64,000 nt of DNA from Idiomarina sp. (GTDB taxonomy: Bacteria > Pseudomonadota > Gammaproteobacteria > Enterobacterales > Alteromonadaceae): the NCBI GenBank assembly GCA_020832105.1, contig JAFIFH010000002.1, positions 1-64,000 on the forward strand, written 5' to 3'. Under the pieces are notes generated by a model that made no database searches, was not told where the DNA came from, and was given only the letters and a program-made list of their open reading frames with translations. The position numbers and the translations under genes were made by a program. Numbering within the stretch: the stretch's first letter is position 1; each line of letters opens with the position of its first letter. Below, piece by piece: positions 1 to 64,000 of this stretch.

Positions 1-967
1 CCGCCACCAGAGCAGCCATTGGGATTTGCGATACCCATGGGCTGAGGAACACCACCATTATAATCAACACAACACCAGCGACTAACTGCGACAAGCGACC
101 GCGACCACCGGATTTCACGTTGATAATAGACTGGCCAATCATCGCACAGCCTGCCATACCACCTAAAAAACCAGCGCCAACGTTGGCGATACCCTGACCA
201 CGGCATTCTTTATTACGGTCACTTTTGGTATCGGTGAGGTCATCGACAATGGTTTGCGTCATCATGGATTCGAGCAAACCGACAATAGCTAATGGCAGTG
301 CGTAAGGCAGAATAATGAAGAGAGTTTCCAGGTTCAGCGGCACATCTGGCCACAGGAACACCGGTAAGGTATCAGGGAGTTCACCCATGTCACCCACGGT
401 ACGAATGTCCAGGCCCATGTAAATTGCAATGGCCGTTAACACAACAATACACACCAACGGCGATGGAATAGCTTTAGTCACATAAGGCAGGCCATAGATA
501 ATACCAAGCCCGGCAAGTGTCATTGCGTAGACATGCCAGGTTACATTGGTTAACTCGGGGAGCTGGGCGAGGAAGATCAAAATTGCCAGCGCGTTGACAA
601 AGCCAGTCACCACAGATCGCGATACAAAGCGCATCAGGTTGCCAAGCTTTAACAAACCAAAGATAAGCTGGATAATACCGGTTAAAACGGTGGCGGCGAG
701 CAGGTATTCAAGACCATGGTCACGGACCAGTGTCACCATCAACAGCGCCATTGCGCCGGTGGCTGCAGAAATCTGCCCTGGCCGGCCACCAACGAATGCC
801 ATAATCACACAGATACAAAACGACGCGTAGAGACCCACTTTAGGATCGACACCAGCGATAATAGAAAAGGCTATCGCTTCAGGGATCAGCGCAAGCGCCA
901 CCACGATACCTGCTAACACGTCACCACGAATGTTAAAGAACCAGGTATGCTTAATATTTGCGAACAT
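1..967 (-). CDS. SulP-family inorganic anion transporter (partial)
   Basis: The reverse strand reads from an ATG at 965-967 and stays open to the window edge, so the C-terminal part is missing. The visible 322 residues are a polytopic membrane protein starting [16 protein letters not shown]. The SulP/SLC26 hallmark [10 protein letters not shown] lies near residue 30, and a chain of hydrophobic helices follows, with [15 protein letters not shown] around residues 60-75. The family moves sulfate, bicarbonate or other anions across the inner membrane, often with Na+ or H+. The C-terminal STAS domain, if present, would lie outside the window. Substrate cannot be told from this sequence; bicarbonate or sulfate are the usual ones in marine gammaproteobacteria. 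It is divergent from mioC. Confidence 0.9.
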
Positions 968-1288
968 CGTAAAATTCCTTGTTGAACCAGCACTAAAAGG
1001 CACAAAAGTGACAGAAAAAACGCCCTTTTAAGCTAGTAATGTTAAAATGCGGTGAAAAATCACCCTATAAAAATAAATTGAAATAGCAGAAAGACTGGGC
1101 TCTTGAAGAAGATCCAGTGAAACGCAGGGGAAGAAAACCTGCAAAAATGAAAGGGTTGTTAGGGCGGCGTAGGCTGCACTGTAAAATTCCTGCTTAGAAG
1201 TTGTCTGAGAGGTTCTGGGCGCGCATGCTACGTGAAAGACGCCTAGAAAACAACCAGAAGCTAACACTTACCAAAAGGTTTCATTGTT
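968..1288. other. Intergenic region between the divergent SulP gene and mioC
   Basis: About 320 bp without a convincing gene. Short open frames here have no ribosome-binding site and no recognisable product. The region must carry the promoters of the SulP transporter (leftward) and mioC (rightward), but I could not pick a clear -35/-10 pair. An AAGG sequence about 10 nt before the mioC ATG is a plausible ribosome-binding site. Confidence 0.5.
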
Positions 1289-1729
1289 ATGACCATTCAT
1301 ATTCTTGTCGGCACCACCTCCGGCAATACAGAGTTCCTCGCCGAAACGCTACAAACCCGGCTAGAAGCGGCAGGCAAACAGACTCAATTGCATGACCTGC
1401 CAGCGTTAAAAGAAGTCCCCGTGGCGGATACGAGCTGGTTGATTTGTATTGCCACCCATGGTGCCGGTGAATACGCTGAGAGCATGCTCGACTTTATGGC
1501 CGACCTGGCCAAACAGCGCCCTGATTTGAGCTCAATCAAAGCTGCTCTCGTGAGCATAGGCGACTCCAGCTACGACACTTTTTGCCAGGCAGGTATCGAT
1601 ACGCAAACTCTGCTAAAGGATCTTAACGCGACATTAATTTGTGATCGCTTAGACATAGATATGATGCTGGATCCGGATCCCGAAGGTACTGCTGAAGCCT
1701 GGATCGAAAATAAACTCGATCTTTTTTAA
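1289..1729 (+). CDS. mioC: MioC, flavodoxin-like FMN protein
   Basis: A 146-residue flavodoxin-fold protein. The phosphate-binding loop GTTSGNTE sits at residues 8-15, followed by ATHGAGEY near 55-62 and GDSSYDTFC near 91-99, the usual FMN-contacting loops. In E. coli MioC binds FMN, has been linked to biotin synthase electron transfer, and sits immediately beside oriC, where its transcription crosses the origin. The same position is seen here, with oriC and then mnmG directly downstream. Length agrees with the E. coli protein (about 147 aa). Identification is firm; the physiological role is less clear in any organism. Confidence 0.92.
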   Translation: MTIHILVGTTSGNTEFLAETLQTRLEAAGKQTQLHDLPALKEVPVADTSWLICIATHGAGEYAESMLDFMADLAKQRPDLSSIKAALVSIGDSSYDTFCQAGIDTQTLLKDLNATLICDRLDIDMMLDPDPEGTAEAWIENKLDLF

Positions 1730-1879
1730 ATGCTGATTTTTAGCGGATGTGCATAGAATTGATACATACAGCACTGCTGAAGCCACTGCATGCTGTGACA
1801 ACACCGTAGATCTTACTCACAACTTGCCCACATGAACTTCAGGCACTTTCAAAAGCTGTGAATAGATCATGATCAAAGC

Positions 1880-2110
1880 TGTGATCACAACCGGGGACGA
1901 AACTGGGGATAAAAGTCATTGTGGATAACCCCATAGTTATCCCACTGGTTACCCCAGCATAAGATCGCTGTTTATGCACACTGATCGGGATCGCGTAAGA
2001 TCCTGATCTGTATTAGTTAAAACAGCTTACCCACAGATAATCGCTGAGCTAATAGAACAAGTAATAAGAAGATCTAAAGAAATAAAGATCTATATATACA
2101 GATCCTTAGT
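1880..2110. other. oriC: Chromosomal replication origin oriC
   Basis: The mioC-mnmG interval, as in E. coli. DnaA boxes seen: TGTGGATAA at 1920-1928 (perfect TTATCCACA on the minus strand), TTATGCACA at 1972-1980 (fits TTATNCACA), TTACCCACA at 2027-2035 (one mismatch) and TGGGGATAA at 1904-1912 (minus strand, one mismatch). A further degenerate box, TTATCCCAC, is at 1937-1945. About 17 GATC sites fall between 1800 and 2245, far above chance, which implies Dam methylation and SeqA control. Boxes lie on the mioC side and the AT-rich unwinding region on the mnmG side, the E. coli order. The exact limits are my estimate. Confidence 0.9.
2042..2106. other. AT-rich DNA unwinding element of oriC
   Basis: Read on the minus strand, this stretch contains three successive units beginning GATCT and followed by T/A-rich sequence: GATCTGTATATAT, GATCTTTATTTCT and GATCTTCTTATTA. 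They resemble the E. coli oriC 13-mers (GATCTNTTNTTTT). The TATATATA run at about 2091-2098 is the most easily melted part. Position next to the DnaA boxes on the mnmG side fits the enterobacterial layout. Confidence 0.75.
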
Positions 2111-2323
2111 CCCCATCATGACGAGATCCACCACAACACCTAAAGTGAATCCGCAATCAGCCATTCCTTCGCAGCCCAGGAACGTGTAAAATGCTCCTTC
2201 TGCGATCAAAGGATCGCGATCTTTTATTTCAAATTGATCATACCCAGACCTTCATTTGCTAGAAGATTGCGCTGACCCTTTTGAAATAAACATGCAAGCA
2301 AGTTTTATGATGGTGAAAGACAT

Positions 2324-4222
2324 ATGACCCAAGATTTTGATGTGATAGTAATTGGTGGTGGACATGCTGGTACAGAAGCTGCGCTCGCGGCTGCTCGTAT
2401 GGGGCAAAGCACCCTATTGCTGACACACAACATAGATACCTTGGGTCAAATGTCTTGTAACCCCGCAATCGGCGGTATCGGCAAAGGTCACCTGGTCAAA
2501 GAAATTGACGCCATGGGCGGGATCATGGCAAAAGCCGCTGATCATGCTGGCATTCAATTCAGAACCTTAAACGCGTCTAAAGGCCCAGCCGTTCGTGCCA
2601 CTCGCGCCCAAGCTGATCGAGCATTGTACAAAGCCTATATTCGCCAGGCACTGGAACATCAACCGAATCTTAAAATCTTTCAGCAAGCCTGTGATGATCT
2701 CATGGTAGAAAGCACTGGCCAAGGCCAACGAGTCACCGGTGTGGTCACCCAAATGGGGCTCAGGTTCACTGCCAAAACAGTTGTGCTCACCGTAGGTACG
2801 TTTTTAGGTGGCCAAATCCATATCGGGCTTAGTCAGTACAAGGGCGGTCGTGCAGGGGATCCACCCTCCATTGCATTAGCAGACCGTTTACGTGAATTAC
2901 CACTTAGAGTTGATCGCTTAAAAACCGGCACCCCAGCACGGATCGATGCCAACACCATCGATTTCTCAGTCATGCAGGAACAGCCTGGCGATAATCCGAC
3001 ACCAATTTTTTCATATATGGGGTCACAAGCTGATCACCCACGGCAAATCAGTTGTTTTATTACTCATACCAACGCCAAAACCCACGACATTATTCGTCAG
3101 GGCTTAGATCGCTCACCCATGTATTCAGGGGTGATTGAAGGGGTAGGACCACGTTACTGCCCATCCATTGAAGATAAAGTCATGCGTTTTGCAGAACGTG
3201 ACAGTCACCAGATTTTCGTTGAACCTGAAGGTTTAAACTGCACAGAGGTGTATCCAAACGGCATTTCAACTAGCCTGCCCTTTGATGTGCAGATTGCTTT
3301 AGTACAGTCCATCAAAGGCTTTGAGCATGCCCACATTACTCGTCCTGGCTATGCCATTGAATATGACTTTTTCGATCCTCGCGATCTTAAACCATCATTA
3401 GAAACTAAACATATCGACGGGCTCTTTTTTGCCGGCCAAATCAATGGCACCACAGGCTATGAAGAAGCCGGTGCGCAGGGCCTTATCGCTGGTATGAACG
3501 CAGCCCTACAAGTACAGGACAAAGATGCCTGGACGCCTCGTCGGGATGAAGGCTATATCGGTGTTCTGGTGGACGATCTTGCTACTTTGGGCACCAAAGA
3601 ACCCTATCGTATGTTCACTTCCCGCGCCGAATATCGCTTGTTACTGCGCGAAGACAATGCTGATCGTCGTCTCACCGCTAAAGCCCGTGATTTAGGTTTA
3701 GTTTGCGACGCACGCTGGGCACGCTTCAGTGAAAAAATGGAGACTATCGACCGTGAGCAAACAAGATTGCGCGGTACCTGGCTGCATAAAGATCATGCAG
3801 CGGTGAGTGAGCTCAATCCACTTTTGAAAACGCCTATCAGTAAAGAAGTAAACCTCGAAGAGTTGTTACGCCGACCAGAGGTCACTTATAAAAGTCTGAC
3901 CTCAATTGAAAGTCTGGGTCCCGCCCTTGAGGATCAGCAGGCTGCCGAGCAGGTTGAGATTCAAACTAAATATGCGGGCTATATTGCACGCCAGCAAGAT
4001 GAAATTGCCAAGGCGATGCGCCATGAGCATACATCGTTACCAACCACCTTTGATTACAGCACTATTTCAGGGTTATCAAACGAAGTAGTGAGTAAATTAA
4101 TGGAACATAAACCGCAAACGGTGGGCCAGGCGGCACGTATTTCCGGAATTACACCTGCAGCCATTTCGATGCTGTTAGTGCACCTGAAAAAACACGGGTT
4201 ACTTCGTAAAAAGAGTGCGTAA
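2324..4222 (+). CDS. mnmG: MnmG (GidA), tRNA U34 carboxymethylaminomethyl modification enzyme
   Basis: A 632-residue protein, essentially the usual length (629 in E. coli). The N-terminal FAD-binding loop [10 protein letters not shown] is at about residues 12-21, and [16 protein letters not shown] follows near residues 46-61, both signatures of the family. With MnmE it uses FAD and methylenetetrahydrofolate to install the cmnm5 group on wobble uridine of tRNAs reading split codon boxes, in the cytoplasm. It is the first gene downstream of oriC and is followed by rsmG, the classic gid pair. The start is an ATG inside GACATATG; a GGTGAAAGA sequence just upstream serves as ribosome-binding site. 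Confidence 0.98.
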
Positions 4223-4323
4223 AAAGACAGCCGCTCGTTACCTTGGGTCAGCCATCGGCCTGCCAGGGTTTTACGTAATGTTTACCCGCTACATCTAGCG
4301 ACTCAACCAGCACAGGGAATACT

Positions 4324-4971
4324 ATGAAACACGCAGCACCCGATGCAGCGGTGTTGCGTCAGCAGCTTGTTAAGCTATTGACGCAAACAGACCTTGCGGT
4401 GACCGATCAGCAAATAGACCAGTTAATTACCTTGGTTTTGTTACTCAACAAATGGAACAAAGCCTATAATTTAACTTCGGTCAGGGATCCGCAGCAGATG
4501 TTAGTGCGCCATATTCTCGATAGTGTAATGGTGTCACCATTCTTGCAAGGTGAGATGATTGCCGACGTGGGAACCGGGCCAGGCTTGCCTGGTTTACCAT
4601 TGGCCATTATCAATCCGCAGCGTCATTTTGTGTTAATTGACAGCTTGGGTAAGCGAATTAATTTCATTCGCCAGATAGTTCATCAATTGGGTTTGAAAAA
4701 CGTGACTGCGATCCAAAGTCGGGTTGAAGATTACCAACCTGAACAACCTTTTAGTTGTGTGCTAAGCCGGGCGTTCGCGTCACTTGCAGATATGCTGCGC
4801 TGGTGTCATCATTTACCAGCACCTGATGGTCAGTTCCTGGCGTTAAAAGGTCAGCTTGACCAAAGTGAGCTGGAGGCGATACCTGCTGAATATGCGGTTT
4901 TAGCCACTGATCGGTTACAGGTCCCGCAGCTAGATGCTTTACGTCATGTAGTCACCATTGGTGTTCGTTAA
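4324..4971 (+). CDS. rsmG: RsmG (GidB), 16S rRNA m7G527 methyltransferase
   Basis: A 215-residue Rossmann-fold methyltransferase, close to the E. coli length of 207. The SAM-binding motif [14 protein letters not shown] lies near residues 81-94, and the N-terminal helical region contains NKAYNLTS, a family signature. It methylates N7 of G527 in 16S rRNA; loss causes low-level streptomycin resistance in known bacteria. It follows mnmG after about 100 bp and precedes parA by about 60 bp, the standard origin-proximal order in gammaproteobacteria that keep a Par system. Confidence 0.97.
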
Positions 4972-5032
4972 ACCTACAGCGTCGATTGACAACCACCGAG
5001 TTAAACAGTTTTAGCAAATAAAAGAGGCAACT

Positions 5033-5827
5033 TTGGGCAGAGTCATCGCGATTGCGAATCAAAAAGGCGGTGTGGGCAAAACCACAACGGCCGTCAACCT
5101 GGCAGCATCCATGGCTGCTACCCGGCGTAAAGTGCTACTCATCGATTTGGATCCCCAGGGTAACGCCACCATGGGCAGTGGGGTTGATAAATATAACGTT
5201 GCGACGACCGCTTTCGATCTTTTCGTCAACGACATGCCAGTGGTCGATGTGCTGGTCCATTGTGAAGATGTTAAATACGATTTAATCGCCGCCAATAGCG
5301 ATGTCACAGCTGCTGAAATAAAACTGATGGAAGTATTTGCCCGTGAGACTAAACTCAGACGGGCGCTCGAACCGGTGCGCGACAATTACGACTTTATCTT
5401 TATCGATTGCCCGCCGTCTTTGAACTTATTGACCGTGAACGCAATGGCCGCTGCAGACTCAATTATGGTGCCGATGCAGTGTGAATATTATGCGCTCGAG
5501 GGCCTGACTGCGCTAATGGACACTATTGAACAGCTGGCCGCCGTCGTTAACCCGGCATTAATCATTGAGGGGATCCTGCGGACTATGTATGATCCGCGTA
5601 ACCGACTTGCCAACGACGTATCTGAGCAGCTCAAAAATCACTTTGCTGATAAAGTGTATCGCACAGTGATTCCACGTAATGTTCGTCTGGCTGAAGCCCC
5701 TAGTTTTGGTTCGCCAGTTATGTATTACGATAAGGCTTCAACCGGAGCCAAAGCTTACCTGGCCCTTGCCGGCGAAGTCATTCGTCGTGCCGAGCAGAAT
5801 GACCAGGCGTTGTCATCAGCCTCATAA
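5033..5827 (+). CDS. parA: ParA (Soj) chromosome partitioning ATPase
   Basis: A 264-residue deviant Walker-type ATPase. The P-loop KGGVGKTT is at residues 11-18, DLDPQGNAT near 39-47 (Walker A-prime) and FIDCPPSL near 124-131 (Walker B). Translation most likely begins at the TTG at 5033, since the sequence [15 protein letters not shown] that follows matches the usual extreme N-terminus, and AAAGAGG lies just upstream. ParA-ATP binds nucleoid DNA and is released by ParB, moving origin regions apart. The ParB gene follows after 16 bp, in one operon. No parS site of the TGTTTCACGTGAAACA type was found in the window. Confidence 0.96.
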
Positions 5828-5843
5828 GAAAAAAGGTTAACCC

Positions 5844-6743
5844 ATGTCTGCAAAGAAAAGAGGTTTAGGTAGAGGTCTGGATGCCCTACTAACCGATAGT
5901 GCCAGCGCGGCTGCGCGCCATGAAGCATCGCGCAAAGATTTACATTCGCTAGCGGAAACGTCCGCTGATAAAGGCGAACTGCAGAATATTCCGGTTGAAT
6001 TTTTAACCCCCGGCCGTTACCAACCGCGCAAAGATATGGCACCTGATGCCCTGGAAGAGCTGGCAAACTCAGTTCGTGCTCAGGGTATTATTCAACCCGT
6101 GGTCGTGCGTGAACTGAGCAAAGATAAATATGAAATCATTGCCGGTGAACGCCGTTGGCGTGCTGCGCAACTTGCTGGCCTGGATACGATCCCGTGTTTA
6201 ATTAAAGATGTCAGCGACGAAGCCACTATAGCTATCGCTTTAATTGAAAATATTCAGCGCGAAGATTTGAATGCGATGGAAGAAGCCAGTGCGTTACAAC
6301 GGCTGCAGGATGAATTTAAGCTAACCCACCAAGGGGTTGCCGACGCAGTCGGTAAATCGCGTACTACGGTGACCAACTTACTGCGCTTAAACAATCTCAA
6401 TGATGATGTGAAAACCTTGCTCGAGCGCGGCGATATCGAACTGGGCCACGCCAAAGTGTTGTTGGCAGCTGAAGGTGACGTACAAAGTGATTTAGCCAGG
6501 ATGATAGTGGCCAAAGCACTCACGGTGCGCGAAGCGGAGAAGCTGGTCAATAAAGCCCTGAATCCTACCGAGGCAAAACCTGCACAGCAGCCTGACCCGA
6601 ATGTTCAGCAATTGGAGTCCCGTTTAAGTGAACGTCTGGGGGCAACGGTTGCAATTACGCATAACCGCAAGGGTAAAGGCAAAGTGGTGATTAACTACGC
6701 CAGCCTGGATGAACTAGACGGCATTCTCGCCCACATTAAATAA
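5844..6743 (+). CDS. parB: ParB (Spo0J) centromere-binding CTPase
   Basis: A 299-residue protein with the standard layout. The basic N-terminus KKRGLGRGLDALL is the ParA-interacting segment. The ParB/Srx CTP-binding domain is at about residues 45-140 and includes PGRYQPRKDM and the box GERRWRAAQLAG. The helix-turn-helix is near 160-190 (GVADAVGKSRTTVTNLLRL), and a C-terminal dimerisation tail follows. ParB loads on parS sites near the origin, spreads as a CTP-dependent clamp and recruits SMC. It is the last gene of the segment before the ATP synthase operon, which has its own promoter about 70 bp after the ParB stop. Confidence 0.96.
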   Translation: MSAKKRGLGRGLDALLTDSASAAARHEASRKDLHSLAETSADKGELQNIPVEFLTPGRYQPRKDMAPDALEELANSVRAQGIIQPVVVRELSKDKYEIIAGERRWRAAQLAGLDTIPCLIKDVSDEATIAIALIENIQREDLNAMEEASALQRLQDEFKLTHQGVADAVGKSRTTVTNLLRLNNLNDDVKTLLERGDIELGHAKVLLAAEGDVQSDLARMIVAKALTVREAEKLVNKALNPTEAKPAQQPDPNVQQLESRLSERLGATVAITHNRKGKGKVVINYASLDELDGILAHIK

Positions 6744-6809
6744 TTGTTGCTGCTTTGCAAGCATCCTTGAATTTAAACGCCTGAAGGCTAACCCCTTTGG
6801 TCGATAAAG

Positions 6810-6837
6810 TTGCAATTTGCGTGTGAAACTTTATAAT
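6810..6837 (+). promoter_or_regulatory. Putative sigma-70 promoter of the atp operon
   Basis: TTGCAA (6810-6815) and a perfect TATAAT (6832-6837) are separated by 16 bp, about 60 bp upstream of the atpI start. It is the only good -10 box in the 107-bp gap after parB. Assignment is from consensus only. Confidence 0.6.
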
Positions 6838-6898
6838 CGCCCGAGTTTTTGTGTCGCGCAATTTAAACACGGCACGGTTAGCATGCAGGAAATCAATC

Positions 6899-8157
<1,259 letters not shown>

Positions 8158-8195
8158 GTTCGATTTTTTACTTTTACTTTTAACCTTAACTTTAG

Positions 8196-8453
<258 letters not shown>

Positions 8454-8486
8454 GAGTCCCTGTAACCAACCAATAGGAGGCTCGTT

Positions 8487-8957
8487 GTGGATATCAACGC
8501 AACTCTGATAGGTCAATCGATCGCGATGGTCGTGTTCGTGTGGTTCACCATGAAATTTGTGTGGCCACCACTGAACAACGCCATCGAAGAGCGTCAGAAA
8601 AGAATTGCTGACGGGCTTGCGGCTTCCGAGCTTGCCGAGAAAGACCTTGAAAAAGCACACGAGCAGGTTGCAGCCGAGCTTAATAAAGCTAAAGCTGATG
8701 CCGCTGAAATCATCGAACAGGCACGCAAGCGTGCAAACAAACTGGTAGATGACGAAACTCAGCGTGGCCAGGAAGAGCGTGAGAAAATCATTGCCTCTGG
8801 TCATACCGAGATCGAAGCGGAACGTAACCGTGCTCGCGAAGAACTACGTAAGCAGGTCGCTATACTGGCAATTGCCGGTGCTGAGAAAATTATTCAGCGC
8901 GAAGTAGACGCGGCTAAACAAAGTGACATAGTTGATAAACTGGTCGCTGAACTGTAA
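8487..8957 (+). CDS. atpF: F1Fo ATP synthase subunit b
   Basis: A 156-residue peripheral-stalk subunit, the same length as in E. coli. One N-terminal membrane helix (residues 5-25) is followed by a long charged coiled coil rich in Ala, Glu, Lys and Arg, with the short hinge-like sequence [10 protein letters not shown] near residues 36-45. The start is a GTG at 8487, placed 6 nt after the strong ribosome-binding site TAGGAGG. Two copies connect subunit a in the membrane to delta on top of F1. Neighbours are atpE and atpH. Confidence 0.97.
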
Positions 8958-8974
8958 TCACGGGGGTTGAGCAA

Positions 8975-9508
8975 ATGTCAGATTTGACTACGGTGGCTCG
9001 CCCCTATGCGAAAGCAGCTTTTGATTTTGCTGTTGAGCAGGGCGCGTTACAGGAATGGCATGAGATGTTGGCGTTTGCCGCGCAAGTGGCGAACGACGAT
9101 GCTATGCAGGGTTTCCTGAAAGGCGCCGTTGGCCGCGAAAAAGCCACTCAGATGTTTCTGAGTGTGTGTGGTGAACAGCTCAACGAGAAAGGCCAGAACT
9201 TTATTAAAGTTGTGGCCGCTAACGGACGCTTAATTGCATTGCCTGCAGTCTTAGAGATGTTTTCGAGACTGCGTGCTGATCATGATAATGAAATCAGCGT
9301 CGATGTCACTTCGGCAAGCGAGCTCAGTGATGAGCAGCTGACCAAGTTAAGTGCTGCGTTAGAAAAACGTCTCGCACGCAAAGTTAAGCTCAATTGCAGT
9401 GTAAATCCTGACCTCATGGGTGGCCTCTATATTCAGGCCGGCGACACCGTCATTGACGGGACCCTGAAAAGCCAGCTTTCTAAGCTGTCGCACACACTGC
9501 AATCATAA
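8975..9508 (+). CDS. atpH: F1Fo ATP synthase subunit delta
   Basis: A 177-residue protein, matching the E. coli length. The N-terminal [11 protein letters not shown] is the family signature of the helical domain that binds the top of the alpha subunit, and the C-terminal part ([19 protein letters not shown]) is the conserved region that contacts subunit b. It is the peripheral-stalk cap in the cytoplasmic F1 sector. It lies between atpF (17 bp gap) and atpA (14 bp gap). Confidence 0.97.
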
Positions 9509-9522
9509 TCGGGGACGAGAGC

Positions 9523-11064
9523 ATGCAACTGAATTCAAATGAAATTGCAGAACTGATCAAAAAACGAATTGATCAGTTTGAAGTCGTCAGTGAAGCTCGT
9601 AACGAAGGTACCATTGTCGCGAATACCGACGGTATCATTCGCATCAACGGCCTTGCAGATTGTATGCAAGGTGAGATGGTCGAGCTTCCTGGAAATCGTT
9701 ACGCCATCGCACTTAACCTGGAGCGTGACTCTGTAGGTGCGGTAGTGATGGGCCCTTATGCAGATTTGCAGGAAGGTACCAAAGTTAAGTCAACTGGCCG
9801 CGTACTGGAAGTTCCAGTGGGCGAAGCGTTACTGGGCCGTGTTGTAAACACCCTGGGCGCACCAATCGACGGTAAAGGCGCGATTGACGCTGCAGGTTTT
9901 GAACCTGTAGAGAAAATTGCTCCGGGCGTTATCGAGCGTCAGGCCGTAGATCAGCCAATTCAGACTGGTTACAAATCTATTGATGCCATGATTCCAATCG
10001 GCCGTGGCCAGCGTGAGCTGATCATCGGTGACCGTCAAACCGGTAAAACAGCGATTGCTATCGATGCCATCATCAATCAGAAAGGCACCGGCGTTAAATG
10101 TGTCTACGTTGCTATCGGTCAGAAATCATCGACCATCGCTAACGTGGTACGCAAGCTGGAAGAGCACGGCGCATTAGAGCACACGATTATCGTGGCTGCC
10201 TCTGCGTCTGAGTCTGCTGCACTGCAGTATCTTGCGCCATACTCTGGTTGTACCATGGGTGAATTCTTCCGTGACCGCGGTGAAGATGCGCTGATTATTT
10301 ATGATGACCTGTCAAAGCAGGCCGTTGCATATCGTCAGATCTCACTGTTGCTACGCCGTCCACCAGGACGTGAAGCATTCCCAGGGGACGTATTCTACCT
10401 CCACAGCCGTTTGCTTGAGCGTGCTGCTCGTATTAACGAGTCAGAAGTTGAGCGTTTAACCAACGGTGCAGTGAAAGGTAAAACAGGTTCACTGACTGCC
10501 CTGCCTATTATCGAAACCCAGGCAGGTGACGTATCAGCTTTCGTACCAACCAACGTAATCTCAATCACCGACGGTCAGATCTTCCTAGAGTCTGATTTAT
10601 TCAACGCGGGTATTCGTCCTGCGGTGAACGCTGGTGTATCGGTTTCTCGTATCGGTGGTGCAGCTCAGACCAAAATCATCAAGAAGCTGGGTGGCGGTAT
10701 CCGTCTTGCCTTAGCACAGTATCGTGAGCTGGCGGCATTCGCTCAGTTCGCATCTGACCTTGATGCCGCGACCCGTGAACAGTTAGAACACGGTCAGCGC
10801 GTTACTGAGCTGATGAAGCAGAACCAGTATAAGCCAATGAGTGTTGCTGACATGGCAGTGTCTATTTACGCTGCAGAGAAAGGTCATCTGAAAGGTATCG
10901 AAATTAGCAAAGTATTGCCGTTCGAAGCCGCTCTGATTGACTACATGAAAAGCGAACAAGCTGAGCTCATGGCTACCATTAATTCAACTGGCAATTATAA
11001 CGACGATATCGATAAACAGCTTGGTGCTGCTATCGAGAAGTTCAAAGCTACGCAAACGTGGTAA
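9523..11064 (+). CDS. atpA: F1Fo ATP synthase subunit alpha
   Basis: A 513-residue non-catalytic nucleotide-binding subunit, identical in length to E. coli AtpA. The P-loop GDRQTGKTA is near residues 169-177, followed by [15 protein letters not shown] and the signature [14 protein letters not shown], which carries the arginine finger near residue 376. Three copies alternate with three beta subunits in F1. The intergenic segment that follows (11065-11124) contains an imperfect hairpin around GCCGCTACG/CGTAGCGGC, possibly affecting relative expression of gamma. Confidence 0.98.
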
Positions 11065-11124
11065 TTGAGCAGCCGCTACGCTTAAACGTAGCGGCTAAAG
11101 TCGTTTAATCGCAGGAGAAAAGTC

Positions 11125-11985
11125 ATGGCCGGCGGTAAAGAGATAAAAACCAAGATCGGGAGTATTAAAAATACTCAGAAGATCACCAACGCAATGGAAA
11201 TGGTTGCTGCGTCCAAGATGAAACGGGCGCAAGAGCGGATGGAGCGTTCACGCCCCTACGCTGATGCCATTCGCAGTGTGATTGGACACATCGCCCAGGG
11301 CGATCTCGACTTCACGCATCCTTACTTGGAAGAGCGTGAAGTGAAGCGTGTTGGTTACATCGTCATCTCAACCGACCGTGGACTATGCGGTGGCTTGAAC
11401 GCAAATGAGTTCAAAGCCGTTTTACGCGATGTCCAGCAATGGGATGAGAAAGGCGTTGCAGTCAGCTTCGCAGCCGTGGGTGGAAAAGCGACAGGTTTCT
11501 TTAAGCGTATCGCAGGGAGTTTAGAATCGCAGGCGTCAAGCCTCGGTGACGCGCCCTCAGTGAACGACGTAATCGGAACCGTTGCGGTAATGCTAAAAGC
11601 ATTCGATGAAGGCAAGATTGACCGCCTGTTTTTGGTGTATAACAAGTTCGTTAACACCATGACGCAGGACCCCGTAATCAATCAGCTGTTGCCTTTGCCG
11701 AAAAGTGATGAAGCCAAACGAGATCATTCGTGGGACTACATCTACGAGCCGGACGCTAAAGCCATTTTGAATACACTGATGAAACGCTTCGTTGAAAGCC
11801 AGGTGTATCAGGGTGTCGTTGACAACACTGCAAGTGAGCAGGCGGCACGAATGGTCGCGATGAAAGCTGCAACTGACAATGCGGGTGAACTTATTGATGA
11901 CCTGCAACTGGTCTACAACAAGGCCCGTCAGGCAGCGATTACGCAAGAAATTTCGGAAATTGTATCCGGCGCCGGTGCGGTATAA
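11125..11985 (+). CDS. atpG: F1Fo ATP synthase subunit gamma
   Basis: A 286-residue central-shaft subunit (E. coli 287). The N-terminal coiled-coil strand [20 protein letters not shown] and the C-terminal strand ending [13 protein letters not shown] are both intact; these pair as the rotating shaft within the alpha3beta3 ring. The middle Rossmann-like part carries [11 protein letters not shown], a family signature. AGGAG lies about 6 nt upstream of the ATG. It couples rotation of the c-ring to ATP synthesis. Confidence 0.98.
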
Positions 11986-12007
11986 GGCAAAGGTCTTAAA
12001 GATTTAA

Positions 12008-13411
<1,404 letters not shown>

Positions 13412-13429
13412 TCGAACCGGAGGTTTGTG

Positions 13430-13858
13430 ATGGCGGTAAATACAGTACACCTGGACATCGTAAGCGCGGAAGAGAAGTTATTCTCGAAGAAAGTGCGATC
13501 GATGACGGTGACAGGTAGTGAAGGTGAGCTGGGTATTTTACCTGGTCACTTACCTTTACTGACCGCCTTAAAGCCCGGCATGGTACGTGTGGTATTAGAA
13601 GATGGCCATGATGAACTTTTCTATATAGCCGGTGGCTTTATGGAAGTTCAGCCTGACTATATCACTGTACTGTCAGACACCGCCGTTCGCGGTGGTGATC
13701 TGGACGAGCAAGCAATCAACGCCGCTGAAAAGCGTGCCCGTGAAGCCATGGCCGATGCCAAAGGTGACATGAGCTACGCAGAAGCTGCTGCTGAACTTGC
13801 CCGTGCTGTGGCACAGCTACGCGTATTGCAACAACTGCGTCGCCGCAAAGGTGGTTAA
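13430..13858 (+). CDS. atpC: F1Fo ATP synthase subunit epsilon
   Basis: A 142-residue protein with the N-terminal beta-sandwich ([22 protein letters not shown] region, residues 29-50) and a C-terminal helical pair rich in Ala and Arg that can inhibit F1. I prefer the ATG at 13430, 6 nt after GGAGG, over the adjacent in-frame GTG at 13427, which would be only 3 nt away. It is the last gene of the operon and is followed within 30 bp by a strong intrinsic terminator. Confidence 0.96.
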
Positions 13859-13885
13859 CAGCCCTGCATCGTCAATGTACGAATG

Positions 13886-13916
13886 CTAAAAAACCCGGCC
13901 CAGCGCCGGGTTTTTT
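13886..13916 (+). terminator. Intrinsic terminator of the atp operon
   Basis: GC-rich stem CCCGGC (13894-13899) pairing with GCCGGG (13905-13910), extended by AAA/TTT, followed by TTTTTT. It lies 28 bp after the atpC stop. Confidence 0.93.
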
Positions 13917-14204
13917 GTGCGCGCAGATATGCTGCGAATGTATGTCGATAACATCGTAGATCAGGCTTCGTCCGCGTCACGCAGTGATGACGCCGCGCCA
14001 TGCTTGCAGTTACCTCGTAGGTCTGCCCCCCTATCACCGCATATAGATTCCGTGGGTTATTCTGCGCATGAGAAGTCCATTTATCCAAAAGTAATATTTA
14101 TGTTAAATTAGTAATCTTAGGATCACATCACATGCATGCCTTGTATTTGATAGCAGCCGGCGAACTCTGTGACAAGACCGTTGGAACACGAACAAGGAAA
14201 GGCT
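13917..14204. other. Intergenic region after the atp terminator
   Basis: About 290 bp before the next supported gene. No conserved ORF, RNA or clear repeat was recognised. An open frame at 13917-14111 has no ribosome-binding site and no resemblance to any family I know. The promoter of the 216-aa gene should lie in its right half. Confidence 0.4.
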
Positions 14205-14855
14205 ATGAAAAAATTTATCGGGGCTATGATTCTAGGCGTTGTGGTTGTTATCTATATGGTTGTCGAGATGAATCGAGAGCATCAGCTTGAGCAACTGCCG
14301 TCACCAAATGCTCGTGCTGTTGATGACACTCAATGGAGCGAACCGCAACAGGCAGAAATGCGCCCCAGCAACGACGCGGCAGAGGACAATATTCAGTCTG
14401 TTACCCATGACAATGCGCATTTTGCCGATGACGTTGAGGTACACAGCAGCGGCACAGACAACGGCTACATGCAGCCACAGTATAATAGTCTTGCCGACGT
14501 GGAAGCGGCACGAGATCGAAGTAATACCGGGCGTAATACCGTAGACATTGATTTAGTGCCTTACCAGCTTCAATATGAAGCGGTTGATTACCAGTGGTTT
14601 CGAGAAATGGAGCAAGCGTTATATAGTATTTCTTATGAGGTACTCGAACCCATTGGCGCACGCATGGTTAATCTAGAATGCGCCACCAGCGTGTGTGTCG
14701 CTGAGTTTGACATACCCCCTCATGCCGACTTTGAGAGCGCCGCTTTTAACCGGGCTGCTGAGGACATGGATATCTTTGATCGGGAAAACCTCTCGATGGT
14801 GTTCCTAAGTTCAGAAGGTGTGGTTGAGCGGATTATTTTCCAGCGCAAAGAGTGA
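14205..14855 (+). CDS. Membrane-anchored protein of unknown function
   Basis: A 216-residue protein that I do not recognise. An N-terminal membrane anchor (FIGAMILGVVVVIYMVV, residues 4-20) is followed by an acidic, low-complexity, Asp/Asn/Gln-rich linker to about residue 110. A more ordered C-terminal domain holds two cysteines spaced by five residues (CATSVC near 165-170) in a strand-like context, a pattern seen in small periplasmic domains with a disulfide. I chose the ATG at 14205 because AAGGAAAGG lies just upstream; a GTG at 14169 has none. The bulk is probably periplasmic. It lies between the atp operon and glmU, but nothing ties it functionally to either. Confidence 0.7.
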   Translation: MKKFIGAMILGVVVVIYMVVEMNREHQLEQLPSPNARAVDDTQWSEPQQAEMRPSNDAAEDNIQSVTHDNAHFADDVEVHSSGTDNGYMQPQYNSLADVEAARDRSNTGRNTVDIDLVPYQLQYEAVDYQWFREMEQALYSISYEVLEPIGARMVNLECATSVCVAEFDIPPHADFESAAFNRAAEDMDIFDRENLSMVFLSSEGVVERIIFQRKE

Positions 14856-14911
14856 TAAACTAGGCATCAGCTTTCTATTTTTATCAGTCAATACGCTACA
14901 GGACATTGCCA

Positions 14912-16279
14912 ATGACATCTTCTTCGCTTAATGCGGTTATTCTGGCTGCCGGGAAAGGCACCAGAATGCGCTCTGCCTTGCCCAAAGTACTTCACCCGGT
15001 TGCTCAAAAGCCAATGGTTGCTCACGTGATCGAGACCGCCCAAGCTTTGGGTGCGGACGCTATCCAGCTTGTCTTTGGTCATGGCGCTGAACAGTTACAG
15101 TCTCGTTTGTCCGACTATGCAGTGAACTGGGTTGAACAGAAAGAGCAATTGGGCACTGGGCACGCAGTACAGCAAGTCATCCCACACATCGGTGATGATG
15201 ACACTGTACTCATTCTGTATGGCGATGTGCCGCTGATCCAACAGGATAGCCTGGAACAATTACTGAGTGCTAAAGGCGATGAAGATCTGGCCTTACTGAC
15301 TATGACGTTGACCGACCCGACCGGTTACGGGCGGATTATCCGTGACAGCAACGGCGTGATTACCGGCATCATTGAACATAAAGACGCCACCGACGCCCAG
15401 CGTTTAGTCACCGAGGTCAACACCGGTATTATGGCTGCCAATGGCAGTGCGATGAAGCGCTGGTTAAGCGCCCTCAGTAACGACAATGTTCAGGGCGAGT
15501 ATTATCTCACCGACGTGGTGGCAATGGCGGCGAATGAAGGGGTGAACATCGCCAGTAGCCAGCCGCACAGTGTCAGCGACGTTGAGGGTGCCAATAACCG
15601 GGTGCAATTAGCAGCTTTAGAGCGCGCTTATCAGAAACGTCAGGCCGAACAGTTGATGTTAGCCGGCGCGACCCTGCTTGATCCTGCGCGAATTGACGTG
15701 CGCGGCAAGGTCGAGATTGAAAATGACGTGGTCGTCGACGTGAATGTGGTGTTTGAAGGTTATGTTTATCTCGCAGAAGGCGCCGTCATTGAAGCCAACT
15801 GCGTGCTGCGCGATTGTCGGATTGGCAAGAACGCCCGGGTAAAAGCGAATAGCGTGATTGAGGGGGCTGTGTTAGGTGAAAATGCCCAGGCAGGACCCTT
15901 TGCGCGCCTGCGACCTGGCGCTGAGCTTGCTAAAGACGCGGCAGTAGGTAATTTCGTAGAAATGAAAAAGACCTACCTTGGTGAAGGCGCTAAAGCTGGC
16001 CATCTAAGCTACCTCGGCGATGCCATTATCGGTGCAGGTGCCAATGTTGGTGCCGGCACCATCACTTGCAATTATGATGGTGTGAATAAGTTTAAAACCG
16101 AAATTGGTGAGCATGCATTTATCGGCTCCAATAGCTCCTTAGTTGCACCAGTACGCATTGGTGACCGGGCGACAACCGGAGCAGGCTCGGTGGTCACTCA
16201 GGACATTGGTGACGACGAATTAGGCGTAGGGCGTGCGCGCCAGCGTAATATCAGCGGCTGGAAACGACCGCAAAAATAG
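14912..16279 (+). CDS. glmU: GlmU, GlcN-1-P acetyltransferase / GlcNAc-1-P uridylyltransferase
   Basis: A 455-residue bifunctional enzyme (E. coli 456). The N-terminal pyrophosphorylase domain has the nucleotide loop LAAGKGTRM near residues 11-19, and EVNTGIMAA and GEYYLTDV are conserved further on. The C-terminal half is a left-handed beta-helix of hexapeptide repeats with VGNFVEMKK and the acetyl-CoA region [14 protein letters not shown]. It makes UDP-GlcNAc for peptidoglycan and LPS. The ATG at 14912 is preferred over a TTG two codons upstream because AGGA sits about 9 nt before it. It forms a unit with glmS, which supplies the precursor pathway. Confidence 0.98.
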
Positions 16280-16342
16280 TAGTCAATTTATCGCTTGGGC
16301 AGTGACGCCCGGGCCACTCAGATTCTTAAGAAGGATGTCAGT

Positions 16343-18172
16343 ATGTGTGGGATTGTTGGTGCAACGGCGGAACGCCGCGTCGCAGAGATTTTATTAGAAG
16401 GCCTTCGTCGTTTGGAATACCGCGGATATGATTCTGCGGGCATGGCGTTGTTAAATGATCGGGGTTTAACTAAAGTTCGCCGGGTTGGTAAAGTTAAAGA
16501 ACTGGCTGACGCCATTGAGCGCGACGGCCTGAATGGCCATGTGGGTATTGCCCACACCCGCTGGGCTACCCATGGCGGTGTCACCGAAGCCAACGCCCAC
16601 CCACACGTTTCTAATGACGAACTCGCCGTTGTACACAATGGCATTATCGAGAATCACGAGCATTTACGCGAAAAACTGCAGGGGCTTGGTTACCAGTTTG
16701 AATCACAAACTGACACTGAAGTGATTGCGCACTTAATTCATCATGAACTGAAAACGTCAGATAGCCTGTTAGCTGCAGTACAAAAGGCAGTGCCTCAGCT
16801 CGAAGGTGCTTACGGTACAGTGATCATGGACCAGCGTGAGCCGGGTCAATTAGTCGTAGCGCGCTCAGGCAGCCCGCTAGTGATTGGTTTAGGAATTGGC
16901 GAAAACTTTGTCGCCTCCGACCAATTGGCTTTGTTACCGGTCACTCGTGAATTTATCTATCTTGAAGAGGGTGATGTTGCTGCAGTATCACGGGAGAGCG
17001 TAAATATTTTTGATAGCGAAGGCAATGCCGTCCAGCGCGAGCAAATCACCTCTGATCTGCAGTACGACGCCGGCGGTAAAGGTGAATACCGTCACTTTAT
17101 GCTGAAAGAAATTCATGAGCAGCCGTTTGCTGTGCGCAATACCTTAGAAGGCCGCGTACTAGATGGCAAGATTGCAGTAGATGCCTTTGGCGAGAACGCG
17201 GATGAGATCTTCAAACAGATTCAACACGTGCAAATTATTGCCTGCGGTACTAGCTATCACGCGGGCATGGTTGCACGCTACTGGCTTGAAGAACATGCCG
17301 GTGTGTCGTGTAACGTCGAAATCGCATCGGAGTTTCGTTACCGCAAATCCCATGTATTCCCTAATAGCCTGTTAGTGACCATTTCTCAGTCGGGTGAAAC
17401 CGCCGACACCCTGGCGGCCCTGCGCCTGGCAAAAGAGATTGGCTACAAAGCCAGCTTGACCGTATGTAACGTCGGCTCGTCCTCCATGGTGCGTGAATCC
17501 GACTTGGCCTTCCTGACCCGTGCAGGTGCAGAGATTGGCGTGGCATCCACTAAGGCGTTCACCACACAGCTAGCTGGCCTACTGATGTTAACGGCGGCTA
17601 TCGGGCGCTACCATGGCATGCCTGCTGACACTGAAGCGCGTATCGCTAAAGCCTTGTCGGCATTGCCGACCAAGCTGGAAGAGTGTCTGACGATTACCCA
17701 TGATATTGAAAAGCTGGCGCCTGAGTTTGCCGACAAAGAACACAGCTTGTTCCTGGGCCGTGGCGACCAGTACCCAATTGCTATGGAAGGTGCGCTGAAA
17801 CTTAAAGAGATCAGTTACATTCACGCTGAAGCCTATGCCTCTGGCGAGCTTAAACACGGGCCGCTAGCCTTGATCGACGCTGATATGCCAGTGATTGTGG
17901 TGGCACCAAACAATGAGCTGTTAGAGAAGCTGAAATCGAACGTCGAAGAAGTGCGCGCGCGTGGTGGTATCATGTACGTGTTTGCTGACCGTGACGCCCG
18001 TTTTAAAGGCGACGACAGCATGCGCGTAATCAACCTCGCTCACGTCGACGAGTTGATTGCCCCGATCATCTATACCTTGCCGCTACAGCTATTAAGCTAC
18101 TACGTGGCGATTATCAAAGGTACTGATGTTGACCAACCGCGTAACCTGGCAAAATCCGTCACCGTCGAATAA
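16343..18172 (+). CDS. glmS: GlmS, glutamine:fructose-6-phosphate aminotransferase
   Basis: A 609-residue enzyme, the same length as in E. coli. The start must be the ATG at 16343, because the mature protein begins with the catalytic cysteine (CGIVGA), and AAGAAGGA lies about 7 nt upstream; longer frames reaching 16295 are not compatible with the N-terminal nucleophile mechanism. The glutaminase domain occupies about residues 1-240 (TRWATHG and HNGIIEN conserved). Two SIS sugar-isomerase domains follow ([17 protein letters not shown], the C-terminal [13 protein letters not shown]). It commits fructose-6-phosphate to amino-sugar synthesis. It lies 60 bp after glmU. Confidence 0.98.
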
Positions 18173-18180
18173 AACCAGCA

Positions 18181-18208
18181 TCCGCCCACAATAGCTGTTG
18201 TGGGCGGA
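18181..18208. repeat. Perfect 11-bp inverted repeat after glmS
   Basis: TCCGCCCACAA (18181-18191) and TTGTGGGCGGA (18198-18208) form a perfect 11-bp stem with a 6-nt loop directly after glmS. No T-run follows, so it is either a Rho-type or mRNA-end stabilising hairpin, or one arm of a REP-like cluster with the next element. Confidence 0.7.
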
Positions 18209-18210
18209 CT

Positions 18211-18231
18211 GTAGGGCAGGCTCCGCCTGCC
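18211..18231. repeat. REP-like palindromic element
   Basis: Begins GTAGGGCAGG and closes CGCCTGCC, forming the hairpin GGCAGG-CTCCG-CCTGCC (stem 18215-18220 with 18226-18231). Its GTAGG.CAGGCT..GCCTG pattern is shared with the two arms of the inverted pair at 63142-63200, so it is probably a member of a dispersed family in this genome. Confidence 0.55.
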
Positions 18232-18248
18232 GTTATGCACTGGTTAAC

Positions 18249-18599
18249 CTATGAGCCAAGTATAAACAAAGAGGTCGCAAGGGCGAACAAAAGTGGCAAC
18301 CCCACTATTACTAGCAAAGCGACGAGGTTGCTCCAGAATACTGAGCGCCAAGGCCCAGCGTTAAAGCCGTAGGCGGTTCTGCGTTTTTCTGGCAGTAAAA
18401 ATAACGTGCTGGTAGCACCTACGAGCAGGTAGAGCAATGCAATGGGTGCGACGATAACAATATAGGCCATTCCCACCACGCTGTTTGCCTGACTATCAGT
18501 TTCCTGCACAGGGAAGTTGAGACTGACAAAGGTCACCGCAAGCACAGCTCCTATCGCAAATAGTAAGCCGACAACTTGGAATACTCTTGCTACCCACAT
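18249..18599 (-). CDS. Small integral membrane protein of unknown function
   Basis: A 116-residue protein with three or four hydrophobic helices: residues 5-27, 43-72 (possibly two) and 90-112. A short basic loop (PEKRRTAYGFNAG) lies between the later helices. No recognised family motif. It is transcribed toward glmS and is separated from the PadR unit by a divergent intergenic region. Function unknown; I cannot exclude a distant relation to small DUF membrane families. Confidence 0.65.
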   Translation of the reverse strand: MWVARVFQVVGLLFAIGAVLAVTFVSLNFPVQETDSQANSVVGMAYIVIVAPIALLYLLVGATSTLFLLPEKRRTAYGFNAGPWRSVFWSNLVALLVIVGLPLLFALATSLFILGS

Positions 18600-18752
18600 A
18601 ACTAACCTCTTTTATGTTTCCCTCAATGAAAACCAATGTGTCATAGATGATGCGAGATAAAAAGATTCCCCTCAGACTGGTATTTCCTCATTAACAACTT
18701 GTTACACCTCTCGCATTTGTGTTCAAAAATCAAACTATAATTTGCCTTTTTA

Positions 18753-18789
18753 CTGTGTGGTGCATAGTATTATGCTATGTGACGCACAG
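18753..18789. promoter_or_regulatory. Imperfect palindrome upstream of the PadR-type gene, candidate operator
   Basis: CTGTGTGGTGCATAG (18753-18767) is an imperfect inverted match to CTATGTGACGCACAG (18775-18789), centred 38 bp before the start codon. The inner CATAG-N7-CTATG is exact. PadR regulators usually bind such dyads and repress their own operons. Assignment is inference. Confidence 0.45.
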
Positions 18790-18808
18790 TATAAAAGGAA
18801 TGCCATCG

Positions 18809-19150
18809 ATGGCACAGCCACAAAAAGACAAGATGAGCCTGGAGTTACGCCGTGGTGTGTTGGTGTTGGCGGTGCTGGCGTCACTTGAAGCGCCTCATTA
18901 TGGCTATTCACTGCGCCAGCAATTGCAAAGTGCAGGTATTGAGATAGACGAAGGCACGCTGTACCCATTGATTCGGCGCCTGGCGGATCAGGGGTTGTTG
19001 GAAAGCGAGTGGAAACAGGCAAACGGGCGTGAGCGGCGCTATTACCAGTTGTCTGTAACCGGCCGCACCACCTTAGCGCAGTTAACTGCAGAGTGGGAAC
19101 AACTGAACAACGCAGTCAGCCCACTGCTGAGCAAGAGAGGGAACACATAA
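18809..19150 (+). CDS. PadR-family transcriptional regulator
   Basis: A 113-residue winged-helix protein. Family features in order are LELRRGVLVLAVLASLE, HYGYSLRQQL and the recognition region EGTLYPLIRRLADQGLLESEW with GRERRYYQLSVTG, which is the diagnostic PadR block. The ATG at 18809 is chosen, about 9 nt after AAAAGGA; the ATG at 18800 is too close. It overlaps the next gene through TAATG. PadR proteins paired with HAAS-domain membrane proteins form small envelope-signal or detergent-response modules. An imperfect palindrome just upstream is a possible autorepression site. Confidence 0.9.
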   Translation: MAQPQKDKMSLELRRGVLVLAVLASLEAPHYGYSLRQQLQSAGIEIDEGTLYPLIRRLADQGLLESEWKQANGRERRYYQLSVTGRTTLAQLTAEWEQLNNAVSPLLSKRGNT

Positions 19151-20100
19151 TGGAACTGGTCAAACGATACATCGCGGCGGTGCAACGTCAATTACCCGCT
19201 GCTGAACGTGAAGAGATAGGCCGTGAGCTTGAAGCCAATATCATGGATACCCTTGACGCTATCGCGGAGCACAGGCCTTTAACCAAAGAAGACACCGTGC
19301 AGATCTTGCAGCAAATGGGCCACCCACGTGCGGTGGCAGCACAATTTGTTGCGCCTAAGCCGCTGGTAACTGCGGAGTTTCTGCCATTGTACAAATACAC
19401 CTTGTTTATGGTGATAGGAATTTTGTTTGTGATTCAGGTGGTTAGCACCACGGTGAACTGGCTACACACAGGGTTTGGTCTGTTGCTTTTTTTAAAGGGG
19501 ATTTTAAGTGGGTTGATTGAGGACGGGGCGTTTGCGTTTACTGTGATCACCCTTGGGTTTATCGTAATCAGCCGCGCTAAGGAGCAAAACTGCCGAAGCG
19601 CCAGTGACTGGCAGCCCGAGAACTTACCACCAGCGGGCCCACATTGGCGCCATATTTCGCTGCAAGACATTTTCACTGACCTGGCGACTTACACCTTTCT
19701 GCTGATAATTATTTGGTACCCACTCGCCTTCAATGAACCCCAGGCGGTATTTTTCAGTGACTCGGCACTGCACTTTTTAAGCTGGTTTTCACCAGTGATT
19801 GTGGCGGGTATTGCGCTCAGCGTCTGGCAGCTTCGCGCCCGCTGGTGGACCCAGCCTATGCAAATCAGCAATATCGCCGTAAATATTGCGCTGGTGATGG
19901 CTATTTTGTATCTCGCGATGTCGGGTCCATTGTTGCAAGTGGGCGCTGATTTAACCTCAGGGTTGACCCCTCTGGGTATCGAGCGGGTCACCACAACGGC
20001 GTTACTCATTCTGGCGTGTTTCCCTGCCTATGAGGTTCTACGTGACAGTCGCCGTTTGCTGCTGTCTCGGGCAACAGCAATTGTACCCAAGACACTGTGA
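19150..20100 (+). CDS. HAAS-domain membrane protein, PadR partner
   Basis: A 316-residue protein. The N-terminal 70 residues are a small helical domain (RQLPAAEREEIGRELEANI, then VQILQQMGHPRAVAAQF) typical of the HAAS/DUF1700-like signalling domain found with PadR regulators. It is followed by six or so membrane helices from about residue 82. The ATG at 19150 overlaps the padR stop, implying translational coupling; the frame can be read from 19093, but that extension lies within padR. The pair probably senses an envelope or membrane condition, but no ligand is evident. Confidence 0.8.
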   Translation: MELVKRYIAAVQRQLPAAEREEIGRELEANIMDTLDAIAEHRPLTKEDTVQILQQMGHPRAVAAQFVAPKPLVTAEFLPLYKYTLFMVIGILFVIQVVSTTVNWLHTGFGLLLFLKGILSGLIEDGAFAFTVITLGFIVISRAKEQNCRSASDWQPENLPPAGPHWRHISLQDIFTDLATYTFLLIIIWYPLAFNEPQAVFFSDSALHFLSWFSPVIVAGIALSVWQLRARWWTQPMQISNIAVNIALVMAILYLAMSGPLLQVGADLTSGLTPLGIERVTTTALLILACFPAYEVLRDSRRLLLSRATAIVPKTL

Positions 20101-20117
20101 GCCACCGAATATACAGG

Positions 20118-20693
20118 TTACCTCCAAAGGTTCAGGCGGTTACCACTATGCAGCACGTGGTGGAGGCGGTCCCGGGTTTTCCTCTGGTTGGGAGTTTTAT
20201 CATTTAGCCAATGAATAAAAACGCCAATGAACAGGCTGCTGAGTGCTATTTCCTGACCAATCCGTTGGACATGGGTGGCTTTAAGTTCAGCGGCTTCACG
20301 AAACCATTGGACCGTGCGGCTAATGCGCAGCAGCCCCGCTGTTTGCAGATGAATATGGCCAGGTTCTAATTTGTACAGCAACATGTCACCGGTGAGCTTA
20401 TGATGAGGTGCCAGTGCATCCAGCCACTTTTGCATGGCGATGCGCAGGCGTTGTTCATTGCTCATTTTGTTGTTGCTGCCGGCGTGCGGAAAGCGCGCCA
20501 GCATCATGGAGTCGGCACGGTCCAGCCAAGCATCGACCAGGTCATCCTTTTGCGGGAACTCCCGGTGGATGTCGGCCAAGGATGTATCCAGTTGCCGCGC
20601 CACCTGGTTGAGGGTAAGTTTCTCCCAACCGGTGACGTCGCCCAGCTGCAGCGCAGCATTCAAAATGTCGTCACGTGACAGGGTATTCGTCAT
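20118..20693 (-). CDS. TetR/AcrR-like transcriptional regulator
   Basis: A 191-residue, mostly helical protein. The N-terminal 50 residues (SRDDILNAALQLGDVTGWEKLTLNQVARQL ... LADIHREFPQKDDLVDAWL) follow the TetR helix-turn-helix layout, including the phenylalanine-proline-x-K-D-D-L turn after the recognition helix. The C-terminal ligand-binding part is divergent. The ATG at 20691-20693 is chosen; longer frames overlap the upstream hydrolase. It starts 13 bp after the hydrolase stop, so the two are co-transcribed and the regulator may control the hydrolase or other targets. Confidence 0.75.
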   Translation of the reverse strand: MTNTLSRDDILNAALQLGDVTGWEKLTLNQVARQLDTSLADIHREFPQKDDLVDAWLDRADSMMLARFPHAGSNNKMSNEQRLRIAMQKWLDALAPHHKLTGDMLLYKLEPGHIHLQTAGLLRISRTVQWFREAAELKATHVQRIGQEIALSSLFIGVFIHWLNDKTPNQRKTRDRLHHVLHSGNRLNLWR

Positions 20694-20706
20694 GAGCGCC
20701 CCCAAC

Positions 20707-21531
20707 TCAGCGTTGCAAGAAATCCAGCAGCGCTTGATTGAACGCATCTGCATGGGTGTAATTGAGGCCATGGGGGCCGCCTTCAATCATCGCAATCTTG
20801 CTGTGCTTTAACATTTTGTGCGCGCGCTGACCGCTAATCTCCGCAGGTACAATCGCGTCTGCGTCGCCGTGTATCACCAGTACCGGAATATCAATGGTGC
20901 CAAGGTCGTTACGGAAATTCGTGTAACTAAAGGCCTTAATACATTCCAGTGTGGCTTTGGGTGATGCAAAAGCAGCGATATCACGGTGATACAAGCGCGC
21001 CGGTTCGCTAATCAGCGCCTTATTGGTGCCATTGGAAAAGAAGTTGTGGGTAAAGTCTTCGAGAAAGGCCAGGCGATCTTTCTGTACGCCTGCAACAAAC
21101 TCGTCGACGGTGGCGTCGTCCAGGCCACCTTCTGGATTATCATCGGTTTTGTACAAATAGGGTGTCACCGCAGCGGCAAGCACCGCTTTGCTGACTCGTT
21201 TGTCGCCGTAGGTTGATAAATAACGGGCGACCTCACCACCGCCCATGGAAAAGCCCACCAGCACCGCATTGGATAGGTCCAGATGCTCCATTAACACGTT
21301 TAAATCGGCCGCGAGGGTGTCGTAATTGTAACCATTGGCAGCCTGCGACGACTGCCCGAAGCCGCGGCGGTCATAGGTGATGGCCTGAAACCCTGCTTCC
21401 ACTAATGCCGATACCTGCTTTTCCCAAGCGCGGCCGCTTAATGGCCAGCCATGAATCAGAACAACGGGCTGCCCACTGCCATGGAGCTCATAGTAGAGCT
21501 CAACATTTTCAGCGACGGAAACTGTTGCCAT
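20707..21531 (-). CDS. Alpha/beta hydrolase, non-haem chloroperoxidase/esterase type
   Basis: A 274-residue alpha/beta hydrolase. The nucleophile elbow GFSMGG places Ser95 at its centre, the acid is in HGDADAIVP (Asp223 or Asp225) and the histidine is His254 in GGPHGLN. The oxyanion strand VVLIHGWPLSG and the DRRGFGQS segment are typical of the chloroperoxidase/arylesterase group. These enzymes hydrolyse esters and can show perhydrolase activity; the natural substrate is unknown. No signal peptide, so cytoplasmic. GGAGGATT lies just before the ATG. The TetR-like gene follows. Confidence 0.9.
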   Translation of the reverse strand: MATVSVAENVELYYELHGSGQPVVLIHGWPLSGRAWEKQVSALVEAGFQAITYDRRGFGQSSQAANGYNYDTLAADLNVLMEHLDLSNAVLVGFSMGGGEVARYLSTYGDKRVSKAVLAAAVTPYLYKTDDNPEGGLDDATVDEFVAGVQKDRLAFLEDFTHNFFSNGTNKALISEPARLYHRDIAAFASPKATLECIKAFSYTNFRNDLGTIDIPVLVIHGDADAIVPAEISGQRAHKMLKHSKIAMIEGGPHGLNYTHADAFNQALLDFLQR

Positions 21532-21684
21532 GGTTAATCCTCCGGTAGGTAACTATATTGGTTAACCATAGTCGTTGCGGGTCTAACCTAGCAAACCTGC
21601 TTACCAAAAATTTAGTGTTACAGCTGCCGTTAGTGGCCTTACCGGCGCATTGCGCGCAGCACGCTCTTAGATTCAATCCCTACA

Positions 21685-23043
21685 TTACGTGGTGGGAACG
21701 CCCAGTACGGTGACTGCAATGTAGAAATACAGCAGCACCCCCACGGCATCTGCGATAGAAGTGATCAGCGGAGCACTTGCGGTAGCGGGATCCAACTTTA
21801 GGCGTGACAATAAGAAAGGTAAACTCATCCCGATCATACTGCCAGCAAGAACTACCGCGACCATTGAAATAGATACAACCAACGCTATGTCCGCACCACC
21901 GCGGTAAAGACCAAGCCCATATACGGCGACAGACATGGCTACACCTAATAGTAGAGCAACCCAGAACTCACGGCCTAAGGTTTTGAACCAGTCACGTAAT
22001 TGCAGATCCCCGGTGGCCAACGCGCGAACCATGAGCGTTGACGCCTGGGCACCAGCGTTACCGCCACTATCCACTAGTAATGGCAGAAAGAACACTAATG
22101 CGACATAGGTGACGATGGTGTCCTCATAGCTTTCAATAATCGCACCGGAGAACATATTGGCGAATACCAGCACGAGCAACCATGGCGCACGCTTTGAGAA
22201 CATGGTCCAGGTACTGGCCTGTCTTAGTGAGACATCTTTCAGCGCTAAAGTACCGCCACCCTTGTGAAAGTCCTCTGTGCTCTCATCAACGTCAACGTCC
22301 ATCGCGTCGTCTACTGTGACTACACCAATCAGCTGGTCGCCACCATTGGTGACCGGTACCGCGAGTAGGTCATAGCGGCGAATCGCGTCAGGTGCTTCTT
22401 GTTGTGGTTCATTAGCATTAACTGACACTAGGTCAGTACGCATAACGTCCTTAATGAGGGAGTCGTCCTTGCCCATCATCAGCTCGCGTAGCGACAAAGT
22501 TCCAATCAGGCGTTGATCTTTATCAATAATATATAGCTGGTAGATTGTCTCCATCGTGGGGGCATTTTTACGCACATAGCGTAGGGCCTCAATGACGGTC
22601 ATGTTCTCCGGCACTGCAACATAGGACGATGTGGCAACCGCACCAACAGTACCGTCAGGGTATGCGGCCATTCGCAGAATGTCTTCCTGCTCTTGCTTTG
22701 CCAGCTTGGGTAAAATTTCCTTTTGCTCTTGCTCTGGCAGGCGTTGGTATACGTCAACGCGCTCGTCGCGGGCCATTGCCTTAAATAACCGCAACTGCTC
22801 CGGCTGATCGATAACTTTGAGCAGCGCGTCTTGATAGGCTGGGCTGAGATAGCTGAATAAGCTTGCGAAGTGTGGGCTTGGTAATCTTACCAGCAAGCTG
22901 GCAGTTTGCTCAGGGTCAAGCTCCTCAAGAACCTCAACCGTATCTGCGTCCTGATTGTTATTGACGATCAGTAACCAGTCGTTGGCGTCGTCCGTCGCCA
23001 GTTGCGCTTCAATAGTGGCTTTTAACTCTGGGTGGGTCAGCAT
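21685..23043 (-). CDS. mgtE: MgtE-type magnesium transporter (copy 1)
   Basis: A 452-residue protein. An N-terminal MgtE domain of helical repeats (about residues 10-130) is followed by two CBS domains (about 135-260, with PDGTVGAVATSSYVAVPENM at the start). A C-terminal five-helix channel domain from about 285 contains FLPLLVDSGGNAGAQASTL and the acidic ion-selectivity region DPATASAPLITSIADAVGV. In known members the CBS and N domains close the pore when cytoplasmic Mg2+ is high. It follows the outer-membrane-like gene by 12 bp, so they share a long leader. A second mgtE is at 55604-56959. Confidence 0.97.
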   Translation of the reverse strand: MLTHPELKATIEAQLATDDANDWLLIVNNNQDADTVEVLEELDPEQTASLLVRLPSPHFASLFSYLSPAYQDALLKVIDQPEQLRLFKAMARDERVDVYQRLPEQEQKEILPKLAKQEQEDILRMAAYPDGTVGAVATSSYVAVPENMTVIEALRYVRKNAPTMETIYQLYIIDKDQRLIGTLSLRELMMGKDDSLIKDVMRTDLVSVNANEPQQEAPDAIRRYDLLAVPVTNGGDQLIGVVTVDDAMDVDVDESTEDFHKGGGTLALKDVSLRQASTWTMFSKRAPWLLVLVFANMFSGAIIESYEDTIVTYVALVFFLPLLVDSGGNAGAQASTLMVRALATGDLQLRDWFKTLGREFWVALLLGVAMSVAVYGLGLYRGGADIALVVSISMVAVVLAGSMIGMSLPFLLSRLKLDPATASAPLITSIADAVGVLLYFYIAVTVLGVPTT

Positions 23044-23055
23044 TGTTGTGCTCCT

Positions 23056-23769
23056 TTAGAATGCGACGTTAACGCCGACTGAAAGAATATGACTGCGTAC
23101 TTCAAAATCACGACCTAAGCTGGCATCCAGTTCAATATTGGGCGCGAGAGCGGTGCGCATGCCTATGGCTGCGGTAGGGCTATCGCCAATCATACCGGCG
23201 GCTTCTGCGATAACATCCAGGTGCTCGTTTACCCTCATGGTGGTGGCCAGACCCCAGGTTGGGTTCCATTCACTTTCAAGGTTGTCGTATTGAGTGCCTG
23301 CGTTCAGGTGCACAGTGAGCGCGTCATGGATTGCATAACTATAAGGAAAATTGATAAAAACCCCTTCATAGTCGCGTACCTGATGATCGCGTATAACGCC
23401 TACGGAAAGTGCCAATGCCCCCCCATAAACGTTGGCAGCCAACATAGTTTTGAGCTCCAGGCCATAGGCTGAAAGCTCGCTATCACTGGTACTGAATTCA
23501 ATCGGTATCGCAATCTCCCAGCCACTTTGCGTGGTGCAGGCCGGCTGCGCTATCCACGCGTGGGTGGTATTTGGCTGTTCGACACGTTGTGGGGCACCAG
23601 CCGAGGCTCGTTGTCCCCAAGTCTCCAATGCGCACTCACCAGGCCTGGTGATATCAGCGTCATCGACCATAAAGTGGCCGCCGTTAGCTTGCGCATCTTG
23701 TGCGACGAGCAAAAATGTAGAGCTGGTGATCAGGCCCAAAAGCGCGAGGGTCTTGTGGTTAAATTGCAT
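23056..23769 (-). CDS. Exported, probably outer-membrane beta-barrel protein of unknown function
   Basis: A 237-residue protein with an N-terminal signal peptide (hydrophobic LALLGLITSSTFLLVAQ, cleavage probably after AQA near residue 28). The rest is a series of alternating amphipathic strands ending in aromatic-terminated ILSVGVNVAF, the usual C-terminal signature of outer-membrane barrels. Two cysteines (Cys near 44 and 79) may form a disulfide. The ATG at 23767-23769 is chosen because the preceding frame lacks a signal-like start. It is the first gene of a two-gene operon with mgtE, which suggests a role in divalent cation handling, but that is inference from position only. Confidence 0.75.
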   Translation of the reverse strand: MQFNHKTLALLGLITSSTFLLVAQDAQANGGHFMVDDADITRPGECALETWGQRASAGAPQRVEQPNTTHAWIAQPACTTQSGWEIAIPIEFSTSDSELSAYGLELKTMLAANVYGGALALSVGVIRDHQVRDYEGVFINFPYSYAIHDALTVHLNAGTQYDNLESEWNPTWGLATTMRVNEHLDVIAEAAGMIGDSPTAAIGMRTALAPNIELDASLGRDFEVRSHILSVGVNVAF

Positions 23770-23935
23770 CGTATTCCCTAAATATTTCATCAGAAATAAA
23801 GATGCGCAATAAAGCGTTCGCGAGGAAAGTGCCAGACAGCACCAAGTACCTAAAGACATCGTCGTCTGCAAGCAATGCTTAACAGGCAAACATGTTTTTA
23901 AGTGCTTCGGGAGAGATTACTGATTAGTTGGCAAT

Positions 23936-23964
23936 CCCCAGCTCACATCATCGGTGTGCTGGGG
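23936..23964 (-). other. Stable hairpin in the leader of the barrel-protein/mgtE operon
   Basis: CCCCAGC (23936-23942) pairs with GCTGGGG (23958-23964), with a possible CAC/GTG inner stem. It lies 14 nt after the small upstream ORF and 167 nt before the CDS, as expected of an attenuator or anti-terminator element. No long T-run follows on the minus strand. Confidence 0.5.
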
Positions 23965-23978
23965 TTTGCATGTGAGTA

Positions 23979-24086
23979 TTACGCAGGCAAGGAGACCAGC
24001 ACAACGGCAGACGCGTCGCACATCAATTTTTCAAGTTTAGCAAAGCGACAACTCGGAGGTTCCGCGTGGCTACAATTGGCGTTCAT
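23979..24086 (-). CDS. Possible leader peptide (35 aa) upstream of the barrel-protein/mgtE operon
   Basis: A short frame on the minus strand from an ATG at 24084-24086 to TAA at 23979-23981. It encodes 35 residues, starting MNANCSHAEPPSCRF and ending VVLVSLPA, with a GAGAG sequence 5 nt before the start. It lies wholly within the putative leader transcript, between the promoter at 24127-24154 and the hairpin at 23936-23964. That arrangement resembles known regulatory uORFs such as mgtL, although the sequence is not that of MgtL. It may not be translated; confidence is low. Confidence 0.3.
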   Translation of the reverse strand: MNANCSHAEPPSCRFAKLEKLMCDASAVVLVSLPA

Positions 24087-24126
24087 AGATCTCTCTGATT
24101 AATACTTACACACGTAAGCGGAGCGT

Positions 24127-24154
24127 ATTCTACGAATTTTTCGTATGGAGTCAA
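24127..24154 (-). promoter_or_regulatory. Putative promoter with palindromic spacer for the barrel-protein/mgtE operon
   Basis: On the minus strand TTGACT (24149-24154) and TAGAAT (24127-24132) are 16 bp apart, close to the sigma-70 consensus. The spacer and -10 contain the palindrome TACGAA-TTT-TTCGTA (24131-24145), which could be an operator. Transcription would begin near 24120, giving a leader of about 350 nt. Confidence 0.55.
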
Positions 24155-24177
24155 CATTACGTACAAAAATTCAGCGA

Positions 24178-24852
24178 TTAACGGGCTGGCATTAGAAAGA
24201 TTTCCCGGACGCAATTACGTGGATGCGCATTGACCGCATGCATCACGGCGTCTGCAACGTCTTCAGGGTCAAGCTTGTCGGGCTTCGGCTCGTCAAAGAA
24301 AGGGGTATTCACGATGCCTGGGGCGATAGTGGTGCAGCGCCCCTGCCATTCCTTCATTTCATCGGCAAGGTTGTTGGCAAAACCGTGTACAAACCATTTG
24401 GTGGCACCATACACTGAGCCCTGAATGGTGCGTCGGCCTGCTGCGGAGCCTGTCATCAGGAAGTGGCCGGTGGTTTTTCTCAGGTGCGGCAACGTAAGCT
24501 TTGCGGTGTAAAGCAAGGCGTTAATATTCAGCGCGATCATCTTGTCCCATTGTTCAGGTTCGCCCGCTTCAACCCCGGGGCTTTGCACCCCCATGCCGGC
24601 ATTGGCGAACACCATATCAAGTTGACCGAAATGTTCGATGCCACCCTCTACTACCGCTTTCAGTGCTGCGTAATTAGTCACATCCGCAGCGATTGCCAGT
24701 GCATTGGCTTCGCCGAGGTCTTGCACCAGGGCATTCAATTTATCTTCCCGACGGGCGGTGATAATCACTTTAAAGCCCTGCGCGACCGCTTTTCTCGCGG
24801 TGGCTTCGCCAATACCACTGCTTGCACCGGTGATTAACATCACTTTACTCAT
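24178..24852 (-). CDS. Short-chain dehydrogenase/reductase (YdfG-like)
   Basis: A 224-residue classical SDR, about 20 residues shorter than typical. The NAD(P)-binding loop GASSGIGEA is at residues 9-17, NAG at 84-86 and the catalytic triad is Ser136, Tyr148 and Lys152 (YGATK). An Arg at residue 34 after the second strand suggests NADP(H) preference. Relatives of the YdfG type reduce 3-hydroxy acids or malonic semialdehyde; the actual substrate is not evident. Monocistronic, ending just before the promoter of the downstream operon. Confidence 0.9.
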   Translation of the reverse strand: MSKVMLITGASSGIGEATARKAVAQGFKVIITARREDKLNALVQDLGEANALAIAADVTNYAALKAVVEGGIEHFGQLDMVFANAGMGVQSPGVEAGEPEQWDKMIALNINALLYTAKLTLPHLRKTTGHFLMTGSAAGRRTIQGSVYGATKWFVHGFANNLADEMKEWQGRCTTIAPGIVNTPFFDEPKPDKLDPEDVADAVMHAVNAHPRNCVREIFLMPAR

Positions 24853-24943
24853 GAGTTTTCCTTAAAAAGCCTAAAGATGGTTATAAGGCTAGCTGGCGCA
24901 AAGAGAAGAAACAAATGCAGAGTAGTGAAATGTATGGTCTAAA

Positions 24944-24973
24944 ACGGAAAACGGCTGCGCGAACGCAGCCGTT
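24944..24973 (-). terminator. Intrinsic terminator after the BON-domain gene
   Basis: AACGGCTGCG (24950-24959) and CGCAGCCGTT (24964-24973) form a perfect 10-bp stem with a CGAA loop. On the minus strand it is followed by TTTTCCGTTTT. Confidence 0.85.
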
Positions 24974-25033
24974 AATGACCAAGTTTTGCAGCACTACATT
25001 ATCGCTTTAGGCTGCAAGGACATTGCTTGTGAC

Positions 25034-25588
25034 TTAGCGACGAACACGAAGATTGTCGCGAACATTGCTAACACCGTTGGTGTTGCGTGCCATTTCTAAC
25101 GCAAGATCGCGTTCTGAGCTGGTATCTACTTCACCGCTTAGGGTTACCACGCCATCATCCACTTCCACTTCAATGTCGCGTCCGCTGACATCACCTGACA
25201 TCAGTAAGCGTGACTTAAGCACTGTGAAAATACGGCCATCGTTTAAGGTCGCGCGGACGCCGCCGTTGTCATCATCATCGTCGTCTTCATGACGTACGGT
25301 GAGGTTGTTGTTGACTCGGGTTACGCCGTCAATACCTTCCACCAGTTCCTCTGCTAAGGCTTTATCTGTGCTGGTTTCAACTTCACCTTCAAGGGTGACC
25401 ACGCCGTCTTCAACCGATGAACTGATTCGAAACGCATTTAAATTGGTATTCAGCATCAAAGAAGTTTGCGCTGAGCCGTGGATCCATGCGTCACGTGATT
25501 CATCCTGCCAATCATTACTGGCCTGAGCTGAAATACTAGCGGTGCCAAGAGCGACCGAGATAATTGCTGCTGTTAAAGTACGTTTCAT
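25034..25588 (-). CDS. Periplasmic protein with two BON domains (OsmY-like)
   Basis: A 184-residue exported protein. A Sec signal peptide ends near residue 23 (ISAQA). Two BON domains follow, at about 40-95 (NAFRISSSVEDGVVTLEGEV) and 118-183 (LLMSGDVSGRDIEVEVDDGVVTLSGEV), joined by an acidic linker with six consecutive aspartates (HEDDDDDDNGG). BON domains bind membranes, and OsmY-type proteins protect the periplasm in osmotic and envelope stress. The ATG at 25586-25588 is chosen for the signal peptide; an upstream in-frame start adds 11 unlikely residues. Monocistronic with its own terminator. Confidence 0.88.
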   Translation of the reverse strand: MKRTLTAAIISVALGTASISAQASNDWQDESRDAWIHGSAQTSLMLNTNLNAFRISSSVEDGVVTLEGEVETSTDKALAEELVEGIDGVTRVNNNLTVRHEDDDDDDNGGVRATLNDGRIFTVLKSRLLMSGDVSGRDIEVEVDDGVVTLSGEVDTSSERDLALEMARNTNGVSNVRDNLRVRR

Positions 25589-25747
25589 ATTAATTCTCCT
25601 GTGTAGAGGTTCATGAAACACTTTGCGAAGCGCGTGCCAATTGTTGTATCTTTATGTTTTTTATAGGAATTGTCTATATTCTGAGGGCATTTGGAAGTAA
25701 ATAAGTCACCCTGGCGAGTAACTTTTACCGACCACCATGTAAAAAGT

Positions 25748-26194
25748 TCATGACTGAAACGTCGCAAACTGACTCTGCTGATGACGATACTGGGTCTTTA
25801 AGGCCGCAAGGGCGTCACGATTGACCTGTAATGAGGCGGCGAATTGCGCCAGCTGCGTACTGAGTTGTTCAGATTCAACAGATTTTACGGATTTTTTCAG
25901 AGTATTCAGAACGACGCCTTCCTGAACCTCTAATAAATCGAGGAAAATCAGGTTCTCAAAGCCTTGGATAGAAGATTGTGCGGCGTCAAACCAATCAACG
26001 GCGGAGCTCACGTGCGAGTCGTTGATGGCATCTGGCTGAGCCCCGTTTACTGCCACGAGATTTAATAATTGCTGATAGATATCAAAACGTTGCTGGAATA
26101 TTCGGCGAATATTGTAATCTTCCGTTTGCTGCATAGCAAAGCGGTAGAATCGGCAACTTGCCTGACTTAAAGCCCAAATGTTTTGCAAACTCAT
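25748..26194 (-). CDS. Small helical protein, possibly DUF2383/ferritin-like bundle
   Basis: A 148-residue all-helical protein starting MSLQNIWALSQASCRFY, with a strong ribosome-binding site (GGAGGT) 6 nt before the ATG at 26192-26194. Helix lengths and the pattern FYRFAMQQTEDYNIRRIFQQRFDIY suggest a four-helix bundle like the DUF2383 group, but the carboxylates needed for a di-iron centre are not obvious. It is divergent from a sigma-54 activator gene 194 bp away, which may control it. A weak -24/-12-like sequence (TTGG-N8-TTGA, minus strand 26252-26268) sits upstream. Confidence 0.5.
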   Translation of the reverse strand: MSLQNIWALSQASCRFYRFAMQQTEDYNIRRIFQQRFDIYQQLLNLVAVNGAQPDAINDSHVSSAVDWFDAAQSSIQGFENLIFLDLLEVQEGVVLNTLKKSVKSVESEQLSTQLAQFAASLQVNRDALAALKTQYRHQQSQFATFQS

Positions 26195-26387
26195 ACGACC
26201 TCCAGTGGGAATGCTCACGTTACAGTTTTGCCCTCGACGTCCTTTATACCATTCAAGTCTCATACCAAGGTTTAAAACTATGTAAAGGTTAACTCGCAAT
26301 CCTGCGGCCTTACCTATACTTGCAGTATTCACCTAGCGGTTATCACACAGTGGTAATGACGGGTCCTGATCAGGAGTGTATTGTTCG

Positions 26388-27716
26388 ATGTCTCAACCAC
26401 GATTGTTTTTGCATATTGACGACACTTTATTAGAGAGTCGATTATTGCAATTAAGCGCACTGCGCAAATTCATGCTGGTAAAAAGTTCGAATCAGACTTG
26501 CTGGATCGAGCAGCTCTGCCGCGCTGATTGTGACGCTGCGATTCTTTGTCTCGACCATTTCTCAGCGATGGAACTTAGCAAGCTGAACGACCTGAAGGCA
26601 CTCCACGGAACTGACTTTATTGTGCTCAGTGCTGGTCATCCTAACCCGTCTTTAGACGCTTTGCTGCTGCAAAAAGCTGGATTCCATTATCGCATGCCTT
26701 ACAGCTTTGAGCACATCGATACTACTTTATCCGATTTCTATGCCCGCGGCCAACAAAGCCGGGGCAGTAACCAACAAGCGCTGCAAAGTCATCTTGAGCA
26801 ATTTGGATACCTGTTGGGCTCGTCGGCGTGTATGCGCAATTTGTACCAAACTTTGCGCAAAGTGGCGCAAAGCGATGCCCATGTATTGGTCATTGGCGAA
26901 AGTGGCGCCGGTAAAGAACTGGTGGCCAATACGCTGCATGCAGCCAGTCGGCGTTCAGACAAACCTTTTGTTGCCATTAACTGCGGGGCGCTGTCGGCAG
27001 AGCTTATCGACAGCGAACTCTTTGGCCATGTTAAAGGTGCATTTACCGGTGCCATTCGCGAACATGTTGGGGTATTCGAGCAGGCTGAAGGCGGCACCTT
27101 GTTTTTAGACGAGGTAACAGAAATGCCCCTCGAACAGCAGGTGAAACTACTCAGAGTGCTGGAAAGCGGTGAGTATCGTAAAGTTGGCGGTCAGCGTTTA
27201 CAACACACCAATGTTCGTGTGGTGGCGGCAACCAACAGAGACCCTTTGAAGGCGATTGAAGAGGGCGTTTTCCGCGAAGATTTATACTTCCGATTGGCTC
27301 AATTTCCGTTGCAGGTACCGCCACTGCGAGACCGAGGCAGCGACATAGAAGGCTTGGCAAGACACTTTCTGGCCTATCGGAACGCTCAGGAAGATATGGC
27401 TAAATCGATAAGCGCTGAGGCTATCGCTTGCATCAATGACTACAGCTGGCCTGGTAATGTACGTGAGCTTAAGCACGCATTAGAGCGCGCGTTTATTCTC
27501 GCTGATGATGTTATCGAACTCAGTCACCTGGCACTACAGCATGTGGAAGCAGACACTGCTACAGACATACCCGCCTGTATGCCATTAAAGGAGCTGGAAG
27601 CGGCTGCTATCGTGAGAACCCTGGCCGCGAACCAGGGCAATAAAACGTCTTCAGCAGAGCAACTGGGGATTAGCGTGAAGACGCTTTACAACAAGCTGGA
27701 AAAGTATCAGCAGTAA
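26388..27716 (+). CDS. Sigma-54-dependent activator with degenerate receiver domain
   Basis: A 442-residue NtrC-class protein. The N-terminal 120 residues resemble a receiver domain: acidic pair Asp11-Asp12 and a possible phospho-acceptor Asp56 are present, but the conserved Lys before Pro is replaced by Met (RMP, residues 102-104), so phosphorylation is doubtful. The AAA+ domain has Walker A GESGAGKE (170-177), the sigma-54 contact loop GAFTGA (217-222) and Walker B FLDEV (239-243). A Fis-type helix-turn-helix ([17 protein letters not shown]) ends the protein. I chose the ATG at 26388; a GTG at 26376 lies inside the AGGAGTG sequence. No partner kinase gene is adjacent. Confidence 0.88.
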
Positions 27717-27719
27717 TGC

Positions 27720-28436
27720 CTAAAACACGGCGTTATGATACACCTTCTGAACGTCGTCAGCGTCTTCCAGCATATCCAATAGCTTCTCCAGCATTGGCAC
27801 GTCATCTCCGCTGACTTCGGTGGTGGTTTGCGCTACCCACTGAATGTCGTCTGTAGTGAATTCAAGCTCAGAATCAGTGGCTAACAGCGCCTGACGAGTT
27901 TTCGCATATTCAGTATGGGGGGCAAACACAGTAATAACACCATCCTCTAGCTCTACGTCAGTGACGTCTACATCTGCTTCCATCAAGGCTTCTAAAACTG
28001 CATCTTCATCTTCACCGGCAAACGAGAAAATGGCGCAATGATCGAACATATGAGAGACGCTGCCCTGAGCACCAAGGTTCGATTTAGACTTAGTAAAGCA
28101 ATTACGCACGTCCATGTAGGTACGATTGTTATTGTCAGTGAGGCATTCAACGATAACCATGCAGTTGCCTGGGCCAAAACCTTCATAGCGCGCCGACGTA
28201 TAGTCCTCACCGCCCCCGCCTTGAGCCTTCTCCAGTGCCTTACTGATCACATGGGCAGGCACTTGGTCTTTCTTCGCCCGGTCCATCAATGAACGTAGCG
28301 CTAAATTGGCATCAGGATCACTGCCACCTTGTTTCGCAACTACATAGATTTCACGTCCATATTTACTGTATACGCGGCTTTTTTGTGTCGCCGTTTTGGC
28401 AATTGAATCTTTACGGTTCTGAAAGGCACGACCCAT
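27720..28436 (-). CDS. yeeN: YebC/PmpR family protein, YeeN type
   Basis: A 238-residue protein, the same length as E. coli YeeN and shorter in its N-terminal region than YebC. Family blocks seen are [48 protein letters not shown] and the C-terminal [12 protein letters not shown]. YebC-type proteins were described as transcription regulators and more recently as translation factors easing ribosome stalling at polyproline; which applies to YeeN is unsettled. The stop lies 3 bp from the end of the convergent sigma-54 activator gene. Confidence 0.93.
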
Positions 28437-28514
28437 GATTTACCTGCTCATTGAATAACTGAATGACTGAAAAGCGAATTTTACACGCTGACGGCAGATT
28501 AATCTACGCACGCC

Positions 28515-29054
28515 CTATTCACACTCTTCAGCTATCCACTGACCTTCCTGATGCATGGTGATACGCTCAGGATTGCCGCCCATGCGAGTGGTAAACTCTG
28601 CAGTACCCGTATAATGCTCCCGGTCAATTCGAGTCAGGTGACCAGAACCGCTATAGGGTGGGTCGCCGGCACACTGGAACTCAAAAAAGTAGGTGTCATC
28701 GTCTTCCTGAGTCACGGTTTGCTCACAACCTTCCTGTTGCGGTAACGTCCCTTCTCTTAACTGTTCGTCAGTAATACACACTTCCACACTTGAGCCGGCC
28801 AGGCCCAGGTTGATGCCCTGTGACGCCATCATTTCTTCAACCATTCTGCGCTGACTTTGCGGAAGTTGTTCAAGCTGGCGCAGGGCTTCTTCAATGGCTT
28901 GTTCCATTTGCCCACTTTCGCTCTTCATGGTGAAGCTGTGCTGCCAAAGCCCTGGCCGCAAATCAACTTCGAAGCGTTCTTCTGCGCTCGCGGGGGCTTG
29001 CCAGAGCAGGCCGCTTAAAGCGACACTGGCTAATGCTAATCGTGAATGTTTCAT
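28515..29054 (-). CDS. DUF3617-family exported protein
   Basis: A 179-residue protein with a signal peptide ending at ASA (residue 24). The start of the mature protein, FEVDLRPGLWQHSFTMKSE, and the later cysteine pattern (VCITDEQL, EGCEQT, FQCAGDPPYSGSG, terminal EECE) are those of DUF3617, a periplasmic family of unknown function made of an extended beta-sheet. A Gln/Glu-rich helical insertion lies at about residues 50-80. The four cysteines probably form two disulfides. Monocistronic. Confidence 0.85.
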   Translation of the reverse strand: MKHSRLALASVALSGLLWQAPASAEERFEVDLRPGLWQHSFTMKSESGQMEQAIEEALRQLEQLPQSQRRMVEEMMASQGINLGLAGSSVEVCITDEQLREGTLPQQEGCEQTVTQEDDDTYFFEFQCAGDPPYSGSGHLTRIDREHYTGTAEFTTRMGGNPERITMHQEGQWIAEECE

Positions 29055-29112
29055 ACTATTTTCCTTCTATTCAGTTGGTAACTGTATTGTCCGGCCAACC
29101 GCCTAATACTAA

Positions 29113-29143
29113 TAAAAAAGGCACCTGTTGAATCAGGTGCCTT
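29113..29143 (-). terminator. Intrinsic terminator after the S8 protease gene
   Basis: AAGGCACCTG (29118-29127) and CAGGTGCCTT (29134-29143) form a perfect 10-bp stem. On the minus strand the second arm runs into a T-rich tail (CTTTTTTATT). Confidence 0.88.
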
Positions 29144-29188
29144 ATATCTATAATACATGCTTAACAAATATCCAGTTAAGCGCGCAGA

Positions 29189-31708
29189 TTAAAAGGTATG
29201 GGTGATAGTTGTGCAACCACCACCTGAGCTACCTTCAGGGCATACTTCATAGGTCACGCTGTCCGCTGACGTGTTAAAACGGTCGCGAATACGGTTACTA
29301 TCGTAGGTACCGATGTACTGACCATCCCGGTAAACGTCAACCGGCCCTTCCGCTCCAGAAACCCGTAGCTGAACGGTGGCTGAGCCAGTACGAAGTTTCA
29401 CTGCACTCAGCACTTCAACCTCAATGTTTGCCAGGCTAATGTTCACCATTTCAGTGGCAGAGTCAGTTTGGCCTTCTGAGTCAGTCACTGTCAGGGTAAC
29501 CGCATAACTACCTTCAGCAGCGTAGGTATGAACAGGGTTTTCCGCAGAAGAACCTGCACCATCACCGAAGTCCCAGTCAAAGCTCACGATGTCGTAGTCC
29601 GCTTCGCTTTCATTGGTGAAGCTGGCGGTCATGCCATCCACTGTATAGCTGAAGCCAGCCGTTGGCTCACCAGGAACTGGTTCGCTGTCACTGGCAACCG
29701 ATAACACCAGGCGCCAGCTGTTCAATGTACCTGTATCCAGTGCTGCATTGTCTGACACGAACAGGGTCCAGTCGCCCGTCATCTGCTCACCGTTGAAGCT
29801 GTCAACGTTCCAGGTTTCGATGAGATCGTCCGCACTACCACCATCTCGGTTGTGCAGCATATGCTCAGTACCTTCAGGAGAGGTCAATGTAACGATTAAA
29901 TCTCCACGCCAGGTATGCGTGATGTCCACCGACACTTCAGTGCCAAATACCACACCTTCGTCAGGTACAGTGATCACGCTGGTGATACCAGCAGGATCTG
30001 CATCAGGGATTGCTACTGAGGTGTTGTTTTCATATGGGAAGTCGACCAGATACTGTGGCAGCACGCGTAATGATGCTGCAGCCTGACCTGTGTATTCGCC
30101 GGTGTCAGTATCCTGCGCAGACACTTCAATGGCATAGTCGCCCCATTGTGTATCGGACTCAGTATAAACGGTTAAGGTGACCGAGTCTCCGGTTTCAGCG
30201 GTGCTGGAAGACAGATCATAGTCTAGCGCCGGGTTGATAGAAACACTTAACTCTACCTCGCCAGACCAGTCTGCGACGCCCGAAATATCTAAAGTGTACT
30301 CAGCGTAATCGCCAGCACTGACTTCCTGCATCGCAGGTGTCAGCTCCAAAGCAAAACCAGGTTCTGGATCCGCGTCAATTAATGCCTGATGGGCATTCAG
30401 TCGCTTACCAGACACGGTACGACCTGCTAAGGCAGGAAGCGGGTCGCCTGAGTCCATCATGATTTGCTTCACCTCAGCAATGCTCAGATGAGGCGCAATA
30501 GACCAAATTAAACCTGCAACACCGGCTACATGTGGTGCCGCCATTGAGGTACCCGACATATACACATAACCGCCGTCAATATAAGTCGACGGGATTTGTG
30601 TGCCTGGCGCGCCTAGATCTACGCTCACTGCACCATAGGTGGATGTGCCTGACATCGCGTCAGTGCGCGTTGTATTGGCAACACTGACAATACCAGGGAG
30701 ATCATACGCAGCTGGGTACATCGGGCTGATATCTGCATCTTGCCCGCTGTTCCCTGCCGCGGCGACAAACATAATCCCTGCGTCGTTATGGGTTTGGATT
30801 GCTGAGCGTAAAGTCTGCGAGAATCCACCGCCGCCCCAAGAGTTATTCGTCGCAACGATATTGACGTTATGGTTAACCCGCAGGTTGGTGAAATAGTCAA
30901 TACAGGCAATTGCGTCGGATGTAGAACCGCCCTCTGGGCCTAAAAATTTACAGCCTGCAATTTGTACATCCCAGTTAATACCTGCGATACCGATGCTGTT
31001 ATTTGTGCTGGCGCCAATAGTGCCCGCTACATGGGTACCATGGCCACCAAGATCCATTGGGTCACCGCTGCCGTCTATCGCATTAAACCCGTGGCAGTCA
31101 TCGATGACACCAGTACCAGTGTCATCGATACCATTGTCGCAGATTTCACCAGGGTTCTGCCAAATGTTACCAACCAGGTCAGGGTGATTGTAGTCCACCC
31201 CCTCATCAATAACGCCAATGACAATATTTGAATCGCCTTTAGTAATATCCCAGGCATCCAGCGCACTAATATCTGCGCCAACCGTGCCGCCTTCCTGACC
31301 GGTGTTGTGCAGGTTCCACATTAAACCGAAGAATTGGTCATTGGGTACGCTCAGTGGTTGGCGGTCGGTTACCGCTGTGGTCAGAATGTAATTTGGTTCC
31401 GCTACTTCAATCAAGGGGTGTTGTGAAAGTCGTTTAATGACCCGATCACGTTGAGCGGCGTTCGCTACGTGAATTTTATTGATTCGACCTTCCGCCACAT
31501 GCCGCATTCTAAGGTCTCGTCCTGCATCATCAGTCGCTCGCAAGATACCACCCACGCTGCGCACAACGCTTTCACGCTGATCTTTAGAAACCGAGGGCTT
31601 AAACATAACTAGCAATGTTTCTTCATCGGCTGGTTGATTCGCTGCCATAGCTGAGCCCGCAAACAGGGCCAAGGAAATGCCAACGACTAATTTACTTTTA
31701 TTAGCCAT
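29189..31708 (-). CDS. Secreted subtilisin-like serine protease with P-domain and PKD domain
   Basis: An 839-residue modular exoprotease. In order: signal peptide (cleavage after AMA, about residue 22); inhibitor-I9-like propeptide (about 28-110); peptidase S8 domain (about 130-445) with Asp168 (VIDEG), His223 (GHGTHVAG), oxyanion Asn320 (AAGN) and Ser388 (SGTSMAAPHVAG); a beta-rich linker domain (455-550); a proprotein-convertase P-domain (about 555-665, THTWRGDLIVTLTSP and DWTLFVSDNA); a PKD domain (about 675-755, FDWDFGDG); and a C-terminal fibronectin-like domain with a CxxxxxxxGC pair. It is probably released by type II secretion to degrade extracellular protein. Two cysteine-bounded acidic loops near 190-205 look like Ca2+ sites. 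Confidence 0.95.
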   Translation of the reverse strand: MANKSKLVVGISLALFAGSAMAANQPADEETLLVMFKPSVSKDQRESVVRSVGGILRATDDAGRDLRMRHVAEGRINKIHVANAAQRDRVIKRLSQHPLIEVAEPNYILTTAVTDRQPLSVPNDQFFGLMWNLHNTGQEGGTVGADISALDAWDITKGDSNIVIGVIDEGVDYNHPDLVGNIWQNPGEICDNGIDDTGTGVIDDCHGFNAIDGSGDPMDLGGHGTHVAGTIGASTNNSIGIAGINWDVQIAGCKFLGPEGGSTSDAIACIDYFTNLRVNHNVNIVATNNSWGGGGFSQTLRSAIQTHNDAGIMFVAAAGNSGQDADISPMYPAAYDLPGIVSVANTTRTDAMSGTSTYGAVSVDLGAPGTQIPSTYIDGGYVYMSGTSMAAPHVAGVAGLIWSIAPHLSIAEVKQIMMDSGDPLPALAGRTVSGKRLNAHQALIDADPEPGFALELTPAMQEVSAGDYAEYTLDISGVADWSGEVELSVSINPALDYDLSSSTAETGDSVTLTVYTESDTQWGDYAIEVSAQDTDTGEYTGQAAASLRVLPQYLVDFPYENNTSVAIPDADPAGITSVITVPDEGVVFGTEVSVDITHTWRGDLIVTLTSPEGTEHMLHNRDGGSADDLIETWNVDSFNGEQMTGDWTLFVSDNAALDTGTLNSWRLVLSVASDSEPVPGEPTAGFSYTVDGMTASFTNESEADYDIVSFDWDFGDGAGSSAENPVHTYAAEGSYAVTLTVTDSEGQTDSATEMVNISLANIEVEVLSAVKLRTGSATVQLRVSGAEGPVDVYRDGQYIGTYDSNRIRDRFNTSADSVTYEVCPEGSSGGGCTTITHTF

Positions 31709-31931
31709 TTTTCTTCTTCCTCAATATTAAGGTTATATTTTTATGCGTGCAATTATCGCACTTAGAAGAATTAGCACATATTTATTCTTAATAGATCAAT
31801 ACTTAAATAAAACGGGTTAAATTAGGATTAAGGGCTTAGTTTCATGGTGTTGATAGTCTGAGAGTGTAGTAATTTTAAGTTGTTGTTTAATATTTATATT
31901 TGAGTCGAGGGTATTATTATCGGGTTAATTT
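31709..31931. other. AT-rich intergenic region between the S8 protease and the curli locus
   Basis: About 220 bp, very AT-rich, with no ORF. It must hold the leftward promoter of the protease. Together with the adjacent 31932-31979 element it separates the protease from the first curlin gene. AT-richness resembles H-NS-bound curli promoter regions of enterobacteria, but that is only an analogy. Confidence 0.4.
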
Positions 31932-31979
31932 AAAATGACCCAAAGTGACGATTGTTAGCATGGCAATAGACGTTAATCT
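31932..31979 (+). promoter_or_regulatory. Shared curlin promoter element, site 1
   Basis: 26-bp element AAAAT-N3-CCAA-N6-GATTG-TTA at 31932-31957, whose last six bases TTGTTA (31952-31957) make a -35 box. After 16 bp comes TAATCT (31974-31979) as -10. It lies 61 bp before the first curlin ATG. The same element occurs at 34138 and 36597. CCAA/GATTG carry an imperfect inverted repeat (CAAA-N6-ATTG here, CAAT-N6-ATTG at the other two sites), suitable for a dimeric regulator such as the CsgD-like protein. Confidence 0.7.
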
Positions 31980-32018
31980 TACAGCGTGTTTTCCACAACA
32001 ATAACGAGTTAATTTGCA

Positions 32019-32405
32019 ATGTTTAAAATAACCGTCACGTCTTTTCTGCTTATTCTGGCGATGTGTTCCTCTACTCCAATGGCACATGCGAATCAATCTT
32101 TATCCGCACCACTGCAGAGTCTTATTGATCGACAGGTTATGAGCACTTTGCAGACACAGAGCGCAGTGCAGTCACAAGGTCAGCTTCTGGCACTTGAGCA
32201 AATTGGTCAGGGAAACAGCTTCTATTCACTTCAACAGGGTTTTGGTAACCGAATCTATGCTGTTCAGCACGGTCGGGGTCATTCCGCAGTCATTAGTCAG
32301 GTTGGTACCGATAATGTGATCCAGCTTGCGCAGTATGGTGAAGCGAAAGGGATCATGGTGCAGCAATTAGGTCACCAGACACTTGTTCAAATCGAGCAGT
32401 ACTAA
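32019..32405 (+). CDS. Small curlin-repeat protein, CsgB-like
   Basis: A 128-residue exported protein. The signal peptide ends at AHA (residue 24). A short helical segment (SLSAPLQSLIDRQVMSTL) precedes about five curlin repeats of the form x5-Q-x-G-x2-N: LEQIGQGN, LQQGFGN, VQHGRGH, ISQVGTDN, LAQYGEAK and VQQLGHQT, ending IEQY. Its size and position before a large curlin suggest the minor curlin/nucleator CsgB; E. coli CsgB likewise seeds CsgA polymerisation at the cell surface. It lies 21 bp before the giant curlin gene in one operon. Whether it acts as nucleator or as a fibre subunit is not shown by sequence. Confidence 0.85.
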   Translation: MFKITVTSFLLILAMCSSTPMAHANQSLSAPLQSLIDRQVMSTLQTQSAVQSQGQLLALEQIGQGNSFYSLQQGFGNRIYAVQHGRGHSAVISQVGTDNVIQLAQYGEAKGIMVQQLGHQTLVQIEQY

Positions 32406-32426
32406 AACAATAACAGGGAGACAATT

Positions 32427-33971
32427 ATGTCGATCTTTACGAGCAAAAAAAGTGTATTAGCGATCGCAGTTAGTTTAGCCGTTTCAAGCGCCGCGATGGC
32501 CAGTTCAAACGATGCGTTCCTTGATCAGGAAGGCCTTGATAACGTTGCCAATATTGACCAACAGGGGTCTCTCCATTTTGGCAATGCCCTGCAGGTCGGT
32601 GACTTAAACGAGTTAAGCCTTATCCAGCACGATACCTGGCAAATCGCTGAAAGTTTTCAGGTAGGTGATGGAAACTGGACCAATATCGAGCAATACGACT
32701 TCTGGCAAGAAGCCTTCAGTTACGCATTCGGTGATGGAAACCGCATTGATATTTTCCAGGACGATTTCTATAACATCGCAGTCGCAGACATTTTCGGTAA
32801 CGAAAATGACGTGGAGGTTGAGCAAATAGGTGGTCAGAACCTATCCCAGACATTCCTCTCCGGTGATATGAACGATGTCTATGTGCAGCAGGTGGGTGGC
32901 GACTTCAACGAAGCAACCGTGGATCTGGCAGGCAATTCAAATGACGTCACCATTATGCAGCAAGGGTCCAGCAACTGGAGCCTAATCGAGTTAACCGGTG
33001 ACAGTAACGTCGTTAGCAGCGAGACCCAGGGTTCAGGTAATGAGACTGGCGTATTGTTTGGTGCAGGTAGCGATAACGTTTTTGATTTCTACCAACAAGG
33101 TGACTCCCACGTTGCGGGTATCGTCGGCTTTAATGGTGACGGTAACACCGTGTTTACCTTCCAGGAAGGTTTTAACAACGTATTTATCGCCTATGACTTT
33201 GATGGCAGCGACAACTACCTGGATGTATTCCAGGATGGTACCAGCAACTTGTTTTTACTTGACCCATTAAGTGGCGATGACAACATTGTACTGGCATCGC
33301 AAACCGGTAGTTTCAACGAAATCCAGGGCCCGTCTGGTCTGGTTGGCAACGATAACCAGATTGATGTGTTGCAGGATGGTGATGACAACACTGCCTTATT
33401 CGAGACTTCGGGTGATTCCCATAACGTCACTATTGAGCAGACTGGCGATTTCAACCAGGCTATTGCTTTATCATACGGAAACAGCAACTCAGTTTATGCC
33501 AGTTCAGACGGTGATTTTAACCTAAATGGCGTTGCCGCAGATGGCAATATGAACGATATCTCTTCAATGCAAATCGGTGATTTCAACTTCGCCATTGTCG
33601 AGTTCCAGGGCGACAATAACCAGGCAGAGCTGCTCCAGGACGGCTTAGGAAACGAAGCTGAGATTTTTGCACCTGGCGCTGACTCGACCATGTTGCAGGC
33701 GTCTCAAGTTGGCGACCTTAACCTGATTGACATGCTCATCACGGGTTCAAACAATACCATTATGCTATCGCAAAGTGGTTTAGCGAATGACATCGTTGGC
33801 ATGAGCGGTTTAGGTAGCTCCTTTGTCGTCGGCGGCAACGGTGGCACCATCGACATCTCACAACAAGGTTCTTTCAACGTTGTTATGGGCCAGCAATTGT
33901 CTGATGCCAGCACTATGGTTGTATCGCAAATTGGTGTCGGCAACGTCGCCACCATTAGCCAAACAAACTAA
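32427..33971 (+). CDS. Giant curlin-repeat protein (CsgA-like, about 20 repeats)
   Basis: A 514-residue exported protein, over three times E. coli CsgA (151 aa, five repeats). The signal peptide ends at AMA (near residue 25). The rest is about 40 turns of Gly-x-x-Asn type, i.e. about 20 two-strand repeats of about 22 residues, predicted to form a beta-solenoid amyloid. One face keeps Q-x-G-x-x-N (QVGDLN, QIGGQN, QTGDFN); the other has hydrophobic-x-G-[DNS]-x-N (LSGDMN, LAGNSN, LTGDSN). Early turns are replaced by aromatic variants HDTW, YDFW and DDFY. The C-terminus (GGNGGTIDISQQGSFNVV onward) matches that of the other giant curlin at 36820. Very acidic, almost no basic residues. Ends at a strong terminator. 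Confidence 0.9.
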   Translation: MSIFTSKKSVLAIAVSLAVSSAAMASSNDAFLDQEGLDNVANIDQQGSLHFGNALQVGDLNELSLIQHDTWQIAESFQVGDGNWTNIEQYDFWQEAFSYAFGDGNRIDIFQDDFYNIAVADIFGNENDVEVEQIGGQNLSQTFLSGDMNDVYVQQVGGDFNEATVDLAGNSNDVTIMQQGSSNWSLIELTGDSNVVSSETQGSGNETGVLFGAGSDNVFDFYQQGDSHVAGIVGFNGDGNTVFTFQEGFNNVFIAYDFDGSDNYLDVFQDGTSNLFLLDPLSGDDNIVLASQTGSFNEIQGPSGLVGNDNQIDVLQDGDDNTALFETSGDSHNVTIEQTGDFNQAIALSYGNSNSVYASSDGDFNLNGVAADGNMNDISSMQIGDFNFAIVEFQGDNNQAELLQDGLGNEAEIFAPGADSTMLQASQVGDLNLIDMLITGSNNTIMLSQSGLANDIVGMSGLGSSFVVGGNGGTIDISQQGSFNVVMGQQLSDASTMVVSQIGVGNVATISQTN

Positions 33972-33988
33972 AAGCGGCTTCTGACATA

Positions 33989-34019
33989 ACCACCGGGTAT
34001 ATAGCCCGGTGGTTTTTTT
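33989..34019 (+). terminator. Intrinsic terminator after the first giant curlin
   Basis: ACCACCGGG (33989-33997) pairs with CCCGGTGGT (34005-34013), followed by a run of seven T. It separates the structural pair csgB-like/giant curlin from the secretion genes. Confidence 0.93.
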
Positions 34020-34137
34020 GTTTTAGCCCTAGTATGAAGGTACTACTTAGATCCTGCTAAAAACCATCATCAAAGATCCTATAAGCCCCTGTTAATCCTG
34101 ATTTTTACTGCTTAAGTACGGGCTTTTAGCTGAACAT

Positions 34138-34185
34138 AAAATAGCCCAATAATACGATTGTTAAGGCTCAGCAAAGGGCTAATGT
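34138..34185 (+). promoter_or_regulatory. Shared curlin promoter element, site 2
   Basis: 26-bp element AAAAT-N3-CCAA-N6-GATTG-TTA at 34138-34163. TTGTTA (34158-34163) acts as -35 and TAATGT (34180-34185) as -10 after 16 bp, the same geometry as site 1. It is 59 bp before the start of the His-rich CsgB-like gene and would drive that gene with csgE, csgF and csgG. The dyad CAAT-N6-ATTG is exact here. Confidence 0.7.
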
Positions 34186-34222
34186 ACTAGCACCACCGAT
34201 TGATATCCTGAAGGAAATCACC

Positions 34223-34672
34223 ATGGCTTCACTAAAAAAAATCATAAGTTTAGCCGTCGCATTATGGCTTACCACGCCGATAGCGAGCGCTCAGGCAGAA
34301 CTGCCAATGGGTCTGGCGAGCTTATTAGAAATGAATCAGATGGCAAGCTTATCAGGCTTGAACGCACCGGCTATTCACGGGCATACCCTGCATCTGGAAC
34401 AGGTGGGGCATGCGCACCACGCTTCTATTTTCCAGGTCGGCGACCGGCATCATGCCGAGGTCTCTCAGCAAGGCGCATATAATCAAATACACGCTAGTCA
34501 GTTCGGCCAGGGAAACAACATATACGCGACCCAGAGCGGTCATTACAACCGCGCCTACTTGTATCAGGAAGGCTTTAATAATGTGGTCTTTCTGGAGCAG
34601 CATGGTAACCACGGTTTAGCAATTGTGGCCCAATATGGCTCTGATATGACCGCCACGGTCACTCAGTACTAG
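34223..34672 (+). CDS. Histidine-rich small curlin, CsgB-like
   Basis: A 149-residue exported protein, signal peptide ending about ASA/QA (residues 22-25). About five to six curlin repeats follow a short helical stretch: LEQVGHAH, FQVGDRHH, SQQGAYN, SQFGQGN, TQSGHYN, YQEGFNN, LEQHGNHG and VAQYGSDM, ending VTQY. Twelve histidines fall at residues 52, 54, 57, 63, 65, 66, 76, 77, 90, 107, 127 and 130, eight of them within 26 residues and mostly in the turns. That could bind metal or make assembly pH-dependent. It begins the operon with csgE, csgF and csgG, so it is probably the nucleator or a second minor subunit. Confidence 0.85.
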   Translation: MASLKKIISLAVALWLTTPIASAQAELPMGLASLLEMNQMASLSGLNAPAIHGHTLHLEQVGHAHHASIFQVGDRHHAEVSQQGAYNQIHASQFGQGNNIYATQSGHYNRAYLYQEGFNNVVFLEQHGNHGLAIVAQYGSDMTATVTQY

Positions 34673-34681
34673 GTGCCCCGG

Positions 34682-35143
34682 ATGAAACTCGTATGTTTGT
34701 CGGGTCGGTTATCTTGTGTTGCGTGGTTTGCCGCGGCCTTGCTCCTGATGAGTTCAACGTCGACGGTCGCACGCAGTCTGACATTGCCTGAAGCACCTCC
34801 ACGCGCCGTTAGTGAAGGCGGAGATATTGAATTGAGTGGCATTGTCCTTGACCGAACCATCACCCGTTTTGGCAAAGATTTCTTCTTCTATTACACCGGT
34901 TACTGGCGCGACGTGCCGGATACTGAAGGCCTGACGGTGGTCATTCACGAGCAGGTTTACCCCCAGGCTGGCACCAGGTTATGGGTGGAGATGGAGCAGG
35001 AAACTATTTTTCAGACATATTTTGGAAGACGGCACACCGACGTTAAAAAGGTGGCTGAACAAGCGGTACTCATTAGCTTAGATAAGGTAGTAGAAATAAA
35101 GGCTCGAGCAGCCGCCGACTCTATCTTAGAAAAATTACAATAA
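34682..35143 (+). CDS. csgE: CsgE, curli secretion accessory factor
   Basis: A 153-residue protein (E. coli 129) with a hydrophobic signal region near residues 10-31. The mature part has the family features: GIVLDRTITRFGKDFFFYYTGYW, then TVVIHEQ and GTRLWVEMEQETIFQTYFGRR, which match the conserved CsgE core. CsgE is a periplasmic cap for the CsgG pore and delivers curlins. I use the ATG at 34682; a GTG at 34673 overlaps no ribosome-binding site. It starts 9 bp after the curlin stop and 9 bp before csgF. Confidence 0.92.
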   Translation: MKLVCLSGRLSCVAWFAAALLLMSSTSTVARSLTLPEAPPRAVSEGGDIELSGIVLDRTITRFGKDFFFYYTGYWRDVPDTEGLTVVIHEQVYPQAGTRLWVEMEQETIFQTYFGRRHTDVKKVAEQAVLISLDKVVEIKARAAADSILEKLQ

Positions 35144-35152
35144 GGTAAGGTT

Positions 35153-35551
35153 ATGAAAAAAATAATTAAAACATCATGCATAGTTATTGGCGCATTTGCC
35201 TCCACCCAGGCAATTGCGACCCAATTAGTTTACGAGCCAATTAATCCAAGCTTTGGTGGCAACCCAATGAACGGGTCATACCTGTTACAAAAAGCGCAGA
35301 GTCAGAACGCTCACCGACCGGATACGAATCAGCGCTCCTTTGTACAACGCTTTCAGGAGCAATTAGAGCGCAATATCATCAACAGTTTAACCCGACGTAT
35401 TGCAGACGGTGATCTGGTGGAGGGCATATACGATACCGGTGAGTATACCGTTGAGGTAACTGGTCAGGCGGATGGCAGTGTGTTGGTTTACATTACCAAT
35501 AATGCTACCGGCGAAGTTACCATTATCACGATGCCTGGTTGGGGAGGTTAA
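35153..35551 (+). CDS. csgF: CsgF, curli assembly factor
   Basis: A 132-residue exported protein (E. coli 138), signal peptide ending at AIA (near residue 22). The mature N-terminus TQLVYEPINPSFGGNPMNG holds the hallmark NP-x-FGGNP that inserts into the CsgG channel and forms the second constriction. A helical middle and a C-terminal beta domain follow. CsgF couples CsgG secretion to nucleation at the cell surface. Its stop is separated by one base from csgG, so the two are translationally coupled. Confidence 0.95.
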   Translation: MKKIIKTSCIVIGAFASTQAIATQLVYEPINPSFGGNPMNGSYLLQKAQSQNAHRPDTNQRSFVQRFQEQLERNIINSLTRRIADGDLVEGIYDTGEYTVEVTGQADGSVLVYITNNATGEVTIITMPGWGG

Positions 35552-35552
35552 C

Positions 35553-36314
35553 ATGCGTAAACTCATGATAACTGCTCTGACGGCAGTGTTGGTGTCTGGC
35601 TGTTCGATTATGCCTAAACCAACAAACTTCAATATTGAGCCTGCCACCATCGATGCTCGCAGCGCGATTATGGAATATCTGCGCGAACAGCCGCGGCCCG
35701 CGACACCAATCCCAGTCACTGTATATGCATTTCGTGATCAAACTGGTCAGTATAAGCCCCAGGCAAATGTTTCCAGCTTCTCCACTGCGGTTACTCAAGG
35801 GGGAACATCAATGATGATGCAGCTCTTACTTGATTCCGGGTGGTTTGCGCCACTGGAGCGAGAGAATCTGCAAAACCTTCTGACTGAGCGCCAGATTCAT
35901 AATTCGGCTCGTAACGGGCAGGAGCTTCCACCACTAAAAGAAGCGCGGCTTATGCTTGAGGGGGGGATCATCAGCTATGACACCAATACCACCACGGGCG
36001 GTGTTGGCGCTGAGTATTTTGGTATTGGCGCCTCAGAGATGTATCGGGAAGATCAGGTGAGCGTGTATTTACGTGCCGTTGACGTCCATACCGGCCAGGT
36101 TCTGCTCTCGGTTTCTGCAACAAAGAAAGTATTTTCCATGGAGCTTCGCGCCGGGCTCTTCCGTTATGTTTCGCTGAATCGTCTACTTGAAGCTGAGGCT
36201 GGGTTTTCAATGAATGAACCCGTTCAACATTCAGTTCAGCGAGCCATGGAAACTGCACTGGTTGAATTAATCGAAGAGGGTCAGGTTCGCGGTTTTTGGC
36301 GCTCGCAAAGTTAA
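35553..36314 (+). CDS. csgG: CsgG, curli secretion channel lipoprotein
   Basis: A 253-residue protein with lipobox LVSGC (Cys near residue 16). Conserved core: VTVYAFRDQTGQYKPQAN, SSFSTAVTQGGTSMMMQLL, FAPLERENLQNLLTERQI, EGGIISYDTNTTTGGVGAEYFGIG and FRYVSLNRLLEAEAGFSMNEPVQ, all aligned with E. coli CsgG (277 aa) apart from the shorter C-terminal tail. CsgG forms a nonameric outer-membrane pore that exports curlins without energy. The ATG at 35553 follows GGGGAGG by 4-5 nt. It is the last gene before an intrinsic terminator. Confidence 0.97.
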   Translation: MRKLMITALTAVLVSGCSIMPKPTNFNIEPATIDARSAIMEYLREQPRPATPIPVTVYAFRDQTGQYKPQANVSSFSTAVTQGGTSMMMQLLLDSGWFAPLERENLQNLLTERQIHNSARNGQELPPLKEARLMLEGGIISYDTNTTTGGVGAEYFGIGASEMYREDQVSVYLRAVDVHTGQVLLSVSATKKVFSMELRAGLFRYVSLNRLLEAEAGFSMNEPVQHSVQRAMETALVELIEEGQVRGFWRSQS

Positions 36315-36351
36315 TTTACTCATTAGTAAGTCATAGCCATAATTTATTTTA

Positions 36352-36378
36352 AAAGGTCGCATAGTTGCGGCCTTTTTT
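36352..36378 (+). terminator. Intrinsic terminator after csgG
   Basis: AAAGGTCGCA (36352-36361) pairs with TGCGGCCTTT (36366-36375), with one G-T pair, followed by a six-T run. Confidence 0.9.
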
Positions 36379-36596
36379 ATTGTTAATTCTGTTTTTATAA
36401 ATGATGTAAATGTAGGGTTTTGTCTATTTCTGTATATTACGAATGGTTTTAATGAATTGCTTTTTAGTGATGAAATAGATTAAAAGAAACCTAGTTCTAA
36501 TGGCGTAGTCCTAACATCCTTGTTTTGCCCGTTCTGTTTCATAAGCACTTGTTTACAAGTGTCTTTATCAGAATTCCTTTCAAGCCGCTCAGCCTA
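36379..36596. other. AT-rich gap before the second giant curlin promoter
   Basis: About 220 bp of AT-rich sequence without ORF. Nothing recognised apart from its strong AT content, which together with 31709-31931 marks the regions upstream of curlin promoters in this locus. Confidence 0.4.
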
Positions 36597-36645
36597 AAAA
36601 TACGCCAATAAGATGATTGCTACCCTAAGCCATATGAACCAATCT
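36597..36645 (+). promoter_or_regulatory. Shared curlin promoter element, site 3
   Basis: 26-bp element AAAAT-N3-CCAA-N6-GATTG-CTA at 36597-36622. TTGCTA (36617-36622) acts as -35 and CAATCT (36640-36645) as -10 after 17 bp. The dyad CAAT-N6-ATTG is exact. Unlike sites 1 and 2 it is 197 bp from the start codon, leaving a leader of about 170 nt in which I saw no ORF. Confidence 0.65.
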
Positions 36646-36819
36646 TTACGTGAGGTTTACACATGCCAGTTTAAATATCCGAATAGAGTGCTCTCTCACT
36701 GTTATCGGTCTGGTATGCAACATGGAAGACCCGGCCCAATATAGGGCAGAAGTCTCGCTTATATATTTAAGCAACACTTAGCACAGTGGAAACTGTCGAT
36801 AACAAAAATAGGATTAATT

Positions 36820-38463
36820 ATGAAAACTTTAAAAGCAACCAAGTCAGCTTTAGCACTTTCCGTAGCCTTAGCTATCTCAGGTGCAGCATATGCGAGCAAT
36901 AACGACATCGACCTGCTTCAGGACGGCGTGCAAAACTTTGCTCAGATTTCTCAGGACGGCGACAATTTGAATGCAGAAGCGGTTCAGGTTGGTGACGACA
37001 ATATGGTACTAATTGACCAGAGCGGCGGTTTTAGTTTCTGGATTTTCAATATGGGTAATGACGCTTTTTCCGGCCAATTTGGTGATGGCAATGATGCGAC
37101 TATTGAGCAAGATGGGTATGAACAGGACGCATACTCCACGCAAGAGGGTTCCGGCAACGTCACCACAGTGACCCAGCAGGATATTGGCGGCAACGATGCC
37201 CGGGTTGAATTATTTGGTGACGATAACAACGCAGTGGTTGCACAACTGCTTGGCGGCCTTAGTGGGGCGACCATCCTGGTAACGGGTAGCGGCAACTTCG
37301 CGAGCATCGAACAGTGGGCAGCGGATAATCAGGCTGAAATCATTACCACAGGCGACATGAACAGCGCGGATATCTTCCAGGCTGGCGTATCGAACGACGC
37401 GTGGGTTGAACAAGATGGCGACAATAACGATAGCGTTATTGAGCAGCTCGGTATGTTTAATGATGCCGAAATTTTGACTGAAGGCAGTGATAACGTGTCG
37501 ACCATTGAACAACTTGGCATGGACAGTTCTGCTGAAATATGGGCTGATGGTGATGGCAACATCCAGACAATTGTGCAGTCAGGTTTAGATCACGAGGCTA
37601 CAAGCTGGGCACTGGGCAATAGTAACGTCAGTTCGCAAACCCAAAGTGGCTCAGGCAACAGCTCGGTGATTTATCTCAGTGGTGACGATAACTTGGCTGA
37701 AACCTCTCAAAGCGGTGATTCGCATAGTGCTAGTTTTGCTGCTTACGGCAGTGGCAACACTGCCGCAGTAGAGCAGGTTGGCAATGACAACGTTACAGAT
37801 CTGACTGTTGCAGGTTCTTTCAATACATTCGATGTGTATCAACGTCAGTACGACAATGAACTTACTTCGGACGTGACTGGCAATTACAACGAGGTTTCCG
37901 TGTTCCAACATGGGCATAGTAATCAAGTCGCGATTACTATTCATGGTGATTCGAATTTAGTTGATGTGCGCGAACCAGTTGGAGATCGTCGCTTTAGTGA
38001 AACTAATGTTTATTTTGATGGTGACGGCAACGAGCTCTATGCTTCAGCAAGAGCTGGTAGTGGCCAATTTATGAACTTTGATATGACTGGTGACGATAAT
38101 ACTATCAGTTCGACACAGTTTCATAATGGTGTAAGTCTGGATATCACAACAGATGGACAATACGTGCAAGGGAACCAAGTTATTACAGACCAAGCTGGTG
38201 CGTTCAGCTCCATTTCATTGCTGCTCTCAGGTTCAATGAACAACATCAATATGACTCAGGGCGGCCCATCGGGCAACGCGAGTAACAGCATTGAAGGACT
38301 TAATGGTTCAGAGTACTTTCAAGTTGGTGGTGACAATGGTTATGTGAGTCTTTATCAGCAAGGTGCTCAAAACGTCATTCAAGGTGCTCAAATGAGTCAC
38401 GACAGCTCTATCTCCGTGTCGCAAGTTGGTACATTCAATACTGCGGTTGTGAGCCAGTTCTGA
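36820..38463 (+). CDS. Second giant curlin-repeat protein (CsgA-like)
   Basis: A 547-residue exported protein, signal peptide ending at AYA (near residue 26). It carries about 20 two-strand curlin repeats with the same alternation as the 514-aa protein: Q-type turns (QDGVQN, QVGDDN, QDGDNN, QSGSGN, QVGNDN) and G-[DNS]-x-N turns (FGDGN, FGDDNN, TGDMN, SGDDN, TGNYN). The middle and later repeats (about 370-470) are less regular. The C-terminal about 55 residues (VGGDNGYVSLYQQGAQNVIQ and then SISVSQVGTFNTAVVSQ) match the end of the other giant protein. It has its own promoter element and terminator, so it can be expressed apart from csgBA and csgEFG. Confidence 0.88.
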   Translation: MKTLKATKSALALSVALAISGAAYASNNDIDLLQDGVQNFAQISQDGDNLNAEAVQVGDDNMVLIDQSGGFSFWIFNMGNDAFSGQFGDGNDATIEQDGYEQDAYSTQEGSGNVTTVTQQDIGGNDARVELFGDDNNAVVAQLLGGLSGATILVTGSGNFASIEQWAADNQAEIITTGDMNSADIFQAGVSNDAWVEQDGDNNDSVIEQLGMFNDAEILTEGSDNVSTIEQLGMDSSAEIWADGDGNIQTIVQSGLDHEATSWALGNSNVSSQTQSGSGNSSVIYLSGDDNLAETSQSGDSHSASFAAYGSGNTAAVEQVGNDNVTDLTVAGSFNTFDVYQRQYDNELTSDVTGNYNEVSVFQHGHSNQVAITIHGDSNLVDVREPVGDRRFSETNVYFDGDGNELYASARAGSGQFMNFDMTGDDNTISSTQFHNGVSLDITTDGQYVQGNQVITDQAGAFSSISLLLSGSMNNINMTQGGPSGNASNSIEGLNGSEYFQVGGDNGYVSLYQQGAQNVIQGAQMSHDSSISVSQVGTFNTAVVSQF

Positions 38464-38505
38464 GGCTGGAGTAGTAAATAAGAATAATAAAAACAATAAA
38501 GTATC

Positions 38506-38532
38506 AAAGTCGGCATTTGCCGGCTTTTTTTT
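38506..38532 (+). terminator. Intrinsic terminator after the second giant curlin
   Basis: AAAGTCGGC(A) at 38506-38515 pairs with (T)GCCGGCTTT at 38518-38527, followed by eight T. Confidence 0.88.
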
Positions 38533-38603
38533 ACTGGAGTAAAGTGTCGGCTCATATTTCATTTGCGGAGAGAGCTGCACAATAAATCGGAACTCAGATA
38601 TAA

Positions 38604-38640
38604 AAAAAAGGGCCCACTCGATTAGGTGAACCCTTTTTTT
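38604..38640. terminator. Bidirectional terminator between the giant curlin and the CsgD-like gene
   Basis: An A-run plus GGGCCCAC (38603-38618) faces GGTGAACCC plus a T-run (38625-38640), giving an imperfect stem with A- and T-tracts on both sides. It suits termination of either convergent transcript. Confidence 0.7.
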
Positions 38641-38683
38641 ATCAAATACGCATCAGTTTTCGCTAAACAAACCTAATCACTTA

Positions 38684-39361
38684 TTACCCTTTAATACTAA
38701 AATCCGGGTGGTAATTAACAATGTTCGACTGCTGCGACCAGCGTAAAAGCTCCACTCGATTACGAGCCTGGGTTTTTCTGAATATCGATGATAAATGCGT
38801 TTTTACAGTGTGCGCGCTGATATTCAGTTGGTAGGCGACTTCTTTATTGCGTGCGCCCTGTGCCACTAACTTAACGATGTTGAGCTCCTGCTTAGTCAAG
38901 GACGTGTGTGGGAAAGCACTGTCGCTGCTATTGGTTTGCTCGATACGGCGTGTCAGCATTTCATTGACCAATTCAGACAGTAACCAGCGCGGGTAGTAAA
39001 GTTGCCCTTCACTAAGCACTTTAAAGGCGGTGAGTAACTTATCAAGCTGATCATCACTATAGATGATGCCGCGTACGCCTAAGTCGAGGGCTTGTTGCGG
39101 GTCACAGCTGCCGCGGGCCGCATCAAAGATAAAGATTGGGAATCGCTGAGCGATTAAGTTTACTTCGCTTGCGGTGTGGTTGTGAGACAACTGCTTACCC
39201 GCAAGGGAATAGGCGACCATCGCTTTTTCGTCGACATCTATATGAAATAATTCAGCTCTGGTTCGGTTTTCTGTATTTATATCAATTGAATTTGCTAACA
39301 ATGCAATATTTGTTGGTTTGGCGCTGTTAGATACAATTAGGAATTTATTATATTTAAACAT
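38684..39361 (-). CDS. csgD: CsgD-like LuxR-family transcriptional regulator
   Basis: A 225-residue protein (E. coli CsgD 216). The N-terminal part is a receiver-like domain lacking clear phosphorylation residues. It contains GVRGIIYSDDQLDKLLTAFK and GQLYYPRWLLSELVNEML, similar to the unorthodox CsgD receiver and output linker. The C-terminal LuxR helix-turn-helix is SLTKQELNIVKLVAQGARNK through SAHTVKTHLSSIFRK. It is the only transcription regulator within the curli locus and is convergent with the second giant curlin, a strong candidate to bind the three repeated promoter elements. The ATG at 39359-39361 is preferred, with GAGGG 6-7 nt upstream. Orthology to csgD is inferred from context. 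Confidence 0.82.
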   Translation of the reverse strand: MFKYNKFLIVSNSAKPTNIALLANSIDINTENRTRAELFHIDVDEKAMVAYSLAGKQLSHNHTASEVNLIAQRFPIFIFDAARGSCDPQQALDLGVRGIIYSDDQLDKLLTAFKVLSEGQLYYPRWLLSELVNEMLTRRIEQTNSSDSAFPHTSLTKQELNIVKLVAQGARNKEVAYQLNISAHTVKTHLSSIFRKTQARNRVELLRWSQQSNIVNYHPDFSIKG

Positions 39362-39533
39362 AACAACCCTCATAACCCCTTGTATGGATCTCAGTCCATT
39401 TGTTAATAAATTATAATAAGACTACCACAACGGACGAAATTTGCACTACAAAAATAGTAAATTAGGGGGTGCTAAACGGGATTAAAAGTAGCCTTAAAAT
39501 CACCTATTTAAATTAATAACTTAGGATGATTGA

Positions 39534-39800
39534 TTAGCCCTTGCTGGTCATCCGAGCCATTCTGCGCTCCAATTCTTCCGTTCGTAAACGGAACTCTTCG
39601 GTGCGGGCTTGCGCACGCTGAACGCGCTCATCTGCTTCCTCAACCCGTGCACGACAATACTCTAGAGCCCTTGCGCTGGCTCGTAACTCCGCTTGTAGCC
39701 CCTCGACCTGCTCACTTTGCGAAGCACAGCCACTCAGTAAAAGTACCGCTACACTGATCCCCGCTAATCCAAATAATTTATTATTATTAGTAACTTTCAT
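39534..39800 (-). CDS. Small outer-membrane lipoprotein, Lpp-like
   Basis: An 88-residue lipoprotein with lipobox LLSGC (Cys near residue 25). The mature part is a single amphipathic coiled coil with heptad-like spacing (EQVEGLQAELRASARALEYCR through EELERRMARM). It resembles the Lpp/OprI alanine-zipper lipoproteins in size and form. The C-terminus is SKG, so the last lysine is followed by glycine, unlike Braun lipoprotein, which ends in Lys. It lies next to an L,D-transpeptidase gene, the enzyme class that links such lipoproteins to peptidoglycan. A cysteine in the coiled coil may permit disulfide dimers. Confidence 0.75.
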   Translation of the reverse strand: MKVTNNNKLFGLAGISVAVLLLSGCASQSEQVEGLQAELRASARALEYCRARVEEADERVQRAQARTEEFRLRTEELERRMARMTSKG

Positions 39801-39882
39801 GTGTTGCTCTCCCTTTTATAGATACATTTATATATGCGCTAGCCCTTATCACCACACTATCGTCTCTAAATTACGCACTAAC

Positions 39883-40815
39883 CTAGTGGCTAATGACTTC
39901 CGCGATACCCTGGTGATGATTAAATACCTGTTCAACCTTGTGCCAGTTGATCTGTATGTTTTCTATACTTTCCTGCTGCCGCAGCTGGCTTAAAGCATAG
40001 ACTACATCGGTATGATTTTTGGTGGGGTCAGACGGATTAAGCGGTCGATGGGACTCTAATACTAATTGGTTAGCCAGAATCCCTACTTTTGTCGGTTCAC
40101 TAATGATGCGCACTGGGACGCCGATTTTAGTGGTATTCACCAGTGCTTCGATGTCCCGGTTGTTCATCCGGATACAGCCTGCACTCGTTTGCGCACCTAT
40201 GCCAAATCGTTGGTTAGTACCGTGAATAAGGTATCCCTCTGCGCTTAAATTAATCGCAAAGGGGCCAAGCGGATTATCAGGGCCCGCCGGAACTTGCCAG
40301 CGTACCTCTTCCCCACTCTCTTGCCAGCGTTGGCGAATTGAGGCTGGTGGATACCAGGTGGGATTAGGGATGCGCGCTGAGATCTGCATGTCACCCTGCG
40401 GCGTCGGTGTATTGCTTCGTCCAATCCCTATCGGGTAGGTATGAATTTCATGCTGTTCGGGCAAAAAATAGTATAAGCGGTACTCTGCAAGGTTAATAAC
40501 GATGCCTTGCCATGGGGTGGCGGGTAAAATATAGCGTGTCGGTAAACGTACTTCAGCGCCTACGGCTGGAATCCATGGGTCAAGGTCAGGGTTTGCATCA
40601 CGAATATCAGCGTAACCGAGGCCAAACCTTTCTGCGATGTCCAACAGCGTTTCACCTTGAGCCACCTGCGTCAGCTGATTGTCGCCAATAACGGTGTCGC
40701 CGCCCTCCGGCCAAGGGTAAATATTGGCAGCTTGCGCGACACTAAGAAACGATAGCGAGCTCAGCACGTATATAAATGCGCGCCACACGGATGGGGAGTG
40801 CGAGATCGTATCCAT
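39883..40815 (-). CDS. L,D-transpeptidase (ErfK/YbiS/YcfS/YnhG family)
   Basis: A 310-residue periplasmic protein with an N-terminal signal sequence (hydrophobic about 13-29, AQA). A LysM domain (about 45-92, QGETLLDIAERFG ... NPDLDPWIP) is followed by the YkuD catalytic domain (about 102-245) with His198 (LIHGTNQ) and catalytic Cys214 in TSAGCIRM. Layout and length match E. coli ErfK/YbiS, which attach Braun lipoprotein to meso-DAP or make 3-3 cross-links. An Lpp-like lipoprotein gene lies 80 bp downstream in the same direction, supporting an anchoring role. Confidence 0.94.
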   Translation of the reverse strand: MDTISHSPSVWRAFIYVLSSLSFLSVAQAANIYPWPEGGDTVIGDNQLTQVAQGETLLDIAERFGLGYADIRDANPDLDPWIPAVGAEVRLPTRYILPATPWQGIVINLAEYRLYYFLPEQHEIHTYPIGIGRSNTPTPQGDMQISARIPNPTWYPPASIRQRWQESGEEVRWQVPAGPDNPLGPFAINLSAEGYLIHGTNQRFGIGAQTSAGCIRMNNRDIEALVNTTKIGVPVRIISEPTKVGILANQLVLESHRPLNPSDPTKNHTDVVYALSQLRQQESIENIQINWHKVEQVFNHHQGIAEVISH

Positions 40816-41006
40816 TCATCTTTGCTCATTTATTATTTTTTTCCACTATACGCTCTTTTTTTCAACCTTTTAAGTGAAATGTAAAGGGCGCTCGTGGCGG
40901 CCTGAAGCAGTATCTGCAATTGTCATCAGACTGTCATCTTTCAGCAAAGAAAGTGTCACCGGCGGCGCTTATAGTGCTTAACAAATAAGCAGCTGAGGGC
41001 GAAGAC

Positions 41007-41534
41007 ATGAAATGGCTACAGCATATTCAACGCTACGACGAGCTTTCATATCTTTGGTTAACATCCACGCTAAGGCGAACGCCCAAAGCATTTCTGGCCC
41101 GGGCGGTCTCAATGAGCGGAGATGGCTGGATGTACGCTGTCATCTGCGCGGCCCTGTTCATGCAGGGCCACCATCAGGCGGGCGTGCTGTTCTCCACACT
41201 TCTGATGATCTACGCAATCGAAGTACCAGTCTATCTGGTGCTCAAAAACACGCTGCGTCGTCAGCGTCCTTATCAGCGCTTACAATTGTGCGCGATTATC
41301 AAAGCTAGTGACAAATTCAGTTTCCCTTCAGGGCATACGGCTGCCGCATTTGTTTTCGCCACGGCCTGTAGTTACTTCATTCCAGAGTCGAGCGTGATGG
41401 TGTTTAGCTGGGCCAGCGCCATTGGTCTGTCACGTGTTGCGCTCGGCGTGCACTACCCTACGGATATAGTGGCTGGCGCGGCGCTCGGCTGTGGTCTCGC
41501 GGCTACGAGTATTTATTGGATGGGAGTTCTCTGA
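41007..41534 (+). CDS. PAP2-type phosphatase, membrane protein
   Basis: A 175-residue integral membrane phosphatase. The three PAP2 motifs are complete: K80-x6-R87-P88 (KNTLRRQRP), PSGH at 107-110 and SRVALGVHYPTD at 142-153 (Arg143, His149). Members dephosphorylate lipid phosphates such as phosphatidic acid, PGP or undecaprenyl pyrophosphate. Its stop overlaps the start of a glycosyltransferase gene (TGATG), so the pair probably acts on one lipid or lipid-linked glycan. Substrate not determined by sequence. Confidence 0.92.
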   Translation: MKWLQHIQRYDELSYLWLTSTLRRTPKAFLARAVSMSGDGWMYAVICAALFMQGHHQAGVLFSTLLMIYAIEVPVYLVLKNTLRRQRPYQRLQLCAIIKASDKFSFPSGHTAAAFVFATACSYFIPESSVMVFSWASAIGLSRVALGVHYPTDIVAGAALGCGLAATSIYWMGVL

Positions 41535-42589
41535 TGCGGATTCTTTATGGTGTTCAGGGCACTGGCAACGGGCATGTAACCCGCGCGCTTGCCATGGCTG
41601 AAGCATTTAAACAGCATCCTGACATTGAAGTACAGTTCTTAATTTCAGGACGCTCCAGGGACACACTGTTCGGGGTAGAGGCACTTGGTGACTTTATCTG
41701 GCGCGAAGGGCTGAGCTTTGCGATTCGAAACGGCAAGGTATCGGTGCTTGATACACTGAGCCATAATCCTTGGTGGGGCTTTTGGCGCGACGTTCATCAA
41801 CTTGATTTGGCGGATTATGATTTGGTGCTAACCGATTTTGAACCTGTCACCGCTTGGGCGGCGAAACGACAACAGGTTCCCTGTATTGGACTAGGTCGCC
41901 AGTACGCCTTTGTCAAAGAGCATCACTCGTTGCCAGCATCGTCGTTACAGCGGGCGATGATCAAGCAATTTGCACCATGCGATAGGCCACTGGGTACCCA
42001 CTGGCAACCGTTGGATGATCATACATTGCCGCCGATTATTGAAACTCAGCAGTTCACCGGCACCACGCAAACCAACCGTTACCTGGTCTATTTGCCATTT
42101 CAGCCATTAGCAGACATTGAACGGCTACTTTCGCAGATTGCAGCTGCTGCCCCGCAGTATCAATTCGATGTGTTTCATCCACAAGCCGTCAACAAAGTGA
42201 CCGCCAACGCGACATTCTTCATGCCCTCCAGAACCACGTTTAAACACGCCTTTGATAAAGCTGAGGGGGTAATATCTAACGCTGGCTTTGGTACCAGCAG
42301 CGAGGCGTTGAGTGCGGGCAAAAAATTACTGGTGAAGCCGCTCACCGGGCAGTTTGAGCAGTGGGCGAATGCGCACTGTTTGGATGCAATGGAATTAGGC
42401 AGCGTTAGCCTGCATCTGGACTTTAGAGATGTGATGAGTTGGCTGAAAAGTGAAGGCAGCGTTCAATTGCAATGGCCGAATGTCGCAGGCGCATTAGCGC
42501 AATGGATAGCGGCAGGCGCGCGAACTCCGGTTCACGCGCTTACCGCCAGTTTATGGCAGGTCAGCCAATTACAGCGTCATACCGCTTAA
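41534..42589 (+). CDS. Glycosyltransferase, GT28/MJ1255-like
   Basis: A 351-residue GT-B-type protein. The N-terminal loop GVQGTGNGHVTRA (residues 5-17) is the family signature, and the C-terminal donor-binding region GVISNAGFGTSSEALSAGKK is typical of UDP-sugar transferases related to MurG. It has no signal peptide and would act at the cytoplasmic face. The ATG at 41534 overlaps the PAP2 stop. The gene ends 4 bp inside the convergent M28 peptidase gene. Acceptor unknown; glycolipid synthesis is the likeliest given the partner. Confidence 0.86.
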   Translation: MRILYGVQGTGNGHVTRALAMAEAFKQHPDIEVQFLISGRSRDTLFGVEALGDFIWREGLSFAIRNGKVSVLDTLSHNPWWGFWRDVHQLDLADYDLVLTDFEPVTAWAAKRQQVPCIGLGRQYAFVKEHHSLPASSLQRAMIKQFAPCDRPLGTHWQPLDDHTLPPIIETQQFTGTTQTNRYLVYLPFQPLADIERLLSQIAAAAPQYQFDVFHPQAVNKVTANATFFMPSRTTFKHAFDKAEGVISNAGFGTSSEALSAGKKLLVKPLTGQFEQWANAHCLDAMELGSVSLHLDFRDVMSWLKSEGSVQLQWPNVAGALAQWIAAGARTPVHALTASLWQVSQLQRHTA

Positions 42590-44289
42590 GGTTGACGCTG
42601 CTCGTCTGATTGCAGACGTAAGGCTTCAAACTCATTACCGCTTGCCCAATACGGCCAGTCACGGTTATTTGCTAACTGCTGACCAACTCTGAAGTAAATC
42701 CAAAGGTCCTGGTGTGCACCTCGTAGATCCCACTCTGGGTCATATTCGTCAGCAGGCTTATGGTAAGCGTCACGGTTATATATTGCGCGTTGCTCAGCAC
42801 CCCACTCCTCGCCAAACTCAAAATGATCGTTACCACCTTTGGCATAGAGTACCGGAACGCCCTGCTTGGCCAGGCTAAAGTGATCCGAGCGGTAGAATAT
42901 GCCCGCCTCAGGGTTGGTTTCTGGGGCAAGAACGCGATCCTGCATTTCTACAAATGGCGCTGCGTAATCCTGCATGTTGGAGTTTTCCCAACCAACAACG
43001 ACAAAGTCCCGCATTGGACCATACACGTTGAGCACATCCATATTAATACCAGCAACCGCTTGCTCTAGCGGTAACAATGGATGTTCCCCATACCATGCTG
43101 AGCCCAGCAGACCACGCTCTTCGGCGCCGACCAGAAGAAACACGACCGAGCGCTCCGGTTGTTCACCTTTAGCGAATTCTTCTGCGATCGATAACACGCC
43201 GGCAGTGCCGCTTGCGTTATCTTGTGCACCGTTAAAGATCTCGCCACTAATGGGTTCTACACCCATGTGATCCCAGTGAGCCATATAAATAACATGCTCT
43301 TCAGGGTGGCTTGAGCCTTCGATATAACCTGCAATGTTATAGGTATCAATATACTCGAACTCGTTTTCGACAGTGACTGACAAGCCGGTATTTAAATCAA
43401 TCGGGCTAAAGTCACTGGCCAGCGCGCGTTGATGCGCCTCTTCCAAAGTAAGCCCTGCGTTTGCGAAGAGAGCTTCAGCACTGTCGGCGGTAATCCAGCC
43501 TTCGATCTCGCTGCGGCCCATGTTGCGATCATCCCGCGCCATGTCAAAACGAACCGGTGAACCACCGGCAATAACACCCCAGCCATAGCCTGCAGGACCG
43601 GTTTCGTGAATAATAATCGCACCTGCAGCACCCTGACGAGCGGCTTCTTCAAATTTGTAAGTCCAGCGACCGTAATAGGTCATCGCATTGCCAGTGAAAA
43701 GCGCGTCATCCTGGGTTGCATAACCTGGGTCATTGACGAACATGACCACTGTTTTACCTTCCACATCCAGCCCTGCATAGTCGTCCCAATCAAATTCAGG
43801 GGCGACAATGCCGTAACCGACGAACACCATCTCGCTTTGTTCCAGGCTGACGTCATCGACAACGCGGGGGGTCCAAGCCATCATTTCATCACGATACTTA
43901 AACTCAGAGTCGTTATTGTCATGATGTAACCCCATATTGGTCACCCGTGTGGGGGCAATGCGAACCAAGGGGACGGGTTGCAAGAAACTACCGTCGTTAA
44001 GCGGCTTTACACCATAACGTTCAAATTCTGCAGTCACGTAGTCAATCGTCAGCGCTTCACCTGCTGAGCCTGGCGCACGACCCTCAAACTCATCCGAGGA
44101 TAGTGTGCGCAGGTGCTCACGGAAATTGTCATTGAAGCGATAATCTACATAACCGTCGGCATCAACTCGAGGCTCTTGGCTAGTGTAAGTAGAATTGGTA
44201 TTGGTGTCCGTGTCCGGGGCTGGTGCGTCCGTGGGGGAGCACGCCACTGTCAACACGCTCGCTGCGGCGAGTAAAGAGAGATGTCGCAT
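42586..44289 (-). CDS. M28-family metallopeptidase lipoprotein with PA domain
   Basis: A 567-residue lipoprotein (lipobox LTVAC, Cys17) followed by a Thr/Asp/Pro-rich linker. A PA insert (about 155-250, GAAGAIIIHET) precedes the M28 zinc domain: His338 (MAHWDHMG), Asp357 (QDNASG), Glu390-Glu391 (GAEERG), Asp418 and a later His in YRSDHFSLAKQGVP. These are the residues expected to bind two zinc ions and act as base. Aminopeptidase activity on peptides in the periplasm is expected. Overlaps the convergent glycosyltransferase end by 4 bp. Confidence 0.93.
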   Translation of the reverse strand: MRHLSLLAAASVLTVACSPTDAPAPDTDTNTNSTYTSQEPRVDADGYVDYRFNDNFREHLRTLSSDEFEGRAPGSAGEALTIDYVTAEFERYGVKPLNDGSFLQPVPLVRIAPTRVTNMGLHHDNNDSEFKYRDEMMAWTPRVVDDVSLEQSEMVFVGYGIVAPEFDWDDYAGLDVEGKTVVMFVNDPGYATQDDALFTGNAMTYYGRWTYKFEEAARQGAAGAIIIHETGPAGYGWGVIAGGSPVRFDMARDDRNMGRSEIEGWITADSAEALFANAGLTLEEAHQRALASDFSPIDLNTGLSVTVENEFEYIDTYNIAGYIEGSSHPEEHVIYMAHWDHMGVEPISGEIFNGAQDNASGTAGVLSIAEEFAKGEQPERSVVFLLVGAEERGLLGSAWYGEHPLLPLEQAVAGINMDVLNVYGPMRDFVVVGWENSNMQDYAAPFVEMQDRVLAPETNPEAGIFYRSDHFSLAKQGVPVLYAKGGNDHFEFGEEWGAEQRAIYNRDAYHKPADEYDPEWDLRGAHQDLWIYFRVGQQLANNRDWPYWASGNEFEALRLQSDEQRQP

Positions 44290-44388
44290 GGAGTTCCTCT
44301 AATAGTTATTGGTCAGATGTAACACCATTTACTATACCACCGAATGTTAACAAGTGAGTACTTGCGCAATCAGGGTCGAAAAACACGC

Positions 44389-44415
44389 AAAAAAAAGCGC
44401 GGCATTAGCCGCGCT
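44389..44415 (-). terminator. Intrinsic terminator after the DUF4168 gene
   Basis: AGCGCGGC (44396-44403) and GCCGCGCT (44408-44415) form a stem with ATTA loop; on the minus strand it is followed by a run of T. Confidence 0.88.
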
Positions 44416-44449
44416 CTTGGTCACTCTTGGATTCTAAAAGCTTCCCAAC

Positions 44450-44827
44450 TTAAGAACGATGTTCTTCGATACGCTCTTGAATCTCTGGGTCATTCTGCAT
44501 GCGATATGCAATTGCGTTATATTCTTCAACGCTCAGACCACTGTTTTCAACTGCTTCAACCATTTCGCTTTGCGCTGCAATTTGCAGCTCCTGAGCTTCT
44601 TCCTGGCTTTCTGCCTGCTCAAGTTCAGCAACAAACTCGTCGTTGATACGCTCAATTTCGTCCAACGCGTCAGCAAACTGCTCTAATTGCTCTTCAGAAA
44701 TTGGCTGGTTAGCCATTTCTTCCATTTGCTGTTGTGCGTAAGCCTGCTCGTTTTGATCCTGTGCCAGTGCTGGCATTGAAAACATAGCGGCTGCGATAGC
44801 TGAAAGTGCAAAAGTACGTTTAAACAT
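44450..44827 (-). CDS. DUF4168-family periplasmic protein
   Basis: A 125-residue exported protein with signal peptide ending at ALA (near residue 22). The acidic helical mature region PISEEQLEQFADALDEIERIND and the later SGLSVEEYNAIAYRMQNDPEIQERI are the DUF4168 pattern. Function unknown; members are small periplasmic helical proteins often seen in marine gammaproteobacteria. Own terminator, so monocistronic. A relatively long, AT-rich promoter region precedes it, shared with the divergent histidine kinase gene. Confidence 0.82.
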   Translation of the reverse strand: MFKRTFALSAIAAAMFSMPALAQDQNEQAYAQQQMEEMANQPISEEQLEQFADALDEIERINDEFVAELEQAESQEEAQELQIAAQSEMVEAVENSGLSVEEYNAIAYRMQNDPEIQERIEEHRS

Positions 44828-45000
44828 AATTTTCTCTCCTCGTGTGAAGTTCTCACTAGTAACTAAGCGAATGCTGTGCCAACTTGAGAAAAAAACTAAA
44901 ATTAATTTTTATCCTATTGATATATTTGAATTAATTTTAATGTTACTAGCTAAAAGGAAGAATCTGACCTGACCGTATATGGAACTTTAGTGTATACTTT

Positions 45001-45040
45001 TGTCACATGTGACAGATATGTCAGTGACAGAAGTGACACA
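45001..45040 (+). promoter_or_regulatory. Cluster of TGTCA/TGACA palindromes before the histidine kinase gene
   Basis: A perfect 14-bp palindrome TGTCACATGTGACA (45001-45014), the dyad TGTCA-G-TGACA (45019-45029) and a further GTGACA (45033-45038) lie within 43 bp of the start codon at 45044. Spacing between dyad centres is about 17 bp. Such a cluster suits an autoregulator, perhaps the adjacent NtrC-type protein, acting on its own operon. Confidence 0.5.
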
Positions 45041-45043
45041 GCG

Positions 45044-46573
45044 ATGAAAAATTCACCAACACGGTTCTTTCGGTTAGCAGGTATGCAGCGAGCTTTATTG
45101 CTGTATGTCGTGTTACCTCTATTGGTCATTGCCGGAGGTGGTATCGCCTTTGGCCTGGATCGCCTGACAACCCTCGAGTCAGATCGTTTGAAAGACGATG
45201 TAGAACTCATTGGCCGGGCGATTCGCCTGCCGGTGGGTGAGGCGCTGGCCGTTGGCGATGAAGAAGCCGTGCGCAGAACTTTGCAGTCGGTGTTCGATAT
45301 TGGCCGGATCTACGGCGCTTCGGTTTTTGATGTGAACGGCAACCAGGTCGCTGCAGCAGGTATCACTGAACGCGACTTGACCACCAGCCAGGTGGCTCAG
45401 CAGGTTGTCACCACAGGTGAGCAGCAAGAGCGATATCGCCAGGTTTCAGGCATGTTTTTGTATTCTCATTTCATTCCGGTATTTGACGATCTTGGGCGCA
45501 CCAACGGTTTTATTCAGATCAATCGTCGCGCCAGCGACTTTGACGCGTCACTGGCCCAGCTTTCGCGAATTGCCTGGCTGACTTGGTGGGTGTTGTGTAT
45601 AGCGACCCTGGCCATAGTAATATTCGGTCATTACGGCGGTGTCGGCCGGCACGTCTACGCCCTAACCCAAACTATGCAGCGTATCGAGCGAGGTGAGCGC
45701 AACCATCGTGCGGACGAAACCGGGCCCTCAGAGCTAGCCGAGCTAGCCCGTGGACTCAACCGCATGCTCGACAGCATTGATGCTAAAAACGCCGAGTTGA
45801 TTGAACACCAGGCCCACGAAGAGGCGTTGGCGAAACAACTGCAGTACCAGGAAAAGATGGCTGCCATAGGGCGTGTGGCAGGTGGCGTGGCCCACGAGCT
45901 GGGAGCGCCGTTGACAGTGATTGATGGACGCGCTCGGCGCTTGATGCAAAGTAGCCATGAGCCAGCGCAGGTAAGGCAGCTTGAAGCTATCCGTGGGCAG
46001 GTGGCGAGACTAACCCGCATTGTTAGGCAGTTGCTCAATTACACCCGCCAGAGCACCAGTGACATTGAACCCGTTGATATGCGAGAGCTGCTGCTTGAGT
46101 GCATTAGTAATGTGCGCCATGAAGTGACCAGTGAGACTTTACGAATAACGCTGCACTTGCCTACGGACATTGAGCTGGAAGCTGATGAACCCAGACTGGA
46201 ATTAGCACTGGTCAATGTATTACGCAATGCCACTCAGGTGGCCAGAGACGAAGTCAAAGTTTACGCCATCGCGCATCGGTACAACGATATTGATGGCGTG
46301 CTCATCAAGGTGGTTGATGATGGTCCAGGGTTGCCAGCTGGGGTTACCACTGAAAAATTGTTAGAACCCTTCTTTTCGACCAAGACCCAGGGGGAAGGCA
46401 CTGGGCTGGGTCTTGCCATCGTTTACAACGTAGTCACTGAGCATGGTGGCTATCTGGCTATGAGTAACCATGCCGATGGTGGCTGTGAGGTTGCTTTATG
46501 GTTTCCGCTACAACCAGGTAGTGGAATTGAATTGGGACATTCTCAGGAGCGCATAGAACGTGAGTCAGACTGA
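45044..46573 (+). CDS. Two-component sensor histidine kinase
   Basis: A 509-residue membrane kinase. Transmembrane helices at about 17-37 and 178-195 enclose a periplasmic sensor of about 140 residues, followed by HAMP (200-252), a HisKA domain with His284 in GGVAHELGAPLT and a HATPase domain with N-box NVLRNATQV, VDDGPGLP and TGLGLAIV. The ATG at 45044 is used since an upstream frame adds a non-hydrophobic extension. It overlaps the regulator gene by 14 bp, so they are a pair. The HAELG/HELGAP active-site context is that of NtrB/ZraS-type kinases. Signal unknown. Confidence 0.92.
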   Translation: MKNSPTRFFRLAGMQRALLLYVVLPLLVIAGGGIAFGLDRLTTLESDRLKDDVELIGRAIRLPVGEALAVGDEEAVRRTLQSVFDIGRIYGASVFDVNGNQVAAAGITERDLTTSQVAQQVVTTGEQQERYRQVSGMFLYSHFIPVFDDLGRTNGFIQINRRASDFDASLAQLSRIAWLTWWVLCIATLAIVIFGHYGGVGRHVYALTQTMQRIERGERNHRADETGPSELAELARGLNRMLDSIDAKNAELIEHQAHEEALAKQLQYQEKMAAIGRVAGGVAHELGAPLTVIDGRARRLMQSSHEPAQVRQLEAIRGQVARLTRIVRQLLNYTRQSTSDIEPVDMRELLLECISNVRHEVTSETLRITLHLPTDIELEADEPRLELALVNVLRNATQVARDEVKVYAIAHRYNDIDGVLIKVVDDGPGLPAGVTTEKLLEPFFSTKTQGEGTGLGLAIVYNVVTEHGGYLAMSNHADGGCEVALWFPLQPGSGIELGHSQERIERESD

Positions 46574-47921
46574 GCGAATTGTTGTGGTCGAAGACGATCC
46601 AGGATTAAGAGAACTGCTGATTGAAGAGCTGGAGACTGAGCGCTACCAGGTTTATGCACTAGAGAGTGTCGAGCTGGCGCTGCCAGAGATTGAGCGCGTA
46701 CAACCAGACCTGGTGATCAGCGATCTCCGTTTACCAGGGGCAAATGGCATGACCATGGTGCCGCAGCTGTTAAAGCTAGCTGATGCTCCATCAATTCTGC
46801 TGATCACCGCATTTGGTACGGTTGCTCAGGCGGTGGAAGCGCTCAAGCAAGGAGCGGATGACTTTCTTACCAAGCCGCTCGATATGGAGCACTTTTTATT
46901 AACGGTGCGACGTTTGCTGGAAAATCGACGCTTGAAAAGCACCGTAAAAGCACTGCGTGAGGGCCGACCGAGTGATCGCTTCCATGGCATGATTGGTCAG
47001 AGTCGAGCGATGCGCGACCTCTATCATCAGATTACCCAGGTCGCCAATGCTGGGTCGGCGGTGTTAATCCTGGGGGAGAGCGGCACTGGTAAAGAACTAG
47101 TGGCGCGAGCGATACATCAGCAAAGCGAACGTAAAGATGGGCCTTTTCTTGCGGTTAACTGTGCCGGCATACCGAAAGAACTCATGGAAAGTGAGTTCTT
47201 TGGACACGCGGCAGGCGCCTTTACCGGCGCGCAGAAAGCGCGTTCAGGCTTATTGAAAGAAGCCCATCAAGGTACGCTGTTACTCGATGAAATCGGTGAA
47301 ATGCCACTGGAGCTTCAGGCGAAGTTACTTCGGGTATTACAGGAAGGGCGCATACGGGCGGTGGGTAGCGATCAGGAAATCGAGGTGGATGTGCGTATTA
47401 TCGCCGCCACCCATCGCGACCTTGAAGCGTTGGTCACTGCTAGCGAATTTCGTCAGGATTTGTTTTACCGGTTGGAAACCTTTTCGTTAAAAGTACCGCC
47501 ATTGCGTGAGCGCGGCGATGACCGTGAGTTGCTCGCTCAGCAATTTATCGCAGGTTTGTCGAAAGATGTGGCGTCAGCGCCAGCCTTGTCGCGAGAAGCC
47601 CTGAGTAAAATATACGACTACCCCTTTCCAGGTAATGTGCGCGAGCTACAAAACGCAATGGAGCGTGCGGTGACTTTCTGTGAAGGTAAAGAGATTAAAC
47701 CAGAACACCTACCTGAGCGTATCCAACAAGCATCTCAGCTTAATCATGAGCGGGATGCAACGGCAACTGACGAGGGCCGACCGACATCTTTACGGCCGTT
47801 AAGTGATGTACAACGAGACTATGTGCGCTATGTTTTAAGGGAAACCGGCGGTAATAAGCGCAAAGCGGCCGAAATACTCGGCGTGACCCGGCGGACATTG
47901 TACCGCTGGTTAGAGGATTAA
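46560..47921 (+). CDS. NtrC-family sigma-54-dependent response regulator
   Basis: A 453-residue regulator. Receiver: acidic pair Glu11-Asp12-Asp13, phospho-acceptor Asp55 (VISDLRLPG), Lys105 in LTKPL. The AAA+ domain has Walker A GESGTGKE (172-179) and GAFTGA (219-224). A C-terminal Fis-type helix-turn-helix (GNKRKAAEILGVTRRTLYRWL) ends the protein. The start is a GTG at 46560 within the kinase gene. Partner of the kinase upstream; targets unknown. The palindromes at 45001-45040 might be its own control sites, but they lie unusually close to the gene for a sigma-54 enhancer. Confidence 0.93.
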   Translation: MSQTERIVVVEDDPGLRELLIEELETERYQVYALESVELALPEIERVQPDLVISDLRLPGANGMTMVPQLLKLADAPSILLITAFGTVAQAVEALKQGADDFLTKPLDMEHFLLTVRRLLENRRLKSTVKALREGRPSDRFHGMIGQSRAMRDLYHQITQVANAGSAVLILGESGTGKELVARAIHQQSERKDGPFLAVNCAGIPKELMESEFFGHAAGAFTGAQKARSGLLKEAHQGTLLLDEIGEMPLELQAKLLRVLQEGRIRAVGSDQEIEVDVRIIAATHRDLEALVTASEFRQDLFYRLETFSLKVPPLRERGDDRELLAQQFIAGLSKDVASAPALSREALSKIYDYPFPGNVRELQNAMERAVTFCEGKEIKPEHLPERIQQASQLNHERDATATDEGRPTSLRPLSDVQRDYVRYVLRETGGNKRKAAEILGVTRRTLYRWLED

Positions 47922-47951
47922 CGCAGAATAACAAACCAGCAGAGGTGGTGA

Positions 47952-48635
47952 ATGAAGGTATTGATGGTGTTAACGTCCCATGATCAATTGGGTGATACAG
48001 GACATAAGACAGGCTTCTGGATTGAGGAGTTCGCCGCCCCTTACTATGTGTTCGCAGACGCAGGTGTAGAGATCACGCTGGCGTCACCTAAAGGTGGCCA
48101 GCCACCGATTGACCCTAACAGTGAAGCGGACGATGCGCAGACTGAGGCGACCAAGCGTTTCTATCAGGATAATGCGGTACAAGACAAACTGAGCAAAACT
48201 GAGCAGCTTAATACCCTTAAGGCAGATGACTACGACGCTGTGTTCTACCCAGGCGGACATGGTCCGTTATGGGATCTGGCAACTGACGCACAGTCAATTA
48301 AGTTGTTAGAAGACTTCTGGACGCAAGGTAAAGCAGTGGCTGCGGTTTGCCACGCCCCAGCGGTGTTATTAAACGCAAACTTAGCAGGTAAGCCGCTGAT
48401 TGCAGGACGAGCGGTCACTGGGTTTAGTAATACTGAAGAGCAAGCAGTAGAGCTTACCGACGTCGTTCCATTTTTATTGGAAGACGAGCTCAAAAGCAAA
48501 GGTGCCAAATATGAAAAAACCGATGACTGGCACCCGTACGTGATACAGGACGGTTTGCTGATTACCGGGCAAAATCCGGCCTCATCAGAGGCGACCGCTA
48601 AAGCCTTATTGAAAATCCTGCAAGGCCAACACTAG
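47952..48635 (+). CDS. DJ-1/PfpI-superfamily protein, Hsp31-like
   Basis: A 227-residue protein of the type-1 glutamine amidotransferase-like fold. The nucleophile is Cys133 in AAVCHAPAVLL, with His134 next to it and Glu26 (or Glu25) in GFWIEEFA, the triad seen in class I Hsp31/HchA-like proteins. YPGGHGPLWDL near residue 99-109 and TGQNPASS near the C-terminus are family features. Glyoxalase III or deglycase-like activity against methylglyoxal is reported for relatives. Located 30 bp after the sigma-54 regulator, probably co-transcribed, but a functional link is not evident. Confidence 0.9.
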   Translation: MKVLMVLTSHDQLGDTGHKTGFWIEEFAAPYYVFADAGVEITLASPKGGQPPIDPNSEADDAQTEATKRFYQDNAVQDKLSKTEQLNTLKADDYDAVFYPGGHGPLWDLATDAQSIKLLEDFWTQGKAVAAVCHAPAVLLNANLAGKPLIAGRAVTGFSNTEEQAVELTDVVPFLLEDELKSKGAKYEKTDDWHPYVIQDGLLITGQNPASSEATAKALLKILQGQH

Positions 48636-48672
48636 TCGTGGCCAGGTAGCACCTGTGCCATACAGAATGTAA

Positions 48673-48710
48673 AAAGCCACGCCCATTGATTCAACGATGA
48701 GCGTGGCTTT
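48673..48710. terminator. Bidirectional terminator between the PfpI-like and TonB-receptor genes
   Basis: AAAGCCACGC (48673-48682) pairs with GCGTGGCTTT (48701-48710) with A and T tracts on the two sides. Confidence 0.85.
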
Positions 48711-48726
48711 ATTGTAACGGGCTTAA

Positions 48727-50796
48727 TTAAAATCGTCTGTTTAACTGCACCCCTGCACTAAGTTGACGGCCTGGCGCAGGTTCAAATGCGCGACCACTGC
48801 CTTGGTTAACAACCACCGAGCCAACGTACTTTTTGTCTAATAGGTTATCCACTCGAAGCCACTGGGAGAAGCGCCAGTTGCCATGATCTTGCCTTGCGTC
48901 CAGTCCCGCTGCCCATAGCACGTAAGACGGTGCAAACACCTCATTGCTATCGTTGGCTGCCACACGGGAGCGGTATTGACCGGTAACCGAGGCTCGTAAG
49001 CGCGAATCCTGAAAAGGCAGGTAGTTGAGTTGAACAAACGCGTTACTGTGCGCTATGCCAGGAATTCTGCGGCCGTCAAGCGCGTCACCGCGACGGTACC
49101 GTGCGTTCATCAGGGTCAAAGCGCTGCGCATATTCAAGTTTGAATTGAACTGATAAGCGGCGCTTAATTCCATACCCTGGCGTTCGGTACGCCCGGCGTT
49201 ACGATAAGTCGTTCGACCATCAATGGACTGATCGACCACAATTTCATTGTCACTCTCAACATTAAACAGACTAAGTTGCGCCTGCCCCTGAAGGCTCATC
49301 CATTTTACCCCGCTTTCATACTGGGTAATTTTAGCGGCCCCTAGATCCTGATTCAGCCCGGTGCCCTCATTTTGATAAGCAAGTTCTGTCAGGGTGGGTG
49401 TTTCGAATCCTTCACCAAAGGCTGCAAACCAAGCCCAGTTATCGCTAAACTGATAATTCAGGCCCTGTGTCCATGAGGTTTCACGGTAGCTATTTTCGCC
49501 ACTGTCATCGGGAATGATCCCCGGCACAACGTAGTTATCATCGACCGCAAAGGAAAGCTCAGAAAAACGTATACCCGCAAGCCAACTGAGTTGTTCGGTA
49601 AGCATAAAAGTGCTCAGGCCATACATATCGTCCCTGGTGACCCGACCTATTTCGTCTCGGCGCAGGTCGCCAGCAACGCCCTGGTTATTGACGAACCCCT
49701 GGCGAGTGTCTTTTTGTCTCTCAATGTCAGTGCCCACACTCAATTGCCAACGGCCTGCAAAGGCTTGTGGTCGCCAGTTAAACTGTCCATGAACCCCATG
49801 GAAATCTCGATTTAAATCAATCACTGCGCCAGATGAGGTGATATCGCTACCAGGAAAAGGCAAATATTGAATGACCTCGCGCTGTCCGTTCCAGCCGGCA
49901 ATTTCCCAATCGTAATGGGTGTTTTGCTGGCGCAAGGATAGCGATTGCTGACGATGACGGATGCTTTTACGGGTATTGAACACCCCAGCACCGCCAAAGG
50001 TTTGTGTTGCGTCATCACGCCATTGCTCAGGTGTTAGTGACCCAGGGTCTTGTAACAACGGCGCATCGTTGTCATCCAGGCGGGCAATTAGTTCGATGCC
50101 GTTGGCAAACGCATAGCGGCTGCGCAATGCATATTGGTCACGTTCAACCGCAGCCTGTGGGCGATCTCCGTCGGTGCGGAACCGCGCGTAGTGGCCACTC
50201 ACACTTCCTTGTTCGCCAACATAATGCGCATCGACGGTACTGCGCTGACGTCCGTTTTCGCCTATCGCATGGCCGACTGCGACGGCACTCTGTGTTGGGC
50301 TGGCGCTTTGCAAATTGATAATGCCACCTGCGGCATTACCATATACTGCGGCGCCTGGGCCGCGTAAGACCTCCACATGGCTTGGCTCATCAACAAATAT
50401 ACTCGAGGTCTGTGCCTGGCCGTCTGGCATCGACAAGGGCACCCCGTCGAGTCGCATGACCACGCCGCGAACGCCAAAGGCAGCTCGCGCGCCAAAGCCT
50501 CGTAAAATGACTCGGGTGTCCTGAGCAAAGTTATAACGGGTATCCACCTGTACACCAGGGATACCCTGGAGTATTTCTGCCATATCCACTCTTAGGCCAG
50601 GCAGCTGCTGATTAACGTCGACCCGGTCTATGGTCGCCGGGCTATTTAGCCAGGGTTGTTCAGTGCGGGTCGCGGTTACAATGATCCGCTCCACCGCGTC
50701 TTGTTCAGGATCTGGTGCTGATGTTTGTGCCACAGCTTGAGCGTGAAGTGAAAAAAGGCCCGCTGAAACAGCGAGCCTTAGTGTCAGTTTAAGCAT
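48727..50796 (-). CDS. pqqU: PqqU (YncD)-like TonB-dependent outer-membrane receptor
   Basis: A 689-residue receptor with signal peptide (to about residue 23) and TonB-box-like ERIIVTATR. The plug domain (about 45-150) contains ILRGFGARAAFGVRGV and PDGQAQTSS, followed by a 22-strand barrel ending in phenylalanine. It follows E. coli YncD/PqqU throughout, notably GFETPTLTELAY, DNEIVVD...GRTTY and the last part DNLLDKKYVGSVVVNQGSGR. PqqU was shown to import pyrroloquinoline quinone. Here it lies 29 bp downstream of a PQQ-dependent dehydrogenase gene, in the same operon, which supports a PQQ-uptake role. Confidence 0.85.
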   Translation of the reverse strand: MLKLTLRLAVSAGLFSLHAQAVAQTSAPDPEQDAVERIIVTATRTEQPWLNSPATIDRVDVNQQLPGLRVDMAEILQGIPGVQVDTRYNFAQDTRVILRGFGARAAFGVRGVVMRLDGVPLSMPDGQAQTSSIFVDEPSHVEVLRGPGAAVYGNAAGGIINLQSASPTQSAVAVGHAIGENGRQRSTVDAHYVGEQGSVSGHYARFRTDGDRPQAAVERDQYALRSRYAFANGIELIARLDDNDAPLLQDPGSLTPEQWRDDATQTFGGAGVFNTRKSIRHRQQSLSLRQQNTHYDWEIAGWNGQREVIQYLPFPGSDITSSGAVIDLNRDFHGVHGQFNWRPQAFAGRWQLSVGTDIERQKDTRQGFVNNQGVAGDLRRDEIGRVTRDDMYGLSTFMLTEQLSWLAGIRFSELSFAVDDNYVVPGIIPDDSGENSYRETSWTQGLNYQFSDNWAWFAAFGEGFETPTLTELAYQNEGTGLNQDLGAAKITQYESGVKWMSLQGQAQLSLFNVESDNEIVVDQSIDGRTTYRNAGRTERQGMELSAAYQFNSNLNMRSALTLMNARYRRGDALDGRRIPGIAHSNAFVQLNYLPFQDSRLRASVTGQYRSRVAANDSNEVFAPSYVLWAAGLDARQDHGNWRFSQWLRVDNLLDKKYVGSVVVNQGSGRAFEPAPGRQLSAGVQLNRRF

Positions 50797-50825
50797 TTAA
50801 TTTACGACCTCTTGAATGCGAAGTT

Positions 50826-51962
50826 TTAATCGTCAGATGGTGATAAGCGTAAAATTTTGCCGTCAGACTCATCGGTTAAAAGGTAGATAAGCCCATCAGG
50901 GCCAATTCTAACTTCACGGATGCGCTGTTCAAATTGCATAACTTCCTGATGAATCACACGGTCACCGTCCACTTCCAGTCGTGCGACTTGAGTGCCACGT
51001 AAACCGGTGGCAAGAATATTACCCTGCCAGGCTGGGAACTGGTTGCCATCATAAAACGCCATGCCAGATACGGCGATAGAGGGGGTCCAGTGCCACACTG
51101 GAAGCTCCATACCTTCTTTATCAAAGCCAATACCAACTTCGCCGCCACCGTACTGTTCGCCGTGGGTGACTACCGGCCAGCCATAGTTGAGCCCAGCTTC
51201 AGGTTGATTGAGTTCGTCGCCGCCTTGTGGCCCATGTTCAACAGCCCAGATTTTGCCTGTGGAAGGCTGAATGTCCATACCCTGAATGTTGCGGTGGCCA
51301 TATGACCAGATTTCGGCTAATGCACCGTCTTCGTCAACGAACGGGTTGTCGCTTGGGGCAGAACCGTCACGGTGAATGCGCACCAGCTTACCGGTGTGGT
51401 TGTCCAGGGTTTGTGAATCGTCTTGGCGGTGGCCACGGTCACCCAGGCCGATGAACAAATACTCGCCATCAGCACTAAACTGCAGGCGACCACCGTAGTG
51501 CCGACCGCCATCTTCTTTAGGGTACTGACTGAAAATAACTTCTACATCGTGCAGCTCGTTATCTTCCAGGCGCGCACGGGCAACCGCAGTGCTGGTCACT
51601 TCGCTACCAGCACTTTCAGGTTCTGAATAAGAAAAGTAGATGGTGCTGTCACTTTCGTAATCCGGGCTCAAGGCAACATCAAGCAAGCCACCCTGGCGTC
51701 TCACTTTTATCTCAGGTAATCCCGCTATGGCCTCACCTTTATTACCGTCAGAATCAATGATGTGCATCGTACCTGCACGCTCAGTGACTAGCATGCGGCC
51801 GTTACTTAAGAACGCAATGCCCCATGGATGATTTAACCCGCTGGCAACGGTTTCAACATTGACGTCCGTCCAGCGCGTTTCAATGGTATTTGCCTGGGCG
51901 GTCGCCGCAAGTGCGGAAAGGCCTAGTGCGGCGATGGAAAGTGAACGGTGCATTGCGTTCAT
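50826..51962 (-). CDS. Soluble PQQ-dependent aldose dehydrogenase (YliI/Asd-like)
   Basis: A 378-residue periplasmic six-bladed beta-propeller protein (E. coli YliI/Asd 371). The signal peptide ends at AQA (near residue 24). Features include SGLNHPWGIAFL, the blade region YSYSEPESAG, GRHYGGRLQF, the PQQ-site segment YGHRNIQGMD with EHGPQGGDELN, and VTHGEQYGGG. It oxidises aldoses with PQQ as cofactor. No pqqA-E synthesis genes are in the window, so the cofactor may be imported via the receptor gene that follows. Confidence 0.9.
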   Translation of the reverse strand: MNAMHRSLSIAALGLSALAATAQANTIETRWTDVNVETVASGLNHPWGIAFLSNGRMLVTERAGTMHIIDSDGNKGEAIAGLPEIKVRRQGGLLDVALSPDYESDSTIYFSYSEPESAGSEVTSTAVARARLEDNELHDVEVIFSQYPKEDGGRHYGGRLQFSADGEYLFIGLGDRGHRQDDSQTLDNHTGKLVRIHRDGSAPSDNPFVDEDGALAEIWSYGHRNIQGMDIQPSTGKIWAVEHGPQGGDELNQPEAGLNYGWPVVTHGEQYGGGEVGIGFDKEGMELPVWHWTPSIAVSGMAFYDGNQFPAWQGNILATGLRGTQVARLEVDGDRVIHQEVMQFEQRIREVRIGPDGLIYLLTDESDGKILRLSPSDD

Positions 51963-52076
51963 GTTGTTGTCTCCACTAATGAGGATGAAGTTACAGTGTA
52001 GTCGCTACGAAACGATCGCTACGAGCGAGCTTGAAATAAGGTTCATATTTTTATAATCGGATAACGCACGATAGCG

Positions 52077-52991
52077 CTAGCTTAAGGTTGATTCTGGCAG
52101 TAACGCTGCCACGGTTTCAGCGACTTTACGGAATGTTCGACGGCGTGAGGTGGTCGGCCGAAATACCAGACCGATTTCACGGTAGGCGTCACCATCTGTA
52201 GGCGTCAACGCAACCAGGGATGTGTTCGCCAGGATGCCTTGCTCGATAGCCATTTGCGGTACAAAAGTGGCGCCCACCCGCGCTTCTGCCATTTGCACCA
52301 GGCTGTGTAAGCTCGATGCAGTAAATGGATTGATCTTTTTACTATTACCGAGGCGGCATGCGGTGACCGCATGCCCGGTCAGGCAGTGCTCATTCTCGAG
52401 TAAAAATACGCTCTGGTCAGGCAGCATTGAGTAATTCACCGGCTCACCGACAGATTTGGCGATATCCGGGTGCATCACCATTTTAAACGGGTCTTTGCCT
52501 AAGACCCAGTGTTGATTGCCCTGGGTTTCAACTGGCAGTGCGAGAATAAGCGCGTCCAGCTCGCCATTTTTCAGCAAGTGCAGAAGCTGTGCGGTGGTGT
52601 CTTCACGAATTTGCAGTTGGAGCTTCGGGTACTCCTGATGCAATTTTTTACTCAATGGACCAAGCAGGAAAGGGCCAATAGTTGGAATACAGCCCAGGCG
52701 TAAAGGACCTTCCATCACATTACCCTGACTTTGTGCATGGTTCATTAGCTCTTCAGTTTGGGTCAGGATATCGCGGGCGCGATCGACAATCTCCTCGCCC
52801 ATGCTGGTAAACAAAAATGACTTATGGTCACGTTCAATGAGCTGGCAGCCTAATTGTTCCTCAAGATTCTGAATGCCGCTGCTTAACGTCGACTGGCTGA
52901 CAAAACACGCCTGCGCCGCACGATTAAAGTTCTGGTGCTGGTGCAGCGCCATTAGGTAACTGAGGTTCTTCAGGCTTGGTAATTTGCTCAT
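52077..52991 (-). CDS. oxyR: OxyR, peroxide-sensing LysR-type regulator
   Basis: A 304-residue LysR-type protein, N-terminal helix-turn-helix at about 1-60 (NFNRAAQACFVSQSTLS). The redox pair Cys-x8-Cys lies in NEHCLTGHAVTAC, with nine residues between the positions as in E. coli OxyR Cys199/Cys208, and the flanking LLENEHCL resembles its LLEDGHCL. Peroxide oxidises the pair and turns on ahp genes. It is divergent from ahpC, separated by 149 bp, so it most likely regulates it directly. Length and motif leave little doubt. Confidence 0.95.
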   Translation of the reverse strand: MSKLPSLKNLSYLMALHQHQNFNRAAQACFVSQSTLSSGIQNLEEQLGCQLIERDHKSFLFTSMGEEIVDRARDILTQTEELMNHAQSQGNVMEGPLRLGCIPTIGPFLLGPLSKKLHQEYPKLQLQIREDTTAQLLHLLKNGELDALILALPVETQGNQHWVLGKDPFKMVMHPDIAKSVGEPVNYSMLPDQSVFLLENEHCLTGHAVTACRLGNSKKINPFTASSLHSLVQMAEARVGATFVPQMAIEQGILANTSLVALTPTDGDAYREIGLVFRPTTSRRRTFRKVAETVAALLPESTLS

Positions 52992-53031
52992 AGCACTCTT
53001 CCCACTCTTAATTTGCTTTACCGATTATTGT

Positions 53032-53074
53032 GATAGCTTTTATTCGCTTTCGCCGATGAGACTGCAAAACTATC
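53032..53074. promoter_or_regulatory. Possible OxyR operator between oxyR and ahpC
   Basis: GATAG (53032-53036) and CTATC (53070-53074) form an inverted repeat, and ATTGTGAT (53027-53034) faces ATCACAAT (53081-53088). ATAG/CTAT half sites are the OxyR elements, but the full four-tetrad spacing does not fit well, so the assignment is tentative. Confidence 0.35.
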
Positions 53075-53140
53075 ATGAGCATCACAATTTGGAAACACGA
53101 AATTAGCACTCTCAATATTATTCCTGACGGAGGAAACTTT

Positions 53141-53689
53141 ATGTTAACAGTAGGCGATAAATTACCAGACTTTTCAGTCGTAGCAGCGAAGCCAGGTTTC
53201 AACTTACCAGAAGAGAACGGCGAAAGCGCGTTTGAAACCGTAACTCAGAACAGCTTCGAAGGTAAATGGAAAGTCATTTTCTTTTACCCAAAAGACTTCA
53301 CTTTTGTATGCCCAACTGAAATCGTTGAGTTCGCAAAATTGAATGAAGACTTTGCTGACCGTGATGCAGTTGTACTTGGCGGTAGCACAGATAACGAGTT
53401 CGTTAAGCTGGCATGGCGCCGCGAGCACCCAGACCTGAATGGTTTGAACCAGTACTCATTCGCTGACACATCAGGCGATTTAGTTGACGGTTTAGGGGTA
53501 CGTGACAAAGCTGAGAACGTTGCCCTGCGTGCAACTTTCATTGTTGACCCACACAACGTGATTCAGCACGTGTCTGTGAACAGCCTGAACGTTGGTCGTA
53601 ACCCGAATGAAATCGTCCGTATTTTGGATGGTTTACAAACTGATGAACTGTGCCCATGTAACCGTGCAGTTGGTGGCGACACTTTATAA
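53141..53689 (+). CDS. ahpC: AhpC peroxiredoxin, mycobacterial-type cysteine layout
   Basis: A 182-residue peroxiredoxin. Peroxidatic Cys57 lies in FTFVCPTE. Two C-terminal cysteines, Cys171 and Cys173 in ELCPCNRAVGGDTL, resemble Mycobacterium tuberculosis AhpC (Cys61, Cys174, Cys176), not the enterobacterial type with a single resolving cysteine. It reduces organic peroxides and H2O2. The ATG at 53141 follows GGAGGAAAC; longer frames have no ribosome-binding site. Its reductant here should be AhpD, encoded next to it. Confidence 0.95.
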   Translation: MLTVGDKLPDFSVVAAKPGFNLPEENGESAFETVTQNSFEGKWKVIFFYPKDFTFVCPTEIVEFAKLNEDFADRDAVVLGGSTDNEFVKLAWRREHPDLNGLNQYSFADTSGDLVDGLGVRDKAENVALRATFIVDPHNVIQHVSVNSLNVGRNPNEIVRILDGLQTDELCPCNRAVGGDTL

Positions 53690-53704
53690 TATTAACCAAG
53701 TACG

Positions 53705-53735
53705 CAGGGTGCCCGAGTCTGGCACCCTGATTTTC
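53705..53735 (+). terminator. Hairpin between ahpC and ahpD, partial terminator
   Basis: CAGGGTGCC (53705-53713) pairs with GGCACCCTG (53721-53729), followed by ATTTT. A leaky terminator would make ahpC transcripts more abundant than ahpD. Confidence 0.65.
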
Positions 53736-53779
53736 CCGGCTGCTAAGCCAGCTTGTAATCTCAAATTCTGGAGTAAAAT

Positions 53780-54307
53780 ATGACTATTGCTGACTACAAA
53801 TCAGGCCTTGCCAGCCACTCGAAAGACACCAAGCTAAATCTTGGCAATTTATTCTCAAACGTTGCCGCCAGCGGTATGACCGACGTGCAGTTCTACGGTA
53901 CTGCGCTGTCACTAGCTTACTCACTGGGCGACAATGACTTAACTAAAGCGGTCGAAGCTGAAGCCAAAGACAACGTTGAAGACAACGTGTTTGAAGCAGC
54001 CAAAACAGCGGCTTCTTTAATGGCGATGAACAATATCTACTATCGTTTCGTGCACTTATCGACTGACAAACAGTTCGCAAAAATGCCGGCTGGCCTGCGT
54101 ATGAATGCAATGGCTAACCCGGGTGTCGACAAAACTGATTTTGAACTGTATTCCCTTGCGGTATCTGCGCTGAACGGTTGTGGTATGTGTATTGATTCAC
54201 ACGTTAAGACCCTTTTAGATCATGGGGTAAGTGCCCAGGCAGTGCAAAGCTCGGTCAAGCTTGCGGCGGTGATGAACGCAGCCAAGACCGCAGCTGCATT
54301 GTCATAA
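53780..54307 (+). CDS. ahpD: AhpD alkylhydroperoxidase
   Basis: A 175-residue all-helical protein of the carboxymuconolactone decarboxylase superfamily. The active site is Cys134-Gly-Met-Cys137 with His141 downstream and Glu122 twelve residues upstream. This spacing is identical to M. tuberculosis AhpD (Glu118, Cys130, Cys133, His137), where AhpD passes electrons from lipoamide to AhpC. It lies 90 bp after ahpC, with a hairpin between, under the divergent oxyR. AhpF is not present in the window. Confidence 0.95.
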   Translation: MTIADYKSGLASHSKDTKLNLGNLFSNVAASGMTDVQFYGTALSLAYSLGDNDLTKAVEAEAKDNVEDNVFEAAKTAASLMAMNNIYYRFVHLSTDKQFAKMPAGLRMNAMANPGVDKTDFELYSLAVSALNGCGMCIDSHVKTLLDHGVSAQAVQSSVKLAAVMNAAKTAAALS

Positions 54308-54404
54308 CGCTCGCCGTGTAACATTTCCTGCAAATCCGAGTGCTTATCTCATCCATAAGCCTCGGTGACGGTAAGTTCCCCCCAAATGACTGCCGTTTAC
54401 CTTT

Positions 54405-54431
54405 AACCCGCCTCACAGGCGGGTTTTTTTT
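54405..54431 (+). terminator. Intrinsic terminator after ahpD
   Basis: AACCCGCCT (54405-54413) and AGGCGGGTT (54417-54425) form a 9-bp stem with CAC loop, followed by a run of T. Confidence 0.9.
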
Positions 54432-54545
54432 GCCTTTCAGTGGGTCGCGCAAGCGCTTGTGGTAGCTCACTTTCTGGGCTTTATGTTAGAATTAGCGCTG
54501 AAATCTGTCATCTATCATCAAACATACCCCAATGAGGTAGCATTC

Positions 54546-55586
54546 ATGACCGCCACTAATCGTTTCGTTCTGCCCTTTTTGCTCATTTTGCTACTCAGTG
54601 CTTGCTCGCAACCGGCAGAGCCGCAAACGATACGAGGCAATATTTTTGGTACTTTCTTCGAAGTATCTATTGGCGCGCAACATAGTGATGCTGACTTAGC
54701 TGAGATTGAAGATGGTGTGTTGGCGGTACTTGATGAGGTTGACCGCCAAATGTCGACTTATCGGGATGACTCTGTGCTGAACCAGGTTAACCAGGCGGCA
54801 TTGGACACGGCAGTCAATGTTGAGCAAGAACTCTTTTTCGTCCTCCAGCGCAGCGAAGAGATGGCTTCCACGTCCGGCGGTGCATTCGATCATACGGTTG
54901 GTAGCTTAGTGAACTTATGGGGCTTTGGTCCTGACGGGCGCATTGAATCACGACCCAGTGAACAAGAACTGCAACGTCGCTTAGATGAAGTGGGCTATCA
55001 TTTCGTCATATTAGATAGCGAGGCGCAAACAGTAACGCGCACCAGTGACGTGTTTATTGATTTGTCTGGCATTGCCAAGGGTTACGGCGTAGATGCGGTG
55101 AGTGATTATTTAAGCACTCAGGGTATCGACAATCATTTAGTGAATATAGGTGGCGATATTTATGCAATGGGCATGCGGACCGAAGATATGCGCTGGCGCA
55201 TCGGTATTGAAGCGCCTGCTGACGATCGGCAGGTCATACAGCATATCTTACCGATTCAAAATATCGCGATGGTCAGCTCAGGCGACTACCGTAACTACTT
55301 TGAACATGAGGGTGTACGTTATTCGCATACCATTGACCCCACCACAGGTGAGCCTATCTCACACCGTTTAGCTGCGGTGACGGTTTTAGCCGACAATGCC
55401 ACGGATGCTGATGGCTGGGCGACAGCCATTATGGTACTTGGGCCTGAGCGCGGCCTTGCCTTTGCTAATCAACATAACATTCCTGCTTTGCTCGTTTACC
55501 GTGAAGGTGAAGGTTACGAAAGCCTTATGTCTCAGCGCTTTGAGCAGGATTTCGCCGAACAAATGCGTGTACCTCGCGTACAGTAA
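54546..55586 (+). CDS. apbE: ApbE, FAD:protein FMN transferase
   Basis: A 346-residue lipoprotein (lipobox LLLSAC near residue 19). Conserved blocks: FGTFFEVSIG, VDRQMSTYRDDSVLNQ, GGAFDHTVGSLVNLWGFGP, IDLSGIAKGYGVDAV, NIGGDIYAMG and HTIDPTTGEPISH. The Mg2+-binding Asp and Thr residues are in ADNATDADGWATAIM. ApbE attaches FMN to threonine of proteins such as NqrB, NqrC and RnfG in the periplasm, consuming FAD and needing Mg2+. An mgtE gene follows after 17 bp. The ATG at 54546 has GAGG about 8 nt upstream. Confidence 0.95.
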   Translation: MTATNRFVLPFLLILLLSACSQPAEPQTIRGNIFGTFFEVSIGAQHSDADLAEIEDGVLAVLDEVDRQMSTYRDDSVLNQVNQAALDTAVNVEQELFFVLQRSEEMASTSGGAFDHTVGSLVNLWGFGPDGRIESRPSEQELQRRLDEVGYHFVILDSEAQTVTRTSDVFIDLSGIAKGYGVDAVSDYLSTQGIDNHLVNIGGDIYAMGMRTEDMRWRIGIEAPADDRQVIQHILPIQNIAMVSSGDYRNYFEHEGVRYSHTIDPTTGEPISHRLAAVTVLADNATDADGWATAIMVLGPERGLAFANQHNIPALLVYREGEGYESLMSQRFEQDFAEQMRVPRVQ

Positions 55587-55603
55587 AAATTAAGGGTCAG
55601 CGT

Positions 55604-56959
55604 ATGCAGTATGTTGAAGGTTACGACAATCTTGTTGAGCTAGTTGAAAGCGGCGATGAAGAGGGCTTAAAAGAAGCGCTCAACGGCATGCCTTCAGCGG
55701 ATGTTGCCGAATATTTAGACGAACACTTTGAAGTTTATAATACGCTGGTGTTGCTGGATAAAATGAGCTCAAGCCAGCAAGCTGAAGTGTTTGGATATTT
55801 GCGCCCATCGCACCAGCAGGAAGTTGCCACCCACATGGAGCTTGGCGTACTGGCTAAGCTGTTCAACGACATGTCGTCGGACGAACGGGCCGACGTTTAC
55901 GCCCTGCTTGATGTCAAACTTCAGGACGCGCTGATGCGTCGGATGGCTCGCTCTGAGCGTGAAGACCTGCTGCGCCTGGTGAGCTACGAAGAAGGCACCG
56001 TGGGCTCAGTGATGAGTTCTGATTACGCAACCATTCCAGTGGGTACCACGGTAGAGCAGGCATTGCGGAAGCTGCGCCAAAGTGCGCCTGAGAAGGAAAG
56101 TATTTACCAGGCCTATATCATTGATGGTCAGCACAAGCTGATGGGCGTAATTTCCTTGCGCCAACTCTTGATGGGAACGCCAAGTGAGCAAATTGATGAT
56201 CTGATGACCCGCGATGTGGTGACGGTAAACCCCGACATGCCGCAATCAGAAGCAGCACGGATTATCAGCCGCTATGACTTAATCGCGATTCCTGCGGTTA
56301 CCGACAATAACTTGCTGGTCGGTATGGTGACCTTCGATGACGCGATGGACGTTGTTGAAGAAGAAGACACCGACACCATGCACAAATCAGCAACGGTCGG
56401 TAAATTAGAAATGAGCCTCAGTGAGGCAGGGCCGCTAACGCTATACCGTAAGCGGATCAATTGGTTGGTCCTACTGGTGTTTGTGAATATCTTTTCCGGT
56501 GCAGCTATTGCTTACTATGAAGAAACTATTTTAGCGTATGCCGCATTACTGTTCTTTTTACCTTTGTTGATTGCGAGCGGTGGTAACTCCGGCTCACAAA
56601 CCGCAACGCTGGTGATTAGGGCGATTGCAACGGGCGATATAGGTAAAGGTGATGGCGCGCGCTTGTTTGCCAAAGAAATTTTAGTTTCCACGTTGCTCGG
56701 GCTCTCTATGGCGCTGGCGGTGATGGCAGTCGCCTATTTCAGAGCGCCTGAGATTATGGTTGTCGTCGGCATTAGTATGTTCGCCATTGTCATGATTGGT
56801 AGCCTGGTCGGCCTGTTATTACCATTCTTACTCAAGGTGGTGGGCTGGGACCCAGCCACAGCAAGTACCCCTCTGGTAACGACCATTGCTGATGCCGTGG
56901 GCGTCATGGTGTATTTTGTGACTGCAACTTTGGTGCTTGGTTTAGCTGTAGGGGGCTAG
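55604..56959 (+). CDS. mgtE: MgtE-type magnesium transporter (copy 2)
   Basis: A 451-residue MgtE with the same domain order as copy 1: MgtE N domain (about 10-130), CBS pair (about 135-255, EEGTVGSVMSSDYATIPVGT at its start) and a five-helix pore with FLPLLIASGGNSGSQTATL and DPATASTPLVTTIADAVGV. It is co-directional with apbE, whose stop is 17 bp upstream, so one operon is likely. The two copies are clearly paralogous across their whole length. The CBS/N domains should gate on intracellular Mg2+. Confidence 0.97.
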   Translation: MQYVEGYDNLVELVESGDEEGLKEALNGMPSADVAEYLDEHFEVYNTLVLLDKMSSSQQAEVFGYLRPSHQQEVATHMELGVLAKLFNDMSSDERADVYALLDVKLQDALMRRMARSEREDLLRLVSYEEGTVGSVMSSDYATIPVGTTVEQALRKLRQSAPEKESIYQAYIIDGQHKLMGVISLRQLLMGTPSEQIDDLMTRDVVTVNPDMPQSEAARIISRYDLIAIPAVTDNNLLVGMVTFDDAMDVVEEEDTDTMHKSATVGKLEMSLSEAGPLTLYRKRINWLVLLVFVNIFSGAAIAYYEETILAYAALLFFLPLLIASGGNSGSQTATLVIRAIATGDIGKGDGARLFAKEILVSTLLGLSMALAVMAVAYFRAPEIMVVVGISMFAIVMIGSLVGLLLPFLLKVVGWDPATASTPLVTTIADAVGVMVYFVTATLVLGLAVGG

Positions 56960-57075
56960 CGCTTTACAGATAGTCTGGTGGTGGGTGTTCATTCACCATC
57001 CTTCGGTGTAAGGTAATTGAGGTGCGGCGAGTTTTACATTAAAGCCGCACTCAATCCTTAACTTAAGGAGCCACT

Positions 57076-58368
57076 ATGCCTGACACGTCAACAAAGTTCG
57101 TCGGTGGCAGTTCTACCAACGAGCATACCCTCAACGTCGATCTGAACCGTCTCAAATCAACGCTTCTTGAATTGTCCCGAATTGGCTTTAATGAGTCCGA
57201 CCACGGTGTTTATCGTAGCGGGTTCACTGACGCCGACATGCAGGCCCGTTACTGGCTACGTGATCTTGCTCGCGACGAAGGTTTCATCAGTGATATTGAT
57301 GGTGGGGGCAACGTCTGGTTTGGTCTGGGCGAACTGGATAAACCCGCGGTGGTGATTGGCTCACACTTGGATACAGTTCCCGCTGGTGGCATTTTCGACG
57401 GTGCGCTTGGCGTCATCACCGGCCTTGAAATCCTGCGCTGTATTAAAGAGCATGATATTCCCCTCGATTATCCTGTCCGCGTGGTTGCCACCGCCGAAGA
57501 AGAAGGTCGTTTTGGCGGCATGTTCGGTGCCCAGGCCATTACCGGCAAGCTCAATATGGACTGGCTGTTATCTGCCCACGATGCGGATGGTGTGTATCTG
57601 ACCGAAGCGATGAAAGCTCACGGCTTTGACCCGATGGATGCATTGGAGATTGCCTGGCCAAAAGGGGCCATGCACAGCTTCCTTGAGCTGCATATCGAAC
57701 AAGGACCAGTGCTTGAAAAAGCAAACCTGCCGATTGGCGTGGTGGATGGTATTTCCGGGGTGTTTAAATGGATCGTACACCTCAAAGGCAAGGCGGACCA
57801 TGCGGGTACTGCACCCATGGATATGCGCAGTGACGCCTTCATGGGGTTGGCTGATTTTGCCCATGAAATCCCCCGGATCATCGATGAGAACGGGACTGAT
57901 AAAACCCGCATTACAGTGGGTAAAGTGGACCTTAAACCTGGCTACCCCCACACCGTCCCGGGTGAGGCAATCTTCACCATTGTCGCGCGTGATATGAGTG
58001 AGGAGGTCATGAAGGAGCTTGCAGAGGCTTGTGATAAAACCCTGCTGTCTATCGCCAGGCGTCATCGGCTGCGATATGAAAGGGAGGAGGTCAGTTGGCT
58101 GGCACCAAACTACTGCAGTGACTCTATGATTCAACTGATGGAAGACAAGAGCAAAGCCCGTGGATTTGAGTATTTACGCATGCCAAGTGGTGCGGGTCAC
58201 GACGTCCAGTTTTTCACTGAGATAACCGAAGCGGGTTTGTTGTTTATTCCATCAGTTAATGGCGTCAGCCATGCCCCAGATGAATGGTCGCACTGGCATC
58301 ACGTTGAAATGGGCGCAAACGTGCTGCTCGATTGCACCCTTGAACGCGCGCAGGTCAAGGCGGAATGA
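57076..58368 (+). CDS. M20-family amidohydrolase (N-carbamoyl-amino-acid hydrolase / allantoate amidohydrolase type)
   Basis: A 430-residue zinc hydrolase. Metal residues: His97 and Asp108 in GSHLDTVPAGGIFDGALGV, Glu142-Glu143 in TAEEEGRFGG, His near 207 in ELHIEQGPVLE and His near 400 in NGVSHAPDEW. The dimerisation lid domain includes KADHAGTAPMDMR. It belongs to the AllC/HyuC/beta-ureidopropionase group, which cleaves N-carbamoyl compounds; the exact substrate cannot be fixed. It appears monocistronic, preceded by AAGGAG about 6 nt before the ATG. Confidence 0.9.
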   Translation: MPDTSTKFVGGSSTNEHTLNVDLNRLKSTLLELSRIGFNESDHGVYRSGFTDADMQARYWLRDLARDEGFISDIDGGGNVWFGLGELDKPAVVIGSHLDTVPAGGIFDGALGVITGLEILRCIKEHDIPLDYPVRVVATAEEEGRFGGMFGAQAITGKLNMDWLLSAHDADGVYLTEAMKAHGFDPMDALEIAWPKGAMHSFLELHIEQGPVLEKANLPIGVVDGISGVFKWIVHLKGKADHAGTAPMDMRSDAFMGLADFAHEIPRIIDENGTDKTRITVGKVDLKPGYPHTVPGEAIFTIVARDMSEEVMKELAEACDKTLLSIARRHRLRYEREEVSWLAPNYCSDSMIQLMEDKSKARGFEYLRMPSGAGHDVQFFTEITEAGLLFIPSVNGVSHAPDEWSHWHHVEMGANVLLDCTLERAQVKAE

Positions 58369-58491
58369 CGGATTATTGAAAGTATCACGCACCATACAAA
58401 ACATTGACCAACCGCAAAGGGCGTTCGCTGATCTTTCGGTTTTAAAGGCGTATACTGCCAATATTGTGAATATGAGTCATGTTATAGAGCC

Positions 58492-59928
58492 ATGCAGCAA
58501 AACATAAAAGTGCAAGACGCAGCGCCGGCGAATCTCAAGCAGCCAGTGAAGATCCATCCGCCGAAAGGTGGTAAAGGGTCAAATCAATATCCCCCAAACG
58601 ATCGCATTTACGTGCGCGAGGTGAAAGGGCGGGTTGAAACGACCCGACGCTTGCTCGGTTTTGCGTTAATGGCACTGTTTCTGGTTTTGCCCTGGCTGAC
58701 CTATCAGGGTGAGCAGGCCATTCTGCTGAATATCCTTGATCAGCGCTTTCGCATCTTTGGGCTGACACTGTGGCCCCAGGACCTGACGATTCTTGCTTGG
58801 ATCTTTATGGTGTCCGCATTTGCGCTGTTTTTAGTCACCACCCTTTGGGGGAGAGTCTGGTGCGGATTTACCTGCCCGCAGACTACCTGGACCTTCATCT
58901 ACATGTGGTTTGAACGCAAAATAGAAGGCTCCCGTCACCAGCGCATGAAGCTGGATCAACGACCAATGGATACGGACAAGTTTGCGCGGAAATTCCTCAA
59001 GCATCTGGCCTGGCTTGTTGTTGCGTTACTCACCGCGATGACCTTTGTTGGTTACTTTACCGATATTCGCCAGTTGTTTGCTGAACTCTTCATTTTCCAA
59101 GCCAGTGCCTGGGCGGCCGGCAGCGTTATATTCTTTACGCTGGCAACCTATGGTAATGCGGGCTGGATGCGCGAAATCATGTGCACCCACATATGCCCTT
59201 ACGCGCGCTTTCAATCTGCGATGTTTGATAAAGACACGTTCATTGTTGCCTATGACGAAAAGCGTGGCGAGCCACGTGGCCCGCGCGGGCGAAAACAAGA
59301 CCCTAAAGCCCTTGGTTTGGGTGACTGCATCGATTGTAATATGTGTGTTCAGGTCTGCCCGACTGGCATTGATATCCGCAATGGTTTGCAATATGAGTGC
59401 ATTAACTGTGGCGCTTGCATTGATGCCTGTGACAATGTCATGGAGAAAATGGGTTACCCGAAAAAGTTAATTAGCTTTACCACTGAGCGTCGCCTTGAAG
59501 GTGGCAAAACCAAAGTCTGGCGATTCAAAAGCGTTGGCTATGGCGGTGCATTAATTGCACTCACGGCACTACTCTTGCTCGATATACTATTCCGCATTCC
59601 ACTTGAGTTAGATGTCGTACGAGACCGCAATACCCTGTATCGTGAGAACCAGGAAGGCTTCATTGAAAACGTGTACCAGCTTCGTATCATTAATAAATCA
59701 CAACAAAGCGACGTCTATACCATTCGTGCAACAGGGATCGAAGATTTGAATTATATGGGACCGGATCAAGTGACTATCGCAGGTGGTGAAGTCTATATCG
59801 TGCCGGTAACAGTGGCCATAGACCCTTACTTTCTTGACGCCAGCCTGGTGGAAATTGAGTTTACGGTGAGTTCGCAAACTGAAGACCGGGTAAAACGTAC
59901 GACGCAAAGTAACTTTCTCTCACGATGA
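58492..59928 (+). CDS. ccoG: CcoG (FixG/RdxA), cbb3 oxidase assembly factor
   Basis: A 478-residue membrane protein. It has several helices (about 54-71, 97-117, 172-190, 205-223 and 345-362), with the RVWCGFTCPQTTWTF motif at 121-135. It has two cysteine clusters for [4Fe-4S] centres, Cys279-x2-Cys-x2-Cys-x3-Cys289 (CIDCNMCVQVC) and Cys303-x2-Cys-x2-Cys-x3-Cys313 (CINCGACIDAC). A C-terminal Ig-like domain follows. CcoG reduces or delivers copper for cbb3-type cytochrome oxidase. No cco structural genes are visible here. The stop overlaps srkA by four bases. Confidence 0.95.
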   Translation: MQQNIKVQDAAPANLKQPVKIHPPKGGKGSNQYPPNDRIYVREVKGRVETTRRLLGFALMALFLVLPWLTYQGEQAILLNILDQRFRIFGLTLWPQDLTILAWIFMVSAFALFLVTTLWGRVWCGFTCPQTTWTFIYMWFERKIEGSRHQRMKLDQRPMDTDKFARKFLKHLAWLVVALLTAMTFVGYFTDIRQLFAELFIFQASAWAAGSVIFFTLATYGNAGWMREIMCTHICPYARFQSAMFDKDTFIVAYDEKRGEPRGPRGRKQDPKALGLGDCIDCNMCVQVCPTGIDIRNGLQYECINCGACIDACDNVMEKMGYPKKLISFTTERRLEGGKTKVWRFKSVGYGGALIALTALLLLDILFRIPLELDVVRDRNTLYRENQEGFIENVYQLRIINKSQQSDVYTIRATGIEDLNYMGPDQVTIAGGEVYIVPVTVAIDPYFLDASLVEIEFTVSSQTEDRVKRTTQSNFLSR

Positions 59929-60905
59929 GTGATTTTAGCTTTAGCGGGCTTACCCCGGACTTGATTCTCGACGCCTTAGAAGCGGTGGATGTCTGGCCTG
60001 ACACGGGTTTGCTGGCGCTGAACAGCTACGAAAACCGAGTGTATCAGTTTGCTGCAGACGGCCAGCGCTATGTGGTCAAGTTTTATCGGCCGCAACGATG
60101 GTCGAATCAACAAATCCTTGAGGAGCACACGTTCCTATATGAGTTGGCGGAGGCGGAAATACCTGTAGTGCCGCCGATTTTGCTGGATGGCGAATCATTG
60201 CGTGAGCATAAGGGTTTTCGTTTTGCGCTCTTCCCAAGTGTCGGCGGGCGTGCGCTAGAAGCAGACCAGGACGAGCATTTGTTTCAGCTTGGCCGACAAA
60301 TTGGGCGTTTGCATATGGTTGGCAAGGCAACTGACTTTGTCAGTCGACCACAGCTGTTCGAGCAGGCCGGTCTAGATGAGGCAGTGGCGATCCTTGCCGA
60401 TTGCTCCCTGATTCCTGCAGCAATGAAAGTTCCGTTCAATTCCATCCTGGTGCATGTGGTCGATCGCCTGCGCACCTTGGACTTAAGCCAGTACCAGCAG
60501 ATTCGTTTACATGGGGACTGTCATGTGGGCAACTTACTGTGGCGGGATGATAGTCTGACCCTGGTCGACTTTGATGATTGCAGGCAGGGGCCAGCCATTC
60601 AGGACTTATGGATGATGTTGTCAGGTGATCGAATTAACCAGACGGCACAGCTGGATATCCTAATTGACGGCTACGAAGAGTTCGCCAGTTTTGACAGCAA
60701 AGAAATCAAATTAATTGAACCTTTACGCGCCTGGAGAATCATTCAATACATGGCATGGTTAGCCAAGCGCTGGTCAGACCCTGCATTTCCCCGCAGCTTC
60801 TCATGGTTTGCTGAAGAGAGTTACTGGGAAGGTCAGGTGCTGGCTTTGAAAGAACAGCTCGCCGCATTGGACGAAGAACCGCTGCGCTTGCAGCCAGGAT
60901 ATTAA
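59925..60905 (+). CDS. srkA: SrkA (YihE) stress-response serine/threonine kinase
   Basis: A 326-residue protein (E. coli 328). Kinase-like features include LNSYENRVYQF (nucleotide loop), VVKFYRP with the ATP lysine, RLHGDCHVGNLLW with the catalytic Asp, and TLVDFDDC for metal binding. The fold is that of the APH/choline kinase group. SrkA protects cells by opposing programmed-death pathways in E. coli. It overlaps ccoG by ATGA and is followed by dsbA, the same neighbour as in E. coli (yihE-dsbA). Confidence 0.95.
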   Translation: MSDFSFSGLTPDLILDALEAVDVWPDTGLLALNSYENRVYQFAADGQRYVVKFYRPQRWSNQQILEEHTFLYELAEAEIPVVPPILLDGESLREHKGFRFALFPSVGGRALEADQDEHLFQLGRQIGRLHMVGKATDFVSRPQLFEQAGLDEAVAILADCSLIPAAMKVPFNSILVHVVDRLRTLDLSQYQQIRLHGDCHVGNLLWRDDSLTLVDFDDCRQGPAIQDLWMMLSGDRINQTAQLDILIDGYEEFASFDSKEIKLIEPLRAWRIIQYMAWLAKRWSDPAFPRSFSWFAEESYWEGQVLALKEQLAALDEEPLRLQPGY

Positions 60906-60975
60906 CAACGGCATAATGGTAAGATGTTGTGTGTAATAGGTTGCCGTACGTTTGCTTAATATAAGGTATACATTG

Positions 60976-61599
60976 ATGAAAAAATTATGGTTAGCAATGA
61001 TCGCAGTTGCCACTCTTGGTCTCACGTTGAGCGCCAATGCAACGGACTTTCGTGAAGGCGTTCATTATGACGTGGTCGCGGATCAAGCCACCGACGAAGT
61101 AGAGATCATCGATTTCTTCTCGTTCTATTGCGGAAGCTGCTATCAGTTCCAGCCTTTCGGCGACATGCTCAAAGACGAGTTTGGCGATAGCTTCAAAAAG
61201 TATCATGTTAACTTTATCGGTCCGCGTAACATGGGCGACGTAACTATTCGCGCATGGGCAGCTGCCAATATTCTGGGTGTTGCGGATGAGGTGTCTCCAC
61301 TGATTTTCCGCAAGCATTTTCAGCAGCGTAATATCAGCAGTTCAGTAGATGACCTGGCTGAGGTATTTGCCGCAGTCGGCGTTGAGCGCGATGACTTTGA
61401 TAGAGCATACAATAGTTTCCCAGCGCGTAGCCAGGCGAACCGTATGCGTCGTGAGGCTGAGAACTTCAACGTCAGCGGCACCCCAACCTTTATCGTTAAT
61501 GGTCGCTACCGCATGAATCCTCAGGGGTTCCGTGACAGTGATGATTTCTTCGGTGAATATTTAGCCTTAGCTAAATTCCTGGCGAATAAAGACAGCTAA
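60976..61599 (+). CDS. dsbA: DsbA thiol:disulfide oxidoreductase with CGSC active site
   Basis: A 207-residue protein (E. coli 208) with signal peptide to about residue 22 (SANA). The thioredoxin-fold active site is Cys52-Gly-Ser-Cys55, where E. coli has Cys-Pro-His-Cys. The cis-proline loop SGTPTF (Pro170) is normal. It oxidises cysteines in exported proteins and is re-oxidised by DsbB. The srkA-dsbA order is conserved. Because the CxxC dipeptide sets the redox potential, the change may alter activity. The ATG at 60976 is chosen since it starts directly at the signal peptide. Confidence 0.94.
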   Translation: MKKLWLAMIAVATLGLTLSANATDFREGVHYDVVADQATDEVEIIDFFSFYCGSCYQFQPFGDMLKDEFGDSFKKYHVNFIGPRNMGDVTIRAWAAANILGVADEVSPLIFRKHFQQRNISSSVDDLAEVFAAVGVERDDFDRAYNSFPARSQANRMRREAENFNVSGTPTFIVNGRYRMNPQGFRDSDDFFGEYLALAKFLANKDS

Positions 61600-61655
61600 G
61601 TACTTTTGCTATACCTGACAACCATTCAGGTGTAGTGTCAGAAAACATATGCAAG

Positions 61656-61690
61656 CGGCCAGATTACCTTTGGGTGGTCTGGCCGTTTTC
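61656..61690 (+). terminator. Intrinsic terminator after dsbA
   Basis: CGGCCAGA (61656-61663) pairs with TCTGGCCG (61678-61685), followed by TTTT. Confidence 0.75.
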
Positions 61691-61768
61691 ATAAGGGTTA
61701 CTAGTGTTGGCATGAACCCGGTGACTCTGCTAGTTTAAACCCAGTTTATGGAGTCATTAGAGGCGGTT

Positions 61769-63145
61769 ATGGAAGAAATTCGAGCGACACTTGAAGTCTG
61801 GTTGGAATGGCTTAAAGACCATCCTTATTTGTATACGCTGATAGCCATTACCGCCCTGCTGATGCTTGCTGCATTCAGCAACTGGATATCCAAGCATGTC
61901 TTACTCACTGGCCTGACCCGAGCTCTTCGTTACACGCCAATTGGGCGCGACGAGCTATTTGAAGAATCTAGGGTTATCACTCGCCTCTCGAACGTGGTGC
62001 CTGCGATTGTACTGTCTGCTGGTGTAGCGCTTATCCCTAATCTTCCTGACTTTATTACCACGGTGGTGCGCAACGTCGCCTCGGCCTTTATTATTTTCAC
62101 CGTGGCCTTAGCCATCGGCAACTTCATGACGATTCTTAATCGTCTTTATGAGCGTCGTCCTGATGCCGCAATGAAGCCGATCAAGGGCTATGTTCAGGTG
62201 ATCAAGATTGCCATTTATGTGGTCGCTGTTCTGTTGGTCATTGCGACATTAATTGACCGTTCGCCACTTATTTTGCTGTCGGGTTTAGGCGCTATGGCGG
62301 CGGTCTTAATGCTGGTTTTTCAGGACACGTTATTGTCGTTAGTTGCCAGCATGCAGATAACCTCCAACGACATTATTCGGGTTGGCGACTGGGTTGAAAT
62401 GCCGGGCCTCAATGCTGATGGTGATGTCATCGATATCTCATTACATGTGGTGAAGGTACAAAACTGGGATAAAACCATTACCACGGTGCCCACTCGTCGA
62501 TTTATCGATACAGGCTTTAAGAACTGGCGTGGTATGCAGCAGGCTGGTGGCCGGCGTATGGCACGGGAAATCATGATAGATCAGCAAAGCATCCGCTTTT
62601 TGAACGAAGAAGAAAAGGCAAAGCTAAAGCGATTTGCCTTGCTGCGCGACTACATTGACGAGAAGCAAGCGGAGATCGATGAATGGAACAAGGAGCTGGA
62701 AGGTCGAGGCGATGACGCAATTAACTCTCGTTGTATGACTAACCTGGGCACGTTCCGTGCGTATGTGACCCGATATCTGAAAAATCATCCGGGCATTAAT
62801 CAGGATCTGTTTATGCTGGTGCGTCAACTGGCACCTACTGCGGACGGCCTGCCGATGCAGGTATATGCGTTTAGTAATGATACGGCCTGGGCGGCGTATG
62901 AGGGTATTCAGGCAGATATATTCGACCACTTATTCGCGGTCATCCCACAATTTGGCCTGCGGGTTTATCAGCATCCTAGTGGCCTGGACATGCAGGCATT
63001 GCGGGTACAGCCTCAGACCACCTCTGATACATCCAGTAAGGATGATGAGGAAGGTGAGCAGGATAGTCTGGATAATGACTCGGCGACGAAGAAAGAGATA
63101 GAAGAGCCGGGTGCCCCCGATGATTCGAAAAGCGATAAAGCGTAG
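61769..63145 (+). CDS. MscS-family mechanosensitive channel (YbdG-like)
   Basis: A 458-residue membrane protein. Helices at about 20-40, 70-87, 95-115, 142-160 and 170-195 end in the MscS pore helix region (SGLGAMAAVLMLVFQDTLLSLVASM). It continues into the beta domain (NDIIRVGDWVEMPGLNADGDVIDI, VPTRRFIDTGFKNW) and a long cytoplasmic part. The C-terminus is a Asp/Glu/Ser-rich acidic tail. The size and the FKNWRGM segment match the YbdG-type, which protects against osmotic downshock at lower threshold. The ATG at 61769 has AGAGGCG nearby; an upstream ATG at 61748 lacks a ribosome-binding site. Confidence 0.88.
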   Translation: MEEIRATLEVWLEWLKDHPYLYTLIAITALLMLAAFSNWISKHVLLTGLTRALRYTPIGRDELFEESRVITRLSNVVPAIVLSAGVALIPNLPDFITTVVRNVASAFIIFTVALAIGNFMTILNRLYERRPDAAMKPIKGYVQVIKIAIYVVAVLLVIATLIDRSPLILLSGLGAMAAVLMLVFQDTLLSLVASMQITSNDIIRVGDWVEMPGLNADGDVIDISLHVVKVQNWDKTITTVPTRRFIDTGFKNWRGMQQAGGRRMAREIMIDQQSIRFLNEEEKAKLKRFALLRDYIDEKQAEIDEWNKELEGRGDDAINSRCMTNLGTFRAYVTRYLKNHPGINQDLFMLVRQLAPTADGLPMQVYAFSNDTAWAAYEGIQADIFDHLFAVIPQFGLRVYQHPSGLDMQALRVQPQTTSDTSSKDDEEGEQDSLDNDSATKKEIEEPGAPDDSKSDKA

Positions 63146-63200
63146 GTCAGGCTGTGCCTGACGCACAACAATAGCGGAACGTCAGGCGCAGCCTGACCTA
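63142..63200. repeat. REP-like inverted pair (BIME-like)
   Basis: Two 21-bp arms (63143-63163 and 63180-63200) are inverted copies with one mismatch, separated by 16 nt. Each arm is itself a small hairpin (GTCAGGC-TGT-GCCTGAC in the left arm). The motif GTAGGTCAGGCTGTGCCTGA resembles the single element at 18211-18231. The stop codon of the MscS gene forms part of the left arm (TAG at 63143-63145). Confidence 0.7.
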
Positions 63201-63226
63201 AGTTCTTTGGCGATTTAAATAGATAG

Positions 63227-64000
63227 TTAATCGTAAAACTTCAGCGTCGCATCGATACGCTTGTCTTTTAGTTCCCAGCGTTGGTTAAGCCATTGCTGAA
63301 AGTGCGCTTTAAACTCAGGGTCATTAAAGTAATCTCCGACCAAATCATCGGGAACCGGCAATGCGTCTATATGCAAATGAATATGGCGTAACCGCCCTGC
63401 CAGAAAATCCAGCACCAGAGGCTTGTTGGGATTACGATCAGGGTACACAATAGTGATGTCTAAAATGGCATCGAAGTTACCTTTCATCGCCTGCAGTGTG
63501 AATGCTGTACCCCCTGCTTTAGGTGCCAACAGGTGCTTAAATGGACTGTTCTTCTGCGCCTTCTTTTTTTCGGTAAAGCGAGTGCCCTCGCAAAAATTGA
63601 TGACTGTTGTCGGGATGTCTTTAAACTTCTCACATGACTTGCGTGTAGTTTCGATGTCTTTACCCTGTAAGTGGGGTTTACGGGCGATCTGCTGGCGTGA
63701 ATATCGCTTCATAAACGGCATATCAAGGACCCAGCAGCCCAGACCAATAAATGGTATCCAAAAAAGCTGCTGTTTTAAGAAGAACCGCGGCATCGGCATG
63801 TCCTTGCTCGCCAGCTTCATCAGCACCAGGATGTCGACCCAGCTCAGGTGATTGGACATAATCATGTACCAGCGATCACGCTTTAACTCGATGCCACCTT
63901 CCACTTGCCAGATAGTGTCCTGAGTGAGACTGAACATGGCGGACACTGCATAGCCCCAGCCCCTGAAAAGGGCATTCGCGATAGCTGAAATAAAGCGCTG
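63227..64000 (-). CDS. YihG-like acyltransferase (partial at its 5-prime end)
   Basis: The frame runs from the TAA at 63227 off the window edge with no stop, so the N-terminus lies beyond 64000. The visible 257 residues carry the LPLAT motifs NHLSWVDI (His-x4-Asp), FLKQQLFWIPFIGLGCWVLD, MPFMKRYSRQQ, and the glycerophosphate-binding FCEGTRFT, all close to E. coli YihG (310 aa), an inner-membrane acyltransferase acting on phospholipid or cardiolipin precursors. In E. coli yihG also neighbours yihE-dsbA, so the order is conserved. Confidence 0.9.
   Translation of the reverse strand, partial: QRFISAIANALFRGWGYAVSAMFSLTQDTIWQVEGGIELKRDRWYMIMSNHLSWVDILVLMKLASKDMPMPRFFLKQQLFWIPFIGLGCWVLDMPFMKRYSRQQIARKPHLQGKDIETTRKSCEKFKDIPTTVINFCEGTRFTEKKKAQKNSPFKHLLAPKAGGTAFTLQAMKGNFDAILDITIVYPDRNPNKPLVLDFLAGRLRHIHLHIDALPVPDDLVGDYFNDPEFKAHFQQWLNQRWELKDKRIDATLKFYD

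Follow-up and report, generated by a model that had tools for sequence, protein, structure and literature searches.

What controls the curlin genes of this locus, and which regulator would read the signal repeated in front of them? In the 64,000-nucleotide stretch of DNA that was analysed (the window), the first-pass annotation reported three 26-bp copies of AAAAT-N3-CCAA-N6-GATTG-YTA on the plus strand, one ahead of each of three curlin units. All three match that pattern exactly (Table 1), and direct reading bears out the reported identity at 17 of 26 positions, the spacings of 16, 16 and 17 bp to -10-like hexamers, and the distances of 61, 59 and 197 bp to the ATG codons. From sequence comparison, we consider it likely that the element is a lineage-specific operator of the adjacent CsgD-like activator, a counterpart of the CsgD site at E. 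coli csgB that diverged with the lineage.

Table 1. Element copies, promoter parts and genes of the curlin locus, in window coordinates.
Feature	Position	Strand	Remarks
Element copy 1	31932..31957	+	before csgB1-csgA1; exact match; profile E 6.7e-8, model trained on copy
TTGTTA, -35-like	last six bases of copy 1	+	read from sequence
TAATCT, -10-like	31974..31979	+	16 bp past copy 1; read from sequence, alignment A1
csgB1-like curlin ORF, 128 aa	32019..32405	+	Curlin_rpt, Pfam
csgA1-like curlin ORF, 514 aa	32427..33971	+	Curlin_rpt 142.8 bits
Terminator-like hairpin, units 1/2	33988..34014	+	11 pairs + T tail; consensus match only
Element copy 2	34138..34163	+	before csgB2-csgE-csgF-csgG; exact match; profile E 1.5e-8, model trained on copy
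TAATGT, -10-like	34180..34185	+	16 bp past copy 2; read from sequence, alignment A1
csgB2-like curlin ORF, 149 aa	34223..34672	+	Curlin_rpt 63.7 bits
csgE	34685..35143	+	PF10627 111.3 bits; start codon chosen; listed ORF from 34673
csgF	35153..35551	+	PF10614 103.6 bits
csgG	35553..36314	+	PF03783 254.7 bits; start codon chosen; listed ORF from 35472
Terminator-like hairpin, units 2/3	36351..36376	+	11 pairs + T tail; consensus match only
Element copy 3	36597..36622	+	before stand-alone csgA2; exact match; profile E 6.1e-6, model trained on copy
CAATCT, -10-like	36640..36645	+	17 bp past copy 3; read from sequence, alignment A1
csgA2-like curlin ORF, 547 aa	36820..38463	+	Curlin_rpt 151.9 bits
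CsgD-like LuxR/FixJ-type regulator, 229 aa	38684..39373	-	GerE PF00196 65.3 bits; proposed element binder

The CsgD-like neighbour as candidate regulator

The csg cluster encodes a protein with a LuxR-type helix-turn-helix, whose gene adjoins csgA2. This regulator is CsgD-like and is not filed as an E. coli-type CsgD; it scores 61.6 bits with the NCBIfam CsgD model NF007505, below the cut-off of 250. The first-pass annotation had pointed to it, and gene neighbourhood together with co-occurrence across the genus makes it the best candidate, as we infer. Of the 17 genomes of the genus, five have strong element copies, curlin repeats and a CsgD-like gene together, and the remaining 12 have none of the three. 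Weak profile matches (E 0.06-0.7) were also present in seven of these 12 curlin-less congeners and were treated as noise. Among the weak matches in congeners with curlin genes (G008 C1:934909, G011 C4:163596 and G008 C1:1680297), the first two were located, and neither is near a curlin gene.

It is conceivable, if unlikely, that the element is a curlin-specific operator of another regulator encoded elsewhere and that the CsgD-like protein acts upstream or on other targets. The statistical weakness of the match with the box of E. coli speaks for such an arrangement. However, the CsgD-like gene adjoins the cluster and tracks curlin genes and strong sites through all 17 genus genomes, and a CsgD-like ORF is found in 72 of 80 csgG loci.

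How would the CsgD-like regulator work? It would bind an asymmetric site of about 26 bp, AAAATA-N2-CC-N5-AC-GATTG, and this predicted site would overlap a weak -35 hexamer, TTGYTA, and extend upstream of it. The bound regulator would then help RNA polymerase at a TAATCT-like -10 located 16-17 bp downstream. Five curlin units, three in the window and two unlinked, would each have one such promoter, and we propose that the shared promoter type leads to joint expression: the genes for fibre subunits, nucleators and export (csgEFG) would respond as one dedicated curlin regulon. That the CsgD-like protein binds and activates, and where transcription starts, are predictions of this scheme. Control of the csgD-like gene by its own product through the element was considered and rejected, as the gene lacks the element in nine of nine upstream regions from own and related loci (best score at most 4.2 bits on either strand). 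That absence counts against the scheme, as do the weak E. coli match, the unlike Salmonella motif, the covariation result, the Rheinheimera-matrix ranks and the Colwellia and Pseudoalteromonas regions, all given below.

Structure of the element and its promoters

In an alignment of 12 lineage sites (A1), GATTG and two further element columns are invariant and CC is nearly so; among the -10-like columns, A46 and T50 are invariant and T45 nearly invariant. The CAAT-N6-ATTG dyad proposed earlier did not hold up, since CAAT is exact in two of the 12 sites. A palindromic half-site model was rejected because the CAAT half is rarely kept, whereas GATTG is invariant. As a whole, the initial reading is partly supported: its promoter and candidate regulator find support, and its dyad does not.

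Could the copies simply be core promoters, their -35 and -10 hexamers carried along as curlin units duplicated, with no special operator? The units are paralogous, and in every one of them TTGYTA is followed 16-17 bp later by a -10-like hexamer. However, the element alone is conserved between the five own sites (mean identity 0.70, versus 0.23-0.37 for spacer and flanks). Moreover, some 20 bp ahead of the -35 are conserved too, in other genera as well, while the -35-like bases are poorly conserved outside the genus. We regard a bare core promoter as very improbable, in keeping with the original remark that the element is more than that. The three element promoters do not have both hexamers near the sigma-70 consensus, and a default sigma-70 scan, which found five promoters, included none of them, as expected if these promoters are activator-dependent.

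Distribution in the assembly and in relatives

Allowing up to three mismatches, the 64-kb window has no matches to the pattern besides the three copies; over 100 dinucleotide shuffles the mean was 0.42 matches and the maximum 2. The three window copies are confirmed as real, beyond chance. A matrix built from six Idiomarina sites alone ranked them 1, 2 and 4 among 127950 window positions, with copy 2 first and copy 3 second. A Rheinheimera-group matrix ranked copy 2 first and missed copies 1 (rank 353) and 3 (rank 44).

The element stands before all five curlin units of the assembly, the three of the window and two unlinked curlin genes that the first-pass annotation could not see. Searched with a profile, the 3.03-Mb assembly returned the five curlin-unit sites at E<1e-5 and no other match at E<0.2; the next-best match (E 0.218) lies inside coding sequence, and further targets in this genome were rejected. 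This search scored 150 of 751 first-look candidates, so weak sites may escape it. The literal pattern has no fourth exact copy in the assembly. With up to two mismatches it gave five matches, namely the three copies, one on C11 that precedes an unlinked curlin gene, and one on C77 inside coding sequence. With up to three mismatches there were 17 matches, against 8 for a reversed-pattern control; the literal pattern is therefore noisy at this level, and it missed the curlin site on C17 that was found later. Although these counts speak for chance or a dispersed repeat, such an origin is scarcely credible given that none of the 100 shuffles held three matches, that profile matches at E<0.2 are limited to curlin units, and that copies recur in independent genomes.

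Searching related genomes, as the first-pass annotation had advised, placed the element before csg genes in other genera as well. De novo EM motif discovery before csgBA in Alteromonadales recovered it in diverging forms in several genera. A site of at least 15 bits was present in 43 of 71 upstream regions and in none of the five from Colwellia or the 13 from Pseudoalteromonas. The regions of L023-L025 were mistrimmed in this run, and their sites were seen in a separate comparison. A class-wide search found csgF in 7 of 369 genomes. Fifteen distant stretches were fetched, and in all but L148, L153 and L160 the upstream region was inspected by eye (12 regions). N-type sites were seen in L147 and L150 and H-type sites in L151 and L155, whereas the regions of L149, L152, L154, L156, L157, L158, L159 and L161 showed no clear site.

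In this bacterium as in its fibre-making relatives, the element before curlin units is probably a switch site for the neighbouring CsgD-like protein. It offers a testable curlin control signal for this marine bacterial group and predicts members of the curlin regulon, unlinked genes included.

Comparison with known CsgD systems

Have regulator and operator changed together? A recognition-helix residue was compared with operator column 17, after placing sites without that column. In all 76 rows, column 17 was G/other in 15/8 rows with N, 4/46 with H and 2/1 with Y; in the 52 of 76 rows with placement p<=0.05, the counts were 12/3, 2/33 and 1/1. Rows L147 and L070 were judged by eye to be misplaced sites. 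Operator and recognition-helix changes run together across rows, although the genera are not independent. On the CsgG tree, where the E. coli row sits on an implausibly long branch, there are three residue changes and 2-3 independent pairs. When relatedness is taken into account the covariation is not significant, and about three switches, where the pair test needs at least six independent ones, leave it without power.

The Asn-type helix reads ISxNTVKTH-x-Y (E. coli, Alteromonas) and the His/Ser type ISAHTVK-T/A-HLSS (window lineage, Idiomarina, Rheinheimera). Tentatively, and with somewhat more doubt than confidence, helix and operator may have re-coded each other, yielding an orthogonal, curlin-only CsgD regulon that duplicated curlin genes carried to unlinked loci. 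The helix would have switched between Asn and His/Ser, in either direction, and the operator core between GGTGA and AC-GATTG or CC-TATTG. CsgD protein and operator pairs form a natural series along which shifts in DNA recognition could be followed.

The CsgD box of E. coli csgB (csgBAC) has the consensus CGGGKGAGNKA; a literature search for this consensus by name found nothing. Box and element are alike in position, the box lying upstream of csgB and the element upstream of csgB/csgA units. However, our own sites do not fit the consensus, with AC-GATTG or AT-GATTG in place of the GGTGAG of the box, and the recognition helix is ISAHTVKTHLSS in the window protein and ISENTVKTHLYN in E. coli CsgD. 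Alteromonas forms of the element with GGTGAT are intermediate toward the E. coli consensus, and E. coli AAAAATACAACGCGCGGGTGAGTTA, the top hit of an Alteromonas-type (N-type) matrix built without E. coli, has the AAATACAAC...GGTGA layout of that form. Across 6 kb of the E. coli csg region the best match of this matrix, a weak one (shuffle p 0.15), falls on CGGGTGAGTTA, which we take to fit the CsgD box. A general matrix scored 5.1 there and 6.0 at another position of that interval, on the minus strand. The element appears to correspond to the E. coli box, a correspondence that is suggested but weak, and is probably a diverged form of that control site. It follows that the kind of signal is already known. 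The claim of an undescribed curlin signal holds to the extent that the literature searched contained no description for this order and no curli operator for this marine bacterial group; it gives way in that the kind is known from E. coli.

VpsT of Vibrio cholerae is the closest solved structure to the window CsgD-like protein (3kln/3klo, 62 bits). The c-di-GMP motif of VpsT is W[FLM][TS]R; the window protein differs, with YYPR at the aligned position. For Salmonella Enteritidis, one report proposes a CsgD motif, TSHTT(K)WT(W)T(B)A(W)T(K), predicted by MEME from EMSA-positive promoters (PMC12061854). The motif does not resemble the window element, and 1853 promoters are said to hold it, compared with five element sites here. 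Unlike the csgB box of E. coli, the element occurs as one copy at each of five units, two of them unlinked.

The element at curlin units of its own genome

The 26-bp element is real, curlin-specific, conserved and of activator type. In this lineage it most likely serves as the CsgD operator; we infer that the CsgD-like protein binds it and activates from it. The three copies reported by the first-pass annotation proved to be exact matches in the same orientation and the sole matches in the window at up to three mismatches. That annotation also modeled the element as a CAAT-N6-ATTG dyad, a model that found no support. Each copy stands at the head of its own transcription unit, with genes assigned by Pfam: csgB1-csgA1, csgB2-csgE-csgF-csgG and csgA2. 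A default sigma-70 scan found five promoters, the three curlin promoters not among them, as expected if these promoters are activator-dependent. In the csgB-headed units, the element lies 61 and 59 bp from the ATG. The leaders of stand-alone csgA-type units are longer (see table) and may be subject to regulation. An S8 protease gene is divergent to csgB in most csg loci having csgBA, a position that suggests a link with curlin fibres.

Features of the csg loci and forms of the element
Feature	Location or lineage	Detail
Subtilisin-family (S8) protease gene	window 29189-31708	
Terminator-like hairpin	window 33988-34014	between csgB1-csgA1 and csgB2-csgE-csgF-csgG
Terminator-like hairpin	window 36351-36376	between csgB2-csgE-csgF-csgG and csgA2
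Element-to-ATG spacing, stand-alone csgA-type unit	window 36623-36819	197 bp
Element-to-ATG spacing, stand-alone csgA-type unit	locus L112, 2238-2410	173 bp
Element-to-ATG spacing, stand-alone csgA-type unit	locus L111, minus strand	128 bp
Element form	Idiomarina	AAAATACACCATTCATACGATTGTTG
Element form	Rheinheimera	AAAATAGCTCTTTATTCCTATTGC
Element form	Arsukibacterium	AAAATAAAACATTTGTCCTATTGTGG
Element form	Shewanella	AATAAGTAGACCTTTTTCTGATTG
Element form	Alteromonas	ATAAATACAACTTATTGGTGATAG

The source assembly (3.03 Mb, 77 contigs, 92.8% complete) probably belongs to the genus Aliidiomarina, its closest csgG relative being that of Aliidiomarina sedimenti (87% identity). Besides the window cluster, two loci unlinked to it, on contigs C11 and C17, carry curlin repeats. 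The first-pass pattern has two matches at two mismatches: one within coding sequence and the other the C11 element, 173 bp ahead of a 396-aa curlin ORF. The C17 site, TTTCTAGCCTTAAAATACGATTGTTA with TAAACT 16 bp further on, was located through the C17 curlin gene. R1, a sequence-only profile of 53 positions including the -10, was built from 12 sites of the lineage, own-genome sites among them. With 150 of 751 first-look candidates scored, it recovered the three window copies and the C11 and C17 sites at E 1.5e-8 to 6.1e-6; the next-best match lies in a coding region (E 0.218).

Because R1 was trained on own sites, we also used a matrix of six Idiomarina sites and nothing else. Over 127,950 window positions, it ranked copy 2 first, copy 3 second and copy 1 fourth, and within their respective loci it placed C11 first of 11,952 and C17 third of 8,952. 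A matrix of Rheinheimera, Arsukibacterium and Alkalimonas sites ranked copy 2 first, copy 3 44th and copy 1 353rd in the window. Mean pairwise identity among the five own sites is 0.70 within the element versus 0.23-0.37 in the flanks and the -35/-10 spacer. Conservation of the element between units exceeds mere DNA duplication.

Distribution across the genus and order

Of 17 genomes of the genus, five (our own, G005, G008, G010 and G011) combine a CsgD-like gene (E<=1e-20) with curlin repeats and strong element sites (E<1e-3), and the distribution of csgF agrees with this set. The other 12 have none of the three, their best site reaching E 0.059. Of the four genomes other than our own, only G010 had contributed to R1 training. 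The three-unit arrangement of the window recurs in G005 with one site per unit, and G008 has a single curlin unit with a single site. G010 and G011 each carry two units in the cluster, both with sites, and one unlinked curlin gene whose site is weak at 13.2 bits, a score attained at 4 of 127,950 window positions, three of them element copies. The element thus stands at 15 of 15 intact curlin units counted over the genus, two of these sites being weak. An extra curlin ORF in G005 (L162, minus strand, contig C1) lacks the element; its start, its signal peptide and the region upstream are gone. This ORF lies directly downstream of an ahpC-like gene and is similar to the C17 curlin.

The gene order S8 protease / csgBA-EFG / csgD-like is widely conserved among 80 csgG loci sampled across the order, 72 of which contain a CsgD-like ORF above 50 bits. 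No such ORF was found in the fetched stretches of the other eight, all from Shewanella (L041, L042, L043, L050, L052, L059, L060 and L062). These csgEFG loci have no annotated curlin ORF either. When 71 upstream regions, five of which are from our genome or A. sedimenti second sites, were searched by de novo EM, the top motif was aAAAAtaa.aCaTt..tccgATtG, which reaches at least 15 bits in 43 of the 71 (Colwellia, 0 of 5; Pseudoalteromonas, 0 of 13).

The CsgD-like regulator

The CsgD-like protein scores 61.6 bits against the CsgD equivalog model (cut-off, 250), and its closest solved structure is VpsT. Its recognition helix is ISAHTVKTHLSS, whereas the corresponding helix is ISENTVKTHLY in E. 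coli and ISVNTVKTHVY in Alteromonas. Across loci, the recognition-helix residue covaries with operator column 17, an association that is only suggestive, with about three switches in all. The c-di-GMP motif of VpsT is W[FLM][TS]R. At this position, many Alteromonas, Pseudoalteromonas and Ferrimonas proteins have WFSR, the window protein and Idiomarina have YYPR, and most Rheinheimera have YYAR; judged from these residues, lineages may differ in ligand sensing. In Idiomarina, a palindrome-like block, TTGTTACATTTTGTAACA, precedes the csgD-like gene in two loci (L022 and L025), with variants in L019 and L024; no such block was seen in the own-genus csgD upstream regions inspected. It is possibly a site for a regulator of csgD.

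Comparison with known CsgD sites

For Alteromonadales, Dueholm et al. (PMC3521004) described the csg operons and the lone csgD, and the accessible portion of that paper contains no operator for these genes. Titles and abstract openings in the open-licence literature likewise yielded no curli operator for this order, which does not prove absence. Twenty CsgD-binding sites in E. coli are cited in the accessible part of PMC10302398, and the Salmonella CsgD motif printed in that of PMC12061854 is unlike the element. In the E. coli K-12 csgD-csgB interval, the best plus-strand match to our general matrix is AAAAATACAACGCGCGGGTGAGTTATTA, at -149 of csgB (5.1 bits versus 6.0 bits for a minus-strand place). 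A matrix made from Alteromonas-like (Asn-type) sites with E. coli excluded ranks the AAAAATACAACGCGCGGGTGAGTTATTA place first over both strands of the 6-kb E. coli csg region (shuffle p 0.15). Within this match, CGGGTGAGTTA fits the CsgD consensus, CGGGKGAGNKA. The Alteromonas forms of the element are seemingly intermediate between E. coli AAAAATACAACGCGCGGGTGAGTTATTA and the window form.
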